From positions 1 to 58,638 of the forward strand of contig JAPLHB010000053.1 in the NCBI GenBank assembly GCA_026389845.1: a DNA stretch of 58,638 nucleotides. The letters run 5' to 3'. This stretch comes from Chloroflexota bacterium (GTDB lineage Bacteria; Chloroflexota; Anaerolineae; CG2-30-64-16). Made by a program: the position numbers and the translations under genes. Of the stretch, positions 1 to 58,638 are shown piece after piece. Below the pieces are notes generated by a model that saw only the letters and a program-made list of their open reading frames with translations, had not been told where the DNA came from and ran no database searches. Each line of letters starts with the position of its first letter. The first letter of the stretch is position 1.

Positions 1-135
1 GCCCAGTCGTCCGCCGAAACGCCCGCAGGTACGCATTCGTCGCTCATGTTGCCAGTCTAAACCAATTCATGGCCGTTGACAATGCCAATTAATGGCTATT
101 GACAACCGTCCAGACGGACCCCGCCTGAACGGTTA

Positions 136-300
136 CTGCAATTCAATGTCGTGATCGAGCAAGATGAAGATGGCCGTTATGTCGTTGAGTGTTTAGACCT
201 GCCAGGGTGTCTTTCGGAGGGGGAAACGATGAAAGACGCTTTGGAGAACATCAGTGAAGCGATTGTCGGTTGCCTGAAATCGCGCCTGAAATCACTGTAA
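136..300 (+). CDS. HicB-like antitoxin, start codon doubtful
   Basis: The reading frame ending at the TAA at 298 encodes a compact HicB/UPF0150-type fold: a first strand (FNVVIEQDEDGRYVVE), the typical LPGC turn with SEGET, and the helix MKDALENISEAIVGCL. HicB proteins neutralise HicA mRNA interferases. The frame is open from 103 but has no ATG. CTG at 136 would give the usual start just before the first strand (MQFNVVIE), while GTG at 151 would cut that strand. No Shine-Dalgarno sequence precedes either, and no HicA partner is visible in the window, so this may be an orphan or a decayed copy. The fold assignment is good; whether it is expressed is uncertain. Confidence 0.5.
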   Translation: MQFNVVIEQDEDGRYVVECLDLPGCLSEGETMKDALENISEAIVGCLKSRLKSL

Positions 301-314
301 ATAGAAGATCTGAT

Positions 315-3300
315 ATGACTCGTTCTCAACAAATCCAACGCTGGCGGCGCTACCGCCGCGCGACCGGGGGGCCGCACATCGGCCGGTGGGTCGTGCAGAT
401 CGGCGCGGGCTTACTGCTGATCAACGCGCTGATTCTCTTCTCGCTCGTCTTCGGCGCGGTGGCGTCGGCGGCGGGCGTCTACGCGTTCTTCGCCCAGGGC
501 TTGCCCGATCCGAGCGCGATCCAGACCGAACAGGCCACCTACGAGACGGTCAAGATCTACGACCGCACGGGCCAACATCTGCTTTACGAATCCATTGACC
601 CGCGACCGTTCCGCGGCGACCGCACCTATCTGAAGATTGACCAGATTCCGGAGATGGCGCGCAATGCGACGATTGCCCTGGAAGACCGGGACTTCTATAC
701 CAACATCGGCGTCAATCTCCAGGGCATCGGCCGTGCCCTCATCTCAAACTTGCGCGGCCAGGGCGTCCAGGGCGCCAGCTCGATCACGCAGCAGTTGGTC
801 AAGAATGTCCTGATTGATCCACAGGAGCGCTACGAGCAATCGTATGCTCGCAAGATCAAAGAAGGCATCATGGCGATCGAGATCACCCGGAAGTATCCGG
901 GTCGCGCGGGCAAGGATCAAATCCTGGAGTGGTATCTCAACTATAACTTTTACGGCAACGCAGCCTATGGCATCGAGGCGGCCGCACGGGTCTACTACGA
1001 CAAGCCGGTAGCCGATCTGGCCGTGGACGAGGTCGCGGTGTTGGCGGCCGTCCCGCAATACCCCGGCCTGAACCCGATCCAGTCCCCGGCCGACGCGTAC
1101 CGGCGCCAACGCAAGGTGCTGACTTCGATGCAGGAGGCCGGCTATCTGACCCAGGCCCAGGTGGATGAAGCCACGCGCTACTTCAACACGCGGCTGCTGA
1201 ACGAGCTGATCAAGGACGGCTTCTTGAGCGATGGCGATCTGTCGCTGGTCGCCACGGGTGATCGGCCGGCCACGGCCCGCGCGCTCAACGCGCTGGTCAA
1301 GGCCGATTACATCACCCAGGCCGAGGCGGATGCAGCCAAGAAGCTGCCCGGCACGCTTTGGCAATACGTGCGCGAACGGGCCGAGGAGCGCTTCGAGGTG
1401 CCGCCGGATGCGCCGCACTTTGCGCTGCTCGTCCTCCAACAGTTGCAAGACAAGTACAACACGCCCGAAGACCCGTACTACATCTGGCAGAACGGTCTGC
1501 GGGTTTACACCACGCTGGACTGGGATTTGCAGGTTTACGCCGAGTGCGTGGCGCGCAGCCACATCGCCGCCATGCGCCGGCAGAACCCCAAGCCGTGCCA
1601 GGCGGGCATGGAGAATATCCCGCCGATCCCGCAGCTCTCGCAGCCGGGCTACCAGTTCGATCACGAGGTCACCAACGCGTCCGTGGTCGCCATCCGGCCC
1701 ACCACCGGCGAGGTGCTCACGATGGTCGGCAGCCTGGATTACTTCGACAAGGCGATTGACGGCCAGGTCAACGTCGCGTTGGCGTCGCGGCAGCCCGGCT
1801 CCTCGTTCAAGCCCTACACCTATCTGACTGCGTTCGAGTCGGGTCGCTTCGGCCCGGCCAGCGGGATCATGGACGTGCGGACGGTCTTCACTGACCCCGG
1901 CAACCCACCCTACGTGCCGGAGAATTACGACCGCAAATACCACGGCCCGCAGACGGTGCGCCAGGCGTTGCAGCGATCGTTCAACATCCCGGCGGTCTGG
2001 ATGATGCAGCAGATGGGCGTGGGCAACGTCATCAAGACCGCGCGGCGGGTGGGGGTGAGCAGCCTGAACCGCGAGCTGAATTCTTATGGCCTGAGCCTGA
2101 CGCTGGGCGGCGGCGAGGTGGCGCTGCTCGATCACACCTATGCGTTCAGTGTCTTCGCCAACGGCGGCGTGATGGCAGGGCAGGCGATCCCGCCGGACCT
2201 CCAACGCCCCGGTTATCGCAAGCTCGATCCGGTCTTCATCTTGCAGGTGCAGGACAAGGATGGGGTGACGATCGAGCAGTTCACCCAGCCAGCCACGCAG
2301 CGGGTTGTGGACCCGGCGCCGAACTACATGCTGGTCAACGTGCTGACCGATCCGGCTCCGCGGGCGGGGGTCTTCGGCACGACCGCACAGTACCTGGTGC
2401 TGCCCGACCGGCTCGTGGGCGCGAAAACCGGCACCACCAACAACTGGTACGATGGCTGGACGCTCGGTTTCACGCCGCAGTTGGCCGTGGGCGTGTGGAC
2501 GGGCAACAGCGACAACAAACCGATGCACCTCTCTGACGGTTCGATTACGGCCGCGCCGATCTTCGGTGCGGTGCTGAAGAAAGGGATGGAAGGGCTGCCG
2601 GTGCAGGGTTGGCAGCAGCCGCCCGGTCTGGAGCGAGTGCAGGTCTGTTTGCCCTCCGGCCTGCTGCCCACGCCAGATTGCCCCCAGTCCACGGTGGACT
2701 TCTTCCTGGCCGGCAAGGCGCCGAAGGAAAAGGACAACATCTGGCAGGTGGTCGAGGTCAACAAGGCCAATGGCAAGCGCGCCTCGACCTGCACGCCGCC
2801 CGACCTGATCGAGCGCGTGACCTACGAGGTCTTCCCCTCCACCGCGGCCGATTGGGTGCGCGATCAAGGCATCCCCCAGCCGCCGACCGAGGTTGATGGC
2901 CCCTGCGGCGGCGGCATCACCGAAGTGACCGGCGACGTGGCGATCGGCAGCCCGCTCATCGGCGCGCGGGTCAAGGGCGCGGTGCCGATCCTGGGCAATG
3001 CGCGCGGGTCAGATTTCCGCGCCTACAAGATCGAGATCGCTTCGGAGAAGGAGCCGGACAAGTGGACGCCCATCGGCGGGGAACACGGCAACCAGGTGAG
3101 CAATGGCCAGCTCGAAATGTGGAATACGGCCGGTTTCGACGGCCTCTACACCCTGCGCCTGACCGTCATGCAACACAGCGGCGGCGTCCAGACCAGCGAC
3201 GTGCCGGTGGTGATTGACAACGCCCCGCCCACGGTCAAGATCGTCTACCCGGAGAAGGACGAGTCCTACATCATGGAGGATGACGAGCTGGTCAGCATCA

Positions 3301-3917
3301 CCGCGGATGCGCAGGACGCCTGGGAAATGGATCGCGTCGAGTTCTATTTCGACGGAAACAAGCTCGGCGAGAGCACGGTCGCGCCCTATAGCATCCGCTG
3401 GACGATCACCATGTCGAACGTGATGCCGGTCTTTGGCGGCGAGACGATCTCAACCACGCGCACGATCACCAACCCCGACGGCACGGTGACGGAGAAGCCG
3501 GCGCTGGTGCGCGAGACTAAGGTCGAAGAATACACCAAGCCCGACGGCACCAAGGGCAAGCGTTACATCCTGTTGAGCGAAGTCGCCCCCGGCGCGATCC
3601 TGGAAGACACGGGCATCCTGACCGAGACGCACACCCTCTACGTCCGCGCCTTCGACCGCGCCGGCAACTGGGCCGAGAGCGAGCCGGTGCGCATCCTGGT
3701 GGGGCACAAGCCGAAGGAGAAGAAGGTAGCGAGCGATCTGGCTTTGGATATTAGATATTGGATATTGGGTATTGGAAGAGATAGGCTTCTGACCAATCCA
3801 TGGTCAGAGAGTGTTGTCATAGATCGTGAATTGACCGTCGGTGATGGCGCCTGGCGGTCACGCGCGTGGCCTTCCGCAGATCATCTTGGCCGCCAATATC
3901 CAATACCTAATACCTGA
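315..3917 (+). CDS. Class A penicillin-binding protein (transglycosylase/transpeptidase) with Ig-like tail
   Basis: Bifunctional peptidoglycan synthase of about 1200 residues, anchored by one N-terminal membrane segment (about residues 25-60) after a basic cytoplasmic tail. The GT51 glycosyltransferase shows EDRDFY with Glu123 and the GASSITQQLVKN motif. The transpeptidase shows SSFK (Ser496-Lys499), an SFN motif and KTGTT (Lys704). The last ~300 residues are an extracellular extension with an Ig-like segment (NAPPTVKIVYPEKDESY, then VEFYFDGNKLGES). The start at 315 (MTRSQQ) is preferred over an in-frame ATG at 270, which would overlap the HicB-like gene. The final ~55 codons are made of a repeat element (3746-3915) and read as non-family sequence, so the original stop was probably earlier. 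surE follows after 2 bases. Confidence 0.93.
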   Translation: MTRSQQIQRWRRYRRATGGPHIGRWVVQIGAGLLLINALILFSLVFGAVASAAGVYAFFAQGLPDPSAIQTEQATYETVKIYDRTGQHLLYESIDPRPFRGDRTYLKIDQIPEMARNATIALEDRDFYTNIGVNLQGIGRALISNLRGQGVQGASSITQQLVKNVLIDPQERYEQSYARKIKEGIMAIEITRKYPGRAGKDQILEWYLNYNFYGNAAYGIEAAARVYYDKPVADLAVDEVAVLAAVPQYPGLNPIQSPADAYRRQRKVLTSMQEAGYLTQAQVDEATRYFNTRLLNELIKDGFLSDGDLSLVATGDRPATARALNALVKADYITQAEADAAKKLPGTLWQYVRERAEERFEVPPDAPHFALLVLQQLQDKYNTPEDPYYIWQNGLRVYTTLDWDLQVYAECVARSHIAAMRRQNPKPCQAGMENIPPIPQLSQPGYQFDHEVTNASVVAIRPTTGEVLTMVGSLDYFDKAIDGQVNVALASRQPGSSFKPYTYLTAFESGRFGPASGIMDVRTVFTDPGNPPYVPENYDRKYHGPQTVRQALQRSFNIPAVWMMQQMGVGNVIKTARRVGVSSLNRELNSYGLSLTLGGGEVALLDHTYAFSVFANGGVMAGQAIPPDLQRPGYRKLDPVFILQVQDKDGVTIEQFTQPATQRVVDPAPNYMLVNVLTDPAPRAGVFGTTAQYLVLPDRLVGAKTGTTNNWYDGWTLGFTPQLAVGVWTGNSDNKPMHLSDGSITAAPIFGAVLKKGMEGLPVQGWQQPPGLERVQVCLPSGLLPTPDCPQSTVDFFLAGKAPKEKDNIWQVVEVNKANGKRASTCTPPDLIERVTYEVFPSTAADWVRDQGIPQPPTEVDGPCGGGITEVTGDVAIGSPLIGARVKGAVPILGNARGSDFRAYKIEIASEKEPDKWTPIGGEHGNQVSNGQLEMWNTAGFDGLYTLRLTVMQHSGGVQTSDVPVVIDNAPPTVKIVYPEKDESYIMEDDELVSITADAQDAWEMDRVEFYFDGNKLGESTVAPYSIRWTITMSNVMPVFGGETISTTRTITNPDGTVTEKPALVRETKVEEYTKPDGTKGKRYILLSEVAPGAILEDTGILTETHTLYVRAFDRAGNWAESEPVRILVGHKPKEKKVASDLALDIRYWILGIGRDRLLTNPWSESVVIDRELTVGDGAWRSRAWPSADHLGRQYPIPNT
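3746..3915. repeat. Inverted pair of 7-bp TATTGGG-type arrays inside the 3' end of the PBP gene
   Basis: About four units of a TATTGGA/TATTGGG/TATTAGA heptamer run forward at 3746-3775, and the reverse complement (CCAATATCCAATACC) closes the element at 3892-3915. The ~115 bp between have no recognised feature. The whole element is read as the C-terminus of the penicillin-binding protein. Confidence 0.75.
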
Positions 3918-3919
3918 TC

Positions 3920-4693
3920 ATGTCTCACATCCTCTTAACCAACGATGACGGTTACCAGGCGCCCGCGCTGCCTGCACTGGCGCGCGCCTTCGCATCGCTG
4001 GGAGCGGTGACGATCTTCGCGCCCGACCACAACTGGTCGGCGGCGGGGCACACGAAGACGATGCACAAACCGCTGCGGATCAACCAGACCGCGCTGCCCG
4101 ACAACACGCCGCTCTTCTACACCACCGGCACGCCGTCTGATTGCGTGGGGCTGGCGCTGCTGGGCCTTGTGCCGCAGCGGCCCGACCTGGTCATCTCCGG
4201 CATCAACCAAGGCTCCAACCTGGGGCATGACGTGACCTATTCCGGCACGCTGGCCGCGGCGATGGAGGCGACGGTCTTCGGCATCCCGGCGATCGCCGCG
4301 TCGCAGCACATCGTCAAGGAGACGCCGGAGGGCGACCTGGCGTTTGCCGCGAGTTTTCTGGCCGACCTGGCCCGGCAAGTGTTGGCCCGCGGCCTGCCGC
4401 CGAACTGTTTTCTCAACGTCAACTTTCCGGCGCTGCCTCCCGCGCAGATGAAGGGCGTTCAGCTCACCCGCCTGGGCAAGAGCGTCTACCATGACGTGCT
4501 CATCAAACGGCACGACCCGAAGGGCCGGCCCTACTACTGGATCGGCGGCGACCCGCCCAGCGGCGAGCCGGAGGAAGGCACCGACATCGGCGCCATCGCG
4601 CGGGGCTACATTTCCGTCACACCGCTGAATTTGGATATGACCGACCGGAGCCAATTGGCGGAGTTGGCGGGGTGGAAATTATTATTGGAATGA
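3920..4693 (+). CDS. surE: 5'/3'-nucleotidase SurE
   Basis: SurE, a metal-dependent nucleoside monophosphate phosphatase, here 257 residues, the usual family length. It starts with the signature LLTNDDGY, in which the paired aspartates (Asp9, Asp10) bind the divalent metal. FAPDHNWSAAGH and the GTPSDCVGLAL and ISGINQGSNLG motifs follow, the last with the conserved Asn of the metal site, then TYSGTLAAAMEA. The ATG lies 2 bases after the stop of the penicillin-binding protein inside repeat sequence, so translation is probably coupled or uses a start region altered by the repeat; no clear Shine-Dalgarno sequence is visible. Confidence 0.95.
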   Translation: MSHILLTNDDGYQAPALPALARAFASLGAVTIFAPDHNWSAAGHTKTMHKPLRINQTALPDNTPLFYTTGTPSDCVGLALLGLVPQRPDLVISGINQGSNLGHDVTYSGTLAAAMEATVFGIPAIAASQHIVKETPEGDLAFAASFLADLARQVLARGLPPNCFLNVNFPALPPAQMKGVQLTRLGKSVYHDVLIKRHDPKGRPYYWIGGDPPSGEPEEGTDIGAIARGYISVTPLNLDMTDRSQLAELAGWKLLLE

Positions 4694-4696
4694 CGA

Positions 4697-4771
4697 ATAT
4701 TGGGTATTAGATATTGGGTATTGGATGTTGAGCATCGACGCGGGGCAACCCAATATCCAATACCTAATATC
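4697..4771. repeat. Inverted pair of TATTGGG heptamer arrays
   Basis: Directly after surE come five heptamers (TATTGGG, TATTAGA, TATTGGG, TATTGGA, TGTTGAG) and then, at 4749-4771, the reverse complement CCAATATCCAATACC. It is the same family as the element in the 3' end of the preceding PBP gene. Its last 8 bases (CTAATATC) are the target duplicated by the adjoining mobile element. Confidence 0.75.
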
Positions 4772-5008
4772 GCAGTACCGCAAAACTCGCTTTTTGTCAC
4801 CCCTTCGTTGCACTCAGGGCAAGCTCTGAGCGGGTCGATCCCGTGAAGTGCGTTGCGGTGAGAATCCAGCGAAGGGTCTCGTCTCGGCAAGGAGAACTTG
4901 TCCTGAGCGCAGCGAACGGATTCTTCGCTGGTGTCACGCCGCAGCAAGAGTTCAGGGACGCACCCGCTCAGAATGACAGGCAACGGGTAGCGAGTTTTGC
5001 GCTATTGC
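4772..5008. mobile_element. MITE-like element, family 1 (full copy, 8-bp target duplication)
   Basis: A 237-bp element without a coding region. It begins GCAGTACCGCAAAACTCGCT and ends AGCGAGTTTTGCGCTATTGC, so the 13-bp arms CGCAAAACTCGCT and AGCGAGTTTTGCG (4779-4791 and 4989-5001) are exact inverted repeats. It is flanked by an exact direct repeat CTAATATC at 4764-4771 and 5009-5016, a target-site duplication of 8 bp. Inside it is largely palindromic, with a stem around GCGAAG/CTTCGC and GAGCGGGT/ACCCGCTC. The lack of an ORF implies movement by a transposase encoded elsewhere. Confidence 0.85.
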
Positions 5009-5042
5009 CTAATATCCATATACCCAACCGGAGGAGGAAGAC

Positions 5043-5963
5043 ATGCCAACCCAAGCATACTTTGAGGGCAAGTTTGTGCCCATCGAGCAGGCGAAGATCA
5101 GCGTAATGACGCACGGCTTCAACTACGGCACCGGCGTCTTCGAGGGCATCCGCGCCTATTGGAACGCCGACCACGAGCAGCTCTACGTGTTGCGGCTGCG
5201 CGAGCATTACGAGCGGCTCTTGCAGTCGGCCAAGATCCTGATGATGCAGTTGAAGCTCACGGCGGATGAAATGAGCAGCTTGACGGTGGAATTGCTGCGC
5301 CGTGAGGGTTATCGCGAGGACGTCTACGTCCGGCCGTTGGCGTACAAGGCCAACGAGATCATCGGCGTGCGGCTGCACAACTTGCGTGACGAGTTCGCTA
5401 TCTGGACGCAGCCGATGGGCCGATACATGGATAAGGAAGAAGGCGCCAAGGTGTGCGTTTCCTCCTGGCGGCGCAACGATGATAACTCAATTCCACCGCG
5501 CGGCAAAGTGACAGGCTCCTACGTCAACTCCGCGCTGGTCAAGACGGAAGCACAACTCAACGGTTTTGACGAGGCCATCGTCCTCAACGCGGACGGCCAC
5601 GTCTCCGAGGGCAGCGCCGAGAACATCTTCATGCTGCGCGGGGGCAAGCTGGTCACGCCCGGGGCGACGGCTAACATCCTGGAGGGCATCACCCGCCAGG
5701 GGGTCATAGCCCTGGCGAAGGACGAGCTTGGCATCGAGACCGCAGAGCGGCAGATTGACCGCTCGGAACTCTATCTGGCTGACGAGGTGTTTTTCTGCGG
5801 CACGGGCGTTCAGATCGCCTCGATTATTTCCGTTGACCATCGCCCGATCGGGAGTGGCGTTCTTGGCCCGGTCACCGCGCAGCTCCGCGATCTGTACTTC
5901 AAGGCCGTGCGCGGCGAATTGCCGAAGTACCGGCATTGGTGTACGCCGGTGTACGAGAAGTAA
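5043..5963 (+). CDS. ilvE: Branched-chain amino acid aminotransferase
   Basis: Class IV PLP-dependent aminotransferase of 306 residues that interconverts leucine, isoleucine and valine with their 2-oxo acids. The cofactor lysine is Lys155 in PPRGKVTGSYVNS. The substrate and phosphate-binding elements GFNYGTGVFEGIRAY near the N-terminus, VSEGSAENIFM in the middle and FFCGTGVQIASI near the end are all present. A strong Shine-Dalgarno sequence (GGAGGAGGAAG) sits just before the ATG. The gene stands alone between repeat elements: the family 1 element upstream and a partial copy downstream. D-amino acid aminotransferase and aminodeoxychorismate lyase share the fold, but the length and motifs favour IlvE. 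Confidence 0.95.
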   Translation: MPTQAYFEGKFVPIEQAKISVMTHGFNYGTGVFEGIRAYWNADHEQLYVLRLREHYERLLQSAKILMMQLKLTADEMSSLTVELLRREGYREDVYVRPLAYKANEIIGVRLHNLRDEFAIWTQPMGRYMDKEEGAKVCVSSWRRNDDNSIPPRGKVTGSYVNSALVKTEAQLNGFDEAIVLNADGHVSEGSAENIFMLRGGKLVTPGATANILEGITRQGVIALAKDELGIETAERQIDRSELYLADEVFFCGTGVQIASIISVDHRPIGSGVLGPVTAQLRDLYFKAVRGELPKYRHWCTPVYEK

Positions 5964-5970
5964 CTTCCGC

Positions 5971-6116
5971 CTGTCATTCTGAGCGGCTTTGCCTTGAGTT
6001 TCTCGTGACGGCGTGTGAAAGCGAAGAATCTCTTCGTGGCAAGACGAGACCCTTCGCTGGTTTCACGCCGCAACGTCGGTCATGGGAACTCCCGCTCAGG
6101 GTGACAATGTTGGCAT
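5971..6116. repeat. Partial, diverged copy of MITE family 1
   Basis: Starts CTGTCATTCTGAGCGG and ends CCCGCTCAGGGTGACA, the inner arms of the family 1 element, with the central GCGAAGAATC and CCCTTCGCTGG hairpin. It lacks the outer GCAAAACTCGCT termini, so it is either a shorter variant or a decayed copy. It fills the gap between ilvE and the next gene. Confidence 0.65.
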
Positions 6117-6131
6117 TGTGGCGATTGATAG

Positions 6132-7028
6132 ATGACCTTTCGACCGCTTCCCTCTTCCGATCGTTGGTATGGTCTGCTCGCCATGTTGAGCCTGCTGGAC
6201 CTGGATGTGCTTGCCATCCGGGCCGTGCTCGCGCGCCCGGTGGACGGCGAGAGCTTCCTCCTGGTGCTGTGGGTGCTCGGCAGCCTGCTGGCCGTTGCTT
6301 ATCTGGGCTACCGCACGGTCGGCGCGTTCACGCTGGCCTATTGGGTGGATCGGGACGGTGTGACCTTGGTTTGGGGGCCGACCCGGCAGATCGTGCCGAT
6401 GGGCCAAATCCAGCGCATCCAACGTGGGACGGCTGGCCCGGCGTTGAATCGCGCGTATCCGTGGCACTGGCCCTATCGCTATCGCCGCCGGATGGTCTGC
6501 GCCGACGTGCCGGTTCTCAACTCCTACGCCACCCGGTCGCCGGTCGAGCAGGTGATCCTGGTCACGGCCGGCGACTGCTACGGTCTCTCGCCGGCCGACC
6601 CCGAGCGGTTCCTGGCGGCCTTGCAGGCGCGCTATGCGCTCGGCGCGGCGCGGCCATTGCGGGCGGAGCTGCGCCGGCCGCCGTTCTGGACGTGGGGGTT
6701 GTGGCGCGACCTGGCGGCCCTGGCGCTGATCGGCCTGGGGCTGTTGGGCGTGCTGATCCTGTTCGGCGCACTGTGCTTCCGTTTCCCGGCCCTCTCTTCC
6801 GATCTACCGCTCCACTTCGATGTGGCCGGCATCCCCGACCGCATCGCGCCCAAATCGGGACTGTTCGCCCTGCCGATCATCGGCCTGGCGACCTGGGGCT
6901 TCAACCTACTCGCCGGTATCTTCATGTATCGCCGCGTCCAGCAGGGCGGCGCCTACCTTCTTTGGGTGGGCGCGCTGGTGGTCGAGGGGATCGCAGGGTT
7001 GGCGCTGTTCAATTTGATGCGGTGGTAG
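6132..7028 (+). CDS. Membrane protein with bacterial PH-like and DUF1648-like regions
   Basis: A 298-residue protein with two hydrophobic hairpins: residues ~12-70 at the N-terminus and ~195-295 at the C-terminus. Between them is a soluble segment (YWVDRDGVTLVWGPTRQIVPMGQIQ) that resembles bacterial PH-like domains, which often begin with such a hydrophobic-basic strand pattern. The C-terminal PLHFDVAGIPDRI, followed by membrane helices, resembles DUF1648, a domain typical of small sporulation-type immunity/sensor membrane proteins. The ATG at 6132 lacks a strong Shine-Dalgarno sequence. The next gene starts 8 bp downstream on the same strand, so the two may be co-transcribed. Function unknown; a membrane role is secure. 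Confidence 0.7.
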   Translation: MTFRPLPSSDRWYGLLAMLSLLDLDVLAIRAVLARPVDGESFLLVLWVLGSLLAVAYLGYRTVGAFTLAYWVDRDGVTLVWGPTRQIVPMGQIQRIQRGTAGPALNRAYPWHWPYRYRRRMVCADVPVLNSYATRSPVEQVILVTAGDCYGLSPADPERFLAALQARYALGAARPLRAELRRPPFWTWGLWRDLAALALIGLGLLGVLILFGALCFRFPALSSDLPLHFDVAGIPDRIAPKSGLFALPIIGLATWGFNLLAGIFMYRRVQQGGAYLLWVGALVVEGIAGLALFNLMRW

Positions 7029-7035
7029 ACCAGGT

Positions 7036-7788
7036 ATGACGAATCAATCCGAACCATTATTGTCCATCATTATCCCGGCCTACAATGAGGAGCGCCGTCT
7101 GCCGAAGTCGCTCGACAAGATCGCGGCGTTCGTCCAGGCTCAGCCGGAGCCGATGGAGGTGCTGATCGTCGAGAATGGCAGCGCCGACCGGACCACGGCC
7201 GTGGCCGAGGAGTATGCCGGTCGCTATCCCTTCATCCGCGTGATGCATAGTGCGAAGGGCAAGGGCGCAGCGGTGAAGGCTGGCATGATGGCCGGGCGCG
7301 GACGCTACCTGTTCATCTGCGATTCGGATCTTTCGATGCCGATCGAAGAGGTGCGCAAGTTCCTGCCACCTGCGCTGGCTGATTACGATGTGGCGATCGC
7401 CTCGCGCGAGGGGCCGGGCGCGCACCGCTTCGGTGAGCCGGCATACCGCCACCTGATGGGTCGCGTGTTCAACTTCATCGTGCGCGTGCTTGCGATTCCC
7501 GGCTTCCAGGATACGCAGTGCGGGTTCAAGAGCTTCCGGCGCGAGGTCGCGCACAACGTCTTCCCGTCGCAGACGATGCCCGGCTGGGCGTTCGACGTGG
7601 AGGCGCTTTTCATCGCCCTGCGCCGCGGCTACCGGGTGGTGTCCGTGCCGATCAACTGGTACTTCGACGGCGACAGCCGCGTCAACCCCATCCCCGACAC
7701 CTACCGGATGGTGCGCGACGTGTTGCGCATTCGACTGAACGGCTGGCGCGGGGTGTATGACCGCCGACCGCCGACCGCCAACCACTGA
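7036..7788 (+). CDS. Glycosyltransferase family 2 (dolichyl/polyprenyl-phosphate hexosyltransferase type)
   Basis: GT-A fold glycosyltransferase of 250 residues. It starts with SIIIPAYNEERRLPKSL, has the nucleotide-sugar binding ENGSADRT, the metal-binding ICDSDLSMP (DxD-like) and the acceptor-side region GFQDTQCGFKSFRR, then PGWAFDVEALFIA. This pattern is typical of ALG5/DPM1-like enzymes that load a hexose onto a polyprenyl phosphate carrier at the membrane. There are no C-terminal transmembrane helices, so it is probably a soluble or peripheral enzyme. It sits 8 bp downstream of the membrane protein gene. The sugar donor cannot be read from the sequence. Confidence 0.88.
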   Translation: MTNQSEPLLSIIIPAYNEERRLPKSLDKIAAFVQAQPEPMEVLIVENGSADRTTAVAEEYAGRYPFIRVMHSAKGKGAAVKAGMMAGRGRYLFICDSDLSMPIEEVRKFLPPALADYDVAIASREGPGAHRFGEPAYRHLMGRVFNFIVRVLAIPGFQDTQCGFKSFRREVAHNVFPSQTMPGWAFDVEALFIALRRGYRVVSVPINWYFDGDSRVNPIPDTYRMVRDVLRIRLNGWRGVYDRRPPTANH

Positions 7789-7817
7789 CCGCCGTTAGGA
7801 TTCGGTAAAGAATAACC

Positions 7818-8027
7818 GCAATAGCGCAAAACTCGCTACCCGCTGCCTGTCATTCTGAGCGGGTTTGTCCCTGAACTCTCGTAACGGCGTGACACCAGCG
7901 AAGAATCTCTCGGCCGAAACGAGACCCTTCGCTGGATTCTCGCCGTAACGCACTTCACGGGGCCAACCCGCTCAGAGCCTGCCCTGAGTGCAACGAAGGG
8001 GTGACAAAGCGAGTTTTGCGGTACTGC
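7818..8027. mobile_element. MITE-like element, family 1 (full copy, inverted orientation)
   Basis: Full copy in the opposite orientation to the one at 4772. It begins GCAATAGCGCAAAACTCGCT and ends AGCGAGTTTTGCGGTACTGC, with 13-bp inverted arms at 7825-7837 and 8008-8020. The direct repeat GAATAACC at 7810-7817 and 8028-8035 is an exact 8-bp target duplication. No coding sequence inside. Confidence 0.85.
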
Positions 8028-8035
8028 GAATAACC

Positions 8036-8298
8036 TCTCGCGCTATAGTGGGTTGGGCTTCTATGCCCGACGTGCCGGCGGCGGGCGAAAGTGCAGCCGA
8101 TGTCTGGGAGCCACCGCTGCTGCGGGGAGCCGGTCGCGGTTTGCGATCACCCCTGCCGGGGTTGCACAATCTACCGGAGTGGAGTAAGATAGCGCTGAAC
8201 TCGCACATCAGGAGGTGACTACTGGACGATTATCGTGTTGACTGCCCCTGGCTTCGATCCGATTTCAATCCATTCACATTCATCGAGGAGAGACACAC
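8036..8298. other. Non-coding upstream region of phnD
   Basis: No gene, tRNA or clear riboswitch is visible here. There is a TTGACT at 8238 but no convincing -10 box at the proper distance. The only clear site is a Shine-Dalgarno sequence (GAGGAG) at about 8284, shortly before phnD. Confidence 0.5.
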
Positions 8299-9438
8299 AT
8301 GAACGCTCGTCGAACGTCGTACCTGCTCGTCGCTCTGCTGGTCGTCGCCATGCTGGTGACGTCCTGCGCCCAACCGACACCCACGCCGGTCCCGCCGACC
8401 AAGGCCCCGCCGACCGCAGTCCCGCCGACCGCAGTCCCTGCGGCAACTGTGGCGCCGACCAAGACGCCGCTGCCCGCCCTCGCCGCGCCTGCGTGCGCGA
8501 AGATGGCCACCGCGTTGTCGCCCAAAGCGGGTGAGCTCGGCGCGGCCGACAAACCTATCGTCATCACCTTCGTGCCCTCGGTGGATACCGCGCTCATCAG
8601 CCGCGGCGGCACCGCCCTGGCCGACTGCCTCACCAAGATGACCGGCCTGACCTATAAGATGGAGGTCGGCACGAGCGAAGCGGCCTCGATCGAGGCGATG
8701 GGCGGCGGCAAGGCCCAGATGGGCTTCCTCAACACCTTCGCGATCCTGCTGGCGAAGGAGAAGTACGACGTGGATGTGGCCCTGGTGGCGCAGCGCAAGT
8801 ACGGCGTCCTCAAGGCGGATGGCACCTACACCGCGTTCGACTTCGATCCCGACAAGGCGCTTGCGGGCCAACTGACCTCCTACTACAAGCCTGAGTACTT
8901 CACCAAGGCCGGTTCGGGCATCAAGACCTTGGCGGATGTCAAGGGCAAGAGCATGTGCTTCACCAGCGCCAGCTCCACTTCGGGCGGCATCATCCCGCGC
9001 GCGGTGTTCAAGGCCATGGGGATTGACCCCGACAAGGACATCAAGAGCACCTATGCAGGCAGCCACGACAAGGCCGCCATCGCCGTGTACAACGGTGACT
9101 GCGACGCCGGTGTGGCCTTCATGGACGTCTTGACCGACAAGACAACGAACCTGGTCGGCAAATTCCCCGACATCGCGCAGAAGGTGACTGTGTTCGCAGT
9201 GGGCGACCGCATCCCGAACGACGGCTTGCAGTACATCAAGGGTCTCGATCCCAAGATCAAGGCGATCACCACCGAAGCGTTGCTCGCGATGATGAAGGAT
9301 CCCGCCGGCCTCGCCGTGGTTAAGAGCATCTACAACTACGATGCCTTTGAAGTGTCCGACTATGCCACGTACTACGCGCCGTTCAATGAGATTCTGAAGA
9401 AGGCGGGCGTGGATGTGAGCAAGCTGATCAAGCAGTAA
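8299..9438 (+). CDS. phnD: Phosphonate-type ABC transporter substrate-binding lipoprotein
   Basis: A 379-residue exported lipoprotein. The signal peptide ends in the lipobox VTSC (Cys at about residue 24) and is followed by a ~35-residue Thr/Pro linker of the kind common in Chloroflexota. The mature part is a periplasmic-binding fold of the PhnD family: ITFVPSVDTALIS, the MGGGKAQMGFLNTF strand-turn, SSTSGGIIPRAVFKAMG and GDCDAGVAFMDVL. Such proteins bind phosphonates, phosphite or phosphate analogues; the ligand cannot be decided from sequence. The phnC ATPase and phnE permease genes follow on the same strand, making a complete importer. No C-P lyase genes occur in the window. Confidence 0.92.
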   Translation: MNARRTSYLLVALLVVAMLVTSCAQPTPTPVPPTKAPPTAVPPTAVPAATVAPTKTPLPALAAPACAKMATALSPKAGELGAADKPIVITFVPSVDTALISRGGTALADCLTKMTGLTYKMEVGTSEAASIEAMGGGKAQMGFLNTFAILLAKEKYDVDVALVAQRKYGVLKADGTYTAFDFDPDKALAGQLTSYYKPEYFTKAGSGIKTLADVKGKSMCFTSASSTSGGIIPRAVFKAMGIDPDKDIKSTYAGSHDKAAIAVYNGDCDAGVAFMDVLTDKTTNLVGKFPDIAQKVTVFAVGDRIPNDGLQYIKGLDPKIKAITTEALLAMMKDPAGLAVVKSIYNYDAFEVSDYATYYAPFNEILKKAGVDVSKLIKQ

Positions 9439-9449
9439 GTTCGTTTCAA

Positions 9450-9480
9450 CGTGCCAGGCACTTCCGAAGTGCCTGGCACG
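9450..9480. repeat. Palindrome of the CGTGCCAGGCAC family
   Basis: A near-perfect 31-bp inverted repeat, arms CGTGCCAGGCACTTC and GAAGTGCCTGGCACG. It lies between phnD and phnC, where it could attenuate transcription or stabilise phnD mRNA. A related palindrome lies at 50757-50795, so it is a dispersed repeat rather than a gene-specific terminator; there is no T-run. Confidence 0.75.
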
Positions 9481-9525
9481 TGACAAGTGTATTTCCCTCC
9501 TACCCCCTCCCCATCGAGGAAAACT

Positions 9526-10284
9526 ATGCTACGTGTCGAGCATCTCACGAAAGTTTACCCCAACGGGACCCAGGCGCTGACCGATGTGAGCTTCGAGGTT
9601 CAAGATGGGGAATTCCTGGCCGTGATCGGGTTGAGTGGGTCAGGCAAATCCACCCTGCTGCGGTGCATCAATCGGCTGATCGAGCCAACTGCCGGCCGGA
9701 TCATCTGGAACGACATGGATATCACCGCGGCGCCCAGCTCAGAACTGCGCGGCATCCGCCGCCAAATTGGCATGGTCTTTCAACAGTTCAACCTGGTCAA
9801 GCGCTCCTCGGTGCTGACGAATGTGCTTTCGGGGCGACTCGGCTATGTCAACCCTTCTCAGAGCCTGTTCGATTATTTCTCGCCCGCCGATCATCAGCGC
9901 GCACAGGCAAACCTGGAGCACCTGGGTCTGGCGGACAAAGCGCACGTGCGCGCCGATTCGCTTTCCGGGGGGCAACAACAGCGCGTGGGCATCGCGCGCG
10001 CGTTGATGCAGGAGCCGAAATTGGTCCTGGCGGATGAGCCGGTGGCGTCGCTCGATCCGGTGCTGGCCCATTCGATCCTGAAATATCTGGAACAGATGAA
10101 CAAGGAGCGCGGCATCACGGTGCTGTGCAGTCTGCACTTTCTCGATCTCGTCCACCGCTACGCCACCCGCGCCATTGCGCTCAAAGATGGCCGAGTTGTC
10201 TTCGAAGGCTTGCCCAAGGAGATTGACGACGCGCAGTTCAAGGCGATTTACGGCCAGGAGGCCGAGCGCGTTTCGATTATTTGA
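9526..10284 (+). CDS. phnC: Phosphonate-type ABC transporter ATP-binding protein
   Basis: ABC ATPase of 252 residues that energises the importer. Walker A is GLSGSGKST, the Q-loop region MVFQQFNLV, the signature LSGGQQQRVGIARAL, Walker B LVLADEPVASLDP and the switch histidine SLHFLDL. The insertion GRLGYVNPSQSLFDYF after the Q-loop is characteristic of PhnC. The start at 9526 (MLRVEHLTKVYPNG) is chosen because GAGGA precedes it; an in-frame GTG at 9487 would add 13 unrelated residues. It sits between phnD and phnE in one operon. Confidence 0.94.
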   Translation: MLRVEHLTKVYPNGTQALTDVSFEVQDGEFLAVIGLSGSGKSTLLRCINRLIEPTAGRIIWNDMDITAAPSSELRGIRRQIGMVFQQFNLVKRSSVLTNVLSGRLGYVNPSQSLFDYFSPADHQRAQANLEHLGLADKAHVRADSLSGGQQQRVGIARALMQEPKLVLADEPVASLDPVLAHSILKYLEQMNKERGITVLCSLHFLDLVHRYATRAIALKDGRVVFEGLPKEIDDAQFKAIYGQEAERVSII

Positions 10285-10350
10285 CGGGGGACGAAAGACG
10301 AAAGCCGAAAGCCAGTCCGATGATCCGTCCTTCGTCGTTCGTCCGTTACA
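10285..10350. repeat. Inverted pair of GACGAAA heptamer arrays
   Basis: GACGAAA GACGAAA GCCGAAA GCC runs forward right after phnC. TCCTTCGTCGTTCGTCC, its reverse-complement partner, follows ~25 bp later. It lies between phnC and phnE. Confidence 0.65.
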
Positions 10351-10365
10351 AAGCGGTGATCGCAC

Positions 10366-12360
10366 ATGGCCTCATCCTCATCCACTCTCCCCGCTCGCAA
10401 TAGCTCGGCCTCACTGGCGAGCATCCTTTCGCTGATCATCCCCGGCGCAGGGCAGTTTTACCTGGGCAAACGCGAGCGCGGCGTGTTGATCCTGCTCGCG
10501 GCGCTGGCGCAGGGCTATTTGATTCCCTGGGCGCTCGACAATTTCCGAATCGCCAAGGTGAGCCTGGGCGGCATCCAGACCAGTTGGCTGCTGGCCTTTT
10601 TCGCGCTCTTCTGGCTCTGGAACGTCTACGATGCTTACTGCCAGGCGCGGGGTAAGCGCGGCTTGAATCTGTTCGGGCTGCTCCTACCTGGGCTGGTAAT
10701 CTATATCATCGCGTGGCAAGTCACAGATGTTCGGCTCGATCGCCTGGTCACGCGCTTCGGCAATGCGCTCAAAATCTTCAACGACATCATCCATCCCGAT
10801 CTCTTCACGCGCAACGCCGCGGGCGCATGGGTTCCCAGCGAGAATTTTGGCTACATCTTCGGCAGCATCGTGCCCAAGCCCGCACCGGATCTCCTGGTGC
10901 GCCTGGGATTCGTTCAGACCGGGGCGACGCTGCCGACCTTCCAGGCGGGCAAGATCATCGAGACGATTGCGCTCGGCTTGATTTCCACGATCTTCTCCAC
11001 CATCCTTGCCATCCCCGTCAGTTTCTTTGCCGCGCGCAACATCATGTCGCGCATCCCCGGTGGGACGGCGATTTACTACGTGACGCGCACCCTCCTCAAC
11101 ATCGTGCGCGCCGTGGACACGCTCATCTGGGGCCTGATCGTCGTCCTCTGGGTCGGCCTGGGGTCGTTCGCCGGCGTGATCGCGCTTACCATCCACTCTG
11201 TGGCTGCGTTGGCAAAATTATACTCCGAAGAAGTCGAGCACATTGACCCCGGCCCCATCGAGGCCATCACCGCGACTGGGGCTAATCTGCTCCAAACCAT
11301 TCGCTACGCCGTCATCCCGCAGATTGTGCCGCCGTTCCTGGCGTATACGCTGTTGCGTTGGGATATCAACATGCGCTCGGCAACGGTCGTCGGGTTTGTG
11401 GCCGGGGGCGGCATCGGCTACTTTGTCGTGGAGACGATTCGCAAGAGCGGGTATACGCAATATGCCGCGGCGCTGTGGGCGGTCGCCATCGTCGTGGTCA
11501 TCGTGGACTACGTGAGCGCGAAATGGCGGGAACGCATCATGGTCGGCACGACGCAAACGGTCGTCAAGGCCTGGCGGCCGTTCTACAAGTCGCTGCGGGC
11601 TTGGTTCTACATCATCGTCGGCGCGGCGGTCTTCGTTTACTTCTGGGGCTTGTGCGGGATTGACCTGAAGTTGTTGCTCGATCCAGCGCCCACCCTGGGA
11701 CGCTTCGTGCGCCAGTTCCTGTCGTTCAACCTGGACTCAGAGGTCGTCAGCACCGTGGTCAGGGAAATGATCACGACGATTTTCCAGGCGTTGCTCGCCA
11801 CGACGTTTGGCGCCCTTTTGGCGATCCCATTCAGTTTCCTGGCCGCGCGCAACCTGACCGGCCGCAGTCGCCTTTCGATCTGGATCTACTACCTGACGCG
11901 CGGCCTCTTCAACATCCTGCGCTCGATCGAGGCACTGCTCTACGTGGCGATCTTCTTCTACTGGGTGAGCTTCGGCAGCTTTGCCGGCATGTTGGCGCTG
12001 GCGGTCACGACCTTCGGGTTGATCGGCAAGCTCTTCTCCGAAGCCATCGAGAACATTGACGCGGGGCCGTTGGAGGCGATCACCGCGACCGGCGCCACGC
12101 GCTTGCAGGCCATCGTCTACGGCATCCTGCCGCAGATCATCCCGCCCTTCGTCTCCTACTCGATCTACCAGTGGGACATCAACGTGCGTATGGCGACCAT
12201 CGTCGGTTTTGCCGGCGGCGGCGGGATCGGCAACCTGCTCTACAACGACTATTTCCCCTTCAGCAAGTATCGCTCCGCCGGCACCGCCGTCGCGGCGATC
12301 GTGATCGTGGTCGCGATCATGGACTTCGCGAGCGCAAAGCTGAGGGAGAAGTTGGTGTAA
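10366..12360 (+). CDS. phnE: Double PhnE permease (two fused ABC membrane domains)
   Basis: A 664-residue integral membrane protein with two complete PhnE-type permease units in one chain. An N-terminal ~130-residue hydrophobic region starts with GAGQFYLGKRERG, similar to TM2-type domains. The first permease spans ~205-395 with the coupling EAA loop EAITATGANLLQTI. The second spans ~455-660 with EAITATGATRLQAI. Bacterial PhnE is usually a single ~270-residue unit that works as a homodimer, so this fusion would form the pore from one polypeptide. The two halves keep matching motifs (RWDINMRSATVVGF and QWDINVRMATIVGF), pointing to an internal duplication or a phnE1-phnE2 fusion. Confidence 0.9.
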   Translation: MASSSSTLPARNSSASLASILSLIIPGAGQFYLGKRERGVLILLAALAQGYLIPWALDNFRIAKVSLGGIQTSWLLAFFALFWLWNVYDAYCQARGKRGLNLFGLLLPGLVIYIIAWQVTDVRLDRLVTRFGNALKIFNDIIHPDLFTRNAAGAWVPSENFGYIFGSIVPKPAPDLLVRLGFVQTGATLPTFQAGKIIETIALGLISTIFSTILAIPVSFFAARNIMSRIPGGTAIYYVTRTLLNIVRAVDTLIWGLIVVLWVGLGSFAGVIALTIHSVAALAKLYSEEVEHIDPGPIEAITATGANLLQTIRYAVIPQIVPPFLAYTLLRWDINMRSATVVGFVAGGGIGYFVVETIRKSGYTQYAAALWAVAIVVVIVDYVSAKWRERIMVGTTQTVVKAWRPFYKSLRAWFYIIVGAAVFVYFWGLCGIDLKLLLDPAPTLGRFVRQFLSFNLDSEVVSTVVREMITTIFQALLATTFGALLAIPFSFLAARNLTGRSRLSIWIYYLTRGLFNILRSIEALLYVAIFFYWVSFGSFAGMLALAVTTFGLIGKLFSEAIENIDAGPLEAITATGATRLQAIVYGILPQIIPPFVSYSIYQWDINVRMATIVGFAGGGGIGNLLYNDYFPFSKYRSAGTAVAAIVIVVAIMDFASAKLREKLV

Positions 12361-12769
12361 AGGCAGCGGGCAACGGATTGCAGCGGATAAACGGATAGAC
12401 GCGCTGCATTGTTGGCGCGTGTCAAGAGTCCGCTGGACAATATGCAACGATATTGCGCTGGCCGCGGATCACCAGGCCCGGCCATCAACACCCTTTGGCT
12501 GACCACGCGGCGCGATCACGTGGGCAGAGAGCCGGTCGGCGCGCTGAATCATAGCCGTGGGCTCATGTGCGGCCCGTCGTGGGACTACAGCGTTAGCGGA
12601 CACGCCGTTACAATCCGGGCGGCATCGCGCAGTCACAGTTTAGGCACGCAAGAACGTGGTGGATTTCGTAGTCGAGGTAGCCTTGAACCACCCAACCGCG
12701 CTGGAGTCAATGCAAAATCGTGAGGTTATTCCGCGCATTTTGACGCGGAGTATGTGATGGAGGTGTAGC
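12361..12769. other. Long intergenic region without an identified gene
   Basis: 409 bp between phnE and the metzincin gene. The first 45 bases hold a short 8-bp-period repeat (AGCGGATAAACGGATA). The rest shows no convincing ORF, tRNA or terminator. A short minus-strand open stretch ending at 12608 cannot be assigned. The Shine-Dalgarno sequence of the next gene (GGAGG) is at about 12759. Confidence 0.5.
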
Positions 12770-15700
12770 ATGATGAAAATGAAACACTCCTTCAACCATC
12801 ACCATTCCTGGCAGCGCGCAGCCGCCATTGCACTCGTGCTCTTGCTGGCAATGCTGCTGCTGAATGAAGCGGTTGAGCCGCGCACGACGCACGCCGCGCC
12901 GCCAGCGCAGGGCCAAGAGATTTGGACGCGCGTGGAGCCTGTTCTTCCGAAACCACGCGGGTTGCAGGTCACAGACACATCCCTGACCTATCAAACGGAA
13001 CGCGATGGAAAACAATACGCTAACACGCTGACGTGGACGCCGCCCCCGGCTACCTTGCGAGCCGGTGAGGTGGTTACGCTCAAGATCTCCGCCACGACCG
13101 AACAAGGGTGGGGCAGCGTCGGGGGGTGGTGGAACATCAACTGCGCGTCCGATGGCAAGGGGGACATGTCCGCAGGCTCGCCCGATAATTTTCGGCTCAC
13201 GGGAAGCCCGGATCCTCACAATGCCACGTACACATTCAAATTCGATCCCCGATCAGCGGAGCCCACGATCCAACTGAGCGCCGGACACGATCCGAACCCA
13301 GACGACTGGGTTTTGGTGACCTACAAATACGAACGCTCAGCCAGCCAGCCCCCCGCGACGGCAACTGCGACTAAGAAACCGACGGCCACACCCACCGCAA
13401 CGCCGACGCTACTGCCGGACATTGACCTCAGCATTGACCACATCGAGGTGGTGCAGGTGGTGCAGGACGAAGCCAATCGCGTGCCGCTCGTCGCCGGCAA
13501 AAGCACCGTGGTGCGCGTCTTCGTCAAAGTGAGCGGGAATCCCCAAGGGCCTGTCACCGGCGTCACCATATCCGCATGCGGTATGGGCACGGCTTCGTTT
13601 CGCGGGATGACGGATACCTGCGTCCCAGCCGCGAACATGAATACGCCTTTCACGGCCCCGCGCTATCCGAATCGCGCCAACATCACCGATACCATCAATC
13701 TCTACCTGCCGCTAGAAATGACCCGCGCAAGCACAGACCCGAATGAAGGCACAACGTATCCGCTCGAATTGTGGCTCAACCCACTCAAGACCCTGCCGGA
13801 GACCAACTACGATAACAATAAACTCAGCTACCAAATGAAATTTGTCAAGCAAAACCGACTGAGTGTGGGCTATCTGAGCGTTGGCTATCAACCCCCCGGG
13901 CAAGCCGCAGCCACCTATCCCTCCAATGCCATTGCCAACCACAGCGGTCTGACACGCAAGCTCTATCCGCTTGCCGACAATGGCTTGGATTACTATCCGA
14001 TTCCCGTGCGCCGGCCGTATACCAAGCCACTGCGCGACATTTGGGATGTTTACGTGTTTATGACCGCACTGGAAAAGGGCTATCAGATGTACAGCGGAAC
14101 CAAACCCGATCAACTGATGGCCTGGCTACCTCCGATTCCAACCATCTCAACCATCGCCGGCATCTCCCATCCCCTTTGGTGGGATGAACTCGACCTCGAC
14201 ACTGGAACGTTTTACTTCGGTCAAAACAACGTTGTTATGGGGCAGGATCTGACAACCACCGATGCGCTTGATCTCCAACATACGATGGCGCATGAGATGG
14301 CTCACAATTTCGGACTGCGCCACACCAGCAAGGTCAGCGACAACAATCCGATCACGGGCGGCTGCGGCGCCACTGATTCTGAAACCAAGTGGCCCTACAA
14401 CACTGCCACGATCCAGGAGTACGGTTTTGATCCACTGGCCCGGCGCGTCATCCCCAATACGCAGTTCGATCTGATGACATATTGCACGCCGCCGGGCAGC
14501 GACATCTGGATATCGCCCGATAGTTACAGGAAACTCTACGACAGCGGTTTGCGACGCCGCGCCAGTGTCCCAACCTCACCGCCACAATTTTCCGCTGCGT
14601 GGGGTGTCGGCGCGTTCGTCCTTTCCGGCGCGCTCGCGCAATCGCGCCCGGAATACTTGATTGTCAGCGGCTCCGCCAAACGCGACGGCAGCAGCGGCCG
14701 GCTAGATGCGGCGTATCACAGCGCGGATTTCGATCCTGGCAATCCGCTGCCCCGTTCAGGTAACCACTGTTTGCGCTTGAGCGGCGCGAGCGGAACATTG
14801 GCAATCCAGTGCTTCAACCTGCAATTCGTAGCGCATCGAACAGGCGCGCCGCTCGACGAAGAACCGTTCACACTCAAGGTGCCGTACCCTGCTGGCACGA
14901 CGCGCATCACACTCAGCCGCGACAACCGGGAATTGACGGCGCTCACTGCGAGCCCGAACGCACCAACGCTAAACATCACCTCGCCGCGCGCCGGCGACAC
15001 GTGGCAGGGTCAGCAAACGATCGCATGGACGGGTGCGGACGCGGACGGCGGCGCATTGACCTACACGGTGCTGTACACGCCCGACGGCGGCGAGTCATGG
15101 TATCCGGTCGAACTGGATACGCCAAACCCACAGTTGACTTTGAGTACTTCCGAGATTGCGAGCGGCGACCAAGTCTACTTTCGCATCATCGGCAGCGACG
15201 GATTGAACACCGCCAAAGCCGAGGTGGGGCCCATCAAAGTGCTTGGCGGGATACCACCGGCGACGAGTGTCCTACAGCCCCCGCCAAGTGGGCCGCAACC
15301 ACTGCCGGGAACGTCAATTCCTCTGGTGAGCCTTGTGCTTGGCGGTGGTGTGCTCTGCGCGCTTTTGGGCGGGTTGCTTGTTGCCGGCATATTCATCATC
15401 GCACACTCGCGCGCTCAGCGTGCCCCCTTGCGTGTGATACCGCACCCAACCAATCTGGCTGAGCGTGGCGGCACGCCGCATGCCGTCCCACGTCTCATCG
15501 TCACACGTGGAAGCACAAATCTACCCTTTGTTGATTTCTCGCAAGACCGCGTGACGATTGGACGTGATCCGACTAGCACACTGGTGGTGAACGATTCGCG
15601 TGTCTCGCGCCAGCACGCGCGCGTGGATTTCCAAGAGGGCGCGTGGGTCATCAGCAACTTGAGCTCGACCAACGGAACATTTGTCAACGGAGCGCGCATC

Positions 15701-15772
15701 ACGCGGCAATCCCTAAAGCCGGGAGATCAGATTCAGATCGGCGATACCCTGTTCGTGTTCCAGACAAATTAA
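12770..15772 (+). CDS. Secreted metzincin-like metalloprotease with C-terminal FHA domain
   Basis: A 1000-residue protein with an N-terminal signal/anchor (residues ~15-42). The mid-region carries the metzincin zinc site HEMAHNFGLRH (His508, Glu509, His512, His518) followed by a Met-turn FDLMTYC (Met569), so it is probably an active extracellular zinc protease. Before it are a Thr/Pro linker and a CARDB-like segment; after it an Ig/FnIII-like region with EIASGDQVYFRIIGSDG. A single membrane helix lies at ~848-880. The last ~75 residues are an FHA phosphothreonine-binding domain (VTIGRDPTS, SRVSRQHARV, NLSSTNGTFVNG) that would face the cytoplasm. The gene has a good Shine-Dalgarno sequence (GGAGG). 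The protease-outside, FHA-inside topology is inferred from the single helix. Confidence 0.85.
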   Translation: MMKMKHSFNHHHSWQRAAAIALVLLLAMLLLNEAVEPRTTHAAPPAQGQEIWTRVEPVLPKPRGLQVTDTSLTYQTERDGKQYANTLTWTPPPATLRAGEVVTLKISATTEQGWGSVGGWWNINCASDGKGDMSAGSPDNFRLTGSPDPHNATYTFKFDPRSAEPTIQLSAGHDPNPDDWVLVTYKYERSASQPPATATATKKPTATPTATPTLLPDIDLSIDHIEVVQVVQDEANRVPLVAGKSTVVRVFVKVSGNPQGPVTGVTISACGMGTASFRGMTDTCVPAANMNTPFTAPRYPNRANITDTINLYLPLEMTRASTDPNEGTTYPLELWLNPLKTLPETNYDNNKLSYQMKFVKQNRLSVGYLSVGYQPPGQAAATYPSNAIANHSGLTRKLYPLADNGLDYYPIPVRRPYTKPLRDIWDVYVFMTALEKGYQMYSGTKPDQLMAWLPPIPTISTIAGISHPLWWDELDLDTGTFYFGQNNVVMGQDLTTTDALDLQHTMAHEMAHNFGLRHTSKVSDNNPITGGCGATDSETKWPYNTATIQEYGFDPLARRVIPNTQFDLMTYCTPPGSDIWISPDSYRKLYDSGLRRRASVPTSPPQFSAAWGVGAFVLSGALAQSRPEYLIVSGSAKRDGSSGRLDAAYHSADFDPGNPLPRSGNHCLRLSGASGTLAIQCFNLQFVAHRTGAPLDEEPFTLKVPYPAGTTRITLSRDNRELTALTASPNAPTLNITSPRAGDTWQGQQTIAWTGADADGGALTYTVLYTPDGGESWYPVELDTPNPQLTLSTSEIASGDQVYFRIIGSDGLNTAKAEVGPIKVLGGIPPATSVLQPPPSGPQPLPGTSIPLVSLVLGGGVLCALLGGLLVAGIFIIAHSRAQRAPLRVIPHPTNLAERGGTPHAVPRLIVTRGSTNLPFVDFSQDRVTIGRDPTSTLVVNDSRVSRQHARVDFQEGAWVISNLSSTNGTFVNGARITRQSLKPGDQIQIGDTLFVFQTN

Positions 15773-16035
15773 CTGAAAAGCCGCTCGCTGCGCCAGCCGT
15801 CCAAGCCAACTCTCCGCGGTACGCGCATTTTTGTTTCAGATGTATTGGACATGGTTGCCGACGGGCTGGCCTGGGAGACGATCATCGAGCAGTGGCACAA
15901 CAGCATCACGAAGGACGCCATTACTGAAGCCGTGAAGTTGTCCAGTGTGGCGTTTTTCAAGCATACGGACGAGTTCGTCCTGGAGCCAATGCCCGCGTGA
16001 ACATCTTGGACGAGAACATTCTCCCTGGCGCTTGA
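15773..16035 (+). pseudogene. Remnant of a DUF433 antitoxin / DUF5615-type toxin pair
   Basis: The frame following the metzincin stop encodes a DUF433-like stretch to a TGA at 15998: TLRGTRIFVSDVLDMVADGL, then WETIIEQWHNSITKDAITEA. It has no start codon of its own. Overlapping its stop as GTGA, a second frame (15997-16035) begins VNILDENILPGA and stops at once; NILDENI is the opening strand of DUF5615 PIN-like toxins. The order antitoxin then toxin with overlapping stop/start is the normal operon layout, so this looks like a decayed pair. Assignment rests on short motifs. Confidence 0.55.
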
Positions 16036-16108
16036 ATACGGAGCCTGAAGTCCACTTTGGTTGGTGATAACCTTCTCGCCGGAGACCGGCCCAAACAAGA
16101 GTCGCGCA

Positions 16109-18310
16109 TCATTTCTCCCACAACGCCACCGTCTCCACGTGGTACGTCTGCGGGAACATGTCTACCGGCTGCGCCTCGACCAGGCGATAGCCGGCCGCGG
16201 CCAGGGGAGCGGCATCGCGGGCCAGGGAGGCCGGGTCGCACGAGACGTAGACGATCCGCCGTGGGCCAAGCGCCGCCAGCTCACGGATGACCGCCGGGCC
16301 TGCACCCGTGCGCGGGGGATCTATCACGGCTACATCCACACGCTGCCCCTGCGCCCCCAGCGCAGGCAGTACCTCTTCGATCGCGCCCTCGTGCAAGGTG
16401 ACGTTGGCGCGATCGCCCGCGTTGATCGCAAAATCCTCGCACGCCGCCGCCGCCGACTCGATGCCGATCACCTCGGCGGCCGAATCGGCCAGCGCCAGGG
16501 CGAAGAGGCCAACGCCGCAATAGGCGTTCAGCAGCACGTCGTCCGGGCGAAGCTGCGCGTACTCCGTCACCACCGCCACCAGCGCCTCGGCCCCCGCGGT
16601 GTTGACCGGAAAGAAGCTCTCCGCAGAGATGCGACAACGCCGCCCCGCCACCTCTTCCTCGATCCACGGCTCGCCGATGAGCGGCTGCACACCGGCCGGC
16701 GTCAGCAGCGCGCACGCGGCCGGCAGCTCGATCTCCAGCTCAGGCGCATCGTTGCCGGCGGTCTCGAACAGGATCAGCGCCTGGTCGGTGTTGATCCCCG
16801 CGCGCAAACTGACGCCGGTCAGCCCTGCGCCAGCCACGTCGAGCGCGGCGCGTAGCTCATCCAGCCGGTCATCGAGCAGCAGACAGTGGTCAATAGCGAT
16901 GATCTCATGGCTCGCGTCGCGGCGATAGCCCAGCCTTCCATCGCCCGTGACCGCGAATTGCACGTAGTTGCGATAGCCGTAGGAGAGATATTGGGTATTG
17001 GGTACAGCGTGCCCCGCTTTTTCGGGCATTGGAGATTGAGTATCGCTGTCAACAGCGTCGGCATTCTCAGGCCATGAGGGCGCCGCCAATACGAGAGTAT
17101 CTACCACCGGCGGGTTGGCGATGCGCCCCAGGCGGCGAAGCTGGTCAACGACGATCTCCCGCTTCAACTCGGCCTGGCGCTCGTAGGCGATGTACTGCCA
17201 CTGGCAGCCGCCGCACGCCTCCGGGCCGAAGTAGGGGCAGGGCGGCTCGACGCGGTCGGGGCTGGGGATGAGCACTGCCAGCAGCCTGGCGCGCGCCCAC
17301 CGCTCTTTCTCCTCCACGATCTCCACCTGCACCCGCTCGCCTGGAATGGCGTAGGGCACGAAGATCACCTTACCCGCGTGCCGGCCTCCTGCCTCGCCGC
17401 CGTGGGCGATGGCATCCAATGTGACTTCAATCGTTTGACTCATATCCATCTCCGATGAACAGATCGCGTACTCCATCAGTGCAGCTTGAACCCTGTGCCC
17501 ATATCGCCACAGCAGTACCGCGGCCACCAGGCTGATTCCGCCGCCGATCAGCCACCCTTGCCACGGCAACCGCCCGGCATACGCGCCGGCCCAGACCGCC
17601 GCGACGATGCCGGGGATGCGCCCGACCGCCGCGGCCGCGATCAACGCGGGCAGCGGCAAGGGGGTGAGGCCGGCCAGGAAGCAGACCGCGTCGTCGGGCA
17701 GGCCGGGGATCAGAAAGACCAGGAAGAAGAAGCCCAGCCCACGGCCCGCCGCCAACCGGTCGAGCCGATCCAGTCGCGTCGGGTTGACCAGCCGCACTAC
17801 CAGCGGCCGGCCGGCCAGCCGCGCCAACGCCATCGCTGCGGCCGAGCCGATTACCATGCCGAGCCAACTGTAGAGCGACCCTAGCCCAAAGCCGTACAGG
17901 TAGCCGGCGACGAAGTTCACTACCTGGCCGGGGATCGGCGCGGCGATCACCTGTGCCACGTAGAGCGCGATCAGCAGAGCCGGCCCCCACGCACCCGCGC
18001 CGCGGATTGCGGCGACGACTCGCTCCCGTTGCGCAAAGACCGCCGCGATCGGCTCCCACCAGATCACCAGCGGTGCGGTCAGGCCCGCGGCCACGAGCAG
18101 GATCACGACCACGCGCAGCCAGGTGGGCCGGGGGTGAACGGGTGACAAGGTGACAAGGTGACTTGGTGACTCGGGAGCTGCGCGACTTTCCTGATCCCTG
18201 ATCCCTGCCCCCTGATCCCTGATCCCTGCCCCCTGATCCCTAGTCCCTAGTCCCTGGTCGCCCGTCGTTCGTCTTTCGTCGTTTGTCATCGCCTTGCCGC
18301 TCTTCGTCAA
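16109..18310 (-). CDS. DedA/TVP38 membrane domain fused to a TrmA/RumA-type RNA (uracil-5-)-methyltransferase
   Basis: A 733-codon frame with two unrelated parts. Residues ~65-290 form a TVP38/DedA (SNARE-associated) membrane domain with VIAAPIPGQVVNFVAGYLYG and LVFLIPGLPDDAVCFLAGL. Residues ~300-733 form a 5-methyluridine RNA methyltransferase: TRAM-like N-terminus, the Fe-S cysteines CPYFGPEACGGC plus IDHC, the SAM site YCGVGLFALAL and the nucleophile SCDPASLARD. An internal ATG (MSQTIEV) with GGAG upstream could also start the enzyme alone. The first ~60 codons are heptamer repeat sequence, so the real start may lie nearer 18120. Another repeat (16984-17043) is read in frame within the enzyme. 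Whether both domains are made as one protein is unproven. Confidence 0.8.
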   Translation of the reverse strand: MTKSGKAMTNDERRTTGDQGLGTRDQGAGIRDQGAGIRDQESRAAPESPSHLVTLSPVHPRPTWLRVVVILLVAAGLTAPLVIWWEPIAAVFAQRERVVAAIRGAGAWGPALLIALYVAQVIAAPIPGQVVNFVAGYLYGFGLGSLYSWLGMVIGSAAAMALARLAGRPLVVRLVNPTRLDRLDRLAAGRGLGFFFLVFLIPGLPDDAVCFLAGLTPLPLPALIAAAAVGRIPGIVAAVWAGAYAGRLPWQGWLIGGGISLVAAVLLWRYGHRVQAALMEYAICSSEMDMSQTIEVTLDAIAHGGEAGGRHAGKVIFVPYAIPGERVQVEIVEEKERWARARLLAVLIPSPDRVEPPCPYFGPEACGGCQWQYIAYERQAELKREIVVDQLRRLGRIANPPVVDTLVLAAPSWPENADAVDSDTQSPMPEKAGHAVPNTQYLSYGYRNYVQFAVTGDGRLGYRRDASHEIIAIDHCLLLDDRLDELRAALDVAGAGLTGVSLRAGINTDQALILFETAGNDAPELEIELPAACALLTPAGVQPLIGEPWIEEEVAGRRCRISAESFFPVNTAGAEALVAVVTEYAQLRPDDVLLNAYCGVGLFALALADSAAEVIGIESAAAACEDFAINAGDRANVTLHEGAIEEVLPALGAQGQRVDVAVIDPPRTGAGPAVIRELAALGPRRIVYVSCDPASLARDAAPLAAAGYRLVEAQPVDMFPQTYHVETVALWEK
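18195..18262. repeat. CCCTGAT heptamer array
   Basis: About nine 7-bp units of CCCTGAT, CCCTGCC, CCCTAGT and CCCTGGT. An 8-bp-period array (GGTGACAA, GGTGACTT) lies next to it at about 18142-18174. Both are inside the annotated 5' end of the DedA-TrmA frame and close to its divergent neighbour. Confidence 0.75.
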
Positions 18311-18322
18311 GCCGGTTATAAT
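18294..18322 (+). promoter_or_regulatory. Sigma70-type promoter, possibly leaderless transcript
   Basis: TTGCCG at 18294 and TATAAT at 18317, spaced by 17 bp. Initiation about 7 bases after the -10 box would fall at the ATG (18329) of the next gene, so the transcript may have no leader. Confidence 0.6.
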
Positions 18323-18328
18323 TCCATT

Positions 18329-19945
18329 ATGCCACAGAACATCGGTCGCGGCTACTTATACCTGCTCGTCTTTACGGCGGGCTTCACCACGCTGGGCGTC
18401 GAGCTGAGTGCATCGCGGTTGCTCGATCCCTGGTTCGGCAACTCGCTGATCGTCTGGGCCGTGCTCATCGGGCTAATCCTGCTTTACCTGGCGGCCGGCT
18501 ATTGGCTGGGCGGCCGGATCGCCGATCGGTCGCCGCGGCTGACCACGCTGCTGCGGTTGGTCGCGGTGGGGGCGTTCGGCGTGGGGCTGGTGCCGGTCGT
18601 CTCCCGGCCGGTGCTGACGCTCGCCACTCAAGGCCTGGCTGATTTTAACGCCGTGCTGCTGGGCGGCAGCATGGCCGCGATCCTGGCGCTCTTCGCCCTG
18701 CCGGTGACGCTGCTCGGCTGCGTCAGTCCGTTTGCGATCCGGCTGGCGCTTCGAGACGTGGCGGGCAGCGGCGCGCTTGCGGGACGCATCTCGGCTCTCT
18801 CGACGGCCGGCAGCATCCTGGGCAGCTTCCTGCCTGTGCTCCTGCTGATCCCCAACATCGGCACCCGCCGGACGTTCGCGACGTTGGCGATCAGCTTGCT
18901 GCTGGTCGTTTTGATCGGCTTCCTGCGCGCTCGTCGGCCCTGGGAAGGTCTTCTCGTCTTGGTCGCCTTGTCGTTCGTCGCCGGTCTCGCCTTCCTCCCC
19001 ACCGGCCCCGTCAAACCCGCGGCCGGGCTGCTCTTCGAGACCGAATCTGCGTTCAATTATATCCAGGTGATAGACGCCGGGACCGAGCGCCAATTGCGGC
19101 TCAACGAGGGGGAGGGCATCCACTCGGTCTACCGGCCCGCCGGCGGGCTGGCCGATGGCATCTGGGATTACTTTTTGTTGGCCCCAGCCTTCAACCCCGC
19201 GCCCTACACGCCCGCCCAGGTGCAGCGAATCGCCATCATCGGCCTGGCCGCGGGAACCATGTCTAAATTGTTTACCGAGGCCTACGGCCCCATCCCCATT
19301 GATGGCGCCGAACTCGACCCCGCTATCCTCGTCGCCGGCCGCGCCTGGTTCGAGATGAACGAGCCGAACCTGAACGCGGTCGCGGCGGATGGGCGGTGGT
19401 TCCTTGCAAATAGCAGATGGCAAATGACAGATGGCAAAGGATCGCTGGCGAATGGCAACACGCAATACGCAATACGCAGTACACCATACGCTCTCATCGC
19501 CATAGACGCCTATCGCCCCCCCTACATCCCCTTCCACCTGACTACGGTCGAGTTCTTCGCGCTGGCGCGGGAGCGGCTGGCGGAGGATGGTGTGGTGGCG
19601 GTGAACGTGGGGCGGACGCGGACGGATTACAGCCTGGTGGATGCCATCGCGGCCACGATGGGGCAGGTCTTCCCTAGCGTTTACGTGATGGACGAGCCGT
19701 CGGGCGACAGCTCGCTGGGCAACACCCTGGTCGTCGCCACGAAGCGGCCCTCGACCCGGGCGGATTTTCAGGCCAACTTGCTCGCCTTCGATCACCCCCT
19801 GTTGGCCGAGGTGGCCCGTTGCGCCGCGCCCCAGGCCGCGGTCGCCGCGCCGCCGCCCACCGCGCCGATCTTCACCGATGATCGCGCGCCGGTGGAGCAG
19901 GTGGTACATGCGTTGGTGTTGCGGCAGATGTTGGGGAGTCGGTAG
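18329..19945 (+). CDS. Membrane-bound spermidine-synthase-like protein
   Basis: A 538-residue protein. The N-terminal ~235 residues are seven or eight hydrophobic helices (GFTTLGVELSASRLLDPWFG is the usual opening of fused aminopropyltransferase-like transporters). The C-terminal half is a Rossmann methyltransferase/spermidine-synthase-like fold: NYIQVIDAGTERQLRLNEGEG, IIGLAAGTMSKLF, IDGAELDP and IAIDAYRPPYIPFHLTT. The glycine loop AAGT replaces the usual GGG, so polyamine synthesis is not certain. A heptamer repeat insertion (19404-19494) adds ~28 residues between two core strands (ANSRWQMTDGKG, NTQYAIRSTPYA) without breaking the frame. It is transcribed divergently from the DedA-TrmA gene. 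Confidence 0.85.
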   Translation: MPQNIGRGYLYLLVFTAGFTTLGVELSASRLLDPWFGNSLIVWAVLIGLILLYLAAGYWLGGRIADRSPRLTTLLRLVAVGAFGVGLVPVVSRPVLTLATQGLADFNAVLLGGSMAAILALFALPVTLLGCVSPFAIRLALRDVAGSGALAGRISALSTAGSILGSFLPVLLLIPNIGTRRTFATLAISLLLVVLIGFLRARRPWEGLLVLVALSFVAGLAFLPTGPVKPAAGLLFETESAFNYIQVIDAGTERQLRLNEGEGIHSVYRPAGGLADGIWDYFLLAPAFNPAPYTPAQVQRIAIIGLAAGTMSKLFTEAYGPIPIDGAELDPAILVAGRAWFEMNEPNLNAVAADGRWFLANSRWQMTDGKGSLANGNTQYAIRSTPYALIAIDAYRPPYIPFHLTTVEFFALARERLAEDGVVAVNVGRTRTDYSLVDAIAATMGQVFPSVYVMDEPSGDSSLGNTLVVATKRPSTRADFQANLLAFDHPLLAEVARCAAPQAAVAAPPPTAPIFTDDRAPVEQVVHALVLRQMLGSR

Positions 19946-19982
19946 GACGTGCTGCGTGGTGCGTGCTGCGTGAGTGACAGAC

Positions 19983-20073
19983 CCGCCGGCGCCAGGAGGC
20001 AACTCTCCTGGCGCCGGCGCGATCAGCGATGAAATGAGCCTGTTGTGCCGTGAGTTGCACTCCTGGCACAACA
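19983..20073. terminator. Two hairpins between convergent genes
   Basis: A strong inverted repeat (CGCCGGCGCCAGGAG pairing with CTCCTGGCGCCGGCG) at ~19983-20020 and a second with arms TGTTGTGCC and GGCACAACA at ~20040-20072. They lie between the stop codons of two converging genes and could end transcription from both sides. Neither has a long T-run. Confidence 0.55.
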
Positions 20074-20084
20074 GCACTTCCCCA

Positions 20085-21797
20085 TTATTGTGCGGCCACC
20101 ACCTGGAACCCGCTGCACGTGATGTAGCCGCCCTTGATTTGCCAGACAACGGTATAGATGCCCGGCACGGTCGACTGCGCGCCGGCGAAGTCCTTGGGGT
20201 AGACTAGGTACAGCCAGTCCGCCGCCTTGAGCGTTCCGATGGCCGTCGCGGTGCTGCCATCGGGAGCGATCACCACCGCCGTCGGCTCGTACTGCTCGCC
20301 CGCGTTGCCGAACTTGTTGCGCAGCCCGAAGGTTACAACCAGGCCCGGTTTGGCCGGGTCGCTGCCCTGGCCGCCCTCCGGCGCCGCGTACGCTTGCCAG
20401 TTCTTGTCGGTCATCGTGCGCTGCGGCTCATTCTCACAGCGATAGGTGGTTGGGTTGTACTTGACTTTGGACAGCGTCGCGTCCGTCGCGGACCCTGCGG
20501 CAGGCGTCGGCGCTGGCGTGGCGACGACCTCGGACACGACCTTCAGGGTATTTCCTTCCAGCCGGTAGGTGCGCGTGGTTGCCTGCGATGGGCAACACAG
20601 CGGGTCTTTCGGGCCGTGAGCGACCATCTTAAGGACGATCTGGCCGCCCTCGATGGTCAGCGATTCGATCTTGGTGCGGTCGCCCAGCGCCGTAACGGCT
20701 ACCTGTCGCGGCGTCCCCTTGTCGTTGAGCAGCGCCACCAGGTTGAAGAAGGTGCCGGAACCGCCGCCGTTCCACCAGAGCACCGCCGCCGCGTCGTTCA
20801 CGCTGTCGCCGTTCAGATCACCCAGGACCGCGGTCGCCAGTTCGGCCCGGTTGACCTGCGTCGCGCCTTCGCCGTACTTTTTCTCGTACTTGCCGTCCTT
20901 CAGCTCGATGGCGCCCAGATCAGGCAGCTCGTATCTGGCATTCCGCAAAAGCGTCTCGGTCAGCTCGCCGGTTGCCGGGGCCGGGGGCATCGCGCTGCCG
21001 ACCAGGGCCTTGATGGACACGACCGCCGACGCTTCCAGGGCAAAAGCGCCTTCCTTGCGCACGATGGTCGCGCGTTCGGCGCTCCACACGCCGTCCCGCT
21101 CGGTGAAGTCGCCGATCAGGCCGACCTGATCGGCCCCGACGACCTTGCAGGTGTAGTTCAGGCGTTTGCCATCGAAGGCGAGGGTCGCGCCCTTGCCGGC
21201 GTGCAGACACAGCGTGCCGTCAGCCAGTTCCACCTGCGTGATCTCCATGGTGATCTTCTGGGACTCTTTGACGAAGAAGCCCTTGTCGTTGTGGCCGAGC
21301 GTTATCTTCTCTGCCGTCCAGGTGAAGCCCGCGCGGTCAAGATTGCCCAGTAAGCCGGTCTGCTCGCCGCCGGCGGTCTTGTCACAGGTGTAGTTGAGGC
21401 GTTTGCCGTCGAAGACCAGGGTTGCACCCTTGCCGGCGAAGAGACATCGGACGCCATCGGGCAGTTGGATCGCCGTCTCGGCCGGGGACGCAGCAGGCTG
21501 CTTGCCCAGCTTGCACTCGCCGCGGAAGAAGGCCCACTCCTCGCATTGACTGCCATCGGGGAAGACGCACGTGCCGAACTCGCCGCCCGTGGCATCCTTT
21601 TCGATCTTGAGTTGTCCGCCCTTCTCTTTGCAGAAAACTGACGCCGGGTTGGCCATGCCGACCGTGGGAACCGATGTCGCGGTGGCAGGCGGCACGCTGG
21701 GCGCCGGCGTTGACATGACCACGCACGAGCCTGACAGGATCGCGACGCACAGCAATGCCACGATAGCCAGATACCTTCCAGAAGATAGTGTGTTCAT
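20085..21797 (-). CDS. DUF333-containing lipoprotein with repeated MliC-like domains
   Basis: A 570-residue exported lipoprotein; the signal peptide ends LSGSC. After a Thr/Pro linker comes a DUF333 module (NPASVFCKEKGGQL, then GTCVFPDGSQCEEWAFFRG). Two tandem copies of a ~75-residue unit follow, each with GKGATLxFDGKRLNYTC, resembling MliC/lysozyme-inhibitor-like or META-type surface domains. A region with VLGDLNGDSVNDAAAVLWW resembles FG-GAP/dockerin-like calcium loops. The C-terminus (PGIYTVVWQIKGGYITCSGF) looks like an Ig-type strand pair. It is an outer-surface protein of unknown function. It is the downstream gene of the minus-strand pair with comEC. Confidence 0.75.
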   Translation of the reverse strand: MNTLSSGRYLAIVALLCVAILSGSCVVMSTPAPSVPPATATSVPTVGMANPASVFCKEKGGQLKIEKDATGGEFGTCVFPDGSQCEEWAFFRGECKLGKQPAASPAETAIQLPDGVRCLFAGKGATLVFDGKRLNYTCDKTAGGEQTGLLGNLDRAGFTWTAEKITLGHNDKGFFVKESQKITMEITQVELADGTLCLHAGKGATLAFDGKRLNYTCKVVGADQVGLIGDFTERDGVWSAERATIVRKEGAFALEASAVVSIKALVGSAMPPAPATGELTETLLRNARYELPDLGAIELKDGKYEKKYGEGATQVNRAELATAVLGDLNGDSVNDAAAVLWWNGGGSGTFFNLVALLNDKGTPRQVAVTALGDRTKIESLTIEGGQIVLKMVAHGPKDPLCCPSQATTRTYRLEGNTLKVVSEVVATPAPTPAAGSATDATLSKVKYNPTTYRCENEPQRTMTDKNWQAYAAPEGGQGSDPAKPGLVVTFGLRNKFGNAGEQYEPTAVVIAPDGSTATAIGTLKAADWLYLVYPKDFAGAQSTVPGIYTVVWQIKGGYITCSGFQVVAAQ

Positions 21798-21899
21798 TTT
21801 CCCCTCTCATGATTCTGAGCGCTGGGTGTTGGTTGACCCACACCCGCAGACGAGCGTTGACCGCTCTACGTTCCCTCCTATGCTCCCCAAATCACAAAC

Positions 21900-24251
21900 T
21901 CACCTTCTCGCTTCGCCGCTGTGTTGCTTCAGCCACACCCGCTGCCCGTCGCTGATCACCTCTATCACGGCATCCGCCGAGACGCGGCGGGCGCCGCGCT
22001 CGACCAACAGGTCGGCCACGTCGGGCGGGTAGGTGGTGTCCTGCGGCCAGAGGATCGTCTGGGACGCGGTCGCGGCCAGGAAGGCGGCCGTGGGCCAGGC
22101 GCCCGTGCCGGGGCCGGCCGTCTTGAGCAGCGTCGCGGTCAGATCGCCGCCGGTTGCCAGCAGGGCCGCCTGGGCCTCGGGGCTTAGCGTGGATGGCAGC
22201 AGCGCACGGAACTCGCCGTAGCGCAACCGCAGCGCCCAGCCGTCGCTGGTCCCCAACCGCGTCAGCGTCACGCCATCGTCCAGCCGGATGACCGTGCCGG
22301 GCGTCAGGTGGGCCGGATCAACGACCTGGCTGGCCTGCGGTCGGCCGTCCGCGGTCGGCGGGCCGAGCGCCACGTCCACGCCTCTGCGCCAGCCTGTCAA
22401 CAGCGGCTGCGTTGCACTTGCCAGAGCAGCGCCATTCCCCCGACCATCCCAGACCCACGCGCGCCGGCCGCCCGGCGTGACGATCAGGCCGGCCTCCCCG
22501 TCCTCGCCGGGCACGAAGAATAGATGCAGCCGGCCATCGGGCAGCGAGTTGACCGCGGTCAGCCCCAGCCACAGCGCCCCAACCGCGGCCAAGCCCCCCA
22601 CACCGAGCCTTCTCCAGGGCAGCCCTTTCCAGCTTCCCGTTTCGAGCTTCCGCACCCCCAGCATCCCGAACAAAACGGCATAGTAAAGCGGCGCCAGCAC
22701 GCGCCCCAGCGCGCCCAGCTCCACCGAGGCAAACGGGATGGCCGCGGTCAGCCGGACGATGGTGGTCGTATAGGTCAGGAACAGCCAGGGGATGACTCCC
22801 AGAACGCGACCGAGCGGCTCCCAGAGCAGCCCGGCGACCAGGGTCATCATGCCACCCATCATGATCGGCGGCTGCGCGGGCAGGATGAGGAAGTTGGTCA
22901 GCAGCGAGACCAGCGACAGCCGGCCGAAGTAGGCGACGATCAGGGGCAAAGTCGTGATCTGGGCGGCCAGGGTGACGACTAGCGCGGCGTTCAGCACACC
23001 CATGATCTGCCGCGCCCGCTCCTGCGGCAGCCGGCGTTCGATCAGTCCAGCCAGCCGCGCCTCGATGGCCGGCGTGAAGAGGGTCAGCCCCAACGTCGCC
23101 ATAAAGCTGAGCTGGAGGCTCACGTCCCACAGCGCCAGCGGGTTGAGCAGGGTCATCAGCAGGGCTGAGGCGAACAGGGAGACGATTGCCATGCTCTGCC
23201 GGCCGAACGCGATGGCGAACACGTAGAGCACGCCCATCAGCCCGGCGCGCAGTGCGGCCGCGTCCGCGCCCACCAGCAGGACGTAGAGCAGGATCAGCGC
23301 GGCGGCCGGGAGGACGGCGCGGCGTTTGCCCAGCAACCGGCCGAGCACCGCCAGCAGGGCGCCGGAGAGGAGCGAGATGTTGCTGCCGGAGATGACGATC
23401 ACGTGCGTCGTGCCGGTGGCCTTGAACGCCTCGGCCACCGCGGGCGCAATGCCGCTCTCGATCCCCAGCGTCATACCGACCAGCAGCGCCGCGGCCGGCT
23501 CCGGCAAGACGCGGCCGAGCAGCGCCGCGCCCCGGCTCCGCAGCCCGTACAACACGGCCCAGACGCGGCTACCCTCATCCCGCGCTGTCCGCTCGACCCG
23601 CGCCCGGCGCAGCAGGCTGTGGATTCCCTGGCGGGCCAGGTAGGCGCGGTAGTCGAAATCATCCAGCACCGGCGGTGTCTGCAACTGGCCGGAGGCGAGC
23701 AGGCGGTCGCCGTAGGTGTATTCTGGGAAACGCGGCGCTTGCACCAGCACTTCCCCGCGCACTGGCCGCGTCGCGGCGCCGATCGTCAGCTTCTCCGCAG
23801 CCACGCGGTAGAAGGCGCGCACGTCCCGCACGTCGGGGTAGCCGACCACGACCCCCTCGACCGTCGCGTAGACGGTGTGCTTCTCGTCGCCGTTGTAGAA
23901 TGCCAGGTCGGCGGCCGTGGGGCAGGCGGCGAAGGGGTGCGCGTGGTAACGCCAGGCGCCGAGGAGCAGGAAGACGAGGAGCGCAGCCGCGAACCTACCC
24001 TCCCGCCCCCCCTCTCCCGCTGCGCGGGACGCAAGCAGCCTGCCAGGGAGGGGGGAGACAGACTCCCCTCTCCTCGCAGGAGAGGGGTTGGGGGTGAGGT
24101 ATCTCCCCCCCAACACCCACACCACCGCCGCTGTCGCCAGCACGCCGAACGGCCATTGTGGCGTCGCGCAGCCGAGCGCCCCCTGCATCCAGAGCAGGTG
24201 CGCCAGCCAGATGCCGCAGGCCCACGCGAGGGCAAGGTAGACGAGGGTCAT
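21900..24251 (-). CDS. comEC: ComEC/Rec2 family DNA-uptake channel
   Basis: A polytopic membrane protein of 783 residues. It shows an N-terminal DUF4131-like region, the Competence domain (GTTHVIVISGSNISLLSGALLAVLG, then LLYVLLVGADAAALRAGLMG) and further helices to ~residue 560. ComEC forms the inner membrane pore for single-stranded DNA during transformation. The C-terminal domain sits where a metallo-beta-lactamase fold is expected, but no HxHxDH metal motif is visible (VPGEDGEAGLIVTPGGR), so its nuclease-like activity is probably lost. The start at 24251 (MTLVYLALAWACG) is chosen because the frame upstream is repeat DNA. A G/C-rich palindromic insertion (24000-24110) adds ~33 residues (LTPNPSPARRGES) in frame between early membrane segments. 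Confidence 0.88.
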   Translation of the reverse strand: MTLVYLALAWACGIWLAHLLWMQGALGCATPQWPFGVLATAAVVWVLGGRYLTPNPSPARRGESVSPLPGRLLASRAAGEGGREGRFAAALLVFLLLGAWRYHAHPFAACPTAADLAFYNGDEKHTVYATVEGVVVGYPDVRDVRAFYRVAAEKLTIGAATRPVRGEVLVQAPRFPEYTYGDRLLASGQLQTPPVLDDFDYRAYLARQGIHSLLRRARVERTARDEGSRVWAVLYGLRSRGAALLGRVLPEPAAALLVGMTLGIESGIAPAVAEAFKATGTTHVIVISGSNISLLSGALLAVLGRLLGKRRAVLPAAALILLYVLLVGADAAALRAGLMGVLYVFAIAFGRQSMAIVSLFASALLMTLLNPLALWDVSLQLSFMATLGLTLFTPAIEARLAGLIERRLPQERARQIMGVLNAALVVTLAAQITTLPLIVAYFGRLSLVSLLTNFLILPAQPPIMMGGMMTLVAGLLWEPLGRVLGVIPWLFLTYTTTIVRLTAAIPFASVELGALGRVLAPLYYAVLFGMLGVRKLETGSWKGLPWRRLGVGGLAAVGALWLGLTAVNSLPDGRLHLFFVPGEDGEAGLIVTPGGRRAWVWDGRGNGAALASATQPLLTGWRRGVDVALGPPTADGRPQASQVVDPAHLTPGTVIRLDDGVTLTRLGTSDGWALRLRYGEFRALLPSTLSPEAQAALLATGGDLTATLLKTAGPGTGAWPTAAFLAATASQTILWPQDTTYPPDVADLLVERGARRVSADAVIEVISDGQRVWLKQHSGEARR

Positions 24252-24294
24252 AGCGAATAGCGAATGGCGAATAGCGAATAGCGAATGGCGAACG
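24252..24294. repeat. GAATAGC heptamer array upstream of comEC
   Basis: Six 7-bp units (GAATAGC, GAATGGC, GAATAGC, GAATAGC, GAATGGC, GAACGGT) directly abut the comEC start codon, with a distant reverse match TCGCTATTTTCGC at ~24329. The comEC ribosome-binding region therefore consists of repeat DNA. Confidence 0.75.
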
Positions 24295-24399
24295 GTCGGG
24301 GAGAGCGCGCCGCCTGTTCGCGTGACAGTCGCTATTTTCGCGCAAATGCGGCGCGGATGCAAGAGGCGGAGGCCCATTTCGGATAAATCGGGATGTACT

Positions 24400-24429
24400 T
24401 TGGAAGTTGCGGCTGTTTTGCGCTATACT
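24400..24429 (+). promoter_or_regulatory. Sigma70-type promoter for the HAD phosphatase gene
   Basis: TTGGAA at 24400 and TATACT at 24424 with an 18-bp spacer. The expected start site (about 24436) is within 2 bases of the ATG at 24438, again suggesting a leaderless or near-leaderless mRNA. Confidence 0.55.
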
Positions 24430-24437
24430 CTACTCCT

Positions 24438-25241
24438 ATGATCGAAATCGTCCACAACCATATCGAGCGCGGGCACATCCGCCATGCCCTATTCGACTTC
24501 GACGGCACGCTTTCGCTCATTCGCGAGGGCTGGCAGGGGGTGATGATTCCCTTGATGGTCGAGCTGCTCATGGAGACCCCTGAGCACGAGAACGAAGCCG
24601 CGCTACGCGCGGTCGTCACCGAGTTCGTCACCCGGCTCACCGGAAAACAGACGATCTACCAGATGATCCAGTTGGCCGAGGAGATCGCCCAGCGCGGCGG
24701 ACAGCCCGCCGATCCGCTGGTTTACAAACGCATCTACCTGGAGCGCCTGTGGGAGCGCATCCGCGACCGTGTGGCCGGGCTGAAGGCGGGACGGATCGCA
24801 GCCGACGACCTGATGGTGCCCGGTGGCCGGGCGCTGCTGGAGGCGCTGCGAGGCCGCGGCGTGCGTTGCTACCTGGCCTCCGGCACCGACGAACCTTACG
24901 TGCTGGACGAGGCCGCCGCGCTCCAGGTCACGCCCTACTTCGCGGGCATCTACGGCGCGCAGGACGACTACCGGCGCTTCTCCAAAAAGCTGCTCATCGA
25001 GCGCATTATCGCCGAGCACAGTCTGGCTGGGCCGGAGTTCGTGGCGTTCGGCGACGGCTTTGTCGAGATCGAAGACACGGTGCGCGTCGGCGGCATCGCG
25101 ATCGGCGTGGCATCCAACGAGGCGACCCGGACGGGTATAGATGCATGGAAGCGTAGCCGGCTCATCCAGGCCGGCGCGGACATCATCGTGCCGGATTTCC
25201 GGGAGCACGCGACGTTGGTGGCGTATTTGTTTGACGAGTAG
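24438..25241 (+). CDS. HAD-superfamily phosphatase
   Basis: A 267-residue haloacid-dehalogenase-type hydrolase. Motif I is FDFDGTLSL, with the nucleophile and acid/base aspartates. Motif II is the serine or threonine of LASGTDEPY, motif III a lysine in FSKKLLIERI, and motif IV FGDGFVEIEDT with the metal-binding aspartates. A large helical cap lies between motifs I and II. The ATG at 24438 (MIEIVHNH) is favoured by the promoter position; an upstream in-frame ATG at 24393 precedes the -10 box. It heads a three-gene run with a deoxyhypusine-synthase-like protein and a PfkB kinase. The phosphatase-plus-kinase set suggests a sugar-phosphate pathway, perhaps heptose-like, but the substrate is unknown. 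Confidence 0.85.
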   Translation: MIEIVHNHIERGHIRHALFDFDGTLSLIREGWQGVMIPLMVELLMETPEHENEAALRAVVTEFVTRLTGKQTIYQMIQLAEEIAQRGGQPADPLVYKRIYLERLWERIRDRVAGLKAGRIAADDLMVPGGRALLEALRGRGVRCYLASGTDEPYVLDEAAALQVTPYFAGIYGAQDDYRRFSKKLLIERIIAEHSLAGPEFVAFGDGFVEIEDTVRVGGIAIGVASNEATRTGIDAWKRSRLIQAGADIIVPDFREHATLVAYLFDE

Positions 25242-25325
25242 TGCGTGGTGCGTGGTGCGTATTCCGTCTCCTTGCGAATAATGCAACTTGACGAGATAAC
25301 GGAGCACGCACCACGCAACACGTAT
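25242..25325. repeat. Inverted pair of GTGCGTG heptamer arrays
   Basis: GTGCGTGGTGCGTGGTGCGT after the HAD gene stop and CACGCACCACGCAACACG at ~25305-25322, 45 bp apart. Same family as the long array at 38845. Confidence 0.65.
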
Positions 25326-25338
25326 CCACGGAGGAATC

Positions 25339-26406
25339 ATGCCCTATCCCCAATTCGACCGCACCCGCCTGCGCGTCAAGCCCCTGGCTGAGCGCACCCA
25401 CGACATGACGCTGGCCGAGGTGTTGCCGCTGGACTATCCCGGCGAGCCATGCCCTGACCCGGCGTTGCCGCTCATCGCCGAGCGGATCGTCCACGCCCGG
25501 CAAATCGGCGCGCCGGTGATCCTGCTGATGGGCGCGCACGTCATCAAAACTGGGCTGTCGCGCTTCGTGATTGACCTGATGACACGCGGGCTGGTGACGC
25601 TGGTCGGGATGAACGGCGCCGGGCCGATCCACGACTATGAGTTGGCGCTGATCGGCGCGACGACCGAGAGCGTGGCCCGCTACATCCAGGAAGGGCAGTT
25701 TGGCCTGTGGCAGGAGACCGGTGAGATCAACGCCATCGTGGCCGAGGGCGTGCGCGACGGCCTGGGTTACGGCGAAGCGGTGGGACGAGCGATTCAGGAG
25801 ACAGGGGAGCAGCGGATAGAAGCGGATAAGCGGATGATTGCGCAGGAGGCAGGAGGCAGGGGTCAGGCAATCCGCAATCCGCAATCCGCAATCTGCAATC
25901 TGCCGTTTCCCCACGCCGACATCAGCATCCTGGCCGCGGGCTATCGGCTGCGTGTGCCCGTGACGGTGCACATCGGCATCGGCTACGACATCATCCACGA
26001 GCACCCGAACTGCGATGCCGCGGCGTTGGGTGAAGCGTCGTATCGCGATTTCCTGATCTTCGCCCAGGCGATCACGCAACTTCAGGGCGGCGTGCTGCTC
26101 AACTTCGGCACCGCGGTCATGGGGCCGGAGGTCTACCTCAAGGCGCTCTCGATGGCGCGCAACGTCGCTCAACAGGAAGGACGGCGCATCAACGAGTTCA
26201 CCACGGCCGTGTTCGATCTGCAAGACCTCGGCTCGGACCTGCGCCACGAAGCGCCCAAGAGCGACGCCCGCTATTACTATCGTCCGTTCAAGACGATCCT
26301 CGTACGCACCGTGCAGGACGGCGGCGAGAGTTTTTACGTGCGGGGGGCGCATCAGGCAACGCTGCCGGCGTTGTATAGATTATTGACGGCAACGATTAGT
26401 CAATAA
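25339..26406 (+). CDS. Conserved protein with deoxyhypusine-synthase-like NAD-binding fold
   Basis: A 355-residue protein. Segments PVILLMGAHVIKTGLSRFVI, GLVTLVGMNGAGPIHDYEL and VHIGIGYDIIHEHPNCDAAAL follow the alternating strand-glycine pattern of the DHS-like NAD/FAD-binding fold. The specific enzyme cannot be named, and no deoxyhypusine substrate is expected in bacteria. A repeat insertion (25808-25905; peptide GQAIRNPQSAICNLP) adds ~30 residues in frame between ETGEQRIEADKRM and PHADISILAAG. It follows the HAD phosphatase and precedes the PfkB kinase on the same strand; such co-location suggests a shared, uncharacterised sugar or cofactor pathway. Assignment is by fold pattern only. Confidence 0.6.
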   Translation: MPYPQFDRTRLRVKPLAERTHDMTLAEVLPLDYPGEPCPDPALPLIAERIVHARQIGAPVILLMGAHVIKTGLSRFVIDLMTRGLVTLVGMNGAGPIHDYELALIGATTESVARYIQEGQFGLWQETGEINAIVAEGVRDGLGYGEAVGRAIQETGEQRIEADKRMIAQEAGGRGQAIRNPQSAICNLPFPHADISILAAGYRLRVPVTVHIGIGYDIIHEHPNCDAAALGEASYRDFLIFAQAITQLQGGVLLNFGTAVMGPEVYLKALSMARNVAQQEGRRINEFTTAVFDLQDLGSDLRHEAPKSDARYYYRPFKTILVRTVQDGGESFYVRGAHQATLPALYRLLTATISQ

Positions 26407-26468
26407 CCACCAAGACACAAAGACACCAAGGACCTTGAATTTCTTCGTGTCTTGGCGTCTTTGTGGTG
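26407..26468. repeat. Inverted repeat of the ACCAAGACACAAAGACACC type
   Basis: ACCACCAAGACACAAAGAC after the stop of the preceding gene and CTTGGCGTCTTTGTGGTGT ~25 bp later. The two arms are imperfect inverted copies with internal 7-8-bp periodicity. Confidence 0.6.
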
Positions 26469-26492
26469 TATGCTTTTTCCAAAGGACCGACC

Positions 26493-27590
26493 ATGGACAT
26501 CGAACGCTTGAACGCCCTGTTGGGCCGCTTCCCCGACCTGACCATCCTCGTCGTCGGCGATTTCTTCCTGGACAGGTATTTCATCATCGAGCACGCACTG
26601 GCGGAAACGTCGCTGGAGACCGGCCTGGAGGCGCACCAGATCGTAGAGATACGGTGCCAACCGGGCGCGGCCGGCACGGTCACGGCCAACCTGCGGGCGA
26701 TGGAGGCCCAGGTGATCGCGGTGGGCGTGGTCGGCGACGACGGCGAGGGGTTCGAGATGCTCCGGGGGCTGTGGAACAGGGGTGTGGACGTGGACTCGTT
26801 GGTGGTGCGTCCCGACCGGTTTACGCCGACCTACACCAAGCCGATGCTGCGGGAGCGCGATGGCGCGCTGCGCGAGCTGAACCGGCTCGACACGAAGAAT
26901 CGGCGGCCGATGCCGGCGGAGGTCGAAGACCAGCTTATCAAGCATCTACGGAGCTTGCTGCCGCGCGTTCACGGCGTCGTCGTGGCCGACCAGGCGCCGG
27001 AAGAAAACTGCGGCGTGCTCACCGAGCGGGTGCGGGAGGAGATCTGCGCACTGGCCCGCGCGTATCCGACCGTCGCCTTCGTCGTTGATTCGCGGGAGCG
27101 CATCGGCCTGTTCGAGGATGTCATGCTCAAGCCCAACGCGCGGGAGGCGGTGCGGGCATTGCATCCCGATTATGCCGCCGAGCCTGATCACGGCCTCGCG
27201 GAAACCTGCGCGGCCGAGCTTTACCGCCGCGCCGGCCAGCCGGTCTTCCTGACGCTGGGCGCGGATGGCATCCTGGCCTTCCACGCGGACGGCCCGACCC
27301 ACGTCCCGGCCCTGCCGGTGACGGGGCCGATTGACATCGTCGGCGCGGGGGACGCGACCATGGCCGGCATCGTCACTGCGCTGTGCGCTGGCGCCACCGC
27401 CGCTGAGGCCGCAGAGATCGGCTGCCTGGCCGCGGGCGTGACGATCCGGCAGATCGGCACGACGGGGACGGCATCACGGGAACAGATCGCGGCGTGCTCC
27501 GCCACGTCCCAACCAGTCGGCCGCGGACTTTCGGGACGATGCGGACCCGGCGCACCCCCACCGCGGCGGGGTCGAGTTCGGCGCCCGTGA
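26493..27590 (+). CDS. PfkB-family carbohydrate kinase (HldE/RfaE1-like)
   Basis: A ribokinase-fold kinase of 365 residues. The opening LTILVVGDFFLDRYFI and the glycine pair RCQPGAAGTVTANLRAM are PfkB signature 1. IDIVGAGDATMAGIV carries the catalytic aspartate and anion hole of signature 2. The closing GTTGTASREQ is typical of the heptose-7-phosphate kinase half of HldE; no C-terminal adenylyltransferase is present. The start at 26493 (MDIERLNALLG) is favoured over an upstream in-frame ATG at 26463, which would add ten unrelated residues. The last ~25 residues (SGRCGPGAPPPRRGRVRRP) are low-complexity and may be a replaced terminus. Third gene of the HAD/DHS-like/kinase run. Confidence 0.82.
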   Translation: MDIERLNALLGRFPDLTILVVGDFFLDRYFIIEHALAETSLETGLEAHQIVEIRCQPGAAGTVTANLRAMEAQVIAVGVVGDDGEGFEMLRGLWNRGVDVDSLVVRPDRFTPTYTKPMLRERDGALRELNRLDTKNRRPMPAEVEDQLIKHLRSLLPRVHGVVVADQAPEENCGVLTERVREEICALARAYPTVAFVVDSRERIGLFEDVMLKPNAREAVRALHPDYAAEPDHGLAETCAAELYRRAGQPVFLTLGADGILAFHADGPTHVPALPVTGPIDIVGAGDATMAGIVTALCAGATAAEAAEIGCLAAGVTIRQIGTTGTASREQIAACSATSQPVGRGLSGRCGPGAPPPRRGRVRRP

Positions 27591-27660
27591 GGTGCGGGGG
27601 TTTCTCGCCGACGAAGCCCCGCCACGATTGCGGGGGAGACTACCACACTGACCCTATTCT

Positions 27661-30030
27661 TCAGGAGCCGCTGCCCATGATCGCCTTCCCGACCAGCGCC
27701 TTCACCACCTCGACCTTGGCTTTGTTCCGCGCGAGTGGCTGCGCTTCGCTCACCGCCAGCGCGCCAGCTTCCTGCGCCAGGATGGCGCTTGGCTCCTGGC
27801 CCTCCAACAGCGCCTCAACCGCACGTGCGCGCAGCGGCACGGGCGCGACGGCTCCGAGTACCACCTTGGCTTCGTGGAACCTGCCCCCCTGCATGGCCGC
27901 GCAGAACGCGACGCCGACGATGGGGAAGTCAATGGCGTTGCGGATACGGAACTTGAGGTAGGCCTGCCGGCTGCCAGGCGGCGGCGCCGGAATCTCGATC
28001 GCCTCGATCAACTCATCCGCCGCCAAGACCGTCGTCTTGCTCTCCCCAGCCGCGAAGAGGTCCTCGGCCGCCAGGGTACGCTGCGTGGTCTTGACCCTGG
28101 CGTCCAGTGCGATGAGGGCCGGCGCGATATCCGAGGCGTTGACCGCCACGCACCCGCAGTTGGCGCAGCGGAACGGCTCCTCCGCCAGCGCCTCCGGCGC
28201 TAGGGTGGCGGAATCCTCGCCGCGCAGGGTGCGCTCTGACACGGGCAGGCGCGGCGTCGGGACCCGAAGGCTGGTCTGCAACGCCGCTTCATTGATGATC
28301 AGCCGGACCTGGCCCTGCTGCGCAGGCGCGGCCTCGGGCTGCGCGCCGGCAAGATATGTACCGATAGACGCCGCGACCTGCTGCCCTGCTGCCATCGCTT
28401 GCACCACCGTCGCCGGGCCGCCGGTGACGTCGCCGCCGGCGAAAACGCCGTCCATGCTCGTGGCCGCCGTCCGCTTGTCGCTGACGATGAACCCGCGTTC
28501 CGTCCGCAGCGCAAGCTCGCTGTACGAGAGGTCCGCCGCTTGCCCGATGGCGACCAAGATTTGGTCCGCCTCGATCACGGTCTTGACCGCCGGATCGAAG
28601 GCCGGCGCGAAACGCCCATTTTCATCGAAAACCGAGGTGCAGCGCACCAGCTCCATGCCGGCCGGCTTCCCATCCCGCGCCACGATGCAATGCGGTCCCC
28701 ACGAGGGCAGGATCTGAATCCCCTCCTCGTGCGCCTGCTCGATGTCCTCTGGGATGGCCGGCATGGTGTCGAGGCTTTCCAGGCAGGCCATCGCCACATC
28801 GGTTGCGCCCAGGCGCCGCGCGGTGATCGCCACGTCCACCGCGACGCTGCCGCCGCCGATAACCAGCACCCGCTCGCCCACCGGCCGCGGGACGCCGCGC
28901 TGGATATCGAACAGGAACTCCAGGCCGGAGTCGAGCAACTCGCCCCGTTCCAGCCGCAGCGTTTTGCCGTTCCAGAGGCCGGTCGCCAGGAAGACGCTCG
29001 CATAGCGCGCGCGGAGGTCGCTCAAGGCCAGACCGGGGCCGCCGACGTTGACGCCCAGCTCGAAGCGAATGCCCATGCCCGCCAGCGCCGCGACCTGGGT
29101 TTGCACAACCGACTTGGGCAGGCGGTAGGCCGGGATGCTGTAGGTGAGCATGCCGCCCGCCTCCGGCATACGGTCGTAAACCGTCACGTCATGCCCATGT
29201 TTTCTCAGGAAGTAGGCCGCGGTCAGCCCGGCCGGGCCTGCGCCCACGACCGCCACCCGTTTGCCAGACGCTATTGCAGGTGGTGCGTAGAACTCTCCGG
29301 CATGTTCCAGCGCATAGTCCCCCAGGGTGCGTTCGACGTCGCGGATGGACACCGGCTCATCATAGCCGAATCGGTTGCAGTCCGACTCGCAGGCGTGCGC
29401 GCACGCGCGGCCGGTGATGGCTGCCAGCGGGTTGGTGCGCAGCAGAATCTCCGCGGCCTCGGCCATCTCGCCGGCGCGGAGCCTGGCCATGTAGGCCGGG
29501 ATGTCGTTGTGGATGGCGCAACCGGAAACGCAGGGCGCCGCGCTGACACACATGCCGCCGAAGATCGAGTGGTAGCGGTTCTCGGCGAACAGCGCGTCGC
29601 ACGTCATCCCGCCCTTGCGCAGGCAGTCGAAGGTGTTTTCGGGGTTCCGATAGTACCAGCAGCGCGGTTCCTGGCAGAGGTTGCCCGCGAGGGTCGCGAC
29701 GTTCCGTATCTGCGGCGAGGCGACGCTGCGTGCCGCTTCTGCGAGGAGCGGATAGGTCTGCCGGATCGTGGGATGTTTCGCGATCTCAGCGAGCGTGGTG
29801 AGCGCGCCGATCCGCACGCCCGCCGGCGTCACCGTCACGTAGCGCAAAGCGGCCACCGGCTTAAGCCCGATCAGCAGTTCCGGGGGGTCATCGTGGATAG
29901 CGTCTTTGAGCGCGCCGAGCAGATCGGTGCCACCCGCGATCACCGCCGCGCCCTCCCTGTGCTCTTTTAGCAGCATCTCTGCCGCTTGCAACGTGTCAGC
30001 CGGTATATATCTGAACGGTTGAAGTGTCAT
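27661..30030 (-). CDS. Molybdenum hydroxylase FAD subunit with inserted GltD-like oxidoreductase module
   Basis: A 789-residue protein, against ~290 for a usual CoxM-type subunit. Residues 1-170 are the FAD-binding domain (AAVIAGGTDLLGALK, SPQIRNVATLAGNL). Residues ~160-560 are a GltD-like NAD(P)H module with a cysteine cluster at its front (CVSAAPCVSGC, CAHACESDC), an FAD site RVAVVGAGPAGLTAAYFL, an NAD(P) site RVLVIGGGSVAVDVA and GVFAGGDVTGGPATV. A short CANCGC segment follows, and residues ~670-785 are the CO_deh_flav_C domain. The inserted module could let NAD(P)H exchange electrons directly with the hydroxylase. Last gene of a three-gene operon with the molybdopterin and [2Fe-2S] subunits; 9 bp separate it from the large subunit gene. 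Confidence 0.85.
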   Translation of the reverse strand: MTLQPFRYIPADTLQAAEMLLKEHREGAAVIAGGTDLLGALKDAIHDDPPELLIGLKPVAALRYVTVTPAGVRIGALTTLAEIAKHPTIRQTYPLLAEAARSVASPQIRNVATLAGNLCQEPRCWYYRNPENTFDCLRKGGMTCDALFAENRYHSIFGGMCVSAAPCVSGCAIHNDIPAYMARLRAGEMAEAAEILLRTNPLAAITGRACAHACESDCNRFGYDEPVSIRDVERTLGDYALEHAGEFYAPPAIASGKRVAVVGAGPAGLTAAYFLRKHGHDVTVYDRMPEAGGMLTYSIPAYRLPKSVVQTQVAALAGMGIRFELGVNVGGPGLALSDLRARYASVFLATGLWNGKTLRLERGELLDSGLEFLFDIQRGVPRPVGERVLVIGGGSVAVDVAITARRLGATDVAMACLESLDTMPAIPEDIEQAHEEGIQILPSWGPHCIVARDGKPAGMELVRCTSVFDENGRFAPAFDPAVKTVIEADQILVAIGQAADLSYSELALRTERGFIVSDKRTAATSMDGVFAGGDVTGGPATVVQAMAAGQQVAASIGTYLAGAQPEAAPAQQGQVRLIINEAALQTSLRVPTPRLPVSERTLRGEDSATLAPEALAEEPFRCANCGCVAVNASDIAPALIALDARVKTTQRTLAAEDLFAAGESKTTVLAADELIEAIEIPAPPPGSRQAYLKFRIRNAIDFPIVGVAFCAAMQGGRFHEAKVVLGAVAPVPLRARAVEALLEGQEPSAILAQEAGALAVSEAQPLARNKAKVEVVKALVGKAIMGSGS

Positions 30031-30039
30031 GGTCTCACC

Positions 30040-32403
30040 TCAAATCCTGCCCAGCGCCCGGAGCACTTTTTCAGGCGTGATCGGGATATCGTCAATCCGC
30101 GCACCGATGGCATTGTAGACCGCGTTGGCGATGGCCCGCGGGGTGCAGGTCAGCGTGCCCTCGCCGATGCCGCACGCGCCGTACTCACCTGCGCCGCGCC
30201 AGACCTCCAGCAGCACCGGTTCGATCTCCGGCATGTCGGCGATGGTCGGGATTTTGTAGTCAATGAAGTTGAAGTTGAGCGGCACGCCGCGCACCGGGTC
30301 GTAGACGATCTCCTCGGTCAGCGCCTCGCCGATAGCCATGACCTGGCCGCCGATCTGCTGGGCCTCGGCGCCGGAAGCGTACATGACCGTGCCACAGTCG
30401 TTGATGATGATGAGCTTGAGCACCTGCGTGCGACCGGTCGAGGTGTCCACCTCCACTTCGGCGAAGCTGGCGATGTACGGCACGCCGGTCCGCTGCCCCG
30501 CGGGCTGCCGGCTCACCATCACCGACAGCGGCACCAGGTCCCCCTGCCACAGCAATTCCTTGACGCCAACGCTGCACTCCGGCGTGCGTCCCGGCACGCC
30601 AATCCGGCCCTCGTTGATCGTTAACTGGTCGGCCATGACCCCGAGCACGGGCGCCGCCAGCGCCAGGAGCTTCGCTTTCAACTCCTGGGCGGCCACCGCC
30701 AGCACCTCGGACTGCAAGAAGGCGACCGCGCTGTCCGTTTGCACGCAGTCTCTCATGCCGGTGTCGGTGTCCACGGTCGAGACCCAGGTGATGTGCTCCG
30801 GTCTAACGCCCAGGAAGCTCAGCGCCTCGGCACAGCCGAGCACGTTGCATGTGTTTGAACCGGTGCCGGTCTCCACAGTGGGCGCGTCCAGGGTGACCGT
30901 GCCATCCGGGTAGAGGGTGATCTTGGCCTGCACCTGGCCGCGGCGCTCTTCCTGCCACTCGGCGTGCCAACCGGGATGGCACGAAAAGCCCACCCCGCGC
31001 TGCTTGACGCCCTCGACCAGCGGGCCGGCGCCGGGCTTATGCCGCTTCTCGCGCCACCCGATGCGCTCTGCGCCCGTCTCCAGCACCGCGGTCAGGCTTT
31101 TGTCCGGGCACGAACCCCACTCGTGCCCGAAGTTCTTGATCGCCAGCGTGATCGGATCCATGTCCAGCCGCTCGGCCAGGGCGTCCACCATCCGGCCGAA
31201 GATGAAGTTGAACTGGGAATTGCCCACCCCGCGCATCATGCAGCCGGGGATGCGGTCGGTGTAGACGGCATAGGATTCCATCTTGATGTTGGGGATCGGG
31301 GCCAGCGCGGCTTCGGCGATCTCGGCCGGGGCGAACTTCAGCGCAAAGACCGAGTGATCGGCGTGCGCGCCGATGTCGCCGATGGACTTGAAGTGGAGCG
31401 CGGTGATCGTGCCATCGGCCTTGGCGCCCACCTTGCAGTGGTAGAGCGCCGACTGCCGGGTATCGTGGAAGCTGTCCCGCCGTGTATGCTTGAATTTCAC
31501 CGGCCGGCCGGCCCGCTTCGCCAGCAGCGCGGTGAAAAGGAAGAACGGTTGGTCGCCGGTGTCGCCCCGGCCGAACTGCCCGCCCACGTATTTGCTGATG
31601 ACCCGCACCTTGTGGATCGGCAGCTCCAACATCTGACTGACGTGCATCCGGGTTTGATCTGCGGCGTAGGAGTTGGACACGATGGTCAGCCGGTCGTCTT
31701 GCCATTGCGCCAGGCAGCACCACGGGTCCAGCGCGCCCTGCGTCGGGTTGTGGTGGCTGGTGTCCATCTCAAGGACGACATCCGCTGCGGCGAAGCCGGC
31801 CGCCACGTCACCTTTGACCAGGAAGACATCGGGGCCGCCGATCGGGTCCGGCGGGAGCACGTTGTGCTCGGCGATCTGCGGGTGGATCACCGGGGCGCCG
31901 GGCTGCAGCGCGGCCAGCGGATCGAGCACAAACGGCAGGACCTCCCACTCGACCGCGACCAGCCGCAGCGCCGCTTCGGCGATCTGCTCGCTCTCCGCGG
32001 CGACCGCGACCCCCACCTCGTCGCCAGCCCAGGTCGCGTAGTCGCCCAGCACGCGGCGATCGCGGAATTTGCGCCACATCATCTTCTCGTAGCTCACCGT
32101 GTCAACGGCGTCGGTCCAGCCGGCGTTGGTCGGCTTGAGGCGCGCCACCTCGGGGTCCTGATACGTCAGGAGGGCTACCACGCCCGGCAGGCGCGCGGCC
32201 GCGCGGGTGTCGAGATGTACGATCCTGGCCCGCGGATAGGGGCTGCGCAGCACCCGCGCGTAGAGCAAGCCGGGGTAGGTGCGTTCCGAGATGATGTCGT
32301 CGGCGTAAGGCGCGCGGCCGTGCGTTTTTTCGGAGGCGTCAATGCGCGGGCGATAACCGCCGATGAAGTGACGCTCAACACGGGGTTTGTAGGGTGCGCT
32401 CAT
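30040..32403 (-). CDS. Molybdenum hydroxylase large (molybdopterin) subunit
   Basis: A 787-residue subunit of the xanthine dehydrogenase/aldehyde oxidase family. An N-terminal a/b-hammerhead (HGRAPYADDIIS, PGLLYARVLRSPYPRARI) is followed by the Mo-cofactor domain with KYVGGQFGRGDTG and RPVKFKHTRRDSFH. MMRGVGNSQFNF and ETGTGSNTCNVLG contact the cofactor, and the catalytic glutamate is in CGIGEGTLTCTPRA near the end. The CO dehydrogenase loop with Cys-Ser-Phe-Arg is not seen, so the substrate is more likely a purine, nicotinate or aldehyde-type compound; it cannot be named. The start at 32403 overlaps the stop of the [2Fe-2S] gene by 4 bp (ATGA). Confidence 0.88.
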   Translation of the reverse strand: MSAPYKPRVERHFIGGYRPRIDASEKTHGRAPYADDIISERTYPGLLYARVLRSPYPRARIVHLDTRAAARLPGVVALLTYQDPEVARLKPTNAGWTDAVDTVSYEKMMWRKFRDRRVLGDYATWAGDEVGVAVAAESEQIAEAALRLVAVEWEVLPFVLDPLAALQPGAPVIHPQIAEHNVLPPDPIGGPDVFLVKGDVAAGFAAADVVLEMDTSHHNPTQGALDPWCCLAQWQDDRLTIVSNSYAADQTRMHVSQMLELPIHKVRVISKYVGGQFGRGDTGDQPFFLFTALLAKRAGRPVKFKHTRRDSFHDTRQSALYHCKVGAKADGTITALHFKSIGDIGAHADHSVFALKFAPAEIAEAALAPIPNIKMESYAVYTDRIPGCMMRGVGNSQFNFIFGRMVDALAERLDMDPITLAIKNFGHEWGSCPDKSLTAVLETGAERIGWREKRHKPGAGPLVEGVKQRGVGFSCHPGWHAEWQEERRGQVQAKITLYPDGTVTLDAPTVETGTGSNTCNVLGCAEALSFLGVRPEHITWVSTVDTDTGMRDCVQTDSAVAFLQSEVLAVAAQELKAKLLALAAPVLGVMADQLTINEGRIGVPGRTPECSVGVKELLWQGDLVPLSVMVSRQPAGQRTGVPYIASFAEVEVDTSTGRTQVLKLIIINDCGTVMYASGAEAQQIGGQVMAIGEALTEEIVYDPVRGVPLNFNFIDYKIPTIADMPEIEPVLLEVWRGAGEYGACGIGEGTLTCTPRAIANAVYNAIGARIDDIPITPEKVLRALGRI

Positions 32404-32915
32404 GCCCGGCCTCCTCTCGCCGCGATCTTCTCGGAAGCGTGCCGCACCGCCATGGCAATTCCCGCGTAGCAGCCGCACCGGCAGAGATTGCCGGAGAGCG
32501 CTTCCTTCACCTCTTCCAAGGTGGGCGTGGGGTTCTCGTTGAGCAGGGCGCGGGTCGTCATCACGAACCCTGGCGTGCAGTATCCGCACTGCAGCGCGGT
32601 GCCGTGCCCGGGCTCGCATTGCTCGGCGAACGCCTCGATCACCGGATCGTCGTCCGGCAGGCCCTCGATGGTCAGCAGGTCGTGGCCGTCTGCTTCGACG
32701 GCCAGCAGCATGCAAGAGAGGATCGCCTTGCCGTCCATGAGGATCGTGCAGGCCCCGCAGGCTCCTTCGTCGCAGCTTATCTTCAAGCCGGTGAAGCCGA
32801 GCCGTTGCCTGAGGAACTCCGAGAGGGTTGTGGAAGGCTCCAGATCGCGTCCGACTGCGAACTCGCGCCACTCACTATTGACGCACATGGTGATTCGCTC
32901 AGCCACTGTCGCCAT
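32400..32915 (-). CDS. Molybdenum hydroxylase [2Fe-2S] subunit
   Basis: A 171-residue electron-transfer subunit with two clusters. The plant-type ferredoxin cluster uses SCDEGACGACTILMDG plus a later Cys in AILSC. The helical C-terminal cluster uses CGYCTPGF and LCRCGCY. The length and motifs match CoxS/XdhC-type small subunits. The ATG at 32915 has a strong Shine-Dalgarno sequence (GGAGG) five bases upstream. It is the first gene of the operon, divergent from an ABC importer whose coding start lies ~270 bp away. Confidence 0.93.
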   Translation of the reverse strand: MATVAERITMCVNSEWREFAVGRDLEPSTTLSEFLRQRLGFTGLKISCDEGACGACTILMDGKAILSCMLLAVEADGHDLLTIEGLPDDDPVIEAFAEQCEPGHGTALQCGYCTPGFVMTTRALLNENPTPTLEEVKEALSGNLCRCGCYAGIAMAVRHASEKIAARGGRA

Positions 32916-33034
32916 AAACACCTCCGATCCAAAATGAGAGTGATCGTGTGCGCGGCACTCTCCCCTTTTTCAGACTCATCCAGATGATACCATAATTGTG
33001 CTGGATTGTTGAATGGTTACAGCAGACCGCGAAC

Positions 33035-33063
33035 TTGACAATCCCCCCGGATAGAATTAGACT
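33035..33063 (+). promoter_or_regulatory. Sigma70-type promoter upstream of the ABC importer operon
   Basis: TTGACA at 33035 and TAGACT at 33058 with a 17-bp spacer, about 120 bp upstream of the binding-protein start codon. The -35 hexamer is an exact consensus match. The long leader (~115 nt) shows no riboswitch I can name. Confidence 0.6.
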
Positions 33064-33184
33064 GCGATTGCCTTACATATCTCCCAATGGAACCGGCAGA
33101 ACAGTCATTTGATCCGCTTCTGCCCCGGTGCGCGAAGGAACGATGCTGTTCTGCCCAACAAGCCACTCCAGGAGGAAACACGCT

Positions 33185-34360
33185 ATGTCCCCGCAAGTCA
33201 GAAGTCGTTGGTCACTGCTCAGCGCACTGCTGATCGTTCTCGTCCTTTTGGTCAGTTGTGTGCCTTCTCCTGCGGCAGCTCCGGCTACCGCACAACCGGT
33301 AGCCCCGGTTGCCGCAAAGCCGGCGGCTCCCGCCGAAACCGCCATGGATGCCCTGATCAAGGCCGCCAAGGCCGAAGGCATGCTCACCACGATTGCCCTG
33401 CCGCATGACTGGTGCAACTACGGCGATGCTATCACCGGCTTCAAGGCTAAGTACGGCCTCCAGGTCAACGAACTCAACCCCGATGCCGGCTCCGGTGACG
33501 AAGTCGAAGCGATCAAGGCCAACAAGGCCAACAAAGGCCCGCAGGCGCCCGATGTCATTGACGTCGGGTTCAGCTTTGGCCCCAAGGTCATCGCGGATGG
33601 CCTGGTGCAGCCGTACAAGGTCTCGACCTGGGACACCATCCCGGCCGACTCGAAAGACTCCGCCGGTAACTGGTACGGTGACTACTACGGCGTCCTGGCC
33701 TTCGAAGTGAACAAGGATGCCGTGAAGAACGTGCCGCAGGACTGGGCCGATCTGCTCAAGCCGGAATACAAGGGCCAGGTGGCGCTCTCCGGCGATCCGC
33801 GCGTCTCCACCCAGGCGTACATGAGCGTGATTGCGGCCGCGCTGGCCAACGGCGGCTCGCTGGACAACGTGATGCCCGGCCTGGAGTTCTTCAAGAAGCT
33901 GAACGCGGCGGGCAACTTCGTCCCCGTGATCGCCAAGCAGGCCACCGTCGCCAAGGGCGAAACCCCCGTGATCACCCGCTGGGACTACAACGCCCTGTCT
34001 GACAAGACCACCCTGGCCGGCAACCCCAACATCGAGGTCGTCATCCCCAAGACCGGCGTCGTGGCTGGCGTCTACATCCAGGCCATCAGCGCGTATGCGC
34101 CGCATCCTAACGCCGCCAAGCTGTGGATGGAGTACCTCTACTCGGACGAAGGCCAGGTGATCTGGCTGAAGGGCGGCTGCCATCCGATCCGCTACAACGA
34201 CATGGTGAAGCGGAACGCCATCCCGGCCGACGTGTCAGCTAAGCTGCCCCCGGCCGATGCGTACGCCAAGGCCGTCTTCCCGACCCTCGCCCAGCTTGAC
34301 GCCGCGGCGAAAGCCATTGCAGAGAACTGGGACAAAGTCGTCGGCGCCGACGTAAAGTAA
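33185..34360 (+). CDS. ABC transporter substrate-binding lipoprotein (iron/thiamine/polyamine type)
   Basis: A 391-residue exported lipoprotein; the signal peptide ends LLVSC, followed by an Ala/Pro linker. The mature fold is a type 2 periplasmic binding protein of the SBP_bac_6 group: KAEGMLTTIALPHDWCNYGD, PDVIDVGFSFGPKVIADGLV, WYGDYYGVLAFEVNKDAV and APHPNAAKLWMEYLYSDEGQ. This family binds ferric iron, thiamine, putrescine/spermidine or 2-aminoethylphosphonate; the ligand is not decidable here. The ATG at 33185 has an AGGAGG sequence upstream. It is the first of a four-gene importer (binding protein, two permeases, ATPase). Confidence 0.9.
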   Translation: MSPQVRSRWSLLSALLIVLVLLVSCVPSPAAAPATAQPVAPVAAKPAAPAETAMDALIKAAKAEGMLTTIALPHDWCNYGDAITGFKAKYGLQVNELNPDAGSGDEVEAIKANKANKGPQAPDVIDVGFSFGPKVIADGLVQPYKVSTWDTIPADSKDSAGNWYGDYYGVLAFEVNKDAVKNVPQDWADLLKPEYKGQVALSGDPRVSTQAYMSVIAAALANGGSLDNVMPGLEFFKKLNAAGNFVPVIAKQATVAKGETPVITRWDYNALSDKTTLAGNPNIEVVIPKTGVVAGVYIQAISAYAPHPNAAKLWMEYLYSDEGQVIWLKGGCHPIRYNDMVKRNAIPADVSAKLPPADAYAKAVFPTLAQLDAAAKAIAENWDKVVGADVK

Positions 34361-34369
34361 CGCCTGCCC

Positions 34370-35281
34370 GTGGCAAGCGCATCGCAACCCACACCGACCA
34401 CACCGCGGGACGCGCCGCCGACGCGTCCCGCGCGCCGCGTCACCTGGGCGTGGCTGGGGGTCGCGCCCTTCTTGCTTTTCGCTGTCTTTTTCCTGTTCCT
34501 CCCATCGCTGTCTTTGTTCGTGGGCAGCTTCCAGGATAACCAGGGCCACTTCACCCTGGCCAACGTCGCCGGCCTCTTCACCCCGTCGCTGCTCAGCGCC
34601 TACTGGATCACCATCCGTATCAGCCTTTTCACCGCGGTCGTCGGCGGGCTGTTCGGCTTTTTCCTGGCCTACGCCGGCACTTTGGCCGGCCTGCCGCGCT
34701 GGGTGCACGATGGGCTGGCAACCTTCAGCGGGGTGGCGTCGAACTTCGCCGGGGTGCCGCTGGCGTTCGCCTTTATCGCCACGCTGGGCCGTTTGGGGTT
34801 GATCACGGTGCTGCTCAAGAACGTCATCGGACTCAACCTGTACGATCATGGCTTCAATCTCTACAGCTTCTGGGGGTTGAGCGTGACCTACCTCTATTTC
34901 CAGTTCCCGTTGATGGTGCTGATCATCACCCCGGCGCTGGAGGGACTGCGTCGCGAGTGGCGCGAGGCCGCTGAAAACCTGGGCGCGACCGGTTGGCAGT
35001 ACTGGCGCTATGTGGGGCTGCCGGTGCTGCTGCCTTCGCTGCTCGGCGCGATGATCCTGCTCTTCGGCAACGCGTTCGGCGCCTATGCCACTGCGCTCTC
35101 GCTCACCGGCGGGATGATCAACCTGGTGACGATCCTCATCGGTTCGCAGATCAAGGGAGACGTGCTGCATAACCCCGGGCTGGGGTATGCCCTGGCCCTG
35201 GGGATGGTCGTGGTGATGGCCGTCTCGATGTCTATCTACTACGTGCTGCGCCGCCGCAGTGAAAGGTGGCTGCGGATATGA
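34370..35281 (+). CDS. ABC transporter permease 1
   Basis: A 303-residue inner-membrane protein with a Pro/Thr-rich cytoplasmic N-terminus and about six helices (APFLLFAVFFLFLPSLSLFV is the first). The ATPase-coupling EAA loop is REAAENLGATGWQYWRYVGLP. It belongs to the BPD_transp_1 family and pairs with the next gene. The GTG start is taken from the open frame 9 bp after the binding protein; there is no clear Shine-Dalgarno sequence. Its stop overlaps the next start by 4 bp. Confidence 0.88.
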   Translation: MASASQPTPTTPRDAPPTRPARRVTWAWLGVAPFLLFAVFFLFLPSLSLFVGSFQDNQGHFTLANVAGLFTPSLLSAYWITIRISLFTAVVGGLFGFFLAYAGTLAGLPRWVHDGLATFSGVASNFAGVPLAFAFIATLGRLGLITVLLKNVIGLNLYDHGFNLYSFWGLSVTYLYFQFPLMVLIITPALEGLRREWREAAENLGATGWQYWRYVGLPVLLPSLLGAMILLFGNAFGAYATALSLTGGMINLVTILIGSQIKGDVLHNPGLGYALALGMVVVMAVSMSIYYVLRRRSERWLRI

Positions 35282-36075
35282 AGCGTAACACGCTATGGGG
35301 CTGGCTGTGGACCGTCCTTGGCATCCTCTACTTTTTCGTGCCGCTTTATGCCACGCTGGATTTCTCGCTGCGCGCCAAAAAAGGCCAGCTCACCCTGCTC
35401 GCCTATCAGCGCGTGCTGGCCGACCCGCAGTTCAGGCAGACGGTGTTCTTTTCGCTGGAAATGGCCGTGCTCACCATCCTGGTCAGCATCCTGTTGATCG
35501 TCCCGACCGCGTACTGGATCCGGCTGCGCCTGCCAAAGCTGCGGCCGGTGGTCGAGTTCATCACCATGATGCCGTTTGTGGTACCCGCCATCGTGCTGGT
35601 CTACGGGCTGATCCGGGTCTACGGTGGGGGTTTGCTGCCGCTGACCAACTTCCGCGCCGGCACCAACACCCTGCTGGTGGCCGCCTACGTCATCCTGGCG
35701 CTGCCCTACATGTATCGGGCGGTGGACACGGGCCTGGGGGCCATTGACGTGCGCACCCTCACCGAGGCGGCCCAGAGCCTGGGCGCGGGCTGGGGCACGA
35801 TCCTGTCCCGGGTCATCTTCCCCAACCTGCGCTCGTCGCTGCTCAGCGGCGCGTTCCTGACGTTGGCCACCGTTGTCGGCGAGTTCACCATCGCCAGCTT
35901 CCTGGTCGGCACCAACGCATTTGGCCCGTACATGTCGCTGGTCGGGCAAAACAAGACCTACGAATCGTCCGCCCTGGCCATCATCAGCTTTGCACTGACC
36001 TGGCTGTTTATGGGCCTGATTCAATTCTTCGGACGCGGCCAGCCTGGCCAGCGCCAGCTCGCGGGGACAAGGTAA
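35278..36075 (+). CDS. ABC transporter permease 2
   Basis: A 265-residue inner-membrane protein with about six helices and the coupling loop TEAAQSLGAGWGTILSRVIFP. The start ATG at 35278 overlaps the previous stop (ATGA), a typical coupled permease pair; an upstream in-frame GTG at 35266 is less likely. It forms the translocation pore together with permease 1. Confidence 0.9.
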   Translation: MKRNTLWGWLWTVLGILYFFVPLYATLDFSLRAKKGQLTLLAYQRVLADPQFRQTVFFSLEMAVLTILVSILLIVPTAYWIRLRLPKLRPVVEFITMMPFVVPAIVLVYGLIRVYGGGLLPLTNFRAGTNTLLVAAYVILALPYMYRAVDTGLGAIDVRTLTEAAQSLGAGWGTILSRVIFPNLRSSLLSGAFLTLATVVGEFTIASFLVGTNAFGPYMSLVGQNKTYESSALAIISFALTWLFMGLIQFFGRGQPGQRQLAGTR

Positions 36076-36079
36076 CACG

Positions 36080-37153
36080 ATGGCATTTCTAGCCCTGACA
36101 AATATCTCCAAGACGTTCGGCAACAGTGTCGCCGTGCATGACTTCAATCTCGCTGTCGAGCGGGGCGAGTTCGTCTCCTTCCTGGGACCAAGCGGGTGTG
36201 GAAAAACTACCACGCTGCGGATGATCGCCGGTTTCGAGCTGCCCACCACGGGAACGATTGTTGTCAACAACGAGGACATCACTTTTCGGTCGCCCAACCA
36301 GCGCAATGTGGGCATGGTCTTTCAATCCTACGCGCTCTTTCCCAACATGACGGTGGCCGACAATATCGGCTTCGGCCTCAAGATTGCGCGCACGCCCCAG
36401 GCCGAGATTAACCGCACCGTGGCCGAGATGCTGGATGTGATCCACCTGCCCGAGCTGGGCGACCGCTACCCACATCAGCTCTCCGGCGGTCAGCAGCAGC
36501 GTGTGGCGCTGGTGCGCGCACTGGCGATCCATCCGCAGGTATTGCTGCTCGACGAGCCGCTCTCCGCGCTGGATGCCAAGATCCGGGTTGAGCTGCGGGC
36601 TGAGATTCGCCGCATCCAACGCCAGCTCGGCATCACCACCATCTACGTTACCCACGACCAGGAAGAGGCGCTCTCGCTGTCCGACCGCGTCGTGGTGATG
36701 AATGCCGGCCGGATTGAGCAGATCGGCGCACCCTTCGCAATCTACAATTACCCCACCACCGGGTTCGTCGCCTCGTTCATCGGCCAGCTCAATCTGCTGC
36801 CCATCGTCGTCGCCGACCCGGCCGCGGGTTTGTGCACCCTGGCGGGCGAGCCGGTGCGTGTGAGCGAGGCCATTGAAGCCAGCAAGGGCGCAGACGCGCG
36901 GCTGGCGATCCGGCCTGAGGAGTTGCGCTTTGGACAGGTCGGGTCAGACCTCAACCACCTGCACGGGCGCGTCGAAAGCGTCACTTTCCTCGGCGCTATC
37001 GTGCGGGTGCGCGTGCAAATGATCGGCGCTGCCGCAGCCAACGGCCCGCTGCTGGCCGTGGACCTGTTCAACGAACGCCAATTGCACATACCGCAGGTTG
37101 GCGAAGCAGTCGAAATGACCTTTCCGCGCCACGCCTGCTGGATCGTGGCCTGA
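36080..37153 (+). CDS. ABC transporter ATP-binding protein (PotA/FbpC type)
   Basis: A 357-residue ATPase. Walker A is LGPSGCGKTTTLR, the Q-loop MVFQSYALFPNMTV, the signature LSGGQQQRVALVRAL, Walker B LLLDEPLSALDA and the switch histidine YVTHDQEEALS. The C-terminal ~110 residues form a TOBE-type domain (LAIRPEELRFG, RVESVTFLGAIVRVRVQ) that often senses substrate or regulates. The ATG is 4 bp after the permease stop, with AAGG upstream. Last gene of the importer. Confidence 0.94.
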   Translation: MAFLALTNISKTFGNSVAVHDFNLAVERGEFVSFLGPSGCGKTTTLRMIAGFELPTTGTIVVNNEDITFRSPNQRNVGMVFQSYALFPNMTVADNIGFGLKIARTPQAEINRTVAEMLDVIHLPELGDRYPHQLSGGQQQRVALVRALAIHPQVLLLDEPLSALDAKIRVELRAEIRRIQRQLGITTIYVTHDQEEALSLSDRVVVMNAGRIEQIGAPFAIYNYPTTGFVASFIGQLNLLPIVVADPAAGLCTLAGEPVRVSEAIEASKGADARLAIRPEELRFGQVGSDLNHLHGRVESVTFLGAIVRVRVQMIGAAAANGPLLAVDLFNERQLHIPQVGEAVEMTFPRHACWIVA

Positions 37154-37455
37154 GCCAAATCCACACCTCCCCTGTTCCGCGCCCTCACCTTGTTTGTCGC
37201 TTCGGCCGTCGCCGGCGTCTGCCTGGGGCAGCGCCACCAGGCCAACGATCCCGATGCCGTGGGATCGCATCCTACCCCTTACTAACAGCCGCGCATCGCC
37301 AACGCCAAAGTGCGGCAGATAGACCGGGCGGAGGAGTTGGGCAGAATCAGCGAATCTGCAAATCGGCGAATCAGCGAATGAGCGGGGGAGAGAGGGAGAC
37401 ACGGGACCGCGGAGCAACCAGCTTCCAGCCTCCAGCAGCTAGCTTCTCGCCGATC
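37154..37455. other. Non-coding region with an 8-bp-period repeat
   Basis: Between the converging ATPase and Nudix genes there is no gene. At 37347-37382 five 8-bp units (GAATCAGC, GAATCTGC, AAATCGGC, GAATCAGC, GAATGAGC) form a tandem array, and CAGCTTCCAGCCTCCAGC lies at ~37419. Confidence 0.6.
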
Positions 37456-38094
37456 TCAGTTCAAGCAGCCAGCGTTCCGCAGCGCCAGGTGTTGCAGCGC
37501 GATGATCGTCTTGGCATCGCAAATCTCGTCGTGGGCGATCATTTCGAGCGCCTGGCGCAGGGGCAGGACGACGACCTGCGTGTCCTCCCCTTCGGCGATG
37601 ACGCCGCCGCCCGCGGCGGCGCGTTGCCCGCGGTCTACCTGGCCCAGGAACAGGTGGATGCGCTCCGAGGAGTCGCCTGGACTGGGGTAGATCGTAGCGA
37701 TGGGTTGCAGCTCGCCCGTGACCCGGTAGCCGGCCTCTTCCAGCAGTTCTTTGTGAGCTACATCCTGGATCGTCTGGCCCGCGTCCTGGACGCCGGCGAC
37801 AATCTCCAGAAGCCACGCCTGACGTGCGCCATCGCCGCCGCGCGCAACGGGGTCGAGGCCCGCATAGACGGGAAAACGAAACTGGCGCACCAGGATCACC
37901 GCGTCGTCTTGGGGATTGTAGAGCAGTACGCCCACCGAGTCGCCGCGCTCGAAGCAGATGCGCGTGACCGCCGCGCTCATCGCGCCGTCGAAGCGCCGGT
38001 ACCGGAGTTGCGCACGGAACACGCGGAACAACTTGCCGAATGCGTAGTCCTCGACCAGGTTGAGAATCTCGACCCAAGGAGACTGGTGCGTCAT
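37456..38094 (-). CDS. Nudix hydrolase (ADP-ribose/UDP-sugar pyrophosphatase type)
   Basis: A 212-residue Nudix protein. The box reads AGVQDAGQTIQDVAHKELLEEAGY: the core glutamates ELLEE that bind Mg2+ are kept, but the first E of the consensus is Q and the R of REUxEE is K. RQFRFPVYAG before it and the SPGDSSERIHLFLGQV segment after it fit NudF/NudK-like enzymes that cleave nucleoside diphosphate sugars. The start at 38094 overlaps the amidase stop (ATGA), so the two are co-translated. Confidence 0.83.
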   Translation of the reverse strand: MTHQSPWVEILNLVEDYAFGKLFRVFRAQLRYRRFDGAMSAAVTRICFERGDSVGVLLYNPQDDAVILVRQFRFPVYAGLDPVARGGDGARQAWLLEIVAGVQDAGQTIQDVAHKELLEEAGYRVTGELQPIATIYPSPGDSSERIHLFLGQVDRGQRAAAGGGVIAEGEDTQVVVLPLRQALEMIAHDEICDAKTIIALQHLALRNAGCLN

Positions 38095-38744
38095 TTCTTG
38101 GCTGCCAGGAAGCACTCCACCCCCGCCACGATCCCCGCGGCCGCGCGGTCAGGGCGCTTCGTCAGCAGGTCCCGATCGGCCTTGAGGAATCCGATCTCGA
38201 TGATCGCCGCGGGTGTGGCGAGCGCGATCTCACGGAAGGCGTGATACCCGCGCATGTCGTAGGTGATGGTGTCGGGATGCCGCGCCAGGCCGGTGGCGGT
38301 CTCGTAGCGTTCCCACAGGCAGGCTGCCAACGGTTCGGATGCCTTACTACCGCCCTCCAGGCTGGCAACCTTGAACCCGCTGAGGTCTACGCCGCACGAA
38401 TCGGCGTGGATCGAGACGAACGCGTCGGCCGCATAGCCGCGCAGCCGGGAGTCGAACTCGTTCAGAAGATCCACCGCGGCGCCGCGGCTTTTCAGGCCAC
38501 GGACAACCGCTTCGGCCACGGCCGCGTTGACCGACGCTTCGGTCAGCCCGTCGGGGCAGACCGCGCCGGAATCGTTGCCGCTGTGCCCCGCCACGATGCC
38601 GATGCGCCGGCCGGCCAACGTCTGCCGCGGGCCGAAGATCACCTGTAGCCAGGCTGGGCCTTCGCCGGCCCTCGCCGAAGACCAGACCGAGAAGCCCGCG
38701 GCCGCCGCGGCCAGGAGACTGACCAGCAGCAAAAGCCGCTGCAT
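38091..38744 (-). CDS. N-acetylmuramoyl-L-alanine amidase (Amidase_3)
   Basis: A 217-residue exported peptidoglycan amidase that cuts the bond between muramic acid and the peptide. A signal/anchor helix (LLLLVSLLAAAAAGFSVW) is followed by the catalytic domain. The zinc ligands and catalytic acids are visible as GIVAGHSG, the Glu in LTEASVN, the His in FVSIHADS and the Glu in AIIEIGFLKA. The start at 38744 is chosen because it begins with the signal helix; an upstream in-frame start adds only an atypical tail. Co-translated with the downstream Nudix gene. Confidence 0.88.
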   Translation of the reverse strand: MQRLLLLVSLLAAAAAGFSVWSSARAGEGPAWLQVIFGPRQTLAGRRIGIVAGHSGNDSGAVCPDGLTEASVNAAVAEAVVRGLKSRGAAVDLLNEFDSRLRGYAADAFVSIHADSCGVDLSGFKVASLEGGSKASEPLAACLWERYETATGLARHPDTITYDMRGYHAFREIALATPAAIIEIGFLKADRDLLTKRPDRAAAGIVAGVECFLAAKK

Positions 38745-38844
38745 TTGAGCTACCTGCTTTGTCCGCACCTGCCCCCCAATTCCCAACGCAATGACAACTC
38801 AGTCACGCATCATACCCGCAAGGAACATTTCGCGCAACGTTCAG

Positions 38845-38972
38845 CGTGGTGCGTGGTGCGTGGTGCGTGGTGCGTGGTGCGTGGTGCGTGGTGCGTGGTG
38901 CGTGGTGCGTGGTGCGTGGTGCGTGGTGCGTGGTGCGTGGTGCGTGGTGCGTGGTGCGTGGTGCGTGATGCG
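38845..38972. repeat. Long GTGCGTG heptamer tandem array
   Basis: About 18 nearly perfect 7-bp units of GTGCGTG in 128 bp; the last is GTGCGTGATGCG. It lies between the divergent amidase and RodZ-like genes. Because 7 is not a multiple of 3, all three frames are open on one strand, giving meaningless ORFs. A short reverse match CACGCAGCACAGCCTCACG follows at ~38989. Confidence 0.95.
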
Positions 38973-39006
38973 TTTTCCGGCTACACCTCACGCAGCACAG
39001 CCTCAC

Positions 39007-39035
39007 GTTTGACTTTTCCCCCCGCCGCGGGTATA
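39007..39035 (+). promoter_or_regulatory. Sigma70-type promoter for the RodZ-like gene
   Basis: TTGACT at 39007 and TATAGT at 39030 with exactly 17 bp between. Expected initiation near 39042 gives a leader of ~33 nt that includes the Shine-Dalgarno sequence GAGGAA at 39059. This is one of the best promoter matches in the window. Confidence 0.7.
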
Positions 39036-39074
39036 GTGAACCGGCTTATTCTGTGAATCGAGGAATGAAACGTT

Positions 39075-40028
39075 ATGAGCGAACTCGGGCGCCTGTTGGC
39101 CGAGGCGCGCGCCGCCAAAGAACTGAGCCTGGCGGACGTCGAAGCCGCGACGCGCATCCGTCAGAAGTACCTGGAGGCCTTGGAAACCGGCAATTTCGCC
39201 GCGCTGCCGCGCGGGGCCGTCGCGCGGGGTTTTCTGCGTACCTGTGCGCGTTACCTGGGGCTGGATGAAGCCGACGCGCTGCGCCGCTATGCCCAGGAAA
39301 GCGGCGACACCGGCGATCAACTCGAAATCCCCGAGCCGGGTAAGCCGCGACTGATAGATTACCGTCCCATCGAGGTCGAACTGAGCGACAGCCGGTTTGA
39401 CCTGGGCTGGCTGCGCTGGGTCATCGCCCTGCTGGTTGTTGCCGCGATCGCGGCGGCGGCCTGGTGGGTGCTGAACGGAAATCTCGGCTGGAATCCGCTC
39501 GCTGCACTGGGGCCGGCCTTCACCGCCACGCCGACTACGCCGCCGACAGCTACGCGCACGGCGGTCGTCGTCACGGTTCCGCCCGCGCCGACCGCCATGC
39601 CGTTGCCCCAACCGACGCCTACTTCCGACCTGCTGCCCCTGCCCATCCCGACGGCCGAGCCAACGATCACGCCGACCGCGCGGCCGTCGGCCACGCCGGA
39701 AGTTGTCGGCCGCCTGGCGGTCATCATGCAGATCACCCAGCGCGCCTGGGTGGAGGTAACGGTAGACGGCGTCAAGACGATCACGGGCGATTTGATGGAG
39801 GTCGGCCAGGTACGCACCTGGGAAGCCAAACAATCCATCACGATCTACACCGGCAACGCGGCCGGCGTCAACCTCACCCTGAACAACCAGCAGCTCGGCG
39901 CCATGGGCAAGATCAACGAGGTTATCGGCCGCACCTGGGTTGTTGCCGAAGGCGGCCAGGTCACAGAAGCCGCCGGCACCGTGACGCCTACCCCGAAGCC
40001 CACCCTCACGCCGACGCCGGCGGGTTGA
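39075..40028 (+). CDS. RodZ-like HTH membrane protein
   Basis: A 317-residue single-pass membrane protein. Residues 1-75 are an HTH_25 domain (LLAEARAAKELSLADVEAAT, then IRQKYLEALETGNF and GAVARGFLRTCARYLGLD). A membrane helix lies at ~115-133. Then comes a ~75-residue Thr/Pro linker, and a C-terminal DUF4115-type domain (VMQITQRAWVEVTVDG, INEVIGRTW). RodZ links the MreB cytoskeleton to the cell wall machinery. The domain order is that of RodZ; whether this organism uses MreB cannot be seen here. Confidence 0.85.
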   Translation: MSELGRLLAEARAAKELSLADVEAATRIRQKYLEALETGNFAALPRGAVARGFLRTCARYLGLDEADALRRYAQESGDTGDQLEIPEPGKPRLIDYRPIEVELSDSRFDLGWLRWVIALLVVAAIAAAAWWVLNGNLGWNPLAALGPAFTATPTTPPTATRTAVVVTVPPAPTAMPLPQPTPTSDLLPLPIPTAEPTITPTARPSATPEVVGRLAVIMQITQRAWVEVTVDGVKTITGDLMEVGQVRTWEAKQSITIYTGNAAGVNLTLNNQQLGAMGKINEVIGRTWVVAEGGQVTEAAGTVTPTPKPTLTPTPAG

Positions 40029-40208
40029 CCGACGACGGACGACCGACGAACGACGGACGACGAATGACCAACGACTGGTCAAGAAACAACTTCCCGCTTT
40101 GGCCGGTCTCCGACCGAGCCAATCTCGGAACGCATGTTTTGACAAGCCCCAACGATCCACTGATTTGCTCGTCCTTCGTCCTTCGTCTCTTTCATGGAGT
40201 AATTCCCG
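40029..40208. repeat. GACGGAC heptamer array with reverse partner
   Basis: GACGGAC GACCGAC GAACGAC GGACGAC GAATGAC at ~40032-40068 and GTCCTTCGTCCTTCGTC at ~40170-40187, an inverted pair around ~100 bp of unique sequence. Nothing else is visible between the RodZ-like gene and rimO apart from a GGAG at 40195. Confidence 0.7.
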
Positions 40209-41639
40209 TTGCGCTACTACCTTCTGACCCTCGGCTGCCCGAAGAACACGGTGGACAGCGAGGGGATGGCGATGCTTCTGAACGGTGCGGGCTACGGGGG
40301 CACTGCGGTTCCCGAAGAAGCCGACGTCCTGATCGTCAACACCTGCGGGTTCCTGGCCGCGGCCGAAGATGAGTCGCTGGAACACCTGCGCGAGCTGGCG
40401 AAAGGCAAGCGCCGCGGACAGACGTTGGTGGCGGCCGGCTGCATGGCCCAGCGCGCAGGTGAACGGATCGTGCGAGAAGTGCCCGGCGTGGACGGTCTGC
40501 TTGGCACGCGACGGTGGATGGAAATCGTTCCACTCATCCAGGAGTTGCGCGGCGGCAAAGGCCAGCGCGTTTTTGGCCGTCATGCCCTGCTGGGTGACCC
40601 CGAACGGCCGTTGGACGATCCCATGCCGCGGCCGGCCGTCTCCGCGGGGAGCGCGTATCTGAAGATCGGCGACGGCTGCAACGCGCCGTGTGCGTTCTGC
40701 TCGATTCCCACCATCAAGGGCAGGTTGCGCAGCCGCCCCCCCGCCGCCATTGTGGCCGAGGCGCAGGCGCTGGTCGCCGGGGGCGCACAGGAGTTGATCC
40801 TCATTGCCCAGGACACGACGGACTATGGCCGCGACGTGGGCCAGCCCGACGCCCTGCCCGATCTGATGCGGGCGATTCTCGCCGCCACCGCCGATCAAGC
40901 ACCCCCCTGGCCCCCCAACCCTGGGGGGAATCTACCTCCCCCCTAAGTCGGGGGGCCAGGGGGGCCAACCTCAGGGCGGGGTCTGCGCTGGCTGCGCCTG
41001 ATGTACGCCTACCCCGGTCACGTTTCCCCGCGGCTGATCGAGGTGATGGCGAGCGCTCCGCGCATCTGTCATTACCTGGATATCCCGCTGCAACACGGCC
41101 ATCCCGACGTGCTGCGGCGTATGGCTCGCCCCAGCAATACGGATAAGCTGCTGGAAACCTTTACCCAGATGCGCGCGGCCATGCCCGACATGGCATTCCG
41201 CAGCACCTTCATCACCGGCCTACCTGGCGAGACCGAAGAGGAATTCCGGGGGCTGCTCGATTTCGTGGCGGCGATCCAGTTCGACAAGGTCGGCGTTTTC
41301 CCCTTCAGCTCCGAACCGGGCACGCCCGCGTTCGATATGCCGGGCCAGATTGAGGAGCAGGTCAAGGCCGAGCGCCGCGATCGCGTGATGGCCGCGCAAC
41401 AGCGCATCTCGCTGGCGCGTAACCAGGCGCAGGTGGGTAGAACGCTGGACGTGCTGGTAGAAGGAACCGGAGAACTCAGTAATCGCAAAGGCCCCGTCGC
41501 GCTGGCCCGCTCCTATCGCGACGCGCCCGAAGTGGACGGGCTGGTGGTCGTCCCCGGCACGCTGCCGGTGGGCCAGATGGCGCGGGTAAAGATCACCGGG
41601 GCGATGGAGTATGATTTGATGGGGGAACGTGAGACGTGA
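40209..41639 (+). pseudogene. rimO: rimO (ribosomal protein S12 methylthiotransferase) interrupted by an in-frame stop
   Basis: RimO adds a methylthio group to Asp of ribosomal protein S12. The N-terminal UPF0004 domain (LTLGCPKNTVDSEG) and the radical-SAM cluster (CNAPCAFCSIPTIKGRLRSR) are intact, as are the second half (LRLMYAYPGHVS, LDIPLQHGHPDVLRRM, RSTFITGLPGETEEEF) and the C-terminal TRAM domain. A ~75-bp G/C palindrome (40902-40964) sits between them and brings one TAA at 40944-40946. The reading frame is the same before and after, so only the stop blocks translation. Start is TTG at 40209. Two separate peptides (to 40943, and from ATG 41001) could in principle be made, but each has only part of the radical-SAM barrel. 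Loss of function or stop readthrough are the alternatives. Confidence 0.85.
40902..40964. repeat. G/C palindromic element inside rimO
   Basis: Exact 15-bp inverted arms CCCCCCTGGCCCCCC (40902-40916) and GGGGGGCCAGGGGGG (40950-40964), with a nested GGGGGG/CCCCCC stem in the loop. Similar C/G-rich palindromes are inserted in frame in comEC and in the HTH-TPR gene. Confidence 0.85.
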
Positions 41640-41768
41640 TCCGTGATGCGTGATGCGTGATGCGTGATCCGTGATGCGTGATATGGATCCTCTCGGCGAC
41701 CCCGGACCACGCAACACGCAACACGGACCACGCAACACGCAACACGCAACACGCAACACGCAACACGG
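41640..41768. repeat. Inverted heptamer arrays TGCGTGA and ACACGCA
   Basis: Forward TGCGTGA units at 41640-41682, then ACACGCA units at ~41702-41766. They fill the space between rimO and the convergent DUF1232 gene. Confidence 0.8.
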
Positions 41769-41769
41769 C

Positions 41770-42144
41770 CTACTTCACTACCCGATACTCGCCGTCCACT
41801 ACTTCGCCTTCGGGCTGGGTGGGAGGACGAGCCGTTCCGCGGCCCGCCAGTTCGTCCCGGTGCTCGCGCACGACCTCCGGCGGACAGAACTGGATAAACA
41901 GGTTGGCGCCGAGCAGCAGGAGCGCCAGGTCGTCGAGCTGGCCGAGCACGGGAATCACGTCGGGCAGCAGGTCAATCGGCCAGAGCACGTAGACGCCCAC
42001 CACCGCGGGGATGATCAGCTTGGTCGCCGTCGCCACCCGCTGGTCGTTGAGCAGCCGCCAGATCAGCCGGGCGGTGCGCGCCGCTTCGGCCAACAGGCCC
42101 AGCCGAGCCTGGGGAGTAGTCGTGTTTGGGGATTGCTGTGCCAT
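41770..42144 (-). CDS. DUF1232 membrane protein
   Basis: A 124-residue small protein. The core YVLWPIDLLPDVIPVLGQLD followed by LALLLLGANLFI is the DUF1232 signature, one or two helices with a PxDLxPD turn. The start at 42144 (MAQQSPN) is chosen for its GGGAGG Shine-Dalgarno sequence; a longer frame reaches 42228. Function unknown in the family. It converges on rimO across heptamer repeats. Confidence 0.85.
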   Translation of the reverse strand: MAQQSPNTTTPQARLGLLAEAARTARLIWRLLNDQRVATATKLIIPAVVGVYVLWPIDLLPDVIPVLGQLDDLALLLLGANLFIQFCPPEVVREHRDELAGRGTARPPTQPEGEVVDGEYRVVK

Positions 42145-42262
42145 GTACCCTCCCGCATGCTGCCCCGACCGGCGCCGCGCCGATCCCCTAACACCGTGGC
42201 GGGTCGCCGGTCGGACAGCATGACTCATTATTCATGACTTGCGTTACAACGCTCATTAAGTC

Positions 42263-42411
42263 AGAGACAAACCATCAGCATTGCGGATCGGCCTCGCGTT
42301 TCTCGCGATGGCGTGAGACCAGCGAAGAACCTCCCGTGCTACGATGGGACGCTTCGCTGGTGTCTTGCCGCGGCGGACCTTGACTCGTCAACCCGCTCAG
42401 CGTGACACACG
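42263..42411. repeat. Partial, diverged copy of MITE family 1
   Basis: Keeps the central hairpin (GACCAGCGAAGAA and CGCTTCGCTGG) and the arm CAACCCGCTCAGCGTGACA, but lacks the outer termini. Confidence 0.6.
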
Positions 42412-42461
42412 TAGCCTGAGTATAGTCGAACTTCCGTTCACCCGCAAACGCCGAATAGCCT

Positions 42462-42557
42462 TCACGCATCACGTTTCACGCAATACGCAATACGCAATAC
42501 GCAATACGCAATACGCAATACGCAATACGCATCACGCATCACTTATCACGTATCACG
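42462..42557. repeat. CGCAATA heptamer array
   Basis: CACGCATCACGTTTCACG, then six or more CGCAATA units, then CGCATCACGCATCACTTATC. It ends a few bases before the ATG of the next gene, so that gene's leader is repeat DNA. Confidence 0.85.
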
Positions 42558-42563
42558 CCCACC

Positions 42564-44333
42564 ATGCGCACCCTGCTCGCCAGCCTCACCGATCACCCGA
42601 TGGCCGTGCTCCGCGGCATCGCCGAGTTGCGCGACGTGCCGTTGGCAACCAACGCCCGCGACGATGCAGCCGGCCAATTGGCCGCGGCCCTGGCTGATCC
42701 GGTCGCGGCCGAGGCGACCGTGGCTGCGTGTTCGTCGGGCGCGCAGGCCGCATGGCAGGCGCTCCGATCGGCCGGCGGCCGGATCAAAACCCCCATCTTT
42801 GGCCGCGACTACGGCGCCATTCGGCCCCTGGGGCCGGGTAGGTTGGAACGCGAACAAACCTGGCGTGAGCCGGCCAGTCCCGCGGAGGAGCTTTGGTTTC
42901 GCGGGCTGATCTTCCGCGCCTTCGCCGACCTGGGCGATGGCCCGGCTGAATACGTCTACATCCCCGATGAGCTGTTGCCGCCGGCTCTCCAGAGATCCAC
43001 GCAGCAGTCTGGCAGCCCACCATCGCCGTCCCTCACAGCCGTCGCGGCGCCCGGACGCCCGCGCCAGACGCTCAACTCGCTCGCCGTTGACCTTTGCGCG
43101 GTGCTGGCGGGCGTTCGGGAGATGCCGATCCGGCTGGATGCCGCGGGCCAGGTGCGCGAGGCCGATGCGGCGCGGTTGCGCGAAGGTCTGCTGCTGCCCG
43201 ACCCGGTGCGGCTCGACCTCTTGCTGGCCCTGGCCCGCGGCCGCGGCTGGCTGAAACCCGATCGCGACCGGCTGGTTCTGGACGTGGGCGCGACCACTGT
43301 GTGGTTGCGCGCCACCCATTGGGAGCAGATGAGCAGCCTCTTCGCCGCCTGGCGCGAGAGCACCGACCCGCTCTGGAACGACCTGCGCCGCGTGCCCTCG
43401 CTGCGCGCCGAAGGCGCGTGGCGCAACGATCCGCCCCTGGCTCGCCGTGCTCTGCTCGATCCCCTCCGCAGCCTGCCAGGGAACGCCTGGTACGCGGTGG
43501 CCGATCTGGTCGCCTGGCTCAAGGCCCACACGCCCGATTTTCAGCGTCCCGACGGCAACTACACCCTCTGGTATCTACGCGACGCGGAGACCGGGCGCTA
43601 CCTCTCCGGCTTCGAGTCGTGGGACGACGTGGAGGGCCGGCTGATCCGCTTTCTGATGACCGGGCCGCTCTTCTGGCTCGGCGCGGTGGAATTAGGGATT
43701 GCAGATTGCGGATTGCAGATTGCAGATTTCGCATCCGCAATCTCAAATCCGAAATCCGCAATTCTGTTTCGCCTGACCCCCGCGGGCGCGGCGTGGCTGG
43801 CCGGCCGGATGCCGGCGGAGCTGCCCCGCCCCGCGTCTCTGGTCCTGGCCGACGATTTCACCGTGACCGCGCCGCTGCTATTGCCGCTGCGCGACCGCTT
43901 CCGGCTGCTCCGTTTCACCGAGCCGGCCCAGCCCAAAGAGATCGAAAGCCTCGCAGACGGAGGTCTTCCGGATATGTCCGGCCCCACCCGTCACCGCATC
44001 ACGCGCGGCAGCCTGGCGCGCGCCCGCGCAGCGGGCGTCAAGGCCGAAGCGATCTTGGCCTTCCTCCGCCGCGCCACCTACGGCCGCGTGCCCCCGCGCG
44101 TCGAGGCTGCGTTGACGCGTTTCGATCAGCATGGCGGCGCGGTGCGCGTCACCCGCGGGGCCGTGCTGCGCGTGGAGGATGCCGGCATCCTCGCGGCCCT
44201 CCGCGCCGATGCGGTGATCGCGCCGCTGTTGGGCGACCTGCTCTCCGCCCAGGCGGTCGTGGTCCGCGAGGCGAATCTGGCGAAGCTGCTGAAAGCGCTG
44301 GAAGAGTTGGGGTACGCGGCGAAGGTGGAGTGA
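42564..44333 (+). CDS. Helicase_C_3 domain protein (XPB/Ssl2 N-terminal-like)
   Basis: A 589-residue protein without a helicase motor. The N-terminal region contains repeated winged-helix-like segments (LWFRGLIFRAFADLG, ELLPPALQ). The C-terminal ~180 residues match the Helicase_C_3 pattern (SLVLADDFTVTAPLLLPLRD, YRIT-like HRITRGSLARARAAGVKAEA, LAFLRRATYG). Such stand-alone proteins occur near XPB-type helicases, but none lies here. An inverted heptamer insertion (43690-43762; peptide GIADCGLQIADF, then SAISNPKSAI) adds ~24 residues in frame just before the conserved domain. Start at ATG 42564; there is no clear Shine-Dalgarno sequence. Confidence 0.7.
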   Translation: MRTLLASLTDHPMAVLRGIAELRDVPLATNARDDAAGQLAAALADPVAAEATVAACSSGAQAAWQALRSAGGRIKTPIFGRDYGAIRPLGPGRLEREQTWREPASPAEELWFRGLIFRAFADLGDGPAEYVYIPDELLPPALQRSTQQSGSPPSPSLTAVAAPGRPRQTLNSLAVDLCAVLAGVREMPIRLDAAGQVREADAARLREGLLLPDPVRLDLLLALARGRGWLKPDRDRLVLDVGATTVWLRATHWEQMSSLFAAWRESTDPLWNDLRRVPSLRAEGAWRNDPPLARRALLDPLRSLPGNAWYAVADLVAWLKAHTPDFQRPDGNYTLWYLRDAETGRYLSGFESWDDVEGRLIRFLMTGPLFWLGAVELGIADCGLQIADFASAISNPKSAILFRLTPAGAAWLAGRMPAELPRPASLVLADDFTVTAPLLLPLRDRFRLLRFTEPAQPKEIESLADGGLPDMSGPTRHRITRGSLARARAAGVKAEAILAFLRRATYGRVPPRVEAALTRFDQHGGAVRVTRGAVLRVEDAGILAALRADAVIAPLLGDLLSAQAVVVREANLAKLLKALEELGYAAKVE

Positions 44334-44334
44334 C

Positions 44335-44381
44335 GTAACGACTTCAGTCGTCCAGTGCCGCCGAACGACTGAAGTCGTTAC
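44335..44381. terminator. Hairpin between convergent genes
   Basis: Inverted arms GTAACGACTTCAGTCGT (44335-44351) and ACGACTGAAGTCGTTAC (44365-44381), 17 bp each and exact, around a 13-nt loop. It lies between the stop codons of two converging genes and may terminate both; it also looks like a dispersed palindrome. Confidence 0.6.
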
Positions 44382-44416
44382 TACGAAAGCGACATCCGCT
44401 TATCCGCTGCTATCCG

Positions 44417-45889
44417 CTACTTTACCTCAATCACCGGCACTGTCGGCTGGCCGCGGTAGAAACGCGTGGGCTGCGACTCAGGGGTCGGCGTGGCGCGGCC
44501 GGTCTGTGTTTCGATCCAACGGGAGAGCGTGCCCTGGTACTGGCGCATCAACTCGGCATCTTTGAGCATCTGATCTTCGTGCGCCAGGGCCGCGACGCGG
44601 CGTAGATCGCCTTCCAACTGCCGGGCCAGGTCGTAGGCCGCCTGATAGCGCGCCGCCCGGTAGAGCCGGTCAATCTCCTTCAGCCCTTCGGCCGTGCGCT
44701 GGATGGTGGCGTTGCGCAGCACTTCCACGTCCCACAGCGGATCATACGCGTCCAACGACCCGGCGTCGGCGTAGACCGGCAGCGTCATCGTCTCTGCCCG
44801 CTGGCTGAGGAGGTCGCTGTAGCGCAGCTCGACCGTCGCCAGCGTGCGCTGTCCGGTGAAACCAGGTCCCACATCCAGGCGGGCCAGCAACACCTGGCTA
44901 TCGCCCGTGCCCAGGTCCCGCAGCTTCACCTCCACCGGCCCCGCGGGCGGCTGGCCCTCGTAGCCGGTCAGGCTGACCAGGCGCACCCCCTCGGCCGGGC
45001 GGATCGTCACCGAGACGCCGCGCGCGGCTTTCTCCATCAGCCCGATGGCGTCGCGGCGGAACACCTTGTCCATCTCCTGCGCCGAGTCAATGAAGTGGTA
45101 CGCGCCCTGGCCCTGGTTTGCCAGCCGGATCAACAGCGCGTCGTTGAACTCGCGTCCCAGCCCGATGGCCGACAGGTAGATGCCCCGCTCGTTGTAGGTC
45201 TTGGCGTCGGCCGCGATCCGGTCGGGATCGGTGACGCCCACGTTGGCGATGCCGTCGGTGAGCAGGATCACGCGGTTGTTGCGGCGAGCATCGAAGCGGC
45301 GCTCGACCTCGCGGAAGCCGAGCATCAGGCCGGCTTGCAGGTTGGTGCTGCCGCCCGGCTGTAACCGGTCAATGGCCGACTGGATCCAGCGGCCATCGCC
45401 CACCTCCCGCGCCGAGGCAATCAGATCGGCCGAGTCGCTGTAGGCGATGATGGAGACGATGTCGTTGGCTGCCAGGCTGCCCAGGAACACGCGCAACGAC
45501 TGCTTGACGTAGGGCATCTTCTCCGGTGAGTCCATCGAGCCGCTGCGGTCAATCACCAGCGCCAGGTTGAGCGGCGCGATCTCGGCTGGGGCGGCCTTCT
45601 GCGCCTGCACGCCGATCTGCAGCCACGCCTCGCCGCCGCTGGCAGGGAGTTGAGGGTTGCCCAGGCGCAGGTCAAGGCCCAGGGCCGTGCCCACGGGTTC
45701 GGGGAACGACTGCTCGTAGTAGTTGAGGTACTCGGCCACGCGCAGCTCCTCGGTCGAGACGATGCCGCCCGATTGGATCACGGCGCGACTGCGGGCCTTC
45801 GACGTATCCACGGGCGCCGCGCATCCGCTGAGCGCGATCAACAGGCCGGCGAACAGGACGAGACAGGCGAACAGCTTCACGGGTTTCAT
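44417..45889 (-). CDS. VWA-domain lipoprotein
   Basis: A 490-residue exported lipoprotein; the signal peptide ends ALSGC. The N-terminal region (VAEYLNYYEQSFPEPVG) is the von Willebrand-associated segment of YfbK-type proteins. A VWA domain follows with the metal site DRSGSM (MIDAS) and VILLTDGIANVG, then a beta-rich C-terminal domain (DUF3520-like) with TMTLPVYADAG. The VWA domain binds a metal-dependent protein ligand at the cell surface. The start at 45889 has a strong Shine-Dalgarno sequence (GAGGAGG); longer upstream frames are unlikely. It is divergent from the DGR cluster. Confidence 0.87.
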   Translation of the reverse strand: MKPVKLFACLVLFAGLLIALSGCAAPVDTSKARSRAVIQSGGIVSTEELRVAEYLNYYEQSFPEPVGTALGLDLRLGNPQLPASGGEAWLQIGVQAQKAAPAEIAPLNLALVIDRSGSMDSPEKMPYVKQSLRVFLGSLAANDIVSIIAYSDSADLIASAREVGDGRWIQSAIDRLQPGGSTNLQAGLMLGFREVERRFDARRNNRVILLTDGIANVGVTDPDRIAADAKTYNERGIYLSAIGLGREFNDALLIRLANQGQGAYHFIDSAQEMDKVFRRDAIGLMEKAARGVSVTIRPAEGVRLVSLTGYEGQPPAGPVEVKLRDLGTGDSQVLLARLDVGPGFTGQRTLATVELRYSDLLSQRAETMTLPVYADAGSLDAYDPLWDVEVLRNATIQRTAEGLKEIDRLYRAARYQAAYDLARQLEGDLRRVAALAHEDQMLKDAELMRQYQGTLSRWIETQTGRATPTPESQPTRFYRGQPTVPVIEVK

Positions 45890-46047
45890 GGTGGAATCCT
45901 CCTCGTTGGACTTGCCGCGATGGGCGATTTGGGTTAGACTTGGCTTGCTTGCCATTTGCGCCTTCAAGATAGCCCAGGCTGCGTACATTTCAAGGGCCAG
46001 AAGTGTTACATTCGCGTGTATTTCCGTGCAACAAGGCGCCTGGCGCC

Positions 46048-46056
46048 TGATATACT
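46048..46056 (+). promoter_or_regulatory. Extended -10 promoter candidate for the NACHT/DGR cluster
   Basis: TGATATACT is an extended -10 (TG-N-TATACT) just after the short palindrome AGGCGCCTGGCGCCT. A good -35 box is not visible. If used, the leader of ~90 nt contains the partial MITE just before the first start codon. Confidence 0.35.
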
Positions 46057-46088
46057 CGGCACGGTCACAAAATGCGCCTTTAGGCAGC

Positions 46089-46152
46089 TGTCATTCTGAG
46101 CGGGTCTGCCCCTAATTTCTCGCGCCGGCGAGCATCCAGCGAAGAATCCGTC
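46089..46152. repeat. Partial copy of MITE family 1
   Basis: CTGTCATTCTGAGCGGGTCT and CCAGCGAAGAATC are the inner arm and the central stem of family 1. The fragment ends one base before the first ATG of the NACHT/DGR cluster. Confidence 0.6.
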
Positions 46153-46153
46153 C

Positions 46154-47788
46154 ATGCGTACCTTTGCCGAGCTTCTCAAGGAATACACCACCCGGACCGG
46201 CATCAGCGACGCCGAGCTGGCCCGGACGCTTGGCGTGCGCCGTCAGACGGTCTTCCGCTGGAAGGAGGGGCTGGTGGCGCGGCCGCGGGACGTGGAGGAC
46301 GTCCTGCGCTGCGCGGCCAGGCTGCGGCTGACGCCCCAGGAACGGGACGAGCTGTTGATCGCGGCCGGGTTTCCGCCGGAGGAAACCCCTCCCCCAACCC
46401 CTCCCCTGCGAGGGGTTGGGAGCCTGCCTCCCCCTTCCCCGCCAGGGAAGGGGGTCGGGGGGATAGGTTCGATCATCTGGCTGGCTGTGGCCGTGCTGCT
46501 TATCGCGCTCGCCGCCATCCTCTATCTGGCGTTCTTCCGCGGGCGCAACGACCGTTACCCCAGCGCGGCCCAGGGTGAGACGCTGATCGTCGTGGGGCAG
46601 TTCGTCAACTACGCAGGCGGGCAGCAGAGCTACAACGTGGCCGGGCGAGTGGTGGAGGCGCTCAAGCGCGAGGTGGACGCCGCGCGGCTGGCGGAGACGC
46701 GGGTGGCAGCCTGGCCCGATCCCGTCGGCGACGAGGCGGCCGCGCGGGCGGTTGCCGGGCGGTCGCGAGCCGGCCTGGTCATCTGGGGCGAGTACGACAG
46801 CGGCCGGGCGCTGGCGCACTTCACCGCGGCCGGCGCAGGGCTGGATGAGCGTCGCGTGGAAGTGCTCACCGCGTCGCCGGCCGAGCTTTCCGCGACGATC
46901 AACAGCGCATTGCCCGAGGAGGTGCGCTATCTGGCCTTGTTGACCGTGGGGCAACTGTACATCGAACGCGGCGACGCCAGCCGGGCGCGGGCGACGTTGA
47001 CCCAGGCGCTGGCGCGTCCCCCGGCGGACCCGGCGGCCCAGGCCACCCTCTACGCGACTCTGGGCTACGTCTACCACGTCGGGGCGCCGGCCGACCTGGA
47101 TCGGGCCATTGACCTCTACTCACAGGGGGTAGCGCTCGCGCCGCAGACCGTGTCGCTGCTCAACAACCGCGGCCTCGCCTACCTGCGCCGCGGGCAGCCG
47201 GGCGACGCCGAGCGGGCCATCGCGGATCTGACCGCGTACCTCACGGCCCTGCCCGACACCGCCGTGGCTTACGTCAACCGGGGCGCGGCCTACTTCCAGA
47301 TCGGCGGGGCGGAGAACCTGGCGCGGGCCGTGGACGATTTCAGCCAAGCCCTTGCGCTGAAGCCCGATGCGCCGGAAGCCTACTTCAACCGCGGCCTGGC
47401 CTACACGCGGCTGAATGAGCCGGAGAAATGGCAGGCCGACTTCGAGCGCGTGCTGGCGTTGCAGCCAGACCATAGCGGGGCCTACAACGCCCTCTGCTGG
47501 GCCTACGCGCTCGACCGCCGGCCCGAGACGGCGCTGCCCTATTGCGAGCGAGCCGTCGCGCTCGACCCGACCGGTCCCGGCCGCGACAGCCGCGGCATCG
47601 TCTACGCCGAGCTGGGTCGCTATTCTGATGCGATTGCCGACCTAGAGGCTTATTTGAGCGCCTTACGCCAGCAGGACAGCCGCCTGTATGCTCAGTACGC
47701 GCCCAAGCGTGAAGCCTGGATCGTCGCGCTCCGCGCGGGGCGCGATCCGTTTGATCAGGATACGCTGGAAGGGTTGCGCGGGGAGTAG
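46154..47788 (+). CDS. HTH-TM-TPR protein, first gene of the NACHT/DGR cluster
   Basis: A 544-residue protein. Residues ~1-75 form a cI-type helix-turn-helix (ISDAELARTLGVRRQTVFRW). Residues ~78-104 are a Pro-rich peptide (PPPTPPLRGVGSLPPPSPPG) encoded by an inserted palindrome. One membrane helix lies at ~107-130. Residues ~135-250 resemble the FlgO/TolB-like nucleotide sugar/sensor fold (LIVVGQFVNYAGG, RAGLVIWGEYD). About six TPR units follow (AYVNRGAAYFQIGG, EAYFNRGLAYTRLNEP). It would place TPRs outside and the HTH inside. It precedes the first NACHT gene by 40 bp on the same strand, so it is probably co-transcribed; a role as regulator or ligand adaptor is inference. Confidence 0.8.
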   Translation: MRTFAELLKEYTTRTGISDAELARTLGVRRQTVFRWKEGLVARPRDVEDVLRCAARLRLTPQERDELLIAAGFPPEETPPPTPPLRGVGSLPPPSPPGKGVGGIGSIIWLAVAVLLIALAAILYLAFFRGRNDRYPSAAQGETLIVVGQFVNYAGGQQSYNVAGRVVEALKREVDAARLAETRVAAWPDPVGDEAAARAVAGRSRAGLVIWGEYDSGRALAHFTAAGAGLDERRVEVLTASPAELSATINSALPEEVRYLALLTVGQLYIERGDASRARATLTQALARPPADPAAQATLYATLGYVYHVGAPADLDRAIDLYSQGVALAPQTVSLLNNRGLAYLRRGQPGDAERAIADLTAYLTALPDTAVAYVNRGAAYFQIGGAENLARAVDDFSQALALKPDAPEAYFNRGLAYTRLNEPEKWQADFERVLALQPDHSGAYNALCWAYALDRRPETALPYCERAVALDPTGPGRDSRGIVYAELGRYSDAIADLEAYLSALRQQDSRLYAQYAPKREAWIVALRAGRDPFDQDTLEGLRGE

Positions 47789-47828
47789 GTTTTGGGTATT
47801 GGGTATTGCGTTCGGCAGGAGTAAACTT

Positions 47829-50660
47829 ATGCACGAGAACCCTCGCGATGCCGACCTGCAGGCCAGGATCGCCGCTATGGAGCGCGAGCTGGCCGAGCTG
47901 AGGAAACGCCAGGCTGCCGTCCAGAACACCGGCCCCGGGACCGCGTTCGCCGGGAATCAGGACGTTGTTATCCCCGGCTCAGTCGGCGGCGACGTCAAAG
48001 TCGTCTACGGCAACGTCTACAGCGGGCCGCCGACGACCGATCCGGCCGAGGCGCTGCGCATCTACCGCCACGTGCTGGTGGCCGGCAGCCGCTACCTGCC
48101 CCTGCGCGGGGTGGACGTGGGCGCGGGCGACCCGTCGGCCGGACAGAAGTCACTCGACCTGGCGCGCGTCTACATCGCACTGGACACCAAGACCCAGGCG
48201 CTTGTCGAGGAGAAGCCGGAGCGGGGGCGCCCATCGCGCGAGCGCGGCGAGCCGCTGCGCGAGGGCGAGAAAACGCGACCGCTGCCCGCGCTGGAGGCGG
48301 CCGCGACCAACCGGCGCCTGGTTTTGCTGGGCGATCCAGGCTCGGGCAAGTCTACCTTCCTGGGACACCTGGCCCACTGCCTGGCCGCACACGCATTGGA
48401 GCCACAGGCTGGCTGGCTGGACCACCTGTCGGGCTGGCCGGACGCCGCCGCGCTGCCGGTGACCGTGGTGCTGCGCGATTTCGCGCGCTGGCTGGCGGTG
48501 CAGGTGGAGGCCCAGGCTGAGGCAAAGGTTAAGGTTAAGGTTGGGATCGAGGCCGAGCCGAGCCTGGTGTGGGAGTTCCTGGGCGAACGGCTGCGGGCGC
48601 AAAACCTGGCTTTCGTGACCGATCCGCTGGCCCAGGCGCTGGAGGCGGGACAGGCGTTCCTGCTGTTCGACGGGCTGGACGAGATCGCCGGCCGCGGCCC
48701 GGTGCGCCTGGTGCGTGATGCGGTGGCCGCGTTCGCCGATCGTTATCGCCGCTGCCGCTGCCTGGTCACCTGCCGCACCCTCTCCTACCGCGCGGCCGAT
48801 TGGCAGATGCCGGGCTACCCCACTTTCGAGCTGGCGCCGTTCGACGAGGCCAAGATTGACCGCTTCGTGGCCGCCTGGTACGCTGAGCTGGCCGAGCAGG
48901 GTGTCGTGTCGTCCGGCGACGTGGCGGGGCTGACGAAAGCGTTGGCCGCGGCCCTGCGCCGGCCGGACCTGTGGCGGCTGGCCCCCAACCCGCTGCTGCT
49001 GACCGTCATGGCGCTGGTGCATACGCACAAGGGCCGGCTGCCCGACGCCCGCGCGCTGCTCTACGAGGAGACGGTCGAAATCTTGCTCTGGCGCTGGGAG
49101 CAGATCAAGGCCGGCGGGCGCAGTGACGAGACGCCGCGATTGCGCCAGCTTCTCCTGCAGGCCAACCGGGGCGACGTGGATCTCAAGCGCGTCCTGTGGA
49201 AGCTGGCCTTCGAGGCGCACAGCCAGGGCGGCGCCGGCTGCGCCGCCGACGCAGTGGCCGACATCGGCGAGCTGCGGCTCCTCAGGGAGTTGGGCGGGCT
49301 GTGCTGCGGCGACCTGGGCTGGGCGCAGCAGGTGGTGGAGGCGATGAAGCTGCGCGCCGGGCTGCTGGTGGAGCGCCAGCCCGAGGTGTTCAGCTTCCCG
49401 CACCGCACCTTCCAGGAGTACCTGGCCGGCGCGCATCTGGCTGCGCAGGCCGACTTTGCCCGCCGGGCCGCGGGGCTGGTGGCCGAGGGCGCGCACTGGC
49501 GTGAGGTGATCCTGCTGGCCGCCGGCAAGCTGGTCTATGGGGCCGGCGACCTGGACAAGCCGCTGGCGCTGGTGGGCGAGCTGTGCCCGGAGCGGTCGCA
49601 TGACACGCCTCTGGCCTGGCGCAAGGCCTGGCTGGCCGGCGACGTGTTGCTGGAAGTAGGGCCGGAGCGGGCCGGCGACAGCCAGCTCGGGCAAGACCTG
49701 ACGACCCGCGTGGCTGGCCGGCTGGCCGAGCTGCTGATCCAGGGGCGGCTGGACCCCGTGGAGCGCGCCCGCGCCGGCGATACCCTGGGCCGGCTGGGCG
49801 ACCCGCGGCCTGGTGTGAGGCTGCGGCCGGATGGATTACCCGACATTGCCTGGTGCGACGTGTCGGCGGGCGAGTTCATCATGGGCAATACCAAGGAAAC
49901 CGATGACATGGCGTATGATAGTGAGGCGCCGCAGCACCGGGAACCCTTGCGGAAGGCCTACCGCATCTCCAAGTACCCAATCACCAACGCACAGTTCGCA
50001 GCGTTCGCCGTTGATGGGGGCTACCAGCAGCGTCAGTACTGGCAGCACGCCGAGCGGGCGGGCTTCTGGCGTGCTGGCCAAGTCCGAGCATATCACTACG
50101 TGGAAGATGACTGGCGGGAGGGTTGGTTCGATGGGCCGGAGAACCTTCGATTTGCGCCGCATCTGGCGAGTCATCCTGTCGTGGAGGTAAGCTGGTTTGA
50201 AGCCGTGGCCTTCTGCCTCTGGCTCGGCGACAAACTGGAACTGCAGGTATCCCTGCCGACTGAAGCGCAATGGGAGCGGGCCGCGCGAGGCACAGATGGC
50301 CGCCGGTATCCTTGGGCTGGCGAGTTGACATCCGACCATGCGAACTACGCCGACACGGGCATTGGCGCGACGACCGCGGTGGGCATCTTCCCAAAGGGCG
50401 TCACCCTGGAGGCCGGCGTGCTGGACATGAGCGGGAACGTCTGGGAGTGGTGCCGAACCAAATGGCGGGGGAGCTACAAGGGCAAGCCGGATGATGGGCT
50501 GGACGGCACGGACACGCGCGTGTTGCGCGGGGGCGCCTTCTTCGATCTTGCGAGGAGCGTGCGCTGCGCCTACCGCTACAGGTACGTTCCGCGCGGCCGC
50601 GGCTGGTTTATCGGTTTTCGGGTAGTTGCGTCTCCCATCATTCATGACTCTGGCGTCTGA
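47829..50660 (+). CDS. NACHT NTPase with C-terminal FGE/C-type-lectin domain (DGR target 1)
   Basis: A 943-residue STAND-type protein. Residues 10-31 are a coiled coil. Residues 32-65 hold a glycine/valine-rich motif (NTGPGTAFAG, then GSVGGDVKV) shared with the C-terminus of the caspase-like protein. The NACHT ATPase has Walker A GDPGSGKS (168-175) and Walker B LLFDGLDEI (Asp281), and the winged-helix end FPHRTFQEYLAGAH. Residues ~670-943 are a formylglycine-generating-enzyme-type (FGE) domain (PTEAQWERAARGTDGRRYPW, DMSGNVWEWC) of the C-type-lectin fold used by DGRs. Codons ~896-936 are the variable repeat. The ATG has AGGAG upstream. I infer that it senses a ligand with its variable surface and oligomerises through NACHT. 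Confidence 0.93.
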   Translation: MHENPRDADLQARIAAMERELAELRKRQAAVQNTGPGTAFAGNQDVVIPGSVGGDVKVVYGNVYSGPPTTDPAEALRIYRHVLVAGSRYLPLRGVDVGAGDPSAGQKSLDLARVYIALDTKTQALVEEKPERGRPSRERGEPLREGEKTRPLPALEAAATNRRLVLLGDPGSGKSTFLGHLAHCLAAHALEPQAGWLDHLSGWPDAAALPVTVVLRDFARWLAVQVEAQAEAKVKVKVGIEAEPSLVWEFLGERLRAQNLAFVTDPLAQALEAGQAFLLFDGLDEIAGRGPVRLVRDAVAAFADRYRRCRCLVTCRTLSYRAADWQMPGYPTFELAPFDEAKIDRFVAAWYAELAEQGVVSSGDVAGLTKALAAALRRPDLWRLAPNPLLLTVMALVHTHKGRLPDARALLYEETVEILLWRWEQIKAGGRSDETPRLRQLLLQANRGDVDLKRVLWKLAFEAHSQGGAGCAADAVADIGELRLLRELGGLCCGDLGWAQQVVEAMKLRAGLLVERQPEVFSFPHRTFQEYLAGAHLAAQADFARRAAGLVAEGAHWREVILLAAGKLVYGAGDLDKPLALVGELCPERSHDTPLAWRKAWLAGDVLLEVGPERAGDSQLGQDLTTRVAGRLAELLIQGRLDPVERARAGDTLGRLGDPRPGVRLRPDGLPDIAWCDVSAGEFIMGNTKETDDMAYDSEAPQHREPLRKAYRISKYPITNAQFAAFAVDGGYQQRQYWQHAERAGFWRAGQVRAYHYVEDDWREGWFDGPENLRFAPHLASHPVVEVSWFEAVAFCLWLGDKLELQVSLPTEAQWERAARGTDGRRYPWAGELTSDHANYADTGIGATTAVGIFPKGVTLEAGVLDMSGNVWEWCRTKWRGSYKGKPDDGLDGTDTRVLRGGAFFDLARSVRCAYRYRYVPRGRGWFIGFRVVASPIIHDSGV
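50515..50634 (+). other. DGR variable repeat 1 (VR1)
   Basis: 120 bp colinear with the template repeat at 52265-52384 (no gaps). 19 positions differ, and all 19 are adenines in the template. The encoded stretch reads [20 protein letters not shown] and on to [20 protein letters not shown] sequence; where the template has AAC or AAT codons this copy has Phe, Asp, Leu, Ser, Tyr, Val, Arg, Gly and Trp. Confidence 0.97.
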
Positions 50661-50748
50661 ATACTCTGGACTCTGGTACTCTGGAAATCTGAACTCTGGC
50701 CCCTCGGAGACCTTTTTCATCTGCGGTGATTAAACGCGGGGCAAAAAA
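50635..50748 (+). other. Conserved 3' flank of VR1 with small hairpin
   Basis: This stretch and 55940-56053 match with about nine substitutions and no gaps, beyond the coding region. Both contain CYGCG-N9-CGCGG (here 50721-50739), where the C-to-T change keeps a G-U pair, followed by an A-run. Nothing like it follows the template repeat. Confidence 0.7.
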
Positions 50749-50756
50749 GTGGGTAT

Positions 50757-50795
50757 TTCACGTGCCTGGCACTTCGCAAGTGCCAGGCACGTGAA
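50757..50795. repeat. Palindrome at the 5' end of the RT gene
   Basis: A 39-bp near-perfect inverted repeat: TTCACGTGCCTGGCACTT and AAGTGCCAGGCACGTGAA. Same family as 9450-9480. It contains the GTG used as the RT start candidate. Confidence 0.8.
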
Positions 50796-51885
50796 GAGAG
50801 AGAAGCCATTGGAAGCGCTGACCTACGCGCAGGTACACGACTGGGACAACCTCTACCTGGCCTGGCGCAAAGCCGCGCGCGGTAAACGGGGGCGGGTCGC
50901 GGCCGCGCGCTTCGAGTATCACCTGGAGGACAACCTGGTGACGCTGCAGGAAGAACTGGCCGCCCAGACCTATCGTCCCGGCCCCTATGCGAGCTTCCAC
51001 ATCCACGAGCCGAAGAAGCGCCTGATTTCTGCCGCGCCCTTTCGAGATCGGGTGGCGCATCATGCGCTCTGCAACGTGATCGAGTCGGCGTTCGAGCGCA
51101 GCTTCATCGCCGACAGCTATGCCAACCGGATCGGCAAGGGCACACACCGGGCGCTGGATCGCTGCCAGGCGTTCGCCCGCCAGTACCGTTACGTGCTGCC
51201 CTGCGACGTGCGGCAATTCTTTCCGAGCATTGATCTGGAGATCTTGGGCGGCATCCTCCGTCGCAAGGTGCGCGACCCGGATATTCTATGGCTCATCGGG
51301 CAAATCCTGGCGAGCGGTACGGGCGTTTTGAGCGAGGAATACGACATGATATACTTTCCCGGCGATGATCTGTTCGCCGCGACCCGGCCGCGAGGCCTGC
51401 CTATCGGCAACCTGACCAGCCAGTTCTGGGCCAACTGCTATCTGAACGCATTCGATCACTTCGTCGGCAAGGAGCTGCGCTGTCCCGCCTACCTGCGCTA
51501 CGTGGACGACTTTCTGCTCTTTGCCGACGACAAGGCGCAGCTCTGGGATTGGAAGGCAGCCATCATCGGCCGGCTGGCTCGTTTGCGTCTGACCCTCCAT
51601 GAAGAGAGCACGCAAGTCCAACCGGTGACCGAAGGCATCTCGTTCCTGGGCTTCCTGGTTTTCCCCGAGCACCGCCGGCTGAAGCGCCGCAAGGGGCTCG
51701 CCTTCGTCCGCCGGCTGCGAGTACTGGCCATGCGCAGCGCCGCGGGCGAGATCGCACTGGACCAGGTCCACGCCTCCGTCCGGGGCTGGATCAACCACGT
51801 GCGCTACGCCAACACGATCGGGCTGCGCAAGGGCATCCTGGGGCGCACTCCCATCCGTCCCGCCATGCCAAAGGCCACCACATGA
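50791..51885 (+). CDS. DGR reverse transcriptase
   Basis: A 364-residue reverse transcriptase of the DGR group. DWDNLYLAWRKAARGKRGR is the usual opening, motif A is CDVRQFFPSI (Asp139), motif 4 the DGR-typical GLPIGNLTSQFWANCYLN (where group II and retron enzymes have other residues) and motif 5 YLRYVDDFLLF with the catalytic Asp239 and Asp240. GISFLGFLVFPEHRRL follows. DGR RTs copy the template RNA and misincorporate at adenines. The start is uncertain: GTG 50749, GTG 50791 and TTG 50809 are all in frame; a purine-rich GAGAGAGAAG precedes the TTG. Its ATGA overlaps the Avd gene. It lies between the two target genes. Confidence 0.96.
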   Translation: MKREKPLEALTYAQVHDWDNLYLAWRKAARGKRGRVAAARFEYHLEDNLVTLQEELAAQTYRPGPYASFHIHEPKKRLISAAPFRDRVAHHALCNVIESAFERSFIADSYANRIGKGTHRALDRCQAFARQYRYVLPCDVRQFFPSIDLEILGGILRRKVRDPDILWLIGQILASGTGVLSEEYDMIYFPGDDLFAATRPRGLPIGNLTSQFWANCYLNAFDHFVGKELRCPAYLRYVDDFLLFADDKAQLWDWKAAIIGRLARLRLTLHEESTQVQPVTEGISFLGFLVFPEHRRLKRRKGLAFVRRLRVLAMRSAAGEIALDQVHASVRGWINHVRYANTIGLRKGILGRTPIRPAMPKATT

Positions 51886-52235
51886 ACGATCCGACACCGT
51901 TGTTCACCAAGACGTTCGACTTCGTCACCTGGCTGATCACGGTGACCAACAACTTCCCGCGCGGGCAACGCTTCCTGGCGACGCAGCGCCTGCTGAATGC
52001 GGCGTTCGACTTTCAGGAGCTGACCCTGGAGGCCAACATCAGCCTGCCGCCGGTACGGCTGGCGAAGCTGAAAGAGGCGGATGCGGAACTGGACAAGGTG
52101 CGCATCTACCTGCGGCTGACGCTGAAGTGGGAGTGGCTCAAGCCGGGCCAGTACCAGCACGCGGCCGCGATGGTCACCGAAATCGGCCGGCTGCTGGGCG
52201 GCTGGCAGCGAGTACTCAGACAACCTGCGGCGTAG
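51882..52235 (+). CDS. avd: Avd-like DGR accessory protein (four-helix bundle)
   Basis: A 117-residue, highly charged helical protein matching the Avd/bAvd pattern: [20 protein letters not shown], then [35 protein letters not shown] and [16 protein letters not shown]. Avd forms a basic pentameric barrel that binds the RT and the template RNA and is required for mutagenic reverse transcription. The ATG overlaps the RT stop by 4 bp, and the template repeat begins 29 bp after its stop. This order (RT, Avd, TR) is a standard DGR cassette. Confidence 0.93.
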
Positions 52236-52264
52236 GCCGCTTCGTTGTAGGGCCGGACCGCCGG

Positions 52265-52384
52265 CGCGCGTGTTGCGCGGGGGCGCCTTCAACAATAATG
52301 CGAGGAACGTGCGCTGCGCCTACCGCAACAGGAACAATCCGAACAACCGCAACAGGAATATCGGTTTTCGGGTAGTTGCGTCTC
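52265..52384 (+). other. DGR template repeat (TR)
   Basis: 120 bp whose reading frame resembles the C-terminus of an FGE domain but with AAC/AAT (Asn) codons at the variable sites ([20 protein letters not shown]). It contains 28 adenines, clustered in AAY codons, which when mutated give the widest choice of amino acids. It matches VR1 and VR2 without gaps; homology ends after TCGGTTTTCGGGTAGTTGCG TCTC, a stretch almost free of adenine that serves as the re-entry (initiation) zone. No coding gene is expected here. Confidence 0.97.
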
Positions 52385-52512
52385 ACGTCATTCCCCAGGC
52401 CGGCAGGCATGAAGTATTGTCTGCACGGCTGCCAGAAATGCCGGGCGGTGTGGGCTGCCCGGCCGAGGCGATGAATGATGGCTCGGTCCGTGTCCTGGCC
52501 GCGCGTCCTCCC

Positions 52513-52545
52513 AGACCTTCGAGGTTTCCGAAACCTCAAAGGTCT
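52513..52545. repeat. AGACCTT palindrome downstream of the TR
   Basis: A 33-bp imperfect palindrome: AGACCTTCGAGGTTTC and GAAACCTCAAAGGTCT. A sister palindrome lies at 52625. Confidence 0.7.
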
Positions 52546-52624
52546 CCGGGGGGCGCCGGGCGAATAACAACCGGCCCGCCCCTGCCGGCCTTACCCCCGG
52601 TTTGGGCGGGCCAAATGCATGAGT

Positions 52625-52657
52625 AGACCCTTTGGGTTTGCGAAACCCAAAGGGTCT
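52625..52657. repeat. AGACCCTTTGGG palindrome before the second NACHT gene
   Basis: A perfect 33-bp palindrome with arms AGACCCTTTGGGTTT and AAACCCAAAGGGTCT and a 3-nt centre, 17 bp upstream of the ATG. It could shield or separate expression of the next gene from the TR transcript. Confidence 0.75.
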
Positions 52658-52674
52658 GGCAAACGAGGTATAGC

Positions 52675-55600
52675 ATGGATCTAACCTGGCTCAACACCCT
52701 TCCCGAACCCCTCAAAGCCATCTTGCTCGGTGCAGCCGGCGACTTCCTGGGTGGCATGGCCGCGGACGTGACCGGTCGTCTGATCGACGCGGCCGGCTAC
52801 CAGGTCAAGAAACGCTTTCGGCCTGGGCCGCAGCAGGCCGCTTTGAATGCGGCCATGGCCGAGGCGCTGTACGTGACAGCCGAAGGGTTGACCAGCGATC
52901 CCGACACCCTGACGCACTATCTCGGCATCTTGGGCCAATGGCTGGCGCGGGATGCGGTCGTCGGCGAGCTCTCGCTGGTGGTTGACCCGCGGCCGGACGC
53001 CGAGCTTGACCTGACGTTACTGGCTGGGGAGTTCGAGGCGCTGGGCTTCGAGCCGGACTTGCTGGGCGAAGACGTCACCTTCGAGCAGGTCATCGGCCGG
53101 CTGGTGCAGGCATTCTACGACGCCGCCAGCAGACAGCCTGAGCTGCAAGGCCAGTTGGAAATCGGGTTGCTGCGTGGTATCGTGGAGAACACGTCTGAAC
53201 AGGTGCGCTTGCTGCGGCGGGTCGTCAAGGCGTTGGAACACCCGGCACCGCGCGCTCAGGAGCCACCCGGCCATGGCGCTCAGCCAGCGCAGGGTGATGT
53301 CGATTTCGCTGGCAATTACAATACCGTTATCACCGGCAAGGTGATAGGTAACGTCGAAGTCCATCACGGCGATACTATAATCGTGCAGCCCGATGCTGGG
53401 GCGGAAGCGGCCCGCCAAGCCGAGGCGCACGCCCGCCGGTGCTACTTGGAGCACCTGCGACGCCAGTGCCAGGCGTTGCCACTGGCCACGCTGGGGGGTG
53501 ATGAGACCAGCGACCAAGATCTGACCCTCGATCAGGTGTACATTGACCTGGACACGACCACCCGCGTGCCGTTGAGCGACGAGGAAAAGCAACACCGCAA
53601 AGAGCGTGCCTCAGCGCTGCCTACCGAGCGTGGTGAAGATTCTCGGCCTGTGGCGGCCCTTGAGGCAACCGCGCAAGCGCCACGGCTGGTGCTGCTCGGC
53701 GCTCCCGGCGCCGGGAAGAGCACTTTCGCCCGCATGGTACTGGCTCGGTTGGCCGGGGCCCATCTGGAGGGGACTGAGCCGCCGCCGGGCGTAGCCCCGG
53801 AGTTGCTCCCGATCCTGGTGACCCTGCGTGACCTGGTGCCCCGACTGAATATTTTGGACCTGAAAAACCTGCCGGCTGACCGCGCACAGATGATGCTGGC
53901 GGCTATCTTGCGGGATCAAGTGTTGGAAGACCTGGCACGCCTGGAAGCTGCCGACTGTGCCGGGTCGCTACGGGATGCTCTAACCGATGGCCGCTGCTTG
54001 CTGGTACTGGATGGCCTGGACGAGGTGCCCCAGGCGTTGCGCAAGCTGGTGCGTCTGACTGTGGCCGCGGTGATCGGGCAATATGCGCCCCAACGGCTGA
54101 TCGTCACCTGTCGCGTGCGTTCCTATGTGGGCGATGCTGTCTTGACCGGTTTCCGGGAGCACACCCTGGCGCCGTTCGATGACGAGCGGATCAAGCGCTT
54201 CGTGCAGGCGTGGTACAACGCCCAGAAGCATTTGGGGCGCTTGGACGCCGGCCAGGCGCAAAACCGCACAGCCGACCTGATCAGCGCGGCGCTTGCGCCC
54301 GATCTGCGTGAGTTGGCAACCAACCCGATGATGCTGACCACCATGGCCATCATCCACCAAAAGGAGATCGGACTGCCGCGCGAACGCGTGCGGCTCTACG
54401 ACCTGGCTGTGGACGTGCTGCTGCGCCGCTGGCAGAAGCGCAAGACCGGCGAGCAAGCGATGGCCCCTTCTCCCGCACTGGCGGAATTCCTGAAGGACGA
54501 CCTGCGCTTACGTGCAACGTTGGAGCGCCTGGCCTACGATGCGCACACTCGCGGCTTGCGCCAGGGCGAGGCCGCCGAGCTCACGCGAGGTCGCGCCTTG
54601 GAATTGCTCGAAGAACCAGCCTACCTGGCCAGCGCAGGGCTTGCTGATGAGTTTCTGGACTACGTGGACCAGCGCGCCGGCTTGCTGGTGGGACGCGGCG
54701 GTGACCTGGGCCGGCCCACAACGTACGCTTTCCCGCATCGCACCTTCCAGGAGTATCTGGCCGGCTGCTATCTGGTAGGCGGGCGTGACGCTTCAGCAAT
54801 GGCACGCGCGTACTTCAGCCACGCCGATCAGGCCGATTGGCGGTTGGCCGCGCTGCTGGGGGCCGAGGAACTCTACTACAACCGGCGCGGGCAGTACAGT
54901 TTGCTCGATCTGGCCTATCGCCTTTGTCCGGCTGGAACCCTGACCGGCGAAAAAGCCCAGCGGGCGGGCTTGTGGTCAGGAGCGCTGGCTGCTGTAGCAG
55001 GGCGCGAGACCATCGTCCTGGATACCGACAGCCCCGATGGCGGCGCCGTTTACCTTGATCGGCTGTTGTCCCACCTGGTGACGCTGTTGACCAGCAAGCT
55101 GCGTCCGTCCGAGCGTGCGGATGCCGGCCGTTTGTTGGGCCAATTGGGCGATCCGCGGTCAGGTGTGGGACTGCGGTCGGACGGCCTGCCCGATATCGCC
55201 TGGTGCGACTACGACGTGTCGGCAGGCGAGTTCATCATGGGCAACACGAAGCAGACCGATGATATGGCGTGGGATGACGAGTCGCCGCAGCACACGGAGC
55301 AAATACGAGACCCCTACCGTATCAGCAAATATCCGATCACCAATGCGCAGTTCGACGCGTTCGTGCAGGACGGCGGGTATACCGCCAAATGGCGGGCTTG
55401 CTGGACGCAGGCCGGCTGGGAATGGAAGGGTGAGAGTGTCGCGCCGGACAAGCAGGGTGGCGTTTTCGACCTGCCCAACCACCCTGTGGTGATGGTCTCC
55501 TGGTATGCGGCGCACGCGTTCTGCAACTGGCTGAGCGAGAAGCTAAGCCTAGTCGTATCCCTGCCGACCGAAGCGCAGTGGGAGCGGGCCGCGCGAGGCA

Positions 55601-55965
55601 CAGACGGTCGCAGGTATCCTTGGGCTGGCGAGCTGACACCGAATCATGCGAACTACGCCGACACGGGCATCGGTACGACAACCGCGGTGGGCATCTTCGC
55701 GAAAGGGATAAGTCCCTGTGGCGCGCTGGACATGAGCGGCAACGTGCTGGAGTGGTGCCGGACCAATTGGCGGGACAACTATCAGACTCAACCTGATGAA
55801 GACCCGGAGGGAGATTCGGCGCGCGTGTTGCGCGGGGGCGCCTTCGGCTATCTTGCGAGGTACGTGCGCTGCGCCTCCCGCGACGGGTACGATCCGGGCG
55901 CCCGCTACAGGGATTTCGGTTTTCGGGTAGTTGCGTCTCCCATCATTCATGACTCTGGCGTCTGA
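52675..55965 (+). CDS. NACHT NTPase with N-terminal domain and C-terminal FGE domain (DGR target 2)
   Basis: A 1096-residue STAND-type protein. Residues 1-~195 are an unassigned mostly helical domain (WLNTLPEPLKAILLGAAGDF, VTAEGLTSDPDTLTHYLG, QLEIGLLRGIVENTSEQV). Residues 206-240 hold a looser copy of the shared motif (DVDFAGNYNTVITGKVIGNV). NACHT has Walker A GAPGAGKS (342-349), Walker B VLDGLDEV (Asp446, Asp449) and FPHRTFQEYLAG. Residues ~838-1096 are an FGE/C-type-lectin domain like that of target 1 (PTEAQWERAARGTDGRRYPW). Codons ~1049-1089 are variable repeat 2. The ATG at 52675 has GAGG upstream. It differs strongly from target 1 at the N-terminus, so it probably receives or passes a different signal through the same fold. 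Confidence 0.93.
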   Translation: MDLTWLNTLPEPLKAILLGAAGDFLGGMAADVTGRLIDAAGYQVKKRFRPGPQQAALNAAMAEALYVTAEGLTSDPDTLTHYLGILGQWLARDAVVGELSLVVDPRPDAELDLTLLAGEFEALGFEPDLLGEDVTFEQVIGRLVQAFYDAASRQPELQGQLEIGLLRGIVENTSEQVRLLRRVVKALEHPAPRAQEPPGHGAQPAQGDVDFAGNYNTVITGKVIGNVEVHHGDTIIVQPDAGAEAARQAEAHARRCYLEHLRRQCQALPLATLGGDETSDQDLTLDQVYIDLDTTTRVPLSDEEKQHRKERASALPTERGEDSRPVAALEATAQAPRLVLLGAPGAGKSTFARMVLARLAGAHLEGTEPPPGVAPELLPILVTLRDLVPRLNILDLKNLPADRAQMMLAAILRDQVLEDLARLEAADCAGSLRDALTDGRCLLVLDGLDEVPQALRKLVRLTVAAVIGQYAPQRLIVTCRVRSYVGDAVLTGFREHTLAPFDDERIKRFVQAWYNAQKHLGRLDAGQAQNRTADLISAALAPDLRELATNPMMLTTMAIIHQKEIGLPRERVRLYDLAVDVLLRRWQKRKTGEQAMAPSPALAEFLKDDLRLRATLERLAYDAHTRGLRQGEAAELTRGRALELLEEPAYLASAGLADEFLDYVDQRAGLLVGRGGDLGRPTTYAFPHRTFQEYLAGCYLVGGRDASAMARAYFSHADQADWRLAALLGAEELYYNRRGQYSLLDLAYRLCPAGTLTGEKAQRAGLWSGALAAVAGRETIVLDTDSPDGGAVYLDRLLSHLVTLLTSKLRPSERADAGRLLGQLGDPRSGVGLRSDGLPDIAWCDYDVSAGEFIMGNTKQTDDMAWDDESPQHTEQIRDPYRISKYPITNAQFDAFVQDGGYTAKWRACWTQAGWEWKGESVAPDKQGGVFDLPNHPVVMVSWYAAHAFCNWLSEKLSLVVSLPTEAQWERAARGTDGRRYPWAGELTPNHANYADTGIGTTTAVGIFAKGISPCGALDMSGNVLEWCRTNWRDNYQTQPDEDPEGDSARVLRGGAFGYLARYVRCASRDGYDPGARYRDFGFRVVASPIIHDSGV
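55820..55939 (+). other. DGR variable repeat 2 (VR2)
   Basis: 120 bp colinear with the TR. 18 positions differ, all at TR adenines. It differs from VR1 at many of the same sites. It encodes [20 protein letters not shown], then GYDPGARYRDFGFRVVAS. Confidence 0.97.
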
Positions 55966-56053
55966 ATACTCTGGTCCCTGGTACTCTGGACGTCTGGACT
56001 CTGGCCACTCGGAGACCTTTTACATCCGCGGCGATTAAACGCGGGGCAAAAAA
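55940..56053 (+). other. Conserved 3' flank of VR2 with small hairpin
   Basis: Partner of 50635-50748, no gaps. The hairpin CCGCG-N9-CGCGG is at 56026-56044. It runs directly into the Shine-Dalgarno sequence of the caspase gene. Confidence 0.7.
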
Positions 56054-56065
56054 GGAGACCCCCTC

Positions 56066-57046
56066 ATGACCCTTTTCACCCACGGCCATGCGCTTCTCAT
56101 CGGCGTCGGCGGGGAAATGCCGGGCACCGCGGCCGACGCGGAGCAGTTGGCGGCGCTGCTGACCGATCCGGGCCGCTGCGCCTACCCGCCGGAGCAGGTC
56201 GCCGTGCTCACCGCCGCGGCGGCCGGCCGGCCGGCGATCCTGGCCGGCCTGGAGCGTCTGGCCCGTGCTGCGGCCCCCCGTTCCACCGCCCTGGTCTACT
56301 TCTCCGGCCACGGTTATCGGGTCGCGTCCTCCAGCAGCGATGCGTATTTTCTGCTGCCGCACGGCTACGACCTGGCGCGGCTGGCTGAGACAGCCATCAG
56401 CGGCCAGGAGCTGGCCGGCCGGCTGGCCGCCATCCCCGCCGGCCGGCTGCTCATCCTGTTGGACTGTTGTCATGCCGGCGGCATCGGCGAGGCCAGGGCC
56501 CCAGGCCTGGCGTTCACCAAGGCGCCGCTGCCCCAGGAGGCGCTGGCGCTGCTGCAACAGGGTCGCGGTCGCGTCCTGATCGCCTCGTCGCGGGCCGATG
56601 AGCTGTCCTTCGCCGGCGACCCCCTCAGCGCGTTCACCCTGGCGTTGGCCGAGGCGCTCTGCGGCAGCGGCGCGGCCCGCCAGGATGGCACCGTCCGCGT
56701 CGCCGACCTGGCGCTTCACGCCCGCGAGATGGTGCCCCAGCGCACCGGCGCCCGCCAGCACCCGATCCTCCACTTCGAGCAGGCCGACAACTTCACCGTG
56801 GCCTACTACGCGGCCGGCGCGGCCCAGCCCAAGGGGGTACCGTTCGCCCGGCCGCCCGAGATCGAGCCGGCGCCCGGCGCGTGGCGCAGCGGACCGCGCA
56901 TCCGCGGCGATCAGATTCGCGCCGGCGGCCCGGTGGCCGCTCGCGGCAGCGCGCTCAACACCGGCCCTGGCGTCGCATTCGTCGGCGACGGCAACATCGT
57001 CATCACCGGCTCGGTCGGCGGCGACGTGCACCGCAAGGGCGACTGA
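56066..57046 (+). CDS. Caspase-like (C14) protease with C-terminal shared motif
   Basis: A 326-residue metacaspase/paracaspase-type protease. The p20 fold is seen as ALLIGVGGEMPGTAADAEQL, the catalytic histidine in VYFSGHGY (His82) and the catalytic cysteine in LLDCCHAGG (Cys135). Residues ~296-326 are a glycine/valine motif (ALNTGPGVAFVG, then GSVGGDV) that matches the N-terminal motif of NACHT target 1 at 17 of 24 aligned residues. A long linker (RPPEIEPAPGAWRSG) joins the two. Caspases in STAND clusters act as executioners. The ATG has AGGAG 7 bases upstream. It is last in the cluster. Confidence 0.9.
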   Translation: MTLFTHGHALLIGVGGEMPGTAADAEQLAALLTDPGRCAYPPEQVAVLTAAAAGRPAILAGLERLARAAAPRSTALVYFSGHGYRVASSSSDAYFLLPHGYDLARLAETAISGQELAGRLAAIPAGRLLILLDCCHAGGIGEARAPGLAFTKAPLPQEALALLQQGRGRVLIASSRADELSFAGDPLSAFTLALAEALCGSGAARQDGTVRVADLALHAREMVPQRTGARQHPILHFEQADNFTVAYYAAGAAQPKGVPFARPPEIEPAPGAWRSGPRIRGDQIRAGGPVAARGSALNTGPGVAFVGDGNIVITGSVGGDVHRKGD

Positions 57047-57218
57047 TTGCGGATTGCAGATTGCAGATTGCGGATTGCGGATTGCGGATTGCAGATTGCA
57101 GATTGCGGATTGCGGATTGCAGATTGCAGATTGCAGATTGCGGATTGCAGATTGCGGATTGCAGATTGCAGATTGCAGATTGCAGATTGCGGATTGCAGA
57201 TTGCAGATTGCAGATTGC
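57045..57218. repeat. GATTGCR heptamer tandem array
   Basis: About 25 units of GATTGCG or GATTGCA in 174 bp. It overlaps the caspase stop codon by two bases (tGA|TTGC). No gene inside. Confidence 0.95.
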
Positions 57219-57277
57219 TTGACATCCCCCCGGTCGCGTGGTAGCTTGATGTTTGGATAATCCAGAAATATGAGACT

Positions 57278-57368
57278 CAGTAGATCACAGTTCTCTTGCA
57301 GAGGCGGCTCCCATGCCGCCGGGCCGCAGGCGTGGGAGCCTGCTCTGCTATCAAATCATGATCTACTG
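57278..57368. mobile_element. Small inverted-repeat element, family 2 (copy A, 5-bp target duplication)
   Basis: A 91-bp element with termini CAGTAGATCA and TGATCTACTG and a central hairpin (GGCTCCCATGCC and GGCGTGGGAGCC). It is flanked by AGACT at 57273-57277 and 57369-57373. No coding region. A second copy is at 58406-58496. Confidence 0.85.
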
Positions 57369-57384
57369 AGACTTGGAGATAACT

Positions 57385-57585
57385 ATGCAAGAAGTGACAT
57401 TGACTCGGGTGGTGCAACTTCCCTCGCGCGGGCAGATCACCTTACCCACCGACTTTCGCCGCAAGCTCGGCCTGGTCGAAGGCGATCTGTTGCAGATGAC
57501 CCTGGTCGGTGAAAAGATCGAGATCCAGCCGGTGCGCACGGCTGATGCCAGGCTGCGCCAGTACACCGAGGCGGAAGTCGAGTAA
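57385..57585 (+). CDS. AbrB/MazE-type antitoxin, probably truncated by a stop codon
   Basis: A 66-residue swapped-hairpin DNA-binding antitoxin: VVQLPSRGQITLPTDFRRKL, then GLVEGDLLQMTLVGEKIEIQP. After the TAA at 57583 the same frame stays open and encodes FLEDDKIDAETAAAVRRLLA and ends TGA at 57658, overlapping the toxin start by one base. That tail looks like the normal C-terminus, so the TAA seems a recent nonsense change. The ATG has GGAG upstream, next to the right end of the small element. It precedes the PIN-domain gene. Confidence 0.8.
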   Translation: MQEVTLTRVVQLPSRGQITLPTDFRRKLGLVEGDLLQMTLVGEKIEIQPVRTADARLRQYTEAEVE

Positions 57586-57659
57586 TTTCTGGAGGACGAT
57601 AAGATTGACGCCGAGACGGCCGCCGCAGTCAGGCGACTTCTGGCAGCGGATGCGCTCTG

Positions 57660-58163
57660 ATGTCGGCGGAGGCTCGTACCAGAGTCTTCATTGACGCATC
57701 GGTCTGGATCGCCGCGACCGGCTCGCCCACGGGCGGCTCGTCGTTGGTCCTGGACGTTTGCCGCGGCATGCGTTACGTCGCGTTCTGCTCGCAGCGCGTC
57801 CTGCTTGAAGCGCAGACCAACATCCGCGATAAATTCCCAGCGGAGGCGTTGGTGCGCTTCTACCGCCTCCTGGCGGCCACCGCGCCCGAGATCGTGCCGC
57901 CTGCGACGCCTGGGCAAGAGGCGCAGTACGATCGGCTTGTCACGGCCAAAGATGCTCACGTCATCGCGGCGGCCCTCCACGACAGGACGCAATACCTGAT
58001 CACGCTCGACCGCAAGCACCTGGCCAATGAGGCGGTCCGCGGCGCCGGTCTGCCGTTTCAGGTGATGCTCCCCGGCGAGTTCCTTCAGGCGCAGTACCGC
58101 AAAACTCGCTTTGTCACCCCTTCGTTGCACTCAGGGCAGGCTCTGAGCGGGTTAGCCCCGTGA
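57660..58163 (+). CDS. PIN-domain toxin with a MITE-derived C-terminus
   Basis: A PIN-type ribonuclease of a VapC-like pair, 167 residues as read. It shows RVFIDASVWIAATGSP (first Asp of the site), ALVRFYRLLAA, DRLVTAKDAHVIAAAL (later Asp) and YLITLDRKHLA. The C-terminal ~23 residues (QYRKTRFVTPSLHSGQAL) are read from a family 1 element inserted after LPGEFLQA. If the element and one 8-bp target copy are removed, the frame would end GEFLQALLAAS followed by TGA. The start ATG at 57660 overlaps the TGA of the longer antitoxin frame (TGATG). Confidence 0.85.
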   Translation: MSAEARTRVFIDASVWIAATGSPTGGSSLVLDVCRGMRYVAFCSQRVLLEAQTNIRDKFPAEALVRFYRLLAATAPEIVPPATPGQEAQYDRLVTAKDAHVIAAALHDRTQYLITLDRKHLANEAVRGAGLPFQVMLPGEFLQAQYRKTRFVTPSLHSGQALSGLAP

Positions 58164-58299
58164 ACTGCGTTGCGGCGAGAATCTAGCGAAGGGTCTCGTC
58201 GCGAGAGGAGATTCTTCGCTGGCGTCACGCCGTAACGAGAGTTCAGGGGCAGACCCGCTCAGAATGACAGGCAACGGGTAGCGAATTTTGCGCCATTGC
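58091..58299. mobile_element. MITE-like element, family 1 (copy inside the 3' end of the PIN gene)
   Basis: A 209-bp full copy: starts GCAGTACCGCAAAACTCGCT, ends AGCGAATTTTGCGCCATTGC. The direct repeat CTTCAGGC at 58083-58090 and 58300-58307 is an exact 8-bp target duplication. It replaced the last codons of the PIN gene. Confidence 0.9.
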
Positions 58300-58405
58300 C
58301 TTCAGGCGCTGCTTGCCGCTTCGTGAACCTCTCACACTTCGCTAACACCCCGCGAACGTTGTTCTAACACGGATGCTGGATACTGGATGCTGAAAAGTGG
58401 AGGCT

Positions 58406-58496
58406 CAGTAGATCGCAGTTTCCTTGCAGAGGCGGCTCCCATGCCGCCGGCCCGCAGGCGTGGGAGCCTGCTCTGCTGTCAAATCGCGATCTACTG
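58406..58496. mobile_element. Small inverted-repeat element, family 2 (copy B)
   Basis: A 91-bp element, termini CAGTAGATCGC and GCGATCTACTG, flanked by AGGCT at 58401-58405 and 58497-58501. It is inserted within a heptamer array (GGATGCT/GGATACT before, GGATACTGG and TTCCAGC units after). Confidence 0.85.
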
Positions 58497-58501
58497 AGGC
58501 T

Positions 58502-58556
58502 GGATACTGGAAGCTGGCCGTACCGTGTTCCAGCTTCCAGCTTCCAGCTTCGAGAC
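58502..58556. repeat. TTCCAGC heptamer array
   Basis: Three TTCCAGC units at ~58531-58551, the reverse-complement partner of the GCTGGAT-type units at 58374-58395 and 58502-58516. It lies just before clpB. Confidence 0.7.
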
Positions 58557-58568
58557 TCGGAGGTCACC

Positions 58569-58638
58569 ATGCGACTCGACAAATACACCCAACGCGCCCA
58601 AGAGGCCATCGTGGCGGCCCAGGAAACGGCGCAAACCT
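58569..58638 (+). CDS. clpB: ClpB chaperone, N-terminal start (runs off the window)
   Basis: The first 23 codons (MRLDKYTQRAQEAIVAAQET) match the opening helix of the Clp N domain of ClpB-type disaggregases (M-x-L-x-x-x-T-x-x-A-x-E-A). A strong Shine-Dalgarno sequence (GGAGG) lies 7 bases upstream. The gene continues past the window end, so domain content beyond the N-terminus is not seen. Confidence 0.75.
   Translation, partial: MRLDKYTQRAQEAIVAAQETAQT

Follow-up and report, generated by a model that had tools for sequence, protein, structure and literature searches.

The locus described here raises the question of how a single diversity-generating retroelement (DGR) could vary two receptor genes, and what in the surrounding DNA might tell the copy to be rewritten from the template. 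The window, by which we mean the whole stretch of 58,638 nt that was analysed (contig JAPLHB010000053.1 of the Chloroflexota assembly GCA_026389845.1), carries genes for a reverse transcriptase (RT) and an Avd protein together with one template repeat (TR) and two variable repeats (VRs), in the order VR1-RT-Avd-TR-VR2. The features referred to in the text are:

47688..50660, + strand: target 1, NACHT-FGE receptor (NACHT E 3.8e-8, FGE-sulfatase E 1.8e-47)
50515..50634, + strand: VR1, at the C-terminal end of the target 1 FGE domain
50635..50746, + strand: 3' block of VR1 (coding tail, stop at 50658-50660, CTG array, weak hairpin)
50749..51885, + strand: DGR reverse transcriptase (RVT_1 E 9.9e-14)
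51882..52235, + strand: Avd accessory protein (PF22296 bAvd E 5.8e-18)
52265..52384, + strand: TR, 120 nt with 28 A
52385..52387, + strand: IMH*-like end of the TR, with VR/TR mismatches at 52385 and 52387
52675..55965, + strand: target 2, NNH2-NACHT-FGE receptor (NNH2 E 5.4e-9, NACHT E 8.5e-7, FGE E 8.5e-54)
55820..55939, + strand: VR2, in target 2
55940..56051, + strand: 3' block of VR2 (CTG array, weak hairpin at 56025-56045)
56066..57046, + strand: caspase-family protein, predicted effector (Peptidase_C14 E 1.7e-15)

Genes of the cassette

The RTs of DGRs are recognised by (I/V/L)GxxxSQ plus YxDD, as set out in PMC3521204, and the RT translation conforms to this rule through IGNLTSQ and YVDD, the motifs to which a sequence-only reading had drawn attention. 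That reading had described a DGR with one template, an Avd-like protein and two NACHT-FGE targets, and every structural element of the claim holds: the bAvd domain match lies between the targets, and NACHT and FGE-sulfatase domains are matched in both. By sequence match, the closest solved relative of the RT is 8ub7 chain A (E 6.5e-47), Avd matches the solved structure 4dwl (Bbp7, E 2.2e-4), and the matches of the FGE domain include TvpA (2y3c). In both targets the VR lies at the C-terminal end of the C-type-lectin/FGE domain. The start of target 1 is uncertain, as the open reading frame from 47688 overlaps a TPR gene and translation may instead begin at an in-frame ATG at 47829; the RT frame is counted from the GTG at 50749, and its real start may be further downstream. 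The C-terminal tail of the caspase matches the N-terminus of the first NACHT protein over 25 aa at 68% (BLAST against 11 proteins), and the same motif is present in the second NACHT protein.

One template and two variable repeats

The gapless 120-nt alignment of the TR to both VRs was reproduced exactly, as was the limitation of the differences to adenines: 19 of the 28 template adenines are changed in VR1 (9 A>T, 8 A>G, 2 A>C) and 18 in VR2 (9 A>G, 6 A>T, 3 A>C), against 0/92 non-A sites in either. Were the differences spread at random over the 120 sites, the chance that all would fall on A is 1.2e-15 for VR1 and 1.2e-14 for VR2. A scan of all ungapped alignments recovers these repeats too, with boundaries a few nucleotides further out (TR 52262-52386). 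At 52385 and 52387 VR1 and VR2 are identical to each other and both unlike the TR, as would fit an IMH in the VRs and an IMH* in the TR. Nearly all template adenines (27/28) stand at codon position 1 or 2; they occur in 17 of the 39 TR codons, none of which can be converted to a stop, and 3.7e15 protein variants are possible. Between the two VRs there are 17 differences, and the data are consistent with the independent rounds of writing proposed earlier, with 14 sites changed in both (12.2 expected, P 0.14 for at least 14) and different bases at 8 of these 14.

Because the differences are confined to template adenines, one template likely randomises both predicted sensors. We are confident that this is a DGR in which a single template, with RT and Avd encoded between two NACHT-FGE genes, likely rewrites the matching 120 bases of both. 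In this scheme the template RNA would likely be reverse-transcribed by RT and Avd into cDNA that carries a random base wherever the template has an adenine, and the mutated cDNA would then replace the matching stretch in each gene; A-specific error, retrohoming and the roles of IMH and IMH* are here modelled on BPP-1. The varied face of the FGE domain would sense the ligand for a NACHT switch, and the shared N-/C-terminal motif may couple the NACHT receptor to the neighbouring caspase in the style of abortive-infection receptors.

It is very improbable that the FGE domains are instead enzymes, with the A-only pattern tuning catalysis rather than ligand sensing. The Pfam family is that of the sulfatase-modifying-factor enzymes, but DGR lectins vary in their C-terminal region, which is the part that varies here and is accompanied by the TvpA match, and both the NACHT fusion and the caspase partner suit a sensor. 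Recent silencing of the cassette, which would leave VR1 and VR2 as fixed products of earlier writing, also seems quite unlikely. It would agree with the weak hairpins of the window, with the degenerate DGR loci described in PMC10907252, and with the state of the same locus in the nearest relative, G004, where the RT is identical at 811/993 nt and Avd is broken; no TR-like match was found in the G004 genome, and together these indicate that such loci do decay. In the window, however, the RT and Avd reading frames are open, and at none of the 92 non-A sites does either VR depart from the TR, from which we infer that there has been no drift since the last writing.

Further cassettes and remote targets

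The genome contains three such cassettes; their three templates and eight targets, three of which lie on other contigs, make up a network. The second cassette (C208) has the same layout, with 16/27 and 18/27 template adenines changed and 0/84 and 2/84 other sites; the third lies on C108. The templates of these two serve six targets, three of which are remote (on C203, C72 and C104), and the remote targets include TIR-NACHT and DUF4062-NACHT proteins. The insertion on C203 measures 2 nt. While the structure given by the sequence-only reading stood, it was incomplete, having missed the two further cassettes, the three remote targets and the block shared 3' of the VRs. Among 108 related loci scanned, 68 yielded TR/VR pairs that passed a filter of at least 7 A changes over at least 50 nt.

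The shared block behind the variable repeats

Adjoining VR1 and VR2 is a 3' block of ~110 nt, mostly noncoding, that is identical between them at 103/112 positions. It is unlikely that this likeness comes from plain recent gene duplication, with neither homogenisation nor a portable target block, although VR1 and VR2 are mutually nearest by 5' protein as well. In the 3' block the window paralogues are closer to each other than to the G004 orthologue (92/113), whereas the order is reversed in the 5' coding flank (388/618 between paralogues, 458/604 to the orthologue). An Accumulibacter locus (L128) behaves in the same way, with a likeness within the locus of 0.45 on the 5' side and 0.85 on the 3' side, while one of its two targets compared with its L125 orthologue gives 0.85 and 0.76, respectively. 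The partner under the same template is the nearest VR by 3' flank in 38/46 cases and by 5' protein in only 18/46; these counts are from untrimmed flanks, and trimming to the common TR end gives a weaker, similar result. On the side of duplication, in 7/22 target pairs (two short-flank pairs, L131 and L078, being dropped) likeness is greater over the 50 nt on the 5' side of the VR than over the 50 nt on the 3' side; the paired test gives a marginal P of 0.049. Across these comparisons, targets that share a template, including remote ones, tend to keep similar 3' blocks even when their coding flanks are dissimilar.

CTG array and hairpin

Within the block, CTG triplets stand 7-8 nt apart and are often followed by a hairpin. 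The array behind VR1 has 7 CTG (50650-50698, spacings 7,9,7,8,8,7), and that behind VR2 has 7 CTG with identical spacings (55955-56003). At least four CTG were found behind 52/73 VRs, compared with 0/69 TR ends, 0/73 VR 5' flanks and 6/634 other ORF ends; the 73 comprise one VR per locus, six loci being from the window's genome and two (L070 and L115) having identical flanks. L126 (a copy of L125), L048 and L072 were dropped. In viral contigs the counts are 13/23 VRs against 4/416 ORF ends, with the searched span shifted 10 nt into the VR; before removal of the duplicates L178 and L199 the set held 25 loci, 12 with at least four CTG. In this genome the array lies behind 8/8 DGR targets and 1/15 other FGE matches (15 of 16 non-target matches counted, C90 being left out; C212 and one C17 piece stop before the domain end). 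Behind bacterial VRs it spans three named phyla, Chloroflexota, Pseudomonadota and Acidobacteriota. The hairpin is more uneven: scores are 11 and 12 at the window's two VRs, where the sole structure found is a 6-bp stem (9-nt loop) near VR2, and 28-44 behind the genome's six other targets, with scores of at least 20 in 63 of 96 VRs (a set that includes several VRs per locus).

The 3' block, with its CTG array and then often a hairpin, may form part of the target site, and the repeated DNA tag behind each VR could be an address label for rewriting. In its full form this reading is tentative, and we place it distinctly below an even chance: the heptad array (usually 4-7 CTG at intervals of 7-8 nt) and the hairpin would label DGR targets, be read by the retrohoming machinery, perhaps by pentameric Avd, and tell VR from TR, and the label would be mobile between genes and homogenised among all targets of one template. 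If so, one template could come to serve additional receptors in a genome, remote ones among them. BPP-1 is the DGR dissected best at the bench, and it has no such array, which would explain why the array has been overlooked so far.

Only a little short of even is the chance that the array has nothing to do with rewriting, being either an intergenic heptamer repeat common in such genomes or the leader of a transcription terminator. Arrays of the heptamer TAACTGA occur in Beggiatoaceae, cyanobacteria and Bacteroidetes in an account (PMC4679880) whose consulted portions do not mention DGRs, and at many loci the hairpin with its T-run resembles an intrinsic terminator. A four-CTG heptad pattern matches 117 times in this genome (19 for the backward pattern), and among the 100 matches listed one is at a DGR target (C191:50672), exact ATCTGCA repeats account for 48, and there are also degenerate arrays like those of DGRs (e.g. 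on C9, C19, C58 and C153). The count of 117 says little about DGR arrays, however, because most of those here do not fit its strict pattern, and a general repeat or terminator leader sits poorly with the enrichment behind bacterial and viral VRs over ORF ends, TR ends and 5' flanks, and behind DGR targets over other FGE matches. The constant G of the array speaks against a Rho (rut) site.

Two other roles were considered for the array. Base pairing between the array and CAG repeats of the template RNA was rejected, as chains of at least four CAG occur in 2/67 loci in the 200 nt 5' of the TR and in 0/68 on the 3' side. CTG chains of at least four are present in the same 5' stretch in 18/67, and appear, taken overall rather than locus by locus, to stem from the VR block just upstream. 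A supply of stop codons in all frames is likewise disfavoured, with chains of at least four TGA in 6/73 loci against 52/73 for CTG.

The retrohoming of mutated cDNA into the VR is still called incompletely understood (PMC12875486). As the feature lies behind bacterial and viral VRs and is absent behind the TRs examined, this question becomes testable with a plasmid reporter, and the array might aid the annotation of remote DGR targets.

Comparison with known systems

In the literature searched, a scope outside which subscription papers and preprints fell, no report of a CTG or heptad array behind VRs was found. The array reading is added here; the NACHT-FGE kind of DGR is already known (Dore et al., 2024; PMC10907252). 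In the searched text of that paper there is no hairpin and no terminator, and IMH occurs only in author names. BPP-1 (Guo et al., 2011; PMC3240598) resembles the window in its A-only VR, Avd, RT and IMH/IMH*, and a GC-rich stem-loop 3' of its VR is required for efficient retrohoming. It differs in its order, VR-avd-TR-RT, and in having no CTG array behind the VR (chain 0); the hairpins found in the window are weak. Cyanobacterial DGRs that have remote variable proteins show targets dispersed in the genome, as here (PMC7517822), and share FGE targets with the window by plasmid annotations; in their plasmid loci CTT replaces CTG in the array behind the VR (5/5 loci examined). The TAACTGA arrays of Beggiatoaceae likewise have CTG at heptamer spacing in intergenic DNA, but as described in PMC4679880 they are exact repeats, mostly before start codons, with no DGR link in the portions consulted. 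The motif shared by caspase and receptors is like the amyloid motifs of BASS NLR pairs (PMC7889193, PMC8086366), a likeness of placement: a short motif at the effector C-terminus and the NLR N-terminus, in adjacent genes.

The nearest parallel is with the clade 5 (5D) STAND/NACHT-CLec DGRs of multicellular bacteria (Dore et al., 2024; PMC10907252), a likeness of layout and domains: an RT and an accessory protein are combined with a single TR and a pair of targets, each built around a central NACHT/STAND and ending in a C-terminal CLec/FGE domain, and there are several loci per genome, some trans targets, and a peptidase partner joined through an adapter motif. In comparison with what is described there, the partner here is a caspase whose tail motif is rich in glycine, the remote targets are TIR- and DUF4062-NACHT proteins, and three templates have eight targets in one Chloroflexota genome. 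The locus adds a clear-cut example of hypermutated NACHT sensors to a known kind (Dore et al., 2024; PMC10907252).

Organisation of the locus

The diversity-generating retroelement (DGR) in the window is ordered as TPR protein, NACHT-FGE target 1, RT, Avd, template repeat (TR), NNH2-NACHT-FGE target 2 and caspase, with a variable repeat (VR) in each target:

46154-47788: TPR protein, first in the locus order
47688-50660, forward strand: target 1 (NACHT1)
50515-50634: VR1, variable repeat of target 1
50635-50746: 3' block behind VR1
50749-51885: RT
51882-52235: Avd
52265-52384: TR
52675-55965, forward strand: target 2 (NACHT2)
55820-55939: VR2, variable repeat of target 2
55940-56051: 3' block behind VR2
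56066-57046: caspase

The sequence-only reading had proposed a 120-bp TR matching both VRs with differences at adenines only, and its figures proved exact: 19 of the 28 TR adenines are changed in VR1 and 18 of 28 in VR2, while none of the other 92 positions is changed in either. Under random placement over 120 sites, the probability of all differences falling on A is ~1e-15 for VR1 and ~1e-14 for VR2. The TR adenines lie at codon positions 1 or 2 in 27 of 28 cases and occupy 17 of 39 codons, none of which can mutate to a stop codon; the number of possible protein versions is 3.7e15. The many differences reported between VR1 and VR2 are also there, numbering 17; both VRs depart from the TR at 14 sites (12.2 expected), and at 8 of these 14 the two carry different bases. 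Directly past the repeat, at 52385 and 52387, VR1 equals VR2 and the TR differs; by place and form these mismatches are putative IMH/IMH* marks.

The RT carries the claimed IGNLTSQ and YVDD motifs, and by sequence its best match among solved structures is chain A of 8ub7 (E 6.5e-47), chain B of which is named Avd. Judged by record title, Chloroflexota account for 45 of 80 named RT records retained, including the best one. The protein described as Avd-like does match bAvd and 4dwl (Bbp7; E 2.2e-4 for the latter). The FGE part of target 2 matched 32 solved sequences, including Treponema denticola variable protein 1 (2y3c, E 1.5e-16). Beyond the caspase, two copies of a 102-nt repeat (57272-57373 and 58400-58501, 91% identical) enclose a gene pair (about 57385-58163) that by eye resembles an AbrB-like/PIN toxin-antitoxin.

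Three cassettes and eight targets in one genome

The draft assembly to which the window (contig C191) belongs comprises 6.84 Mb (93.9% complete, 8.1% contamination) and encodes three RTs of this family; the two outside the window are 63% and 61% identical. Contig C208 has the same layout as the window; its cis targets are changed at 16/27 A and 0/84 other sites, and at 18/27 A and 2/84 other sites, and an ungapped alignment scan found them A-only over 129 and 99 nt. The C208 TR also matches a remote target on C203 (2100-2227 in L010, 5583-6947 in L044), with A-only changes across segments of 78 and 43 nt separated by a 2-nt insertion, so that the tail of this target is read in another frame; the insertion is either a writing slip or an assembly error. 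Contig C108 holds a TR and one cis target (9/20 A changed over 72 nt), and its TR matches remote targets on C72 (11/20 over 73 nt) and C104 (8/20 over 73 nt), all A-only. By Pfam, the remote targets are DUF4062-NACHT-FGE (C72), TIR-NACHT-FGE (C104) and FGE alone (C203). Together with the window this gives eight targets for three templates. Because the remote targets lie at least 6 kb from their own contig ends, they look like trans targets, a placement underlain by a draft assembly. An FGE gene on C41 (L013, 64112-64795), equal to the window TR at 71/92 non-A sites and followed by a three-CTG chain, is a possible former target.

A CTG array behind variable repeats

Within the 3' block, CTG recurs every 7-8 nt. 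Taking one VR per locus from 73 loci (6 from the window's genome) and defining a chain as CTG triplets 6-10 nt apart, chains of at least four CTG were present in 52/73 VR 3' flanks and missing from 21, compared with 0/73 VR 5' flanks, 0/69 TR 3' flanks and 6/634 other long-ORF ends, these last being open frames rather than confirmed genes. CTG ranked first among the 64 triplets (52 loci), followed by TCT with 25, which overlaps CTG, and 226/340 CTG spacings were 7 or 8 nt. Outside the window's genome (67 loci, grouped according to record titles), such chains occurred in Chloroflexota (21/32), Pseudomonadota (10/14), Acidobacteriota (7/7), other genomes of the window's class (5/8), further bacteria (3/5) and Desulfobacterota (0/1).

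Viral VRs have the array too. On viral contigs with RTs 31-50% identical, 25 of 31 loci gave a VR, 12 of them with at least four CTG. After removal of two duplicates and with the start moved 10 nt into the VR (n=23), at least four CTG followed 13 VRs and at least three followed 17; three or more were found in 0/23 TR flanks, 0/23 VR 5' flanks and 14 of 416 viral ORF ends (four or more in 4). Two of eight named phages carry the array, Bacillus BalMu-1 (4 CTG) and Faecalibacterium FP_Lagaffe (3), and it is absent in BPP-1, ANMV-1, vir525, ACA1, YPCBV-1 and phiARM81mr. In cyanobacterial plasmid DGRs (L204-L208), CTT heptads replace CTG behind the VR (at least three in 5/5), and Ideonella and Prosthecochloris plasmid DGRs have CTG chains of 2 and 0.

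Chains of at least five CTG follow all eight DGR targets of the window's genome and one of 15 other FGE matches examined. That one, on C165 (L029, near 60743), has a five-CTG array, while none of the three templates found matches it perfectly, and is perhaps an orphan DGR target. A four-CTG heptad pattern nevertheless matches this genome 117 times (19 for the reversed pattern); among the 100 matches listed, DGR targets account for one and exact ATCTGCA repeats for 48, and some others are degenerate arrays resembling those of DGRs. With so many heptad arrays away from targets, the array does not imply a target, although a target mostly implies the array. Intergenic TAACTGA heptamers are described for other genomes (PMC4679880). 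Short heptamer repeats abound in the genome studied here, and the window itself has unrelated period-7 tandem repeats (57045-57226, 41706-41768, 42454-42558 and 58500-58560) of the types GATTGCA, ACACGCA, ATACGCA and CTTCCAG.

The block tends to follow the template

The blocks of ~112 nt behind VR1 and VR2 are identical at 103/112 positions and noncoding past the first 26 nt, whereas the VR2 block of G004, the nearest relative, in which the locus has an orthologue, matches the window's at 92/113. Over ~600 nt of coding sequence 5' of the repeat, paralogues agree at 388/618 and G004 orthologues at 458/604. Since orthologues exceed paralogues, the two coding parts diverged earlier than the species did, yet the two blocks of one genome resemble each other more closely than the orthologous ones. 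Accumulibacter loci agree with this: the two targets of L128 are 0.45 alike on the 5' side and 0.85 on the 3' side, compared with 0.85 and 0.76 when one of the pair is aligned with the orthologue in L125; for the two L113 targets the values are 0.49 and 0.89. One comparison does not fit: across species, the first target of L125 and that of L128 are 0.88 alike 3' and 0.52 alike 5'.

Scored by alignment, the 3' flanks of paired targets outdid their 5' flanks in 16 of 22 pairs, and in all 22 they outdid the 3' flank of the template itself; over the adjacent 50 nt, similarity was higher on the 3' side in 15 pairs and on the 5' side in 7 pairs (P 0.049). The nearest neighbour was a same-template partner for 38/46 VRs by 3' flank and 18/46 by 5' protein, with flanks untrimmed and without a common end. 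These comparisons indicate that the 3' block tends to follow the template rather than the gene. Such a pattern could arise by gene conversion, by domain swapping at the VR or by co-conversion during retrohoming, and the data favour none of these over the others. The G004 locus (L076 on C359, L157 on C401) is a decaying copy, with RT, NACHT2, parts of the VR and caspase kept and Avd broken; a TR-like match was sought there and not found.

Behind the array, many VRs have a hairpin of GC-rich sequence, frequently accompanied by a T-run. Stem scores of at least 20 were reached by 63/96 VR 3' flanks, against 2/92 5' flanks and 26/480 plain base shuffles. The window's VR1 and VR2 are exceptions (11 and 12), the six other targets of the genome scoring 28-44. 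Between the VR1 block and the RT lies a 19-bp inverted repeat (50756-50796; 3-nt loop, outermost pair G-T); no hairpin as strong was found on the 3' side of VR2.

Proposed coupling to effectors

In BLAST within a set of 11 proteins, the caspase tail matches the NACHT1 N-terminus over 25 residues (68%), and the motif pattern recurs in NACHT2. A C208 protein directly behind one target (L035, 11153-11983; zinc-ribbon-like start by eye) matches the N-terminus of that target over 28 residues (64%) and that of the remote C203 target over 64 residues (39%). Two motifs are present in this protein, one also found in the cis target and the other in the remote target served by that template. By regular expression, the motif is present in 9/120 of the caspase sequences listed, including the window's; in G004, both NACHT2 and the caspase have it. 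We infer that the shared motif is a predicted homotypic adapter that would couple sensor to effector. Such a reading is proposed for these systems in part of PMC10907252, and a homotypic adapter role for BASS motifs in part of PMC7889193.

Comparison with known systems

No description of the array behind VRs was found in the accessible portions of the open-licence literature searched. According to PMC10907252, it is common for clade 5D DGRs to have a pair of targets carrying CLec and STAND domains, and judged by target architecture the two-target NACHT-FGE DGR is an already known kind. In BPP-1, a hairpin 3' of the VR is likewise known and, as stated in a passage of PMC3240598, is required for efficient retrohoming.
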